This document shows positions 1-37,310 of a DNA stretch of 37,310 bases, piece by piece. The DNA is taken from the NCBI GenBank assembly GCA_913055585.1, contig CAJXKN010000004.1, positions 1 through 37,310 of the forward strand. Direction: 5' to 3'. The translations under genes were made by a program, and so were the position numbers. Source of the DNA: an uncultured Caldisericota bacterium. GTDB lineage: Bacteria > Caldisericota > Caldisericia > Caldisericales > Caldisericaceae. The notes beneath the pieces were generated by a model. The model saw nothing but the letters and a program-made list of their open reading frames with translations, was not told the origin of the DNA and did no database searches. The first letter of the stretch is position 1. Every line of letters begins with the position of its first letter.

Positions 1-168
1 CCTGAACTCGTTTCAGGGTCGACAATTTGAGGGGGTTAAAAAGCACCCCCTCAATACTCCCCCGAAAAAGACAAAAAATGAGATGCTGAAACAAGTTCAG
101 CATGACACTGCAGAGATGCTGAAACAAGACCTGGCAAAAACAGCCAGGGAAAAGATTGCAGCATGACA
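1..168. repeat. Intergenic palindromic repeat cluster A
   Basis: cctgaactcgtttcagggtc (1-20), hairpin TTGAGGGGG..CCCCCTCAA (27-54), gagatgctgaaacaagttcagcatgaca (80-107), nested hairpin gagatgctgaaacaagacctggc..gccagg..cagcatgaca (113-168). Confidence 0.85.
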
Positions 169-172
169 TTAC

Positions 173-264
173 TTAATCCTATATCCCGAATCCTATATTC
201 ATCATTCAACATCCATCATCTAACATTCAACATCCTATATCCTAAATCCTATATCCTAAATACG
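173..264. repeat. Imperfect tandem short repeat (cctatatcctaaat-like units)
   Basis: Repeated cctatat/cctaaat/cattcaacatc units; a similar tract lies at 7680-7711. Confidence 0.75.
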
Positions 265-323
265 GGATGCTAAAACAAATTAAAAACCCTCCTGTTGTTT
301 TTCTGTAAGCGTTTCTCTATAAA

Positions 324-3300
324 TTAGGGAATGAGAGATTTAGCCCATTTTGGGAGTTCTGGTGCATTCCCATTCTCAATCATTGACTGCCATTTTTCAT
401 CTGTGAGCCTGTTGGACATTTTCTCTGTGAATTCATAATAAGAGAAAACTGGCCCTTTGAAAAGATACAAATCATTATTGTACCGTGCTGCAACGTATAT
501 TTCAAATACATTACCTACGCCTTCTTCAAGAACAGTCCCACCATTTGGGTCTGTATGAATATCAGCGACAAGCGCTGTTTTACCATCACCTGCTCCCATT
601 ATGTCACTACTAAAATCTTCTGGAAACGTCATCAGAGCTTTAAACGCATCCTTAAACTCTGAGAAATACATACTATCCTCTTTATCAAGCGGTGTGTTTT
701 CCAATTCCTTTTTAGAAATTACTATAGCTTCATTTGTGAGACTCTTTAGTGACTCTATTTTTGTCTTTAAAACATCAGGAAGCAAGCCTCTCTCGGATAG
801 TCCTTTTTCTGTCATATCAAGCAACGTAAGTAAACGTTCGTATCCTTCGATATTTGGCTCTACGTATCCTGGCTGAGGCAATGGTGGAGCAGTCTTTAAA
901 GTATAGCTCTGTTTTGCATAAAGGATTGTATCATGCTTTAGCTCCGTGTAAGATGCAAGAGCGGTAAATAATTCTTTTCTTGACCAATTTTCATTTTGCA
1001 TAAAAAATGGATAGCCGCTACCTCTTTTACCTTTTGCATAAGTTTTTAAAAGTGAAAGCCATCCCCAGTATAAGTTTTGCAGCCAATCCTTTATTGTAAA
1101 ACTATCTATTTCTTTTCTCAATGTTTTTACCTGGTTTACGTATGCTTCGTTTTTATTCTCGTTATAAACGTTTAACATAATGTTTTCTGCTTCCTTATTT
1201 CCAAAAACATTAAATAGATCCATTGCTTTAGGTAACATTCTATACCCTGCCTTTGGGTAGACGAGGTTTTGCAAAATATATGCATCCAGCGTAAACCGCT
1301 GCCCCATAAACCTGAAGCCTTTCTCTTTATTTATTTCTGCACCTATCGTACTAATTTTAGGATTGGGCAGTGCAAGTGCTTTTCCAATAAAAGCATCCAG
1401 CTTCTCTGTATCTGTTAAATCATTTAATGAAACCGTTTCACCATAAATTGCTTTAACAATTGGAATGTAATTATAAAAATTGATATCGTCAGACCTTCCA
1501 ACAAAGAATACGGTAGGCTCATATATTTTATCGTACAGCGCTAAAAGCTTCGGATTATCGGAAAGTACAAGCGTGATAAGGATAGCAGACTCTGTTTGTG
1601 AACGTCCCATCTGTATTGCTTCTTTTGATGTGCCTGGCTTCAACAGGAAACGCATCCTTCCGTACCACATCATTGATTTAAAGTAACGTTTGAACGTTTC
1701 GTTTCTTGTATAATGCCCTCGCGGGACGTACTGCGAATAATCCTCTTTATAACCAAATAGCGGTGAAACTGCAATGCCTTTGTGTGCATTAATCAGTGCA
1801 AATTCCTTATTTGCCGTATCCTCAACCTCCTTTTTTATATCAGGATTCAATTCAACCGGAAGTAGATAATCAGGATTGAGGAGTTTCTCTCCAATGTAAA
1901 AGAAAGTGATATTTCTTTTGGCTGCTTCTGCTACTAATTGGTCAGGAGCAGTATAATACTGAGCAATAGAATTCATAATCATTTCTCTGTTTAGCTTATC
2001 AAGGGTATCTACAAAATAGTGTATTTCATCATACCTCAAGGACATATCAATCAGGATATGATATGCCTGAAGGAACGTATCAAAGGAAATAAAAAGAGGC
2101 TTCCCTCCATTTTTTTCGTAGAAATCACTAAACGTATCGTAATTTGATTTCTTTATGAAAAAGCCGTTATCCTTTAGAGCATTCTGCTCTTTATCTGTGA
2201 GATTGTATTGAGAAAGATTTTTAATATCCTTTATCTTATATGTCGGAACTTTAGCTGTATATGAAATGGATGCTTCCTGCTCTGTTTCAAAAGGCTTTTC
2301 TTCTATAGACTGAATTGAATATTTTAGGCTCTTCGGATTTATTGACATCGTTCTTTCCATAAAGTTTGCTGCTTCGCCTCGTGTCAAAGAACTGTAAGGC
2401 TTAAAATAAAGCTTACCTGAACTCTTTACACCAAATGCTATCCCATGATAATAAGCTGTAATAATTTCTTTATACCCAAAATAAGAAGGTTTCAAGTCAA
2501 CAAATGGATTTTTCCTATCTACAAGAGGAATTTTCTGAGCTCTTATGAGCATCGTAACAAACTCTCCACGTGTGATCTCTGCATTAGGAGAGAATTTACC
2601 ATTGCCCGTGCCTTTTATAATTCCTCTCTTATACGCTTCTTCAATCCATGTAAAACCCCAGAAGTTTCGTTTCACATCAGAGAAATCTTGTTTATAATTT
2701 CCCGTTGGTTTAATACCCATTAATCTTAAAATAAGTACAGCACCTTCCGTTCTGGTAAGATGCCTGTTAGGTTTGAACGTACCATCAGGATAGCCCTTTA
2801 TTAATCCTTTTTGATATAACTTTCTCACACTGTACTGCACAGTAGGGTCAGTAATATCTTTGAAAGGCAGGTTAACGGTATCTGAAATGGTAAATAAAGT
2901 AGATGCAAGATATGCAGATTCTGTTTTACTGAGAGGAGTTTTTGGAACAAGCCAAAAGCTTACTCTGTATTCCCCAACCGTCACTGAATTGCCTGTATTG
3001 CTTTTTTGATCCCACTCCACAGTAAAGCTTTTACTGCTATGTGCAGGAATCTCAAGATGCGTTATGACCTGCGCAAACTTTTTATGCAAGGACCATTTGT
3101 AAACAAGTTTATTTAAGCCAACATTTACAATTGAAAAATCATAAATCTGTGCTGTATTAAAGGTAAATCTTACAGGGGTATCGCTAACATTAGTAACTGT
3201 ATAAGTAATCTTTACGGGTTCTCCTACCAAATAATAATCCTTGTCCGTTGTTACTTTTACCTTTATATTCTCCCCTTGTGCATTCTTGGCATAAAGCGGC

Positions 3301-3377
3301 CAAGGAAAAGATTGTGCAGAAATTGCAAATGAAAATAGCATACAAAAAACAATAAAAGCAATTAATATTTTTTTCAT
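324..3377 (-). CDS. Secreted protein: signal peptide, BsuPI-like domain, three SLH repeats, DUF3160-like region
   Basis: 1017 aa; N-terminal MKKILIAFIVFCMLFSFAISA signal; SLH motifs (FKDITDPTVQYSVRKLYQKGLIKGYPDGTFKPNRHLTR etc.); C-terminal half resembles DUF3160. Confidence 0.8.
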   Translation of the reverse strand: MKKILIAFIVFCMLFSFAISAQSFPWPLYAKNAQGENIKVKVTTDKDYYLVGEPVKITYTVTNVSDTPVRFTFNTAQIYDFSIVNVGLNKLVYKWSLHKKFAQVITHLEIPAHSSKSFTVEWDQKSNTGNSVTVGEYRVSFWLVPKTPLSKTESAYLASTLFTISDTVNLPFKDITDPTVQYSVRKLYQKGLIKGYPDGTFKPNRHLTRTEGAVLILRLMGIKPTGNYKQDFSDVKRNFWGFTWIEEAYKRGIIKGTGNGKFSPNAEITRGEFVTMLIRAQKIPLVDRKNPFVDLKPSYFGYKEIITAYYHGIAFGVKSSGKLYFKPYSSLTRGEAANFMERTMSINPKSLKYSIQSIEEKPFETEQEASISYTAKVPTYKIKDIKNLSQYNLTDKEQNALKDNGFFIKKSNYDTFSDFYEKNGGKPLFISFDTFLQAYHILIDMSLRYDEIHYFVDTLDKLNREMIMNSIAQYYTAPDQLVAEAAKRNITFFYIGEKLLNPDYLLPVELNPDIKKEVEDTANKEFALINAHKGIAVSPLFGYKEDYSQYVPRGHYTRNETFKRYFKSMMWYGRMRFLLKPGTSKEAIQMGRSQTESAILITLVLSDNPKLLALYDKIYEPTVFFVGRSDDINFYNYIPIVKAIYGETVSLNDLTDTEKLDAFIGKALALPNPKISTIGAEINKEKGFRFMGQRFTLDAYILQNLVYPKAGYRMLPKAMDLFNVFGNKEAENIMLNVYNENKNEAYVNQVKTLRKEIDSFTIKDWLQNLYWGWLSLLKTYAKGKRGSGYPFFMQNENWSRKELFTALASYTELKHDTILYAKQSYTLKTAPPLPQPGYVEPNIEGYERLLTLLDMTEKGLSERGLLPDVLKTKIESLKSLTNEAIVISKKELENTPLDKEDSMYFSEFKDAFKALMTFPEDFSSDIMGAGDGKTALVADIHTDPNGGTVLEEGVGNVFEIYVAARYNNDLYLFKGPVFSYYEFTEKMSNRLTDEKWQSMIENGNAPELPKWAKSLIP

Positions 3378-3426
3378 CGCTGCCTCCTTTTTATCTTTAG
3401 ACAGGCGAGCTTAAAAAAAGTTCGGT

Positions 3427-4119
3427 TTAGTATCCCTCACCTGGTTTTAATATGACACATTTTGCATTTGTTTCGCTTTCTATCTGTTTTTTGAACTCCT
3501 CAGGGTTCACTTTTATTACATCCCAGGTATTGTAATGCATCGGTATAACAACCCTTGGATGGAGTAATTTCGTTGCCATTACTGCATCGTGAATATCCAT
3601 TGTAAATGTGCCTCCGATTGGAAGAAGTGCAATATCAATCCAGGTTTGTCCCCCAATTACTTCCATATCGAGGAATAGTCCTGTATCGCCTGCATGATAG
3701 ACTTTTAAGTCCTTAAGCTCTATAACATATCCACAGGGATTACCTGCATACAGGGTTTTGTCCCCTTCAATAATGGATGAACTGTGCGTAGCATACACCA
3801 TCTTTACTTTTCCAAAACTGAATTCAGCACTTCCTCCTATGTTCATAGGATATAATCTTTTCACACCGTGCATAGAAAGATACTCCGTAATTTCAAACGG
3901 CGCAATAACCAGTGCATCATTTTTCTTTGCAATTTCTATTGTATCACCTAAATGATCATGATGTCCATGCGTTACAAGGATATATTCAGCTCTGCTACGT
4001 TCTGCTTTAATAGGAGAAAGAGGATTATCATTAAGGAATGGGTCAATGATAATATGCTCGTCATCCTTTGTTACGATGGCAAATGCAGAATGTCCAAAAT
4101 AAACAACTTTACTTCTCAT
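3427..4119 (-). CDS. UPF0173 metal-dependent hydrolase (metallo-beta-lactamase fold)
   Basis: FGHSAFAI, LVTHGHHDHLGD, YHAGDTGLF, PMHYNTW motifs. Confidence 0.9.
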   Translation of the reverse strand: MRSKVVYFGHSAFAIVTKDDEHIIIDPFLNDNPLSPIKAERSRAEYILVTHGHHDHLGDTIEIAKKNDALVIAPFEITEYLSMHGVKRLYPMNIGGSAEFSFGKVKMVYATHSSSIIEGDKTLYAGNPCGYVIELKDLKVYHAGDTGLFLDMEVIGGQTWIDIALLPIGGTFTMDIHDAVMATKLLHPRVVIPMHYNTWDVIKVNPEEFKKQIESETNAKCVILKPGEGY

Positions 4120-4862
4120 TTTTCACCTCCATAATAGTATTTTGAAACTTCTTTAAAAAAATTATCAATATCTTCATTTACCATAAGAGTTGTAGAAACA
4201 GGGTCAATGTTTACTTTCCCCTTTGAAACAACAACAATCTTTTGAGATGCAAATTCAGGAAGCATAGCAGCAGGATATACAGCAAGTGCAGAACCTATTA
4301 TAAAGAATAAATCAGATTGATAGACAAGTTCTTCAGCTTCCTCAAAATGCATTACCTGTTCACCAAAAAATACAATGTCAGGTTTTATTATCCCTCCACA
4401 CTGTTCACAATGAGGTACATCTTCTTCCATTATTTTCTTTTCCATCTCTTCTAAAGAATACTCTTTTCCGCATTTTATGCAATGGCTTTTATAAAAACTT
4501 CCGTGCAGTTCAATTACATTTTTGCTTCCTGCAAGCGTATGCAATGCATCAATGTTCTGTGTAATGATACCTTTTACTTTTCCTTCTTTCTCTAATTTTG
4601 CAAGAAACCTATGTGTAAAAGTAGGTGATGCCTTCCTGTAGAGAAGAAGAAAGTCCCTTGCAAAATCGTAGAAAGGCTTTGGGTCTCTTAAAAAATAATG
4701 AAAATCAAAGACTCTGTCAGGGTCATACTTGTGCGTTGTATAAATTCCCTGAGGCCCTCTGAAGTCAGGGATACCTGCATTGGTGGATATCCCTGCTCCT
4801 GTAAGTGCTACGATAAAATGTGCCTCTTTTATAAACTTTGCACATTCCTCTGCACTATTCAT
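4116..4862 (-). CDS. cobB: Sir2-family NAD-dependent protein deacylase
   Basis: GAGISTNAGIPDFRG, TQNIDALH, Zn-binding CIKC/CEQC pairs, PDIVFFGE; 4-nt overlap with the downstream gene. Confidence 0.93.
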   Translation of the reverse strand: MNSAEECAKFIKEAHFIVALTGAGISTNAGIPDFRGPQGIYTTHKYDPDRVFDFHYFLRDPKPFYDFARDFLLLYRKASPTFTHRFLAKLEKEGKVKGIITQNIDALHTLAGSKNVIELHGSFYKSHCIKCGKEYSLEEMEKKIMEEDVPHCEQCGGIIKPDIVFFGEQVMHFEEAEELVYQSDLFFIIGSALAVYPAAMLPEFASQKIVVVSKGKVNIDPVSTTLMVNEDIDNFFKEVSKYYYGGEK

Positions 4863-4870
4863 CTTTCTCC

Positions 4871-6118
4871 TTATAGCTTTTCTATTTCCTTTATAATCCT
4901 GTGAATGTTATTTGCAATTTCTTTATTAAGAGGTGCTACAATTTTTTCAGCTTCTTTATAATGTATAACTGCATTTTCCTTGTCTTTCATAGAGTAGAAT
5001 GCCTGGCCAATATAGAACTCAGAAGTAGCAGAGGCAAAAAGATTCTTCTTCTCTTTAAAGATTTTCAATGCATCTTTCAAACAATCTATCTCTTTTAGAA
5101 GTAGATCTTTATCTTTCTCTACTGCATAAGCATCACGATAAACAATGCCAAGGTTGTATTTGCTCCTTGCAAAAGCTTCTGGATACTTATCAGGGGGAAA
5201 TGCTTCAATAGAATATTTTAAATGCTCTTCTGCATTATGCAGCATCTCTTTTTTCTCTATATAGGCGAGTACGTTACCCAGATTATGATAGGAAAGGCCA
5301 AGGTTGTACTGTAATGTCCCATAATCCAATGGAGATTCATCAATAGTGTATATTTTTAAGGCATTCTTATAATGCTCAATTGAAGCTCTTAGATTCTTTT
5401 CTTTTTCAATTCCTAACTCTGCGAGTGCCGAAAAGCAAACACCTAAATTGCTTTGAGTTAAAGCATAATCTTCTGGTTCTGATTGAGGTGTAAATATTTG
5501 AGAAGCTTCTGAAAAATAATAAATAGATTTCTTCAAAAAATTTGCTTTCTCCTCTTTATCCTGAGAAATTTCTGCTAATGTAAGGTATGAAAGCCCCAGG
5601 CCATTATTGATGCCACCAAGCTCAAGGGAATCTTTACTCTCTTTCTCTATGGAGAGGGAATCTTCAAAATGCTTTATTGCTTTGAGTGTATTTTCCTTCT
5701 CTCTTCCGTCCCTCAAAGAAAGGTATGCATTACCCAGATTAAACTTTGTGGTTGCGTATTTGTAAGGGAACTTTTCCTTTGGCCTGAATTTTAAGGCTTT
5801 TTCATAATGCCGAATGCTCTCTTTGATATTTTCATTTTTGTTTTCTAAAAAAGACATTTTGAAAAATATAAAGCCTTTAGCATTTTCAATCGTACCACGC
5901 ATATCATCACTATTCTTTCTCTCTTTTTCTGCTTCGTTAAATGCGGAAAGTGCATTGATGAGATTTTCTTTTGTATTCTTTCTCTCTGATAGCAGTAAGT
6001 AGACGTTGCCAAGAGCGACCAGAAGGTCGCTCTTATCCTGCTTGTCTTTATTATTTATTTCATTTTTTAACTCTTTAACTTTCTTTTCAAGATCTAATGT
6101 ATCTACATTTAACTTCAT
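4871..6118 (-). CDS. Tetratricopeptide repeat protein
   Basis: 415 aa of helical TPR-like repeats (NLGNAYLSLRDG, NLGLSYHNLGN, FNLGNAY, IGQAFYSMKDKENAVIHYKEAEK). Confidence 0.85.
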   Translation of the reverse strand: MKLNVDTLDLEKKVKELKNEINNKDKQDKSDLLVALGNVYLLLSERKNTKENLINALSAFNEAEKERKNSDDMRGTIENAKGFIFFKMSFLENKNENIKESIRHYEKALKFRPKEKFPYKYATTKFNLGNAYLSLRDGREKENTLKAIKHFEDSLSIEKESKDSLELGGINNGLGLSYLTLAEISQDKEEKANFLKKSIYYFSEASQIFTPQSEPEDYALTQSNLGVCFSALAELGIEKEKNLRASIEHYKNALKIYTIDESPLDYGTLQYNLGLSYHNLGNVLAYIEKKEMLHNAEEHLKYSIEAFPPDKYPEAFARSKYNLGIVYRDAYAVEKDKDLLLKEIDCLKDALKIFKEKKNLFASATSEFYIGQAFYSMKDKENAVIHYKEAEKIVAPLNKEIANNIHRIIKEIEKL

Positions 6119-6127
6119 AGAATCTTC

Positions 6128-7213
6128 CTAAAATTCCTTATACCAGTTTTCGCCTTTATTTTTTACTATAATATTAGCAAAGCTCTTAAACTGTTTATTT
6201 TCATAGAATGGTGTTGCTTCCTTGCTTGCTTCATATAATCTATAATAATTTGTTACTCCTGATGTTTTAAGCCATGCAATCATATCTTCCTCGTTTGGGT
6301 AATATTTCGTAAATTCCTTCCATACGGCACGGCCTGCAAGGAACCCTGAGGCACCTTCTTTTGAAGCAATCTCTACATTGTAAACAAATTCTTTAATGTC
6401 AACACCTGCACTGAGAATAACCCAGGGCACACGTGATGCCTTTGTAATTTCAAAACAGGCATCTTCTGCATCCTTTAATGTATAAACTGCTTTTCTTTCC
6501 TTTCCATCAAAATACCCCTTATGAAACTCCTCCACGAATTTCAAATTTACAGGGAACTCAAGCTTTAAAATATCTACACCGTATTCTTCTTTTGAAAATT
6601 CTTTAGTAATGTCCAATACAATCTCAGGCTTTTTTCTTGCAAACTCTGGCGAATCCGTTCCTGGCTCATCGTCCTTAAAGGCATATCCTACAGGCTCAAG
6701 CACAAATGGTAGGTCGTACTTCTTGCATTCTTCTCCTACCTGCCTTACAATATTCTCCTGATATTCTTTAATCTCCGGAGAGCTGTCCGGTCTATAGTAC
6801 AATAAAAGTTTTGCAGCATCTGCACCTGCCCTTTTAATCTTTTCTACGCTCCATCCATCAAGCAACACTGTTTTCTTCTCTCTATTATTATATCCTGCCG
6901 CCTCTGTGCCGCTTTTTTCCCTTGCAATAAGCAGTCCTGATTGTTTATCAAGGTATTTCAATGATTCTGGCACGCCAAACTGTGGGTCCATAAGCGTGGC
7001 ACTGAAATAAGGAGAAAGATATTCAGTAACGAGCCTTTTGGCAAGAGCAAGGTCCCTGTATCCAATCTCTTCAGAGCTCTTTCCTGTAGCTCTGGCAAGC
7101 ATCCTTTTTAGAGAGCCTCTCTGGTCAATAGCAAGCATTCTAAATTTTCCTTCCTTATCGGCAAGTCTCATAAGCCCTTTTAACTTTCCTGGTGTCATAT
7201 TTACCTTTTCCAT
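6128..7213 (-). CDS. LacD-like class I aldolase (tagatose 1,6-diphosphate aldolase family)
   Basis: LAIDQRGSLKRML, LMDPQFG, KLLLYYRPDSSPEIKEYQ, DILKLEFPV, VPWVILSAGVDIKEFVYNVEIASKEGASGFLAGRAVWKE. Confidence 0.82.
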   Translation of the reverse strand: MEKVNMTPGKLKGLMRLADKEGKFRMLAIDQRGSLKRMLARATGKSSEEIGYRDLALAKRLVTEYLSPYFSATLMDPQFGVPESLKYLDKQSGLLIAREKSGTEAAGYNNREKKTVLLDGWSVEKIKRAGADAAKLLLYYRPDSSPEIKEYQENIVRQVGEECKKYDLPFVLEPVGYAFKDDEPGTDSPEFARKKPEIVLDITKEFSKEEYGVDILKLEFPVNLKFVEEFHKGYFDGKERKAVYTLKDAEDACFEITKASRVPWVILSAGVDIKEFVYNVEIASKEGASGFLAGRAVWKEFTKYYPNEEDMIAWLKTSGVTNYYRLYEASKEATPFYENKQFKSFANIIVKNKGENWYKEF

Positions 7214-7276
7214 ATTGACCTCCTATTTTTTCTTATATTTTATCATTAAAGCATTTATTATCAAGATGCGAATTTT

Positions 7277-7775
7277 TGTCACCCTGCTCCTTTCCTTGGT
7301 AAGCATTACGCCAAGTCTTGTTTCACTCCCCCCATTGTCACCCTGAATTTATTTCAGGGTCTTCAACTTAGAGGGAACAAATTTCCCTCTAACTCCTATT
7401 AAAAGAGTAAAAAGATAAAAACAAAGAAAAGTAAAAGAGGAGATGCTGAAACAAGTTCGGAATGACAGGATAGAGACAAAAGATGAGATTGCTTCGCTTC
7501 GCTCGCAATGGCGAATGAGATGCTGAAAACAAGACTTGGCCTAACGGCCAAGGAAAAGAGCAGAATGACAAGGAAAAAACAAAATGATCATTCTGTCTTG
7601 TCACCCTGAATTTATTTCAGGGTCTTTTTTTTAAAAACAAAAAAATGAGATTCCGGACCAAGCCCGGAATGACATTACTAAACCCTATATCCTAAATCCC
7701 AAATCCTATATGCGAGATTCTGAAACAAGACTTAGCACAAAACAGCCAGGGAAAAAGCGAAATGCTGAAACAGTT
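7277..7775. repeat. Intergenic palindromic repeat cluster B
   Basis: 7277-7325 inverse nested element; 7336-7362 and 7599-7625 tgtcaccctgaatttatttcagggtct; 7368-7392 TTAGAGGGAA/TTCCCTCTAA hairpin; 7440-7467, 7485-7512, 7517-7570, 7647-7674 and 7714-~7775 gagat-[stem]-atgaca family; 7680-7711 cctatatcctaaat tract. Confidence 0.85.
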
Positions 7776-7798
7776 CATAAATGAATTTATGTAGAAGA

Positions 7799-8632
7799 TT
7801 AAATGAACTGACATTGAACTACTGTAAACTCTTTATCCAATTTTTCTTGTGTTTTTTGTGCTGATGTTTTGTCGTCAAACATAGCAAACAGAGCTGAGCC
7901 AGAGCCAGTAAGGTGAAAATTCTTTTTTGTCCTGTCAAATAATTCTTTGAAAAGATGTAAAAATCTTTCATCTTCTCTCTTGTACATCTCTTCAAAATCA
8001 TTGTGAAGATAATCCTCCAGATCTTTCAGGCTATAATTTTTTTTCAGAACCATAAGGATGTTTTCAGTATAATTCGTCCTGCCATATTGGAAACTATCAA
8101 TTTTTTCATAAGCATCTCTTGTAGAAATAGAAAACTTCGGGATTACAATTAAAACATAAAACTTTTTTATAGGAGTTAGTGAATAAACTTCCTCACCTTT
8201 TCCCTCTACAAGTGCTGTGCTTCCATTAAAAAAGAATGGAACGTCAGCGCCAATCTGCCCGCCAATTTTTATTAGTCTGTTATCATTTAATGGCTTACCA
8301 AAAAGTTCATTCATTAAAATGAGGGAAGCTGCTGCATCTGAGCTTCCCCCTCCTAATCCTGCACAGCAGGGAATATATTTTTTGATTTTTATTCTTACCC
8401 TGTCCTTTACAGAGCTTTCTTGAGAGAACAATTCGTATGCTTTGTAAACTGTGTTATTATTAGAGCAAACATCAGGTATACATTTAATGTCAAGAGAATC
8501 GCTTTTCTCAATTTCTATTTCATCATGCAACGAAACTCTTTGAAAGAGCGATTTAATATTATGGAATCCATCCTTCCGTTTTCCGACGACCTCCAGTGTA
8601 AGGTTCAACTTTGCATAGGCATTTATTTTCAT
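7799..8632 (-). CDS. ispE: 4-diphosphocytidyl-2-C-methyl-D-erythritol kinase
   Basis: AYAKLNLTLEVVGKRKDGFHNI, PCCAGLGGGSSDAAASLI, GADVPFFFNGSTALVEGKGE, LTGSGSALFAMF. Confidence 0.95.
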   Translation of the reverse strand: MKINAYAKLNLTLEVVGKRKDGFHNIKSLFQRVSLHDEIEIEKSDSLDIKCIPDVCSNNNTVYKAYELFSQESSVKDRVRIKIKKYIPCCAGLGGGSSDAAASLILMNELFGKPLNDNRLIKIGGQIGADVPFFFNGSTALVEGKGEEVYSLTPIKKFYVLIVIPKFSISTRDAYEKIDSFQYGRTNYTENILMVLKKNYSLKDLEDYLHNDFEEMYKREDERFLHLFKELFDRTKKNFHLTGSGSALFAMFDDKTSAQKTQEKLDKEFTVVQCQFI

Positions 8633-8641
8633 TAATGCTTC

Positions 8642-10003
8642 TTAATAGCCAAGAAGTTTTTTTGAAATAGCATTGTGCTTATCAATAAATTCCTTTTCAT
8701 TCAGTTTTGTGAAGTGCCCATCCTCTATCAATACTTCGCCATTAATCATAGAGAAATCAACGGATTTTGCATCGCAGAGCACAAGGGATGCAACAGGGTC
8801 GGAAAGTCCACCAGCAAATTCAATTTTGTCCAGCTTAAAGCCAATAATGTCTGCTGCTTTTCCTCTTTCTATGGAGCCAATTTCTTTTTCCATTCTCAGC
8901 ACTTTTGCGCCGCCCATTGTAGCAAAGTACAATGCCTCACGCGGCGTCAGTGCATTTGCTCCGTACTTTACACGCTGGAGAAGCAGTGCATTCCTTATCT
9001 CAAGCAAAAAATTCCCCGTATCGTTAGAGGAGCTCCCATCAACACCAAGGCTAATCCTTATATCTGTATTTTTCATCTTATAAACTGGGGCAATGCCAGA
9101 ACCCAAACGCATATTGGAGGAGGGACAGTGCGACATCCCTACATTGTTTCGGGATAATTTTCTGATATCCGTGTCAGATACGTGCACAAGATGAGCAAAC
9201 CAAACCCTGGGAGAAAGCCACCCAAGCTTTTCCATATAATCAACAGGTTTTAAACCAAATTTTTCCATACAGAATTTTTCTTCATCCTCTGTTTCTGCAA
9301 GGTGCGTGTGCAACAAAAGATCATACTTTTCTGCAAGTTTTGCCGTGTCCTTCATCAAATCTTCAGTGACAGAGAATGGCGAGCAGGGTGCCAGTGCAAC
9401 TCTGTGCATAGAAAAACGTGAAGTATCATTGTACTTTTGGACAACTCGCTCCGAATCTTTAAGGATTTCTTCTTCCGTTTGCACGACAGAATCAGGAGGC
9501 AAGCCACCATCTTTTTTTGAAAGCGACATACTGCCCCTTGTCCCGTAGAAACGCACACCAGTAATATCTGCACCTTCCATCTCTGCATCAAACAGATTTG
9601 GATGACCTTTTGGGAATAGATACAAATGGTCTGTCGTTGTCGTTACACCACTTTTCATCATTTCAAGGATTGCAGTAACAGTAGAAACCATCACTGCCTC
9701 TTCGTCTATATTCTTCCATTTTTCATACAGAAATGTAAGCCAGTCAAAGAGCTTTGCATTCTGTACTTCTGGTACTGCCCTGAAGAGGGATTGATAAAAA
9801 TGATGGTGTGTATTTACAAAACCTGGAAGGATAAGCATTCCTTTACCAGAAATTACTCTGTCTTTCCTTATAAGTGGAGGAGGTGAGCCGCCTCCGACAT
9901 CTTTTATCACATTGTCAACAATGTAAATCCAGCCATTTTTGATCTCTTCCAAATTGTTATTGAACGTAGCTATAAGGTCAATATCCTTAATGAGAATCCG
10001 CAT
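8642..10003 (-). CDS. ssnA: Amidohydrolase of the SsnA / chlorohydrolase / 8-oxoguanine deaminase group
   Basis: LPGFVNTHHHFYQSLFRAVPEVQNAKLFDWL, LLHTHLAETEDEE, FAHLVHVSD, MSHCPSSNMRLGSGIAP, LGVDGSSSNDTGNFLLEIRNALLLQR; adjacent to xanthine dehydrogenase genes. Confidence 0.82.
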   Translation of the reverse strand: MRILIKDIDLIATFNNNLEEIKNGWIYIVDNVIKDVGGGSPPPLIRKDRVISGKGMLILPGFVNTHHHFYQSLFRAVPEVQNAKLFDWLTFLYEKWKNIDEEAVMVSTVTAILEMMKSGVTTTTDHLYLFPKGHPNLFDAEMEGADITGVRFYGTRGSMSLSKKDGGLPPDSVVQTEEEILKDSERVVQKYNDTSRFSMHRVALAPCSPFSVTEDLMKDTAKLAEKYDLLLHTHLAETEDEEKFCMEKFGLKPVDYMEKLGWLSPRVWFAHLVHVSDTDIRKLSRNNVGMSHCPSSNMRLGSGIAPVYKMKNTDIRISLGVDGSSSNDTGNFLLEIRNALLLQRVKYGANALTPREALYFATMGGAKVLRMEKEIGSIERGKAADIIGFKLDKIEFAGGLSDPVASLVLCDAKSVDFSMINGEVLIEDGHFTKLNEKEFIDKHNAISKKLLGY

Positions 10004-12293
10004 ATTCTTTTTTCTCCTTTTCCTTAAGCAGTGTATAAATATATTCGCTTGTTGCAGGTATCTTAAAAATCCTTATTCCTGCTGCATCATAAATTGCATT
10101 TGTAATGGCAGGTGCAGTGGCACACATCACCGTTTCTGCAATCCCTTTTGCTTTATAGGGGCCTGTTTCTTCCGGGTCAATTACAGGGACTGTTTGAATT
10201 TTACTCGGTACATCCTTTGAGGTTGGAATGATATACGTTGAAAAATTAAGAGTTTTGAATAGTCCTTTGTCTATCAAAACATCTTCAGTGAGAGCGTATC
10301 CAAGCCCCATTACATATCCACCTTCAACCTGTCCCTCAAACCCTTGTCTATTTATAACAGTTCCACCGTCAACAACTTCTGCGCCTTCCAGTACTTTTAC
10401 TTTTCCCGTAAGTTCATTCACTTCAACGACTGCAAGGTGAGCAGAAAAAGAAAAGATGTTATGCGGCAATCCAAAAGCATCTTTAATCTTTATATCTGCG
10501 ATAGGCGCTAAGAAATAGCCTTCTGTTTTCGGAAGACTTTTTCCTTCTTTCAAAAATTCAAGTGCAATCTGTTCATAAGTAACGTATATATCTGGATGTT
10601 CTTTTACATAGAAAGTAGCGTTATCTACTTCCAATTGATCTTCACTCACGTTGAGCATATCTGAAGCTTTGTTTTTTAATATCCTCATCATCCTTTTTGA
10701 TGCTATGACAGAGGCACGACCGCCAGTATATACTCCCCTTGATGCACTTGTTGGTCCAGAATCCGCCGTAAGATCCGTATCTCCAAGAATTACGTCCACT
10801 TTAGAAATAGGGCATTTCATAGTCTCTGCTACAATCTGTGCAAATGAAGTGCCAATACCTTGTCCATAATCTACCAGACCTACTCCAACGGTAAAGCCAC
10901 CGTCTGCACGGAACCTTAGAATAGCTCCACCGTAATCAGGAAGCCCAATGCCAAGTCCTGCCCCTTGCGATGTTAGAGCAATTCCTACACCTCTTTTTAT
11001 CCAGGGACGATTGTGGTCCACCCTCTCAATATTATCCTTATTTTTCCAGATATCAGTTTGTTTAACTCCATCAAGCACTGCAATGGTGCCTACACTTGTC
11101 GTAAGCTTATTGCCTATTGGTGTAGTATCACCTCTACGCAAAGCATTTTTTCTTCTTAAATCAAGCTTATCAATCCCGAGCTTCTCAGCAATAATATCCA
11201 TCTGTGTCTCCATTGCAAACGTCACCTGTGGCACGCCAAAGCCTCTGAATGCTCCTGCTACACCATTGTTCGTATATATACAGTATCCATCTATACGTAC
11301 ATTATCAAGCCTGTAAGGCCCACAGGAATGTTCAACTGCAAGGTTTAAAACAGGACCTCCAAGCGATGCATAAGCTCCTGTATCTGCATATATCTTTACT
11401 TCATTTGCAATAAGCGTTCCGTCTTTTTTAACAGCTGTCCTGTATTTCATAATCATAGGATGTCTCTTCCAGTAGGATATCATTGATTCTTCTCTTGACA
11501 TAACAATTTTAACAGGCCTTTTCGTTTTCAATGCAAGCAGACCTAAAATGGGCTGAATGGTAAGTTCATCCTTCCCTCCAAATGCACCTCCCACGGGATA
11601 AGAAACAACATGAATCTTTCGTGGATTCAGTCCGAGACAACGGGAGAGTTGCAGCTGGTCTCTCTGCGGATATTGGGAGCCTGCATAGACGGAAAGCGTA
11701 CCATCCTCTTCAAGCTTTGCAACACCAGATTCAGTTTCCAAAAACATATGTTCCTGCCTTCCTGTGCGATACGTATGCTCCACAATGAGGTCAGCTTCCT
11801 TAAAAGCTTTATCTACGTCTCCTCTCTTAATCTGCGTATGAAGATGAATGTTGCCATCATCATGCACTTTAGGAGCATCTGGTTCCATTGCTTTTATCGG
11901 ATCATCCACCACAGGGAGTGGCTCATACTCCACGTCTATGAGTTTTACTGCTTCCTCTGCTATTTCTTTTGTTTCAGCAGCAACTGCTGCTACGGCATCA
12001 CCTATGTATCTCACCTTATCTTCACAGAGCACAGGTTGATCAGGCACGACAATCCCAAAACCATTTAATCCAGGCACATCTTTCCAGGTCACTACTGCTA
12101 CAACACCTTTCAATGCCTTTGCTTTTGATGTATCAATCTTTTTAATCAATGCATGGGGATATCGTGAACGAAGCACTTTGCCCCAGAGCATATCAGGGAA
12201 AGAAAGGTCGGACATATATTTTATTCTCCCTGTAGCTTTTTCTTCTGCATCAACCCTCTTCTCAACTTTTCCAATGTGTTTAAATTTTTCCAT
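9987..12293 (-). CDS. xdhA: Xanthine dehydrogenase-type molybdenum-binding subunit
   Basis: GGAFGGKDE, AFRGFGVPQ, VDYGQGIGTSFAQIVAET and C-terminal GIAE..APAITNAIYDAAGIRI motifs; ATG at 12293 preferred over the TTG at 12311 because it follows an AAGGGTGAT SD-like sequence. Confidence 0.9.
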   Translation of the reverse strand: MEKFKHIGKVEKRVDAEEKATGRIKYMSDLSFPDMLWGKVLRSRYPHALIKKIDTSKAKALKGVVAVVTWKDVPGLNGFGIVVPDQPVLCEDKVRYIGDAVAAVAAETKEIAEEAVKLIDVEYEPLPVVDDPIKAMEPDAPKVHDDGNIHLHTQIKRGDVDKAFKEADLIVEHTYRTGRQEHMFLETESGVAKLEEDGTLSVYAGSQYPQRDQLQLSRCLGLNPRKIHVVSYPVGGAFGGKDELTIQPILGLLALKTKRPVKIVMSREESMISYWKRHPMIMKYRTAVKKDGTLIANEVKIYADTGAYASLGGPVLNLAVEHSCGPYRLDNVRIDGYCIYTNNGVAGAFRGFGVPQVTFAMETQMDIIAEKLGIDKLDLRRKNALRRGDTTPIGNKLTTSVGTIAVLDGVKQTDIWKNKDNIERVDHNRPWIKRGVGIALTSQGAGLGIGLPDYGGAILRFRADGGFTVGVGLVDYGQGIGTSFAQIVAETMKCPISKVDVILGDTDLTADSGPTSASRGVYTGGRASVIASKRMMRILKNKASDMLNVSEDQLEVDNATFYVKEHPDIYVTYEQIALEFLKEGKSLPKTEGYFLAPIADIKIKDAFGLPHNIFSFSAHLAVVEVNELTGKVKVLEGAEVVDGGTVINRQGFEGQVEGGYVMGLGYALTEDVLIDKGLFKTLNFSTYIIPTSKDVPSKIQTVPVIDPEETGPYKAKGIAETVMCATAPAITNAIYDAAGIRIFKIPATSEYIYTLLKEKEKKEYADSH

Positions 12294-12298
12294 AGCTA

Positions 12299-13174
12299 TC
12301 ACCCTTTCCAATTATTTTTATAAAGTTCAAGCAAACCTTCATAGAGAAGATTTATGCTCATATCCTGCCTATACTTAAGTGATGCTCTGACATCTGAAAT
12401 AGGCGAAACTTCCCTCCAGGCAAGCTGCGCAATGTAGCGGAGCTTTTCAGGAGAATCAAGAGATTCACTGATTAACGCTTTCTCTACTCTTTCTCCTCTT
12501 ACTACGGTAGGCGCTACTGCTCCGAATGCAACAACTGCTTTATCCATTTTGTTTTTTTCTTCTCCCCTGCCAAGCTTTACCGAAACATTCACTACAGCAA
12601 TGGCAAGAGCGTTCCTCTGCCCTAATTTTTTAAAGAAACCAATTTCCTTCTCTGTCATTTCAGGCATAAAAATATCAACTAACATTTCATTTGTTTTTAA
12701 AACTGTTTTTCCAGGGCCCGTAAAAAAATCTTCTATAGAAATAACCCTTTCTCCCTCACTGCTCAGAAGTTTTAGCTTTGCTTCCTCTGCAAACAGTGCA
12801 GAAATTGAGTCTCCTGCAGGCGAGGCATTCGCTACATTCCCTCCTAATGTTCCTCTGTTTCTTATCTGTGGTGAACCAATCGTGCTGCATGCTTCTCTTA
12901 AAACTGTTGCATATTTCTTTACCTCTTCCGATTCAAGAATCTCGCTGTGCGTTGTAAGGGGAAGAATATGTATTTTTCCATCTTCTCTGTAAATTCCTTT
13001 CAGTTCTCTAATTCTGCTAATGTCAAGAATGTGCTTCTCTTTTACCATATTTTGCTTCAATCTAACAACAAGGTCTGTACCTGCTGCAATAATCTTTATA
13101 TCTTTATCAAACTCATCAAGGTATTGGATTGCTTCTTCAATCGTATTCGCCCTGTAATAATCAAATTTGTTCAC
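12299..13174 (-). CDS. xdhB: Xanthine dehydrogenase FAD-binding subunit (CoxM/XdhB family)
   Basis: FDYYRANTIEEAIQYL, AAGTDLVVRLKQ, IGSPQIRNRGTLGGNVANASPAGDS; likely GTG start at 13174 preceded by AAGGAGG with 6-nt spacing (ORF track starts at 13207). Confidence 0.9.
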   Translation of the reverse strand: MNKFDYYRANTIEEAIQYLDEFDKDIKIIAAGTDLVVRLKQNMVKEKHILDISRIRELKGIYREDGKIHILPLTTHSEILESEEVKKYATVLREACSTIGSPQIRNRGTLGGNVANASPAGDSISALFAEEAKLKLLSSEGERVISIEDFFTGPGKTVLKTNEMLVDIFMPEMTEKEIGFFKKLGQRNALAIAVVNVSVKLGRGEEKNKMDKAVVAFGAVAPTVVRGERVEKALISESLDSPEKLRYIAQLAWREVSPISDVRASLKYRQDMSINLLYEGLLELYKNNWKG

Positions 13175-13988
13175 TGTGTGCCTCCTTCTCAGTTTTGATT
13201 TTATCAATCATATCTTTTTGCACTGCAATAATCTCAGCAAGGATTGCAATGCTAATTTCAAAAGGTGTATCTCCTCCTATGGCAATACCAATAGGAGCAT
13301 AAATGCTGTTTAAAAATTCATCACTTACATTTAACTCTCTTGCTTTGTCAAAGCATTTGTTTCTTCTATTTGTGCTACCTATCATTCCGATGTACTGATA
13401 CGTTATCTTCTTTTCATATAAGGCTTTCAGTATGTAGGGGTCATCTTTACCCCCTGTTGTTACAATGACAACGATTGCTCCGTTTCGGAGCGGGAGTGCC
13501 TTAGTTGCATCATAGAGATTATCTTCTACATAGATTGAAGCCTTTGGAAATCTATCTTTATTTGCAAATTCTTTTCTTGTATCTACAACAATAATATCAT
13601 ACGTATTGTCAATGAGAAGTATATCATAGAGCGTTTTGCCGATATGTCCTGCGCCAAAGATAACAAACTGCTGAGTAGTGCCTACATATTCCATATATAT
13701 GGATATGGTACCGCCACATACCATACCTAATGAACTCTTATCGCCTTCTTTTAAAACGTATGTCTTGAAGAGAGGCTTTCTTGTTTTGAACAGATTCATC
13801 GCATTGTCTATTACATCTTTTTCAAGTGTACCACCGCCTACAGTACCAAACGTTGTACGATCAGGCAGAATAATCATTTTAAAGCCTGATTTTCCTGAAG
13901 TAGAAGATTCAGCATTTACAACTGCCGCAAGGACAAACTCCTTTTTATTATGAATGAGCTCTACAATCTTCTCATAAATTTTTTGCAT
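13161..13988 (-). CDS. XdhC/CoxI-family maturation protein
   Basis: TFGTVGGGTLEKDV, GMVCGGTISIYMEYV, FGAGHIGKTLYDIL, YIGMIGSTNRRN, IYAPIGIAIGGDTPFEISIAILAEIIAVQ. Confidence 0.88.
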   Translation of the reverse strand: MQKIYEKIVELIHNKKEFVLAAVVNAESSTSGKSGFKMIILPDRTTFGTVGGGTLEKDVIDNAMNLFKTRKPLFKTYVLKEGDKSSLGMVCGGTISIYMEYVGTTQQFVIFGAGHIGKTLYDILLIDNTYDIIVVDTRKEFANKDRFPKASIYVEDNLYDATKALPLRNGAIVVIVTTGGKDDPYILKALYEKKITYQYIGMIGSTNRRNKCFDKARELNVSDEFLNSIYAPIGIAIGGDTPFEISIAILAEIIAVQKDMIDKIKTEKEAHSEQI

Positions 13989-14964
13989 TGATAAATCCTC
14001 CCTCTCCCATTGTTACAATTTCTTCTTTTGAGAGGGTATAATCTGCAAGGATGATAGGCATAATTCGGTGAAAGCTCGTACCACTCTTAGCAAGCCCTGC
14101 AGCACCAGGAATACCAAGAACAACTTTCCCATTTTTATAACTAATAAGGAATGTTATGCCAGGCCACATTGGGACTCCGTATGTAACAATATCTACACCC
14201 ATTTCTTTTATACCTTCCGTTGTTCTGTCATCAGGGTCAACAGCCATCCCCCCCATATATATTACAATATCTGCACCATTATCTATTGCAGAGAGAGCAT
14301 TCTGCTTAACTACTGAAGCATCATCAGGGAGAACTTTCCTCAAAAATACATTCTGTCCCATTCCTTCAAGATAATGGATTACATTAAAACTCATTGTTTC
14401 TTTTCTCCGCCCCTCTATGAATTCATTGCCCACAGGGAAAATAGCAATCTTATGCTTTTTAAGGGGAAGGAGATTAATAATAGGATAATGTTCTTCTGCA
14501 ATACGTTTAATCTCTGCCATTTCAGAAATAGGTATCTCTAAAGGCATTACTTTACCCAAAGCAACAGGAGCATTTTTTTCTACAAAACTGAAATTGTATA
14601 CTACTGCAATGCGTGGGTCCTTCAGTTTATTTATCTCTCTTAAGCCCTCAGTATCTATAGTGACTACACCTCTCTTTTCAGCAAAGAGCTTTACTATAGA
14701 TTCACTCGGACTATTAGCATAGAGATTTTTACCTTTTATAGCCTGCATCATTTCATTTGCAGCATCGTCTTCATTAACAAATCCTTCGTCTTTACCTAAT
14801 ATCCATACGTAATGCTTGCCAATAGAGAGAAGCTTTTCAACATCCTCTTCCTTTATAATATGTCCTCTTTTGAAGAGCGGTCCTTTTCTTACACCTGGAA
14901 TAATTTCTGTTACATCACTTCCCAAAACTTTACCTACCGCTTGTTCTGCTTTTACTTTTTCCAT
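13972..14964 (-). CDS. Molybdopterin-binding protein (MoCF/MoeA-like)
   Basis: GPLFKRGHIIKEEDVEKLLSIGK N-terminus; NGADIVIYMGGMAVDPDDRTTEGI; GVPMWPGITFLISYKNGKVVLGIPGAAGLAKSGTSFHRIMP. Confidence 0.83.
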   Translation of the reverse strand: MEKVKAEQAVGKVLGSDVTEIIPGVRKGPLFKRGHIIKEEDVEKLLSIGKHYVWILGKDEGFVNEDDAANEMMQAIKGKNLYANSPSESIVKLFAEKRGVVTIDTEGLREINKLKDPRIAVVYNFSFVEKNAPVALGKVMPLEIPISEMAEIKRIAEEHYPIINLLPLKKHKIAIFPVGNEFIEGRRKETMSFNVIHYLEGMGQNVFLRKVLPDDASVVKQNALSAIDNGADIVIYMGGMAVDPDDRTTEGIKEMGVDIVTYGVPMWPGITFLISYKNGKVVLGIPGAAGLAKSGTSFHRIMPIILADYTLSKEEIVTMGEGGFINAKNL

Positions 14965-15539
14965 AATGCCTTTGCCCTCTCGTAATCCTCTTTTGTATCC
15001 ATATCAAAAAGAATTTTATTATCATTCATCTCAACGAATTGATACATATCAGTATGCCTCCTCAGTATATCCCTCAACGTTGTTTCTTCAGGAGAAGCTG
15101 CAAGAATCTCATCTTTTAAAGAAAAAGGGATAATGATAGGGTGTCCTTTTCTTCCCTTAAACGTCGGGATGAGTATATGCCCATTCTGATAATTTCTTAT
15201 CATTTTGTTAATGATATTTCTATCAATAAGCAAACAGTCAGCAAGCCCTATAAGTACCGCTTCTGCATCTTTTATATTTTTCAACCCCGTTTGAATAGAA
15301 GAGAACATTTCTTTTTTATAATCTTTGTTCACCACAAGCCTGAGTTTATCATTTTTTTTAATAACTTTTTTAATATCGTTTGCCCTGTATCCTAAAACAA
15401 GTACTACTTCTGATAATGACGATGAAAGATATTCTTCAAGTAGTGTTTCTATAACAGTTCTATCCCCTATTGTTAAAAGAGGTTTTAACTTCCCCATTCT
15501 TGTGGATTCGCCTGCTGAAAGTAAAATACCCTTAATCAT
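14952..15539 (-). CDS. mocA: Molybdenum cofactor nucleotidyltransferase (MocA-type)
   Basis: ILLSAGESTRMGKLKPLL, SSIQTGLKNI, IGLADCLLIDRNIINKM, IPTFKGRKGHPIIIPFSL, DMDTKEDYERA; embedded in the xdh operon. Confidence 0.87.
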   Translation of the reverse strand: MIKGILLSAGESTRMGKLKPLLTIGDRTVIETLLEEYLSSSLSEVVLVLGYRANDIKKVIKKNDKLRLVVNKDYKKEMFSSIQTGLKNIKDAEAVLIGLADCLLIDRNIINKMIRNYQNGHILIPTFKGRKGHPIIIPFSLKDEILAASPEETTLRDILRRHTDMYQFVEMNDNKILFDMDTKEDYERAKALWKK

Positions 15540-16002
15540 TTTCCTTGCTTGCTTTCTCCACTGCTTTTATGATTTTTGCATAACCTGTGCAGCGGCAGAG
15601 GTTACCAGAAAGTCCTTCCCTTATTTCCTCTTCCGTTGGATGCGGATTTTCCTTTAAGAGGTAGAGAGAGGACATAATCATACCTGGCGTACAGAAGCCG
15701 CACTGTATTGCACCTTCTTCAACGAACGCTTTTTGTAGAGGATGCAAATGCTCCACTGAGCCTATCCCTTCAATGGTAGTAATCTCAGCCCCATCTGCTT
15801 GAGGCGCAAGAATCAGGCAAGAATTTGCACTTCTTCCGTTGAATAGAATTGTACAGGCTCCACATTCTCCTTTTCCACAGCCTTCCTTTGTGCCTGTAAG
15901 ATGTAGCCTTTCTCTTATTACATCAAGCAAAGTTATATTCACAGGTACTTTTAATGTATATTTCTTTTTATTTACCGTAAGGTTAATTTCCATCTCCTGC
16001 AT
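15532..16002 (-). CDS. Xanthine dehydrogenase-type [2Fe-2S] subunit
   Basis: GTKEGCGKGECGACTILFNGRSANSCL and QCGFCTPGMIMSS..GNLCRCTGYAKIIKAVE cluster ligands. Confidence 0.95.
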   Translation of the reverse strand: MQEMEINLTVNKKKYTLKVPVNITLLDVIRERLHLTGTKEGCGKGECGACTILFNGRSANSCLILAPQADGAEITTIEGIGSVEHLHPLQKAFVEEGAIQCGFCTPGMIMSSLYLLKENPHPTEEEIREGLSGNLCRCTGYAKIIKAVEKASKEND

Positions 16003-16005
16003 TTT

Positions 16006-17238
16006 TTACTCCTTTTTTGCAAAATAATGCATATCGCTATTTAGCTTTTCTTTCATTCTGATTGCATTTACAGGACAAACCTGCATACACATTGCACAGC
16101 CAACACACTTGTCCTCGTTAACATTGGGCAATCTTTTTTCGCTATCCCAGTCTATTGCTTGATGCCCTCCATCGTTGCATGCTGCATAGCAGAGACCGCA
16201 TCCGATACATTTATCCTCATTAATCTCAGCTTTTGTTTCAGGTGAAGGTAGCTCTTCCTGCGTTTTGATATTTGGTAGTGCCTTTCCTACAATATCCATA
16301 GGTGAGTGAAAGCCCATATCCATCAAATAGTGAGCAAGTCCACTCTTTAAATCTCTTATTGTTCTAAAGCCGTAATGCATAGGCAGAGTGCAGAATTGGA
16401 CATTTGAAGCACCTACACTCATAAATTCTACCGCATCTCTCCAGTTGAATGCGCCACCGTTACCCGAGATTGTAATGTCCACATTCTTTGCAATTTCTGC
16501 AATGGTTCTCAGTGTGATAGGCTTAATTGCAGGACCTGAAAGGCCAGAATACGTACCTTTACCAAAAAGTGTGGGGTACGGCTCAAATGTTTTTATATCA
16601 ACACCTAAAAGCGATGGAATGGTATTGCTTGCAGTGATACCATCCGCGCCGCCGCTTTTTACTGCTTTCGCTACTTCAACAATATCCGTTACCTGTGGAG
16701 TTATTTTGATAAGCACTGGCGTGTCTCCTGCTGCTTCTTTCACCCATCCTGTAACTTTTTCTGTTGCTTCTATGCTCTGTGCAAGCATTCTGCCAGGTGC
16801 TTCTCCCATGCTTCCCTGAGGGCAACTGAAACTGCACTCAATAAGATCAACTCCTGCTTTTTTGAGTCTCCAGACGAGCGTTTGCCAATCTTCTTTCTTT
16901 GAGCCCATAATGGATGCTGCAATCATTTTATCCGGAAATGCTTCTTTCAATGCTTTTACACGTTTTACAATTTCATTGATATGGTACTGTGATATGAGAT
17001 CAATATTACCCAATCCTGTAATTCTGTGGTCTGTTGCAAATGAAGACATCATCGGATACTTTAGGGGCACAGGATTTCCTTCAATAGAGGTTGTCTTTAA
17101 TATCACACCTGCCCATCCTGCTTTTAATCCATTGTATGCAATTTCCAGCTCATCCGTACTGGGAGAAGCGGAAAGTATAAATGGACTATCCAGGTGAATC
17201 CCTAAAAAATCTATAGAAAGATCTTTTTCTTTATACAT
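16006..17238 (-). CDS. preA: NAD-dependent dihydropyrimidine dehydrogenase subunit PreA
   Basis: DHOD-like barrel (GLKAGWAGVILKTTSIEGNP, IECSFSCPQGSMGE, GADGITASNTIPSLLGVDIKTFEPYPTLFGKGTYSGLSGPAIKPI) plus two C-terminal 4Fe-4S motifs; ATG at 17238 has SD GGAGGGAG. Confidence 0.92.
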   Translation of the reverse strand: MYKEKDLSIDFLGIHLDSPFILSASPSTDELEIAYNGLKAGWAGVILKTTSIEGNPVPLKYPMMSSFATDHRITGLGNIDLISQYHINEIVKRVKALKEAFPDKMIAASIMGSKKEDWQTLVWRLKKAGVDLIECSFSCPQGSMGEAPGRMLAQSIEATEKVTGWVKEAAGDTPVLIKITPQVTDIVEVAKAVKSGGADGITASNTIPSLLGVDIKTFEPYPTLFGKGTYSGLSGPAIKPITLRTIAEIAKNVDITISGNGGAFNWRDAVEFMSVGASNVQFCTLPMHYGFRTIRDLKSGLAHYLMDMGFHSPMDIVGKALPNIKTQEELPSPETKAEINEDKCIGCGLCYAACNDGGHQAIDWDSEKRLPNVNEDKCVGCAMCMQVCPVNAIRMKEKLNSDMHYFAKKE

Positions 17239-18499
17239 TTTTTTCTCCCTCCATATATTTAACAATACTCTCAGCAGCTTTCTTACCCTGAGCTACACTT
17301 TCAACAATCGTGCTCGGCCCTTTTACAATATCACCTCCAGCAAAAACACCTTTTACATTTGTTGACATATCATCATTAACCTTTATCAATCCTCTTTCAT
17401 CTTTTTCTATTTCAGGGAAGAAGTTACTGGCTTTCTGCCCTATAGCAATAACAATGAGATCAAGAGGAATGAAAAAGTCAGAATGAGGGATAGGCTCAGG
17501 ATGCCTTCTTCCTGAAGCATCTTTTTCTCCGAGATGTGCCCTTGTTACAACAACTCCTTCTACTCTCTCTTTCCCTTTAATTTCTTTTGGAATGGCAAGG
17601 AACTGGAATGTTACACCAGAATCTATCGCCTCTTCAATTTCTTTCTTAAACGCTTTTAGCTCTTTTTCACTTCTCCTATATATAACCTCTACATCTGAGT
17701 TAGGATACTCCCTCTTCAATACAGATGCTACCTCTAAAGCAACGTTTCCACCTCCTATGACACCTGCCCTTTTGAAGATTTGTGGTTTAATGCCAACTTT
17801 TGCCTTTTTTAATATTTCCCTTGCTTGATACACACCTTTTAATGTTGTATTAGGTATGTTCAGGTTAAGCTCATCGGGAAGGCCTGTTGCAATAAAAACT
17901 GCTTTAAAATCTTCATTCAATTCTTTTAATGATGTTATTTTTATATCTTTTGTTTGGTAGATAAAATTGTGGTGAATGAATTTCACTTCTTTTTGGCTTA
18001 TATTCTCAGGAAGGCGTATTTTGGATATTTCATTTACAGGGATGCCTCCAAGCTGCTTTTTCTCAAAAATAACAGGTTTATAACCCTGTCGCCTCAACTC
18101 TACTGCACAGGCAAGGCCAGCAGGTCCTCCACCTATAATAGCAACTTTTTCTTTTGTGGCAGGCTTAAGCTCCAAGTTCTCCGAAGGATTCGTATTGTCC
18201 GTTATATATCTGTGAAGTTCTCTAATCCTAATAGGTGTATCAACCTTTGCCCTTGTACAAGCACTCTGGCAGAAGCTCTCCTCAGGGCATACCCTGCCGC
18301 AGATTTCAATAAGAGGATTTGCTTCTCGAATAATTTCCTGTGCACCTTTTAAATTGTCCGTACGAATAGATTGGATAAACTCCGGAATAGGAACATTTGC
18401 AGGGCAGGCTGCCTGACACGGTGCATCATAACAATAGAGGCACCTTTTAGCTTCCACTATTGCCTGTTCCTTTGAAAATGTCTTCTCAATTTCCTCCAT
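17231..18499 (-). CDS. preT: PreT-like NAD(P)H oxidoreductase subunit
   Basis: RCLYCYDAPCQAACPANVPIPEFI, GRVCPEESFCQSACTR, AIIGGGPAGLACAVELRRQGY, GVIGGGNVALEVASVLKR, GVFAGGDIVKGPSTIVESVAQGKKAAESI. Confidence 0.9.
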   Translation of the reverse strand: MEEIEKTFSKEQAIVEAKRCLYCYDAPCQAACPANVPIPEFIQSIRTDNLKGAQEIIREANPLIEICGRVCPEESFCQSACTRAKVDTPIRIRELHRYITDNTNPSENLELKPATKEKVAIIGGGPAGLACAVELRRQGYKPVIFEKKQLGGIPVNEISKIRLPENISQKEVKFIHHNFIYQTKDIKITSLKELNEDFKAVFIATGLPDELNLNIPNTTLKGVYQAREILKKAKVGIKPQIFKRAGVIGGGNVALEVASVLKREYPNSDVEVIYRRSEKELKAFKKEIEEAIDSGVTFQFLAIPKEIKGKERVEGVVVTRAHLGEKDASGRRHPEPIPHSDFFIPLDLIVIAIGQKASNFFPEIEKDERGLIKVNDDMSTNVKGVFAGGDIVKGPSTIVESVAQGKKAAESIVKYMEGEKNV

Positions 18500-18679
18500 A
18501 CTCTACTCCTTTCTATCTTTATTTATAAACGATTATACATTTATTCATCAAGCTGTCAAGGAACGTTTAGCTCCGCAGGGTTTAAGTTGTTATATCCTTT
18601 ATTTCTTTATAGCTTTGTTACTGCATTTTTCGTAGAGCCTTGATAAATACTAAAAATAAATCGTATTAAAAGGGAAGTT

Positions 18680-18974
18680 ATGAAAAAAGTATTGCAGTAT
18701 GGATTGTTTTAGCGCTTTTGTAATGCCGAGAAAAACAGGATAGCAATGCCAATTGAACAATTTAATGCAGGAGTAAAACCTATAACAATCCTTATGAAGG
18801 AACGTAATATTCCATTAAAAAACATTTTACACCGTAAAGATGTCGCCTCTGATATTATCCATCATTCAAATACTACTTATTTTATTATATGACAAATAAA
18901 AATATAATCAAAAAATAGACTTTGATAAGGCAATTCGGGCTATTGACAAATCTGAAAAAGATATTAAACTGTAA
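18680..18974 (+). pseudogene. Decayed small gene; lipoprotein-like N-terminus and frame-shifted remainder
   Basis: MKK + (shifted frame) IAVWIVLALL*C REKQDSNAN lipobox-like; then NAGVKPITILMKERNIPLKNILHRKDVASDIIHHSNTTYFII and DFDKAIRAIDKSEKDIKL in other frames. Confidence 0.45.
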
Positions 18975-18996
18975 ATAATATGAGGGCGTAAAGCCG

Positions 18997-19019
18997 ATGG
19001 GGGGAATATTTCCCCCCAT
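18997..19019. repeat. Perfect inverted repeat ATGGGGGGAA-TAT-TTCCCCCCAT
   Basis: 10-bp stem, 3-nt loop, between the remnant and the DUF3800 stop codon. Confidence 0.8.
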
Positions 19020-19033
19020 AGCATTTTGTAGAG

Positions 19034-19963
19034 TTATGGTAGGAACTTTTGATATATCAACTTACCCGAGTGGTTAATAAATTCCAATATTGGCTCAACC
19101 TCAAAATGTTTGTATTTATTATAAATCGTATTTTCTATAGATTTTCTTGAAGCAGAAACTATAATATCTGACAGATGAATCCCATTAATCAAGTCTTTAC
19201 CAATCTCATATGAATATTTGTCAACATAATAACGAATTTGTTTAAGTTTGGAAGGGTATTTAGGCAAGGAATGAATATGCCATTTGATGTTATTAATATT
19301 ATTGCTACTCTTTTTATATCTTGGAAAGTGGTTTCGCTGAATAACTTTTCCCTTTTTGGGAAAAACAATGCCCAATTCCCTAATCATAAATCTTTTAAGC
19401 TCTTTGTCTTTTCCTTTAGTTCTTGACTCAAACCAGACTCTTATAACCTTATCTGTATTTTTCTTAGATTGCCAAATATAACCAGCGCTTCTTTCCATAA
19501 TTATAGTGGGGGCAAGTTCGTATGGATTCGAAGCATTCTCTTCATACTTATTTAACATTTTCACTTTGTCTATATGCACAATATTAAATACAAAATCTAC
19601 ATTAATAATTGCATTAATAATTGCATTGAGATGTTTTTTGAGCAATTCTGGTTTGTTTTTATACATAGTAAAATTTCCTTTACCTGCTAACATATCCGAA
19701 AGATGAGTTACTGTATCTTCGTTTCCATAGAGCTCTTGCTTAACTTTTTTCATTGCAGGAATAAACGATTCTACTAAATCTTTACCACTTACTAATAGAC
19801 CAGCAAGTGAAAAAAAGGTAACATTGCTGGGATCTGGTCTGAATTCTATCCAATTATTTTGTCGCTTAAATCTACGAAGCCTTTTGTAATTTGCATCTCC
19901 AGATTCATCAAGAAACAAATGCCAGCTATTCGTATCAATTTCTTTTATTTTATCCATTTTCAT
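19034..19963 (-). CDS. DUF3800 domain-containing protein
   Basis: N-terminal WHLFLDESGDANYKR (DUF3800 acidic motif), central FFSLAGLLVSG, C-terminal YSYEIGKDLINGIHLSDIIVSASRKS. Confidence 0.78.
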   Translation of the reverse strand: MKMDKIKEIDTNSWHLFLDESGDANYKRLRRFKRQNNWIEFRPDPSNVTFFSLAGLLVSGKDLVESFIPAMKKVKQELYGNEDTVTHLSDMLAGKGNFTMYKNKPELLKKHLNAIINAIINVDFVFNIVHIDKVKMLNKYEENASNPYELAPTIIMERSAGYIWQSKKNTDKVIRVWFESRTKGKDKELKRFMIRELGIVFPKKGKVIQRNHFPRYKKSSNNINNIKWHIHSLPKYPSKLKQIRYYVDKYSYEIGKDLINGIHLSDIIVSASRKSIENTIYNKYKHFEVEPILEFINHSGKLIYQKFLP

Positions 19964-20141
19964 ATATGATAATAATTTATCTGGTTCTGATATTTTGTCA
20001 AATTGCCGAATTGCCTCATCAAAAACAATTTTTGTTGAAAAACAAAAGAGAAGATTAACACATTAATTAAAGGAGAGCAAATTTTAATTTAAGGGATGCA
20101 TTTTCCCTCAGGACTTCTCTTAAAAAAGAAAAGGGGAAAGA

Positions 20142-20462
20142 GAGATGCTAAAACAAGACTTGGCTTAACAACCAAAGAAAAAGCAGCACAGCATGACATT
20201 CTTTTTTGTCACCATAGACTCGTTTCAGGGTCTATTAATTTGAGGGGGTTAAAAAGCACCCCCTCAATGCTCCTATTTTTTTCGTCACCCTGAACTCGTT
20301 TCAGGGTCTATTTTTTAAAGACAAAGGAGGAGATGCTGAAACAAGTTCAGCATGACGAAGTAAAAACAAAAGAGAGATTCCGGACCAAACCCGGAATGAC
20401 AGGATAGAGAAGAGAGAGATACTGAAACAAGACCTGGCTTAATGGCCAATGAAAAATTAAAG
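20142..20462. repeat. Intergenic palindromic repeat cluster C
   Basis: 20142-20198 nested type; 20207-20225 and 20284-20309 gtcaccctgaactcgtttcagggtct type; 20232-20259 TTGAGGGGG/CCCCCTCAA hairpin (same as 27-54); 20330-20357 gagatgctgaaacaagttcagcatgac; 20374-20401 gagattccggaccaaacccggaatgaca; 20416-20462 degenerate nested type. Confidence 0.85.
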
Positions 20463-20560
20463 AGTAAACTATTCTTTAATTGTTTTAGCACCTGAAGATA
20501 ATAAAAGATTTAAATAATAGATAGCTCAGTTTACCTCGGTAATTAAAAGTTAATGTGGAG

Positions 20561-21070
20561 TTAAGCTCTTACCTTTTTTATCTTATTTGCTGTAAGGACT
20601 GCAATCAAAGCTTTTATTATATCTATAGCTATGAAGGGGATAACTCCAACAGCAAATGCCTTTTTAAAATCTCCCATAAATATTCCTAACCTAAGCCAGC
20701 CAAAAAGATATATTATAATGACTCCAGCAAGTGAGGCAATTAAGTAATTCATAAAACTATTTTTCTTTTTGCTTATCCAGCCAACTATCATTGCAGCTAC
20801 AGGGAAAGCAAGCAAATATCCTCCTGTTGGTCCATAGAGATAAACGATTCCTCCTGCAAAATGAGCAAACACGGGTAGTCCTAAAGCACCCATAAATAGG
20901 TATATAGCCTGGCTTAGAAATCCGAGACGCGCTCCCAGTAGTAACCCAGAGAGTAAAACAAAAAATAGCTGTAACGTAACAGGCACAGGTCCTATTGGAA
21001 TTGATATCTCTGCTCCGACTATAGTTAAAGCAGTAAATAAAGCAGTATACGTTATGTCTCTCGGTTTTAT
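20561..21070 (-). CDS. bioY: BioY-family biotin transporter substrate-binding (S) component
   Basis: GPVPVTLQLFFVLLSGLLLGARLGFLSQAIYLFMGALGLPVFAHFAGGIVYLYGPTGGYLLAFP; BioY-like sequence IKPRDITYTALFTALTIVGAEISIPI extends upstream of the GTG at 20986 to an ATA at 21070. Confidence 0.88.
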   Translation of the reverse strand: MKPRDITYTALFTALTIVGAEISIPIGPVPVTLQLFFVLLSGLLLGARLGFLSQAIYLFMGALGLPVFAHFAGGIVYLYGPTGGYLLAFPVAAMIVGWISKKKNSFMNYLIASLAGVIIIYLFGWLRLGIFMGDFKKAFAVGVIPFIAIDIIKALIAVLTANKIKKVRA

Positions 21071-21147
21071 TTCAGCATCTCCTTCTCTATGTTTTTCATT
21101 GGATATTTTAGTCTTCTCTTAAACATTTGCAAACCTTCGAATTGAAT

Positions 21148-21201
21148 CATTAAAAATCTATATGAAATAGCAACGCTACTTCATTAAAATCTATATGAAA
21201 A
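21148..21201. repeat. Short direct repeat tcattaaaa(a)tctatatgaaa, two copies about 33 bp apart
   Basis: Copies at 21148-21168 and 21181-21201. Confidence 0.7.
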
Positions 21202-21214
21202 TTTTTAAAAGGAG

Positions 21215-21385
21215 GTGATACAATATTGTCATCCTGTATTCCTTTCCTTGGATGTTTTTGTACCAAGTCTTGTTTCAGTAAACTTAAATCCTGTAGAACT
21301 AAAGAGAGAATTGGATAAACTACAGAGGAAACTATCAAGAGCATATGAGAAAAAACTTCCAATATACCAAATATATCCCCTCTGA
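21215..21385 (+). pseudogene. Short ORF remnant (NLNPVELKRELDKLQRKLSRAYEKK), possibly from a transposase/integrase, with an inverse-oriented palindromic repeat at 21227-21278 inside the open frame
   Basis: GTG frame reads VIQYCHPVFLSLDVFVPSLVSVNLNPVELKRELDKLQRKLSRAYEKKLPIYQIYPL*; strong SD AAAGGAGGTGAT; repeat tgtcatcctg..cctttccttgg..ccaagtcttgtttcag. Confidence 0.35.
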
Positions 21386-21574
21386 AAAATGATAATTTCG
21401 TATATAACTTTAATTAGGCAACCAAATGAGTTTCTTATAGAAAATTAAATGAGGCAACACGATTTTGTGGTAAACAGAAAATAAAAACAAACCTCAAGGT
21501 TTGAAGTTACTGATAAATATATCCTTTATCATCAGACAAAAGAGATGCCTAATATTTCGGCGTATATAAAATAA

Positions 21575-22267
21575 CTAAATTTTTATCCGCTCAGGGTGAG
21601 TGTAAATATTAAATCTGTTGCCTCTAAGAAAACCTATCAGTGTAATATTATTATCTTTTGAAAGATTAATCGCTCTATCCGTTACTGCTGAGCGAGAAAC
21701 AATAATTTTTATTCCCAGGCGTTTCCCATATTCTACTGTTTTCCTATTTATTCTGCCGCTTGTAAAAAGTATTTTTGCATTTCTAAAATCTTCCTGCATT
21801 ATGATTTTTCCAATCGCTTTCTGTACGCTACTTCGCCTTGAAATATCTTCGAATGCATTAATAAGCTTTTCACCGTTTGATATACCTGAGATGTGTGTAC
21901 CACCTGTTAGCTTGAATATCTCACTTCTGGATAAAAGCTCATCCATCAGTCCGAAGAGTTCTTTGGGATGTATTTCTATTTTCCCTGTATTGCTATGGAA
22001 GTTCTTTGATTTTTTTGTAACAACCGAAACTACGTAAAAAGAACCTTCTTGTGCTAATTTTATATCTGTTATATCAGATGCTCTATTTATGAAACGTTCC
22101 GTATAGAGATAGCCGTGTATTAGCTCAGTAAGTGCTTCGTCGGAGCATACAATAATACTCTCAAATGTATTATTCACAAATAAACGGAGTTCTTTTTCCT
22201 CTGTTACAAGATCCTTTTTAATAATGAATGCTCCTCTATTAAACTGAGTAATCTTTTCTTTTTTCAT
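21575..22267 (-). CDS. fdhD: FdhD-family protein lacking the CxxC loop
   Basis: TGGTHISGISNGEKLINAFEDISRRSSVQKAIGKII, ILFTSGRINRKTVEYGKRLGIKIIVSRSAVTDRAINLSKDNNITLIGFLRGNRFNIYTHPERI; in the fdh operon. Confidence 0.85.
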   Translation of the reverse strand: MKKEKITQFNRGAFIIKKDLVTEEKELRLFVNNTFESIIVCSDEALTELIHGYLYTERFINRASDITDIKLAQEGSFYVVSVVTKKSKNFHSNTGKIEIHPKELFGLMDELLSRSEIFKLTGGTHISGISNGEKLINAFEDISRRSSVQKAIGKIIMQEDFRNAKILFTSGRINRKTVEYGKRLGIKIIVSRSAVTDRAINLSKDNNITLIGFLRGNRFNIYTHPERIKI

Positions 22268-22850
22268 TTGTATATAATGTTACTCTGTCCAGATCATTCT
22301 TAGTATTGATATTGAAAAAAGATAGAAACTCAGGATCTATTTTCTCAATCTCCTTCTCCTCAATGTACTGCACATTGGAGAGCGGGAGGAGAGAGCGAAG
22401 AGGATATTTTTTCTCTTGCAGAAGTTTTTGTACCGTTTTAAAAAGCCTTCTGCTGTAAAATGCAAATAAGGGTTCAACCATGCCATTTTTAAAACGTGGA
22501 ATGTATATATCAGTTTCTGCTTTTAATGTATCTCTCATATAAACAACTAAATCCATTTTTATGAATGGCATATCGCAAGCAGTAAGAAAAATAGTTTCTG
22601 TATTTGAATAACAGAAAGCAGTGTAAAGTCCGCCTAAAGGTCCTGCATTCTTTATTTTATCAGGAACAGAATGTAAAGAAGGGAAAGCCACTTCTCTTCC
22701 TACAAGAAGTGGCTCTACCCCAAAGCTGTTTTTTAAAATGACAAAAGTTCTACAAAGTATAGAATTACCTTTTATACGAAGATGTACTTTATCCTTGCCT
22801 AGTCTTCTGCTTTTTCCACCAATAAGTATTACAGGTTTAATTTTTGTCAA
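22239..22850 (-). CDS. mobA: Molybdenum cofactor guanylyltransferase
   Basis: VILIGGKSRRLGKDKVHLRIKG, NAGPLGGLYTAF, FLTACDMPFI. Confidence 0.87.
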   Translation of the reverse strand: MTKIKPVILIGGKSRRLGKDKVHLRIKGNSILCRTFVILKNSFGVEPLLVGREVAFPSLHSVPDKIKNAGPLGGLYTAFCYSNTETIFLTACDMPFIKMDLVVYMRDTLKAETDIYIPRFKNGMVEPLFAFYSRRLFKTVQKLLQEKKYPLRSLLPLSNVQYIEEKEIEKIDPEFLSFFNINTKNDLDRVTLYTNEKRKDYSV

Positions 22851-23694
22851 AAACTGGTTTCTCCTTTTTAAGATAAATATACCAGTAAATCATGCCAACA
22901 AAAAATGCACCACCTATGATGTTGCCAATTGTTACAGCAATAAGATTATGTGTGATGAAAGTACCCCAATTAAGCCCGTTAAAGAAAGATGCGGATTTTC
23001 CTGTCGCATTTATAACTGAAGGGACACCTTTCAAGAAAATACCGTATGGAATGAAGAACATATTTGCAACACTGTGTTCAAATCCTGAAGCAACAAATGC
23101 CATTATTGGAAAATAAATCGCAAAGATTTTTCCTACGACATCCTTTGCAGATGTTGCCATCCATACGGCAAGGCAAACAAGCCAGTTGCAGCCAATGCCA
23201 CGCATTAGTGCTTGCATAAACGTAAGATGAACTTTCGCATTGGCGATATTTATTGCCGTTGCACCAACAGCACTTCCATTTGTAGCCCAGAGCCCTGAGT
23301 AAAACATCATCACTACGATAATGATAGAACCAACAAAGTTACCCAAGTAAACAATACCCCATGCTTTAAATAACTCACTCCACCTAATTTTTTTCTCCAG
23401 AGCAGCAATTACAATAAGATTATCCCCAGTGAAGAGTTCACTTCCTGCGATAACGACAAGCATAAGTCCTACGCTAAAGACACTGCCGCCAAGGAATTTT
23501 GCAAAGCCAACACTCATCCTTGCTCCCACATCATGGCTTACCATAATGGATAGTTCAGCGCCAAATGCAATGAATGCACCCGCAAGAATAGCGAGAACAA
23601 AAAACTTTTTTGTAGGGATGCGGCACTTTCCATAACATGCTTCTTTAATTTTTTCAGCAATTTGCTTTGGTAAAAAAAGATTTAGATCACTCAT
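22837..23694 (-). CDS. focA: Formate/nitrite transporter (FNT) family
   Basis: LAGAFIAFGAELS, GSELFTGDNLIV, GNFVGSIIIV, IGCNWLVCLAVWMA, VASGFEHSVANMFFIPYGIFLKG. Confidence 0.92.
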   Translation of the reverse strand: MSDLNLFLPKQIAEKIKEACYGKCRIPTKKFFVLAILAGAFIAFGAELSIMVSHDVGARMSVGFAKFLGGSVFSVGLMLVVIAGSELFTGDNLIVIAALEKKIRWSELFKAWGIVYLGNFVGSIIIVVMMFYSGLWATNGSAVGATAINIANAKVHLTFMQALMRGIGCNWLVCLAVWMATSAKDVVGKIFAIYFPIMAFVASGFEHSVANMFFIPYGIFLKGVPSVINATGKSASFFNGLNWGTFITHNLIAVTIGNIIGGAFFVGMIYWYIYLKKEKPVFDKN

Positions 23695-23709
23695 TTCTTA
23701 ATACCTCCT

Positions 23710-26430
23710 TTATATTTTTTGAATTTTACAAGCAGCTACTTTATATTCAGGAATCTTTGCAACAGGGTCAAGCACAGGATTAGTCAAAACATTTGCTGCA
23801 GCCTCTTTAAAGTGGAAAGATACAAATACAACACCTGGTTTAGGTCTATCAGATATGCGTGCATTTAGTTTAATACTCCCTCTCCGTGTAGAAACTTTTA
23901 CCATTTCATTATCTTTAATATTTAGTTTTTCTGCATCAATAGGATTTATTTCTATGTAATTGTGCGGAACAAACGTATCAAGCACTTTAACCCTTCTTGT
24001 TTCATTACCTGAGTGGTAATGGTAAAGTATCCTTCCAGTTGTAAGTACAAATGGATATTCACTATCAGGCAGTTCTTTTGGAGCTTTGTACTCAACAGGC
24101 GAGATAAGTCCTTTTCCATTTGGGCGCTTAAAATGTCCGTCTCTGTGGAGAATCTTTGTGCCAGGATGATTATCATCTATGCAAGGCCACTGCAATCCCT
24201 GCTTTTCAAGCCTGTAGTGGTGAATACCTGCATAGGATGGAGTAAGAGATGCTATCTCATCTGCAATTTCCGAACTGTTTTTATAATTCATAGGGTACCC
24301 CATTGCAGTTGCAACCTCGCAAACAATTTCCCAATCAAATTTTGTCCCCTCTGGTTTTTCCCTTGCAATTCTTAAGAGCTGTACTCTTCTCTCACTATTT
24401 GTAAAAGTACCATCCTTTTCGTATGCGGCAGCTGCAGGGAATACAACATCTGCAAGTTCTGCCGTTTCTGAAAGGAAAATATCCTGCACAGCAAGAAATT
24501 CTAAACTTTCAATACCTTTACGTACAGATTTTATGTCAGGTTCGCTCATCATAGGATTTTCTCCCATAATATAAATAGCTTTAAGTTCCCCTGCTATTGC
24601 CTTTTCTCCGAATTCTGAAACAGGAATGCCAATCTTTGAAGGTAGCTTTACACCCCATGCTTTCTCAAATTTTTCCCTTACTTTATCATCAGTTACCTTC
24701 TGATACCCAGGGTATACATTTGGCAAAGCACCCATATCACAGGCACCCTGAACGTTTGCTTGTCCTCTTAAAGGATTAATACCTGTGCCTTCCCTTCCTA
24801 AATTTCCAGTAATAAGAGCAAGATTTGCGATGCTTAATACATTATCTGTGCCTGTTGTATGCTGTGTAATACCCATCGTATAGAAAATTACTGCATTTTT
24901 TGCCTTACCGTAAATTTCGGCAGCTTGCTTGATAAGATTCTTGTCTACTCCTGTAATTTTGGAAACAGTATTAAGGTCATATTTTTCTACAACTTCCTTA
25001 AATTTTTCAAATCCTTCCGTGTGTGCTTCTATGAATTCCTTATCAATGAGTCCTTCATCAATAATCACTTTCATTATGCCATTTAGTAATGCAACATCAC
25101 TTCCCGGGTTGTGCTGAATGAAAAGGTCACTAGCTTTTGCGATATCTGTCTTTCTCGGGTCACACACGATGAGTTTTGCACCATCATCTCTCTGATGCTT
25201 CTTTACAATCTGAGAAAGTACAGGATGTGTTTCAGTCATATTAGAGCCTATAACAAACATTACATCAGCATCTTTTATATCGTCAAAAGAATTTGTTGCA
25301 GCCCCTGCACCGAGTGCTCTACCAAGTCCTGCAACTGTAGAAGAATGACAGAGCCGTGCACAGTTATCCACATTATTTGTACCAATTACTGCTCTTGCAA
25401 ATTTCTGCACAACATAATTATCCTCATTAGTGCACCGTGAAGAGCCTAAAACGCCAATTGAATCAGGGCCGTACTTCTCTTTAATCTCTCTCAATCGTTT
25501 TGCAGTGTACTTAATTGCTTCATCCCAGGTGGCTTTTCTGAATTTACCATTCTCTTTAATTAATGGACTGGTAAGCCTATCTTTGCTGTTTACATACTCA
25601 TAGCCAAACCTTCCTTTTACGCACGTCCTGCCGTCGTTTACCAGTGGGTTTTTAATCCCTTTTGCCATCACAAGGTTGTTATTCTTGTCTTTGTACAGTC
25701 TCAAATTACATCCTACTCCACAGTATGCACAAATTGTATCAGTTGGCTCAAGCTGAAAGATTTTTCCTTTGCCAACTCTTGGTTTTTCAATTAATGCTGC
25801 AGTAGGGCATGCTTGAACACACTCACCACAGAACTGACAATCTGTTTGTTCCAAAGGTAATGTGAAAGGAGTAGAAACAACTGACTTGTATCCTCTCATT
25901 GCTATACCAATTGCCTCAACAATTGCTTGATTTTCACAGGCATTTACACACCGTCCGCACAAAATACATTTTTGAGGATCAAGCTGAATAAATGGGTTTG
26001 TATCCCAGGACGTTTCTTTCGGAACCTCAAAAGCTTCTTTATCATCAAGGAATTCGCTTTTCTTTATACCGAACTCGTATGCAAGGTTTTGTAATTCACA
26101 ATCTCCATCCTCATCGCACGTCATACAGTCAAGCGGATGGTGTGCCAGAGCAAGTTCAAGATTCATCTTTCTTGCTTCCCTAACAAGAGGAGTGTTTGTA
26201 AAAATTTCCATTCCTTCTTTTACTCTGGTAATACAGGAACGCTTTAACGTTCTTTCTCCTTTTACCTCTACCACACAAACACCGCAGGAGCCTTCTTCTG
26301 AAATACCTTCAAGATAACAAAGCGTAGGAATGTTTATCCCTGCTTTTCTGCAAGCATCCAAAATTCTTGTTCCTTCTTCTACCTGATAGTCTTTTCCATC
26401 AATTTTTACATTAATAAGTTTATCACTCAT
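23710..26430 (-). CDS. fdhA: NAD-linked formate dehydrogenase catalytic alpha subunit (Cys-type, NuoG-like Fe-S N-terminus)
   Basis: N-terminal 2Fe-2S/4Fe-4S motifs, ICAYCGVGCNLRLY, NNVDNCARLCHSSTVAGLG (Cys at the Sec position), MGENPMMSEPDIKS, C-terminal molydopterin-dinucleotide-binding domain. Confidence 0.93.
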   Translation of the reverse strand: MSDKLINVKIDGKDYQVEEGTRILDACRKAGINIPTLCYLEGISEEGSCGVCVVEVKGERTLKRSCITRVKEGMEIFTNTPLVREARKMNLELALAHHPLDCMTCDEDGDCELQNLAYEFGIKKSEFLDDKEAFEVPKETSWDTNPFIQLDPQKCILCGRCVNACENQAIVEAIGIAMRGYKSVVSTPFTLPLEQTDCQFCGECVQACPTAALIEKPRVGKGKIFQLEPTDTICAYCGVGCNLRLYKDKNNNLVMAKGIKNPLVNDGRTCVKGRFGYEYVNSKDRLTSPLIKENGKFRKATWDEAIKYTAKRLREIKEKYGPDSIGVLGSSRCTNEDNYVVQKFARAVIGTNNVDNCARLCHSSTVAGLGRALGAGAATNSFDDIKDADVMFVIGSNMTETHPVLSQIVKKHQRDDGAKLIVCDPRKTDIAKASDLFIQHNPGSDVALLNGIMKVIIDEGLIDKEFIEAHTEGFEKFKEVVEKYDLNTVSKITGVDKNLIKQAAEIYGKAKNAVIFYTMGITQHTTGTDNVLSIANLALITGNLGREGTGINPLRGQANVQGACDMGALPNVYPGYQKVTDDKVREKFEKAWGVKLPSKIGIPVSEFGEKAIAGELKAIYIMGENPMMSEPDIKSVRKGIESLEFLAVQDIFLSETAELADVVFPAAAAYEKDGTFTNSERRVQLLRIAREKPEGTKFDWEIVCEVATAMGYPMNYKNSSEIADEIASLTPSYAGIHHYRLEKQGLQWPCIDDNHPGTKILHRDGHFKRPNGKGLISPVEYKAPKELPDSEYPFVLTTGRILYHYHSGNETRRVKVLDTFVPHNYIEINPIDAEKLNIKDNEMVKVSTRRGSIKLNARISDRPKPGVVFVSFHFKEAAANVLTNPVLDPVAKIPEYKVAACKIQKI

Positions 26431-28153
26431 TGCTACCTCCTTCAGCTTTCTTATCTTCTATGTATCCCATCCATTCATCCCTAAACTTTTTTATAGAGTC
26501 CACAATAACATTAGAAGCGGTCTGACCCAAAGGGCAGAGAGCCGTTAATCGCATATCCTTTCCAAGGCGTTCAAGGGTATCAAGATCTCTCTCTTTTCCT
26601 CTTCCTTTTGAAATCCTATCTATTATTTTATACATTTGCTCGGTACCAACTCTACCGGGTGTGCATTTTCCACAGCATTCCCGTCTGAAGAAATAAGCAA
26701 TATTCTTTGCAATATCTACAATATCTCTTGTTTCATCCATAACCATTATGGCACCAGAGCCAGGCCCAGCACCTATGGTTGCAAGTGAGTTAAAATCAAC
26801 AGGAGTGTCAAATTGATCAGGAGTAAGAAGGAATCCAGATACTCCTCCAAGAATTATAGCCTTGAGTTTTTTGCCATTCTTTACTCCACCACCAAACTTA
26901 TTTACAATCTCTGAAAGTGGCGTACCGAAAGGGGCTTCAACGGCACCTTTCCAGTTAATATCTCCTGACAAGCTAAAAAGCTTTGTTCCATAAGAGCCAG
27001 GAACTCCAATTTTCCTGTACCAATCCGCGCCATTTGCAATAATTAATGGTACATTAACAAATGTTTCGACATTATTAATAACTGTAGGCTTTCTAAATAA
27101 TCCATAAGCAGGAGGATAGGGTGGTTTTTTTCTTGGCTCTCCCCTATGCCCTTCAATTGATTCCATAAGAGCTGTCTCTTCTCCAACAACATAGGAGCCT
27201 GCTCCCCTATGAACCTCAATATCAAATGAAAAACCACTTCCTAAAATATTCTTACCAAGAAAACCACGGCTTCTTGCATCTTTTATTGCTTTTTCCATCC
27301 TTTTTATTGAAAGACTGTATTCACCTCTTATATAGATGTAACCATATTTACAACCTGCTGCAAATGCTGCAATAATCATTCCTTCAATAACAGAGTGAGG
27401 ATTCCCTTCCATTATTACCCTGTCCTTAAAGGTACCTGGCTCACCTTCATCTGCATTGCAAATTAAGTACTTGTCGGAACCCAGAGCTTTTGCCGTAAAT
27501 TCCCATTTCTTTCCAGTTGGAAATCCTGCCCCGCCTCTTCCTCTGAGTTCTGACTTTTTAATTTCATCAATTACCCATTGAGGTCCGTTGCTAATTGCCT
27601 TTTTAAGAGCACCATAACCACCTGAAGCAATATATTCATCAATACTTTCAGGATTAATCACTCCGACATTCTTTAGTAACACTCTTCCATGTGCTGGAAG
27701 GATCTGCACTGCAGGATATCCTTTTTTAGCCTTTCCGTTTCTTACTTCCTTTATAATTTCAGGAATCTGATCCGGGGTAAGGTTGCCAAAAGGAATTTCA
27801 TCAATCATCATCGCAGGAGCAATAGAACACATTCCAAGGCAGCTACTTCCTTCAAGGGTAAATTCACCATCATTTGTTGTCTCTCCGATTCCAATACCAA
27901 GTACTTCTTCAAGTTTTTTAATTACATCTTTCCCCTTTCCCATATGGCAGGAAAGGCCTCTGCATACCCTTATGATATGCTTACCTCGAGGTTTTATGGA
28001 AAACATTGAATAAAAAGTTGCAAATCCATAAACCTTTGACAGGGGTAGCTTATTCCTAACAGCCACGGAAAGTGCATCCTCAAGCGAAATGAAGTTTTTA
28101 TTGTTTTCACCTTGAGCTTCATACAAAGCATCCGTTAATGACTTTTCTTTCAT
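26423..28153 (-). CDS. NuoE-NuoF fused diaphorase (beta) subunit
   Basis: NuoE part LPLSKVYGFATFYSMF, CRGLSC..CLGMC; NuoF part LRGRGGAGFPTGKKWEF, NADEGEPGTFKDR, ETALMESIEGHRGEPRKKPPYPP, CCGKCTPGRVGTEQM. Confidence 0.92.
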   Translation of the reverse strand: MKEKSLTDALYEAQGENNKNFISLEDALSVAVRNKLPLSKVYGFATFYSMFSIKPRGKHIIRVCRGLSCHMGKGKDVIKKLEEVLGIGIGETTNDGEFTLEGSSCLGMCSIAPAMMIDEIPFGNLTPDQIPEIIKEVRNGKAKKGYPAVQILPAHGRVLLKNVGVINPESIDEYIASGGYGALKKAISNGPQWVIDEIKKSELRGRGGAGFPTGKKWEFTAKALGSDKYLICNADEGEPGTFKDRVIMEGNPHSVIEGMIIAAFAAGCKYGYIYIRGEYSLSIKRMEKAIKDARSRGFLGKNILGSGFSFDIEVHRGAGSYVVGEETALMESIEGHRGEPRKKPPYPPAYGLFRKPTVINNVETFVNVPLIIANGADWYRKIGVPGSYGTKLFSLSGDINWKGAVEAPFGTPLSEIVNKFGGGVKNGKKLKAIILGGVSGFLLTPDQFDTPVDFNSLATIGAGPGSGAIMVMDETRDIVDIAKNIAYFFRRECCGKCTPGRVGTEQMYKIIDRISKGRGKERDLDTLERLGKDMRLTALCPLGQTASNVIVDSIKKFRDEWMGYIEDKKAEGGSNE

Positions 28154-28178
28154 TTTTTACACCTCCTTATATAGTATT

Positions 28179-28379
28179 TTAAAATAAATTACGAGAAATC
28201 ATAATACTGTAAACTTTCAATAGGATAGCTTTAACCTTGTCAGAAACGTACCGCAAGGATTCTTTTGGTAAATAACCGATACCTTGCTGCATTCCATAAA
28301 ATATCTGAATAAGGGATGCAGGATTTGCTTCCAACCCCCTTATTCCAAGTTCCATTTGAGGACATTTTACTTCTTTCAT
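28179..28379 (-). pseudogene. Truncated second NuoE N-terminal domain
   Basis: MKEVKCPQMELGIRGLEANPASLIQIFYGMQQGIGYLPKESLRYVSDKVKAILLKVYSIMISRNLF*, resembling NuoE 'ALIQ.LQ..Q...GYLP.E.L.YVSE...I.LSKVY'; no Fe-S ligands follow; ATG at 28379 preceded by TAGGAG. Confidence 0.6.
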
Positions 28380-28663
28380 ACCATCTCCTATCGTGATTAT
28401 CTTCACTTATATTATAGTGTATTATAACACTTAAAAAAAATAAATCAAGTCCATCTGCTACATCTGAATTAGGTTGATATGGTACGCAAAATAGTGTATT
28501 TTTTCATTATTGCTCCTAACATAATTCCAAAAAAACCTTTTAAAACTTCGGATTAAGTTTTATAATAAAAAAGATGTATATAAAAAAATGCTGCAGTCAT
28601 AGAAGAAACAGTTTAAAAAGTAGCTTCATTTACAATTGCAGTCAAAATAGTGTGAACAGTATT

Positions 28664-28691
28664 TTGTTATAAATAATTTTTTCTCTATAAT
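28664..28691 (+). promoter_or_regulatory. Candidate sigma-70-type promoter for the mscS-like gene
   Basis: TTGTTA (28664-28669) - 16 nt - TATAAT (28686-28691), then GGGAGGTG SD and ATG at 28713. Confidence 0.45.
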
Positions 28692-28712
28692 AAAGTTGAG
28701 GGAGGTGCTTGG

Positions 28713-29762
28713 ATGGAACAGATAAAATCATTTTTACAGGTAAGTTTTTATAATAATACGATGAAAGAATATTTTTTAGCTATCATTACTTTTTTGATAT
28801 GTATCGTTATTATAAAGTTGTTTGATAAATTTATATTAAGGAAGCTCGATAAGATAGTGAAAAAAACTAAAAGCAGCCTGGATGATTTGGTTGTCTTTAC
28901 CTTCAAGAAATCCATACCTGCATTTTATATTATAGCGTTCTACATAAGTATCTTCACTCTCAATTTGACTGAGAAAGTTAAAAGTGCTTTCATAATTTCA
29001 GCAAAAATTATCGTTATCATTTACATTGTATACATTCTTTCCATTTCCATCGATTGGTTCGTTAACCAACACTTAAACAAGGAGAATATCACTGCAAGGG
29101 AGCGTGCTCTCAAGAACAGCGCAAAGTTTGTTAAGTTTATCGTATATATATTTGCCCTTCTACTTCTACTGAACAATCTAAATATTAAAATAACTTCCAT
29201 TCTTACAGGACTTGGCATTGCAGGTATTGCTGTAGCACTTGCCGTGCAAACGATACTGAGCGACCTGTTTAGCTATTTTACAATTATCTTTGATAAGCCC
29301 TTTGAAGAGGGTGATTTTATCGTATTTGGTGATTTCTCTGGCACTGTAGAGCATATTGGGTTGAAATCTACACGTGTGAGAAGTTTGAGTGGCGAGGAAA
29401 TTGTTGTTTCAAATGCAGAGCTTACCAGTACGAAAATAAGAAATTATAAAAGGATGAAGAAGCGAAGAGTAGTCTTTAGCTTAGGCGTAACCTATGATAC
29501 TCCTATTGAAAAACTCAAAGAAATACCGATTATTATTGAAAATATTATTAAGAATATTAAAGATGCTACGTTTGATAGAGCACACTTTATTTCTTTCGGG
29601 GATTTCAGCTTAAATTTTGAAATTGTTTATTATGTATCTGATAGCGACTATCTTAAATATATGAATATACAGCAGGATATTAATCTCAAAATTGCTGAAG
29701 AATTTAAAAAAAGAAATATTGAGTTTGCATTTCCTACACAAGTTATTTACATAAATAAGTGA
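28713..29762 (+). CDS. MscS-family small-conductance mechanosensitive channel
   Basis: SILTGLGIAGIAVALAVQTILSDLFSYFTIIFDKPFEEGDFIVFGDFSGTVEHIGLKSTRVRSLSGEEIVVSNAEL. Confidence 0.92.
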   Translation: MEQIKSFLQVSFYNNTMKEYFLAIITFLICIVIIKLFDKFILRKLDKIVKKTKSSLDDLVVFTFKKSIPAFYIIAFYISIFTLNLTEKVKSAFIISAKIIVIIYIVYILSISIDWFVNQHLNKENITARERALKNSAKFVKFIVYIFALLLLLNNLNIKITSILTGLGIAGIAVALAVQTILSDLFSYFTIIFDKPFEEGDFIVFGDFSGTVEHIGLKSTRVRSLSGEEIVVSNAELTSTKIRNYKRMKKRRVVFSLGVTYDTPIEKLKEIPIIIENIIKNIKDATFDRAHFISFGDFSLNFEIVYYVSDSDYLKYMNIQQDINLKIAEEFKKRNIEFAFPTQVIYINK

Positions 29763-29776
29763 AGACTATTATCAAA

Positions 29777-29804
29777 TTGAGTTTTTTATAAATTTAGATA
29801 TAAT
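29777..29804 (+). promoter_or_regulatory. Candidate promoter directly upstream of dnaX
   Basis: TTGAGT (29777-29782) - 16 nt - TATAAT (29799-29804); ATG begins 7 nt after the -10 and no SD is visible. Confidence 0.6.
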
Positions 29805-29810
29805 AGAACT

Positions 29811-31349
29811 ATGGGATATTTAGCACTTTACAGGAAATATAGGCCACAAATTTTTGAAGAAGTCGTTGAGCAAGAAACTGTCGTAAAGATTTTGCAAGAA
29901 GCGTTAAGGCAAAAAAAGATTGCTCACGCATACCTATTTTCAGGTCCAAAAGGGACTGGTAAAACGTCTGTTGCAAGGATTTTTGCAAAAGGGTTGAACT
30001 GTGAAAAAGGGCCTACACCAACACCCTGTATGAAATGTAAAAACTGTATCACTATTAGTAATGGTACCAATTTAGATGTAATTGAAATTGATGCTGCTTC
30101 AAATAGAGGTATTGATGAAATAAGAGATTTAAAGGAAAAAGTAAGATATGCACCCATTTCATCGCGGTACAAAGTATATATTATTGATGAAGTACATATG
30201 CTTACTCCTCAGGCATTCAATGCACTGTTAAAAACTCTTGAGGAGCCTCCGCAAAATGTGGTATTTATTCTTGCAACAACTGCTCCAGAAAAGCTACCTC
30301 CAACAATTCTATCACGGTGTGAGCGTTTCTATTTCAAACCTATCTCTATAAACGGTTTAACAAAAAAGATAAAAGAAGTTGCAACAAAAGAAGGCACAAA
30401 AATTACTGATGGGGCAGCGATGCTTATTGCTCGCTTTTCATCAGGCTCTCTACGCAATGCTTTAAGCCTTCTGGATCAGGCAATCACAATGTACGAAGAA
30501 ATTGACGAAGAAAGTATAAGGATGCTTGTTGGCATACCAGAGGAAGAAATACTGAAGGATTTTCTGGATAGCATTATTGAAAATAATGCTAAAAATGCAC
30601 TACAGATTATTATTTCCATAGCTGATAGCGGAAAGGATAGTAAAGTATTCATCAATGAATTTCTTATGTATATGCAGGACCTTATCACGGGTAAATTACT
30701 TGGTTTTGACTATCTTGCAGGAAAAAGAGATAAAGATTTTTTGAATACAATGCGGAAACAGGCAAGGTATATTACTAATAAACGATGCGTAGAAATCTCC
30801 TCTATATTTGCTGAAACCTTGAATAATATTCGACTGTTTCCTGATCCATTCTTTCCAATAGAGCTCGCCACTCTTTCCTGTATAAAAGAAGAAGTTTCTG
30901 AAGAAAAAATCTTTACTGTAGAAGAACAAACGAAAGAAACCAAAAAACAAGAAATACCAATAAAGGAAACGGATGCTTTAGCCACTGTTCGTACACACTG
31001 GAATGATATAATAACAGAGGTAAAAAGGAAGAATACACCTCTTGGTGCAATTCTTATGAGAGTGAACCCGGTTGAATTAAAGGATAATGTTCTTACGCTG
31101 CTCCCTGAGAGGAAGTTTTACCTTGAGATGCTGAATAATCCGGATAACATTAAAATATTAGAAGAGGCTCTGAAAAAAATCTTATTAAAAGATATAAGAA
31201 TTACCTGTATTGCTCCAGAAGAGAAAAAAGCATTTAACAAAGAAGAAGAAATTGAGAAAATGAAAGAGAAAAAAGAAGTTAAAGAAACTTTAAGTTTATT
31301 TGATGGTGTTATTACTGATATAAAAAATACTGAGGAGGAAAACAAATGA
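29811..31349 (+). CDS. dnaX: DNA polymerase III subunits gamma/tau
   Basis: LYRKYRPQIFEEVVEQE, HAYLFSGPKGTGKTSVARIFAKGLNC, CMKCKNC, VYIIDEVHMLTPQAFNALLKTLEEPP. Confidence 0.96.
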   Translation: MGYLALYRKYRPQIFEEVVEQETVVKILQEALRQKKIAHAYLFSGPKGTGKTSVARIFAKGLNCEKGPTPTPCMKCKNCITISNGTNLDVIEIDAASNRGIDEIRDLKEKVRYAPISSRYKVYIIDEVHMLTPQAFNALLKTLEEPPQNVVFILATTAPEKLPPTILSRCERFYFKPISINGLTKKIKEVATKEGTKITDGAAMLIARFSSGSLRNALSLLDQAITMYEEIDEESIRMLVGIPEEEILKDFLDSIIENNAKNALQIIISIADSGKDSKVFINEFLMYMQDLITGKLLGFDYLAGKRDKDFLNTMRKQARYITNKRCVEISSIFAETLNNIRLFPDPFFPIELATLSCIKEEVSEEKIFTVEEQTKETKKQEIPIKETDALATVRTHWNDIITEVKRKNTPLGAILMRVNPVELKDNVLTLLPERKFYLEMLNNPDNIKILEEALKKILLKDIRITCIAPEEKKAFNKEEEIEKMKEKKEVKETLSLFDGVITDIKNTEEENK

Positions 31350-31663
31350 GAAATATGAAAGATTTAATGAAAAAAGCACAAGAATTACAGCAAAAAATGG
31401 AAGAAATAGATAAAGAATTAGAAGAAACAAGAGTGGAAGGCATTGCAGGAGGAGGCGTTGTAAAAGCCATTGTTACAGGCAAATTAGAAATTGTTTCAAT
31501 AGATATTTCAGAAGAAGTCATTGATAAAGAAGATAAAGAAATGCTTGAAGATATGATTGTTGCAGCTATAAAGGAAGCCCAAGAAAAAGCAAGGAAAATT
31601 TCTCAGGAAAAGGTCGCAGCTCTCGGCCTGGGGCAGGTACCTGGTTTAGGGTTTCCAAACTGA
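31346..31663 (+). CDS. YbaB/EbfC family nucleoid-associated protein
   Basis: MKDLMKKAQELQQKMEEIDKELEETRVEGIAGGGVVKAIVTGK; ATGA overlap with dnaX. Confidence 0.95.
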   Translation: MRNMKDLMKKAQELQQKMEEIDKELEETRVEGIAGGGVVKAIVTGKLEIVSIDISEEVIDKEDKEMLEDMIVAAIKEAQEKARKISQEKVAALGLGQVPGLGFPN

Positions 31664-31667
31664 TTAG

Positions 31668-32267
31668 ATGAATAATCTTCCTAATAAAATTGAAGAGCTT
31701 ATTAAAGTAATTTCTTCTCTTCCGGGAATAGGGCCAAAAAGTGCCGAAAGGATAGCTCTGTATATATTAAGTATGAGCGACAGTAAAGTACAGAAGCTTG
31801 TTGAAACGATACAAAATACAAAAAAAGATGTGCATCTCTGCCCTATCTGTTTTAACCTTACTGATAAAGAAATATGCGATATCTGTGCAAATCCTGCAAG
31901 AGACCATTCGGTTATCTGTGTAGTAGAAGAGGTAAGAGATTTATTTGCCATAGAAAAGAGTGGGTATTATAATGGTGTATATCATGTGCTTCATGGAAGT
32001 ATTGACCCTATGAATCATATCTCACCTGAGGATCTAAAAATAAAAGAGCTCGTAGAACGTGTTGCAAAAGGAAACATAAAAGAAGTAATTATTGCAACAA
32101 ATCCTAACTTTAATGGAGATATTACAGCACTTTACATTAAAAAACTTTTGAAGCCTTACCGTATAAAAATTACACGTATTGCAACGGGTCTTCCGAAAGG
32201 TACAGAGATTGATTTTGCTGACTCTGTGACTCTTTCAATGGCAATAAAAGAACGCAAAGAGATTTAA
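31668..32267 (+). CDS. recR: Recombination mediator protein RecR
   Basis: LPGIGPKSAERIALYIL, CPICFNLTDKEICDIC zinc finger, VVEEVRDLFAIEKSGYYNGVYHVLHG. Confidence 0.96.
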   Translation: MNNLPNKIEELIKVISSLPGIGPKSAERIALYILSMSDSKVQKLVETIQNTKKDVHLCPICFNLTDKEICDICANPARDHSVICVVEEVRDLFAIEKSGYYNGVYHVLHGSIDPMNHISPEDLKIKELVERVAKGNIKEVIIATNPNFNGDITALYIKKLLKPYRIKITRIATGLPKGTEIDFADSVTLSMAIKERKEI

Positions 32268-32279
32268 TCTCACAAGATT

Positions 32280-33176
32280 ATGCATAGCCTGGATATAAAC
32301 AAAGTAGTACTTACAAAAATTTTAATTTCACTAATCATCATTATCATTTTCTGGGTTATAAAACGTTCTCTTTTAAAAATTGTAAATAAAAAAGTCAAAG
32401 AAACACACTCAAGATATTTATGGAGAAAAGCTTTAAATTATATAGTCATTGCAGCTGACCTGATTTTCATCGGGGCTATCTGGATGAAAAGTTTTCAATC
32501 ACTTGCTACATACCTCGGTTTACTCTCCGCTGGTATATCAATTGCATTAAAAGATCCTATTCTCGATATGGCAGGCTGGCTTTTCATTGTTACGCATAGA
32601 ATCTTGAAAGTGGGAGACAGGATTGAAATTGATGGGAAAATAGGAGACGTTATTGATACTGGCATTTTTCAGTTTCTCATAATAGAAGTGGGTGAATGGG
32701 TAGATGCAGACCAGAGTACCGGTCGGATCATTCACATTCCAAACAGCCTGCTATTTACAAAACCTCTCATTAATTATACAAAAGGTTTTCCATATATCTG
32801 GAATGAAATTCCAGTACTTGTTACATTTGAAAGCAACTGGAAGAAAGCAAAAACGCTTTTGCAGAAAATTGTGCAGAAACACACAGAGTCATCAAATGAA
32901 ATTGCAAAGATGAGTATTAAAAAAGCAGCAAGAAAATTTGATATTCTTTACCAGCATACAGAGCCAAGAGTTTATACAAGTGTAGAAAATAGCGGTATCC
33001 TTCTCACAATCCGCTACCTCTGCAGAGTGCGAAAAAGAAGGGGAACGGCTGAAGCAATATGGGAAGATATTCTTGATGAATTTGCAAAACATAATGACAT
33101 TGATTTTGCTTACCCTACTCAGCGTTTTTTCAACAATGCTGTGGAAGGGAAATCAGGCACCAGGCCAAAACAGTAA
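32280..33176 (+). CDS. MscS-family mechanosensitive ion channel (second copy)
   Basis: YLGLLSAGISIALKDPILDMAGWLFIVTHRILKVGDRIEIDGKIGDVIDTGIFQFLIIEVG..GRIIHIPNSLLF. Confidence 0.88.
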   Translation: MHSLDINKVVLTKILISLIIIIIFWVIKRSLLKIVNKKVKETHSRYLWRKALNYIVIAADLIFIGAIWMKSFQSLATYLGLLSAGISIALKDPILDMAGWLFIVTHRILKVGDRIEIDGKIGDVIDTGIFQFLIIEVGEWVDADQSTGRIIHIPNSLLFTKPLINYTKGFPYIWNEIPVLVTFESNWKKAKTLLQKIVQKHTESSNEIAKMSIKKAARKFDILYQHTEPRVYTSVENSGILLTIRYLCRVRKRRGTAEAIWEDILDEFAKHNDIDFAYPTQRFFNNAVEGKSGTRPKQ

Positions 33177-33177
33177 A

Positions 33178-34053
33178 TTATTTATACTGAATCCAACCGT
33201 TTCTGATACCTGCATCCCTTACGATTCTGGAGGCTAAAAAGAATTCTCTTTTTGTAATTTTCCTGTTGATTTCAGGGTACATCTTCGCCTGATATACAGG
33301 TACATATTGGCTCATTAAACTGAAATAAACATCTTTAGATAAATTATTTACAATAAAATTAACAATATTTTTCAGTTCATTAATCCCGTTAGGAAAGAGG
33401 AGATGCCTTATAATGATACCTCTTTTTGCAATACCTCTCTCCATTAAAAGATTTCCTACTTGATTATACATTTCCTTTATAGCAGCTTTTGTAATCTCCG
33501 TATAGTATGGCACTTTGGAATATTTCTTGCCAGCTGTGTCTGTGCCGTATCTAAAATCTACAAGATAAATATCAACAATGCCTTTCAAGAGTTTTATAAT
33601 CTTTACAGACTCATATCCACTTGTATTATACACAATTGGGAGCATCAAACCGTTCTTTCTTGCAATAAAGATTGCAGAAGCAATATCGGGAATAAAATGA
33701 GTAGGGGTTACAAGGTTTATATTGAGAGCACCTTTATTTTGCAGCTTCAGCATAATGTTAGCAAGGTCTTCAATGGAAATCTCTTTTCCTCTACCCAACT
33801 GGCTAAAATTGTAGTTCTGACAGTACACGCATCGCAAATTGCAGTAACTAAAAAAGATAGCACCCGAGCCGCTATTTCCCACAAGTGGCGGCTCCTCCCC
33901 CTTATAGAGCGTATAGGAAGCAATCTTTATACTTTTACCTGCTCTGCATAAGCCTATTTCACCTTTATTGCGTTTTGCTCCGCAGTTCAGGGGGCAGAGA
34001 TAACAAGGAGAAAAAAGATGGTGAAGCTCTGCTATCTGGTCTTCAATTTTCAT
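33178..34053 (-). CDS. Radical SAM protein, pyruvate-formate-lyase-activating-enzyme-like (COG1313 type)
   Basis: CYLCPLNCGAKR..GLCRAG and CNLRCVYCQNYNFSQLGRGKEIS radical SAM CxxxCxxC. Confidence 0.88.
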   Translation of the reverse strand: MKIEDQIAELHHLFSPCYLCPLNCGAKRNKGEIGLCRAGKSIKIASYTLYKGEEPPLVGNSGSGAIFFSYCNLRCVYCQNYNFSQLGRGKEISIEDLANIMLKLQNKGALNINLVTPTHFIPDIASAIFIARKNGLMLPIVYNTSGYESVKIIKLLKGIVDIYLVDFRYGTDTAGKKYSKVPYYTEITKAAIKEMYNQVGNLLMERGIAKRGIIIRHLLFPNGINELKNIVNFIVNNLSKDVYFSLMSQYVPVYQAKMYPEINRKITKREFFLASRIVRDAGIRNGWIQYK

Positions 34054-35324
34054 ATCATTTGCTTGATATTATGGATACTATTCCTGCTTGCCTGGATAAA
34101 CTTTTCTTTCCTTATACTTTTTTGCATCTTGAGAAACGCTTCTGGTACCAATCCAAAATTTGCTCGCATTGGCTGTGGCAGAGTTAAAGGATTATCCGTT
34201 ATAAAATTGATGAGAGCACCAAGCATTGTATCGCAGGGCAAAGAAATGGGTGTTTTACCATTTGCAAGCAATGCTGCATTGATACCTGCAAGTAAACCTG
34301 TTGAAATAGACTCTACGTATCCTTCTACACCGGACAGCTGGCCTGCTATAAAGATGCAGGGGTTTTCTCTTAATTGCAATGTTCTTTTAAGCAGTGAAGA
34401 AGCTTTAACATAAGCGTTCTTGTGTATTGACCCGAAACGCACAAAACTTGCTTTCTCTAAGCCCGGGATTAGTCTGAATACACGTTTCTGTTCGCCATAG
34501 CGAAGCGCAGTTTGGAATCCTACAAGCTCATATAGGCTACCTTCATTATTCTCTTTTCTTAATTGTACTACTGCGTAATATTTTTTATCAAAACCCACCG
34601 GTCGGAGCGGACCAAAACGCAATGCATCTTTACCTCTCTTTGCGATCTCTTCAATGGGCATACAGGCTTCAAAGAAATGTTTTCTGTCAAAACTATGAGG
34701 CACGTGCTGTTCTGCTGTAATGAGCGCATTATAAAAACGGATATATTCTGCTTCGTTCATAGGAGCATTGAGGTAATCATTGCCCTTGCCGTAGCGACCA
34801 GCGAAAAACAATTTATCCATATCAAGTGATTCAGCCATTACAATAGGAGAAATAGCATCATAAAAATAGAGGTTATCTGCATTTAACATTTCCTTGAGTG
34901 CCTCAAGCAAAGATGGTGACGTGAGCGGACCTGTTGCGATGATTGTAATACCTTCTGGAATTTTCTTTACTTCTTTCCTTATTACATTGATGTACGGATT
35001 TTTTGTGATTAATGCTGTTACTTCTTCTGAAAATTTTTCCCTGTCCACTGCAAGTGCTTTTCCTGCTGGCACTGCATTTTTTAAAGCAATCCGTAGAATT
35101 ATCGAACCAAGAGAAAGCGCTTCTTCTTTTAACAAGCCCCTTGCATTCTTTGGTTCCATTGAACCCAGGGAGTTACTGCAAACAAGCTCTGCAAACAGAT
35201 CTGTCTTATGTGCCTCGGTAAATTTTACAGGCCTCATTTCATATAGATTAACCCGCATTTTTCTTTTTGCAATCTGCAGAGCAGCTTCGCTTCCTGCAAG
35301 CCCTCCACCTATTACATTTATCAT
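34050..35324 (-). CDS. trmFO: Methylenetetrahydrofolate-tRNA-(uracil-5-)-methyltransferase
   Basis: INVIGGGLAGSEAALQIAKRKMRVNLYEMRPVKFTEAHKTDLFAELVCSNSLGS; YVESISTGLLAGINAAL. Confidence 0.96.
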   Translation of the reverse strand: MINVIGGGLAGSEAALQIAKRKMRVNLYEMRPVKFTEAHKTDLFAELVCSNSLGSMEPKNARGLLKEEALSLGSIILRIALKNAVPAGKALAVDREKFSEEVTALITKNPYINVIRKEVKKIPEGITIIATGPLTSPSLLEALKEMLNADNLYFYDAISPIVMAESLDMDKLFFAGRYGKGNDYLNAPMNEAEYIRFYNALITAEQHVPHSFDRKHFFEACMPIEEIAKRGKDALRFGPLRPVGFDKKYYAVVQLRKENNEGSLYELVGFQTALRYGEQKRVFRLIPGLEKASFVRFGSIHKNAYVKASSLLKRTLQLRENPCIFIAGQLSGVEGYVESISTGLLAGINAALLANGKTPISLPCDTMLGALINFITDNPLTLPQPMRANFGLVPEAFLKMQKSIRKEKFIQASRNSIHNIKQMI

Positions 35325-36340
35325 AATATTTTTGTAAACCTGCCTGCCACTCTTTTGATAAATCCTTTTACTTCCATATATGTAAGCAAAGAAACAAGTT
35401 TAGAAGGAGCAATTCCCGTTTCTTTTGCAATTGTTTCGGCAGTTTTTGCACCATTATCCATTACTTCAAGTACAGCCTTTTCTTCATCAGATAGAGGTAG
35501 CTCTTTCTTGTTTTCTTCCGTATCCATACCAAGGTATTCTAAAATATCATTTACATCCGTTACAGGAATGGCCCCATCCTTTATAAGCTGGTTTGTTCCT
35601 TTGCTTGTGTTACTTGTAATGTTTCCCGGTATTGCAAATACTTCTCTACCTTGCTCTGCTGCAAGACGTGCAGTAATGAGAGAACCACTGTGTTCTGCAG
35701 CTTCAACAACAAGAGTTGCAATAGACAAGCCACTAATAATCCTATTCCTGAAAGGAAAATTATATGAAAAAGGTGGTGTGCCTAAAGGAAATTCAGAAAT
35801 CACTGCTCCGCTCTTTGCAATTTCTCTATATAAATCTTTATTACAGGACGGATAAATACGGTCCAAGCCTGAACCCAGCACAGCAATCGTCCTTCCTTTA
35901 GCAGCAAGGGCACCCTTGTGAGAGGCCGTATCTATTCCCATTGCAAGGCCACTTACAATAGTAATATTCTTTGATGCAAGTTCCTTAGCAAACGTTTCTG
36001 CAGTGGATCTTCCATAAACCGTACATTTTCTTGAGCCTACAATGCTTATGGCTTTTTCATCACTCTTGAGGATCTTACCATTTATATAGAGAACAATAGG
36101 GGGGTCTTTTATGTTCCTTAGCTGCTTTGGATATTCTTCTGAATCAATTGTTATAACCTTAAAACCTTTCTTTTGTGATAACTCAACTTCCCTTTTTGCT
36201 TTTTCATAATCATCTTTTGAAATAGGAACGGCTACTTCCTTGCTGCTATTAAATTGTTCAAGTGCAGTAGAAATTAACTGCTCACCATATTTTTTTCCTC
36301 TTAAAAAGTTTAGTGCCACCCAAATTAAATTATCCATCAT
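35321..36340 (-). CDS. dprA: DNA-processing protein DprA
   Basis: AISIVGSRKCTVYGRSTAETFAKELA, TIVSGLAMGIDTASHKGALA, VLGSGLDRIYPSCNKDLYREI, FPFRNRIISGLS, SGSLITARLAAEQGREVFAIPGN; C-terminal winged helix. ORF track start is 36364. Confidence 0.94.
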   Translation of the reverse strand: MMDNLIWVALNFLRGKKYGEQLISTALEQFNSSKEVAVPISKDDYEKAKREVELSQKKGFKVITIDSEEYPKQLRNIKDPPIVLYINGKILKSDEKAISIVGSRKCTVYGRSTAETFAKELASKNITIVSGLAMGIDTASHKGALAAKGRTIAVLGSGLDRIYPSCNKDLYREIAKSGAVISEFPLGTPPFSYNFPFRNRIISGLSIATLVVEAAEHSGSLITARLAAEQGREVFAIPGNITSNTSKGTNQLIKDGAIPVTDVNDILEYLGMDTEENKKELPLSDEEKAVLEVMDNGAKTAETIAKETGIAPSKLVSLLTYMEVKGFIKRVAGRFTKIL

Positions 36341-36447
36341 TATTAAGAGTATATAAGAATTCACATATTTTCAAAAACTTCTGAAAGTGTTAAAGATAAA
36401 CAAATGATATTGTTTATGGTGATGAGAGAATATATACACTATGACCC

Positions 36448-36728
36448 ATAGAAGTTAAACATAGTAAAATTACAGGTGCAAATATGAGAGGGATAAAGTT
36501 AAATTATGATGGTGATGTATCAAGGAATATTCTCGCTGTATTCAGAAAAACAATATTTACAGGTGGAATCAACAAGGAAGATAAGTGTGATGTTTACAGA
36601 AAAACAGAAAATGGAGAATACAGAAAAATCATTTAGAGGATGGAAAACTCAAATGCTTTTGCTTTGTACTCATAGGTAAAATTGAGAATTCAGAAGTTTA
36701 CCTCTATGGTAAATATACTTCTCCATAG
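36448..36728 (+). pseudogene. Frameshifted small gene remnant, weakly PanD (aspartate decarboxylase)-like
   Basis: IEVKHSKITGANMRGIKLNYDGDVSRNILAVFRKTIFTGGINKEDKCDVYRKTENGEYRKI, then a shifted frame HLEDGKLKCFCFVLIGKIENSEVYLYGKYTSP*. Confidence 0.35.
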
Positions 36729-36807
36729 GGCTATCACCTATGTAGACTTGCACACGTAAGGGAGAAAAGTAACTCTATAAAATTCGTTAGTTTATGATTA
36801 AAATGAA

Positions 36808-36837
36808 AAATCCCCGATTTTTAAAAATCGGGGATTT
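36808..36837 (-). terminator. Rho-independent terminator downstream of the cold-shock gene
   Basis: Perfect 15-nt inverted repeat AAATCCCCGATTTTT/AAAAATCGGGGATTT followed on the minus strand by TTCATTTTAA. Confidence 0.85.
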
Positions 36838-36860
36838 CTTCGCTTTTACCTAATCAATTA

Positions 36861-37073
36861 CTAACCAATTACTACAACGTCGCGCGCTTGAAGCCCTTTG
36901 TCGCCTTTAGTAATTTCAAACTCTACTTTGTCTCCCTCTTTGAGAGTTTTGTAGCCATCGCCTGAAATTGCGGAATAGTGTACAAAAACTTCTTTTCCAT
37001 CATTGTCACATACAAGAAAGCCATAACCCTTCTGAGCGTTAAACCACTTTACTTTACCAGTAATTCTTTCCAA
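36861..37073 (-). CDS. Cold-shock protein (CspA family)
   Basis: [67 protein letters not shown] 8 nt upstream. Confidence 0.97.
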
Positions 37074-37096
37074 AACAAAAACCTCCTAAAAAAACT

Positions 37097-37148
37097 CTGC
37101 ATATCTATGCAGGCAACAATATTATAGTACAATTAAAAAAAAATACAA
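37097..37148 (-). promoter_or_regulatory. Candidate promoter plus 5'-UTR hairpin of the cold-shock gene
   Basis: Minus strand: TTGTAT (37148-37143) - 16 nt - TATAAT (37126-37121), then palindrome CTGCATAGATATGCAG (37112-37097) and AGGAGG. Confidence 0.6.
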
Positions 37149-37310
37149 TAGCAAACTTTAAAAATAGTTGATAAACATTAGAATCATTCTAAGTATTATC
37201 TGGGTTCTGAGAATTGCAACGAGCTTTACAAACGAATATTACAGATTACTTCAGATTTATCACTTTCTCGGGATGCATTATATTATCTTTGATTTTTCCA
37301 ATACCTATAA

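Follow-up and report, generated by a model that had tools for sequence, protein, structure and literature searches.

The palindromic repeats in the 37,310-nt stretch of DNA from an uncultured Caldisericota bacterium analysed here (the window) are almost certainly CGTC-tagged REP elements. In the source genome, opposite-facing neighbours always combine a nearly constant with a variable stem class (34/34), a rule that has an energy measure attached and from which same-facing neighbours, the control, are exempt. Taken as a whole, the repeats are probably CGTC-REPs that have spread and been kept mainly as this two-class composite in a Caldisericota lineage. The kind of repeat was already described in 2013, and its occurrence in the phylum Caldisericota is new.

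Identity of the repeat units

An earlier note on this DNA had listed six units, all at correct coordinates, sharing the frame GAGAT...ATGACA. This frame is the outer part of a dispersed hairpin that, read from the opposite strand, consists of a [T/C]GTC tag, an 8-bp stem opening with A, a 5-nt loop and a CT[C/A/T] tail. The frame is real and well beyond chance: a 27-nt pattern, its centre restricted to the two main stem types, had 44 exact matches in the source genome and none for the reversed-pattern control, and a stem-based scan of 557 kb (a non-random sample, 25 of whose contigs were picked for carrying matches) found 93 units, as compared with 4 in the reversed sequence. Its proposed ending is not general, since the copy at 20330 ends in ATGACG, the canonical CGTC tag on the other strand. 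The scan did not prescribe the first base of the tag, and T or C preceded GTC in 93/93 units (TGTC in 86, CGTC in 7); none of these units had a GTAG tag. Nearly all units had a CT tail (CTC 52, CTA 25, CTT 12). The 5-nt loop of the 93 short units and the A-T first pair of all distinct units were imposed by the scan; the second pair was T-A in 20/32 and C-G in 11/32 distinct units. A covariance model detected at least 133 units genome-wide in the source assembly (G000; 1.29 Mb, 140 contigs, 75% complete). At the Rfam gathering score, there were no matches within the window.

CGTC-tagged REPs, described by Di Nocera, De Gregorio and Rocco in 2013, carry at one end an unpaired CGTC tag, often altered to TGTC, followed by an 8-9 bp stem with almost invariably A-T at pairs 1 and 2, a 4-5 nt loop and a 3-nt unpaired tail, mostly CCA; head-to-head dimers dominate, tail-to-tail dimers are rare, and there is no dedicated or associated transposase gene (PMC3733652). 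The Caldisericota units share the C/TGTC tag, the 8-bp stem whose first base is A (and which mostly begins AT), the 5-nt loop and the 3-nt unpaired tail, as well as the predominance of head-to-head dimers, the structured spacers, the frequent heterodimers, the intergenic location and the lack of a transposase, and the REP-like character that the earlier note had suggested is thus borne out. They differ in the CTC/CTA tail, in a fixed partner class with a C-G second pair (ACCC; the A-T second pair of the description occurs only in the AT class), in larger clusters, long two-tier units and T-tracts past the stem, and in less rare tail-to-tail pairs (12, versus 22 head-to-head); moreover, the phylum is not on the 2013 list. 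The dRS3 repeats of Neisseria and RPE-4/RPE-6 of Rickettsia, placed among the CGTC families (PMC3733652), have different stems and hosts, and are likened to the present units by that assignment, not base by base. GTAG-REPs, REPINs and BIMEs with RAYT (TnpA-REP) are similar in the hairpin with an unpaired tag and in the inverted pair as the apparent unit, but have a GTAG tag and a linked Y1 transposase, neither of which is present in the Caldisericota units.

Table 1 Repeat units and dimers located in the window.
Feature	Position	Strand	Description
Long two-tier unit	113..168	-	outer stem ATGCTG/CAGCAT, internal loop, inner hairpin CCTGGC..GCCAGG
AT-type CGTC-REP unit	80..107	-	stem ATGCTGAA/TTCAGCAT; spacer hairpin GAGGGGG..CCCCCTC at 24-60
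Head-to-head pair	7336..7467	.	AC-type 7336-7363 (+), spacer with inner hairpin AGAGGGAA..TTCCCTCT, one-arm chimeric AT unit 7440-7467 (-)
Separate-family unit	7485..7513	-	tag CGCC, arms ATTGCG/GCAAT, tail CTC
Long two-tier unit	7517..7570	-	unlike outer arms ATTCTG / CAGCAT
Head-to-head heterodimer	7599..7674	.	AC-type 7599-7626 (+), 20-nt spacer, AT-type 7647-7674 (-)
Long two-tier unit, degenerate	20142..20198	-	
Degenerate AC-type unit	20207..20234	+	followed by spacer hairpin GAGGGGG..CCCCCTC at 20237-20273
Head-to-head heterodimer	20283..20357	.	AC-type 20283-20310 (+, tag CGTC), 19-nt T/A-rich spacer, AT-type 20330-20357 (-, tag CGTC)
AT-type CGTC-REP unit	20374..20401	-	stem ATTCCGGG/TCCGGAAT, tag TGTC

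Stepwise change of the stems

In the alignment of units, the tag and tail columns were almost invariant. Among the 32 distinct units, five of the eight stem pairs varied on both sides and 96.5% of the cells were paired, a value that fell to 14-59% when the partners were slid out of register, supporting the earlier view that the fold and edges are kept rather than the stem sequence. Cells changed on both sides numbered 48, as compared with 16 in shuffles, and included some G-U pairs. The earlier note had further read the variation as a swap of both arms. Compensatory change is indeed present; however, the six perfect stems (ACCCTGAA, ATCCTGAA, ATGCTGAA, ATTCTGAA, ATTCCGAA and ATTCCGGA) connect through single-base-pair steps in one network, with the same loop and tag, indicating that the apparent exchange arose mostly through compensatory changes made step by step. 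A few units are chimeras that combine the arms of two stem types. In one of these, 7440-7467, the arms ATTCCGAA / TTCAGCAT come from two stem types and the minimum free energy is 0 kcal/mol, so that only one arm has been exchanged and the unit, contrary to its earlier description, is not a palindrome. Mismatched outer arms occur in long units, too.

The unit at 7485, previously counted as a third stem variant, belongs to a separate family. This family has 12 copies in 557 kb (0 in the control), its own (C/T)GCC tag in 12/12, ATTGCG...GCAAT arms and mostly longer cores, and no intermediates linking it to the other stem classes were seen among the 12 copies. The 7485 copy itself folds no better than shuffled sequence (z -0.03).

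The long two-tier units retain the outer stem, with an internal loop and an inner hairpin (CCTGGC..GCCAGG or CTTGGC..GCCAAG) in place of the loop. A strict pattern found 30 copies, and the bare inner-hairpin motif 87 matches versus 0 in the control; these units are the exception to the 5-nt loop. They recall the long bulged REPs of E. coli in form, with no shared origin claimed, and the coexistence of long bulged and short forms is also found in the REPs of E. coli and Pseudomonas (PMC8266576).

Opposite-facing neighbours in the source genome are always unlike

The short units fall into an AC-type class with a nearly constant stem, ACCCTGAA (41 perfect copies), and an AT-type class with a variable stem. 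The earlier note had overlooked the AC partner class on the opposite strand (ACCCTGAA...TTCAGGGT at 7336, 7599 and 20283), as well as the long two-tier units that begin at 113, 7517 and 20142. Among neighbours less than 150 bp apart, opposite-facing ones were AC/AT in 22/22 head-to-head and 12/12 tail-to-tail pairs, and same-facing ones were of one class in 11/12. The best of 20,000 shuffles reached 19/22 AC/AT head-to-head pairs. A rule of "different stems" alone would give AC/AT in 69% of pairs, with a probability of 3e-4 for 22/22. The head-to-head spacers form two sets, 19-21 nt (11 pairs) and 51-66 nt (11 pairs), and the long ones hold conserved inner hairpins, either GAGGGGG..CCCCCTC or AGAGGGAA..TTCCCTCT. 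Such pairing and spacers would be expected of copies derived from a single ancestral composite. Class and strand were concordant in 41/42 clusters; single units are common, and clusters hold up to five units.

The energy gained by a joint hairpin, calculated with DNA parameters, had a median of -2.9 kcal/mol for the real pairs and -19.8/-19.5 for imagined homodimers. In the window, the heterodimer at 20283..20357 folds into one long hairpin (-33.7 kcal/mol, z -8.5) and that at 7599..7674 into two hairpins (z -5.4); the AC-type partner of the unit at 80..107 is truncated by the contig start (1-21). In a pattern-collected sample of 80 loci from other phyla, the stems differed in 64/70 opposite-facing but only 6/15 same-facing neighbours among the matches listed (Fisher test, 4e-5; 7e-3 without duplicates).

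The absolute heterodimer rule with a fixed partner, the measurable folding effect and the orientation bias described below are moderately surprising. The authors of the original description, who also discuss SbcCD removal of long hairpins, write of the bias towards unlike partners that it "has no obvious explanation" (PMC3733652). Hairpin avoidance and an inherited fixed composite both become testable explanations of it, and the heterodimer rule may help to explain the old puzzle of how such repeats persist.

The main caveats concern the fragmented assembly and the empty sites. Long perfect inverted repeats interrupt short-read assemblies, and homodimers could therefore be hidden. Many clusters sit at contig ends, and contigs of the source genome often end in or beside repeat arrays (e.g., position 1 of the window, L169, L172, L180 and L186), suggesting that the assembly breaks there and that the full arrays probably extend beyond what is seen. 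The comparison with relatives yielded no empty site, as the gene neighbourhoods compared differ between the genomes: the aldolase upstream of the 7336-7674 array occurs in relatives without the GHMP-kinase neighbour, and other conserved gene pairs are repeat-free.

Genomic setting

The units are intergenic, and their distance to the nearest gene end ranges from tens of nt to about 500 nt, in most cases a long way for a main terminator. Of the 25 clusters faced by the 3' end of exactly one neighbouring gene, 21 have the AT hairpin in the sense orientation of that upstream gene (p 0.0009). The orientation also agrees with the GC skew (29/42, p 0.02), a weaker signal than that of gene direction, and given this agreement a replication-strand cause is possible. 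A T-tract follows the stem in 43/47 AT and 30/43 AC units, as compared with 26% of random windows of the same genome, and in 9/11 units of the sister genome G001. Its frequency in other phyla is close to background (44/187 versus 295/1600, 18%), suggesting that the terminator-like tail is a local addition and not a family trait. A pattern scan found three terminator-like sites at 20-20.6 kb of the window, versus 0.6 expected. We tentatively regard the AT hairpin with its T-tract as a putative terminator or 3'-end stabiliser in the Caldisericota lineage, a role that may or may not hold.

Distribution

The covariance model counted at least 133 units in G000, 105 in G001, 20 in G012, 19 in G008, 17 in G010, 9 in G006, 8 in G014 and 6 in G002 (all minimum numbers); each remaining family or class genome searched had two, one or no matches among its best 150 candidates. 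The repeat pattern also occurs in records from Bacteroidota, Spirochaetota, Patescibacteria, Melainabacteria, Nitrospirota, Dehalococcoidia and Proteobacteria, and CGTC-REPs thus extend well past the five phyla of the original list. Two MAGs, one labelled Rickettsia typhi and the other alphaproteobacterial, have dense arrays of CGTC-REP dimers (L107, L126). No CGTC-REPs were reported in R. typhi (PMC3733652), which makes the former label doubtful.

Proposed spread and upkeep of the composite

The mobiliser of CGTC-REPs has not been known since their description in 2013. The earlier note had proposed a TnpA-REP-like enzyme, and the hairpin with an unpaired 5' tag does look like a substrate of RAYT enzymes, the REP-associated Y1 tyrosine transposases thought to move GTAG-REPs as miniature transposons; some Y1 protein is also encoded in 28/50 other carrier genomes. 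However, no Y1 transposase was detected in the two family genomes richest in units, namely the source genome and G001 (at least 105 units, 91% complete), or in the other 22/50 carriers. Genuine units adjoined 0/30 carrier Y1 loci (flank matches, 6 versus 7 in the control), the same non-association as in PMC3733652. The lack of a dedicated transposase reported there is repeated here across more phyla, and movement by RAYT is very unlikely. Even less probable is an origin as miniature elements of a cut-and-paste (DDE) transposon with TGTCA...TGACA ends. The composite does start with TGTCA and end with TGACA, but direct duplications of 2-11 nt were not in excess at either possible boundary (22 + 49 dimers), and no recurrent transposase was present near the other-phyla repeats among the 25 most frequent of 203 families from 148 flanking genes. 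That the stem classes are unrelated families with flanks shared by chance, which the earlier note had named as the outcome that would overturn its reading, holds for the CGCC-tagged class at 7485; for the other six stems, which share loop and tag, are chained by one-pair steps and have a frame pattern free of control matches, it is scarcely credible.

The repeats might instead be bidirectional intrinsic terminators or 3'-UTR hairpins under RNA selection, multiplied by selection and gene conversion and not by mobility. The T-tract frequencies of both classes in the source genome, the sense orientation of the AT hairpin and the G-U pairs in the covariation all speak for this possibility. Against it, near-identical 28-nt copies, tag and loop included, exceed what a terminator needs, the other-phyla copies do without T-tracts above background, the copy number is patchy between genera (at least 133 and at least 105 in two genomes, 0 in several), and up to five units cluster together. 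On balance, we consider this origin unlikely.

It is reasonably likely that spread and upkeep would proceed mainly through a composite of a constant AC hairpin and a variable AT hairpin, with outward tags and a T/A-rich spacer. We infer that the composite may be copied in trans by an enzyme, probably through a single-stranded intermediate. The stems would drift pair by pair, either by correction of a mutated arm from the other arm or through a mobiliser that reads only the fold and tag. Unlike partners would survive because the cell removes the long hairpin or cruciform into which a perfect 28-bp inverted repeat, its arms separated by 20 nt, would fold. A stricter version, which we regard as quite doubtful, would have CGTC-REPs spread as an element of two obligatory parts, one end being fixed and the other free: the enzyme would recognise the sequence of the fixed hairpin, but only the fold and tag of the free one, and the free stem would walk one base pair per step, with the avoidance of a match to its partner as the sole limit.

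Other features in and around the arrays

An ORF between an AT and an AC unit (L188, 2519-3790) was considered as an autonomous element and rejected, since two separate, partly decayed dimers bound it. It encodes a 423-aa protein with an ATP-binding-looking N-terminus, and two ACAAGTACATTATAATGTACT-like palindrome copies precede the gene (L188, 2440-2500). The inner palindromes that fill long dimer spacers are of two kinds, GAGGGGG..CCCCCTC and AGAGGGAA..TTCCCTCT (window 24-60, 7370-7392 and 20237-20273), and those at 24-60 and 20237-20273 share 97% identity. Tandem-like AATCCTATATCCTAAATCC runs adjoin long units (window 178-264 and 7684-7712), with similar runs beside long units elsewhere in the genome. 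On the reverse strand of the window, 324-3377 encodes a 1017-aa protein with a BsuPI-like domain, S-layer homology repeats and DUF3160.
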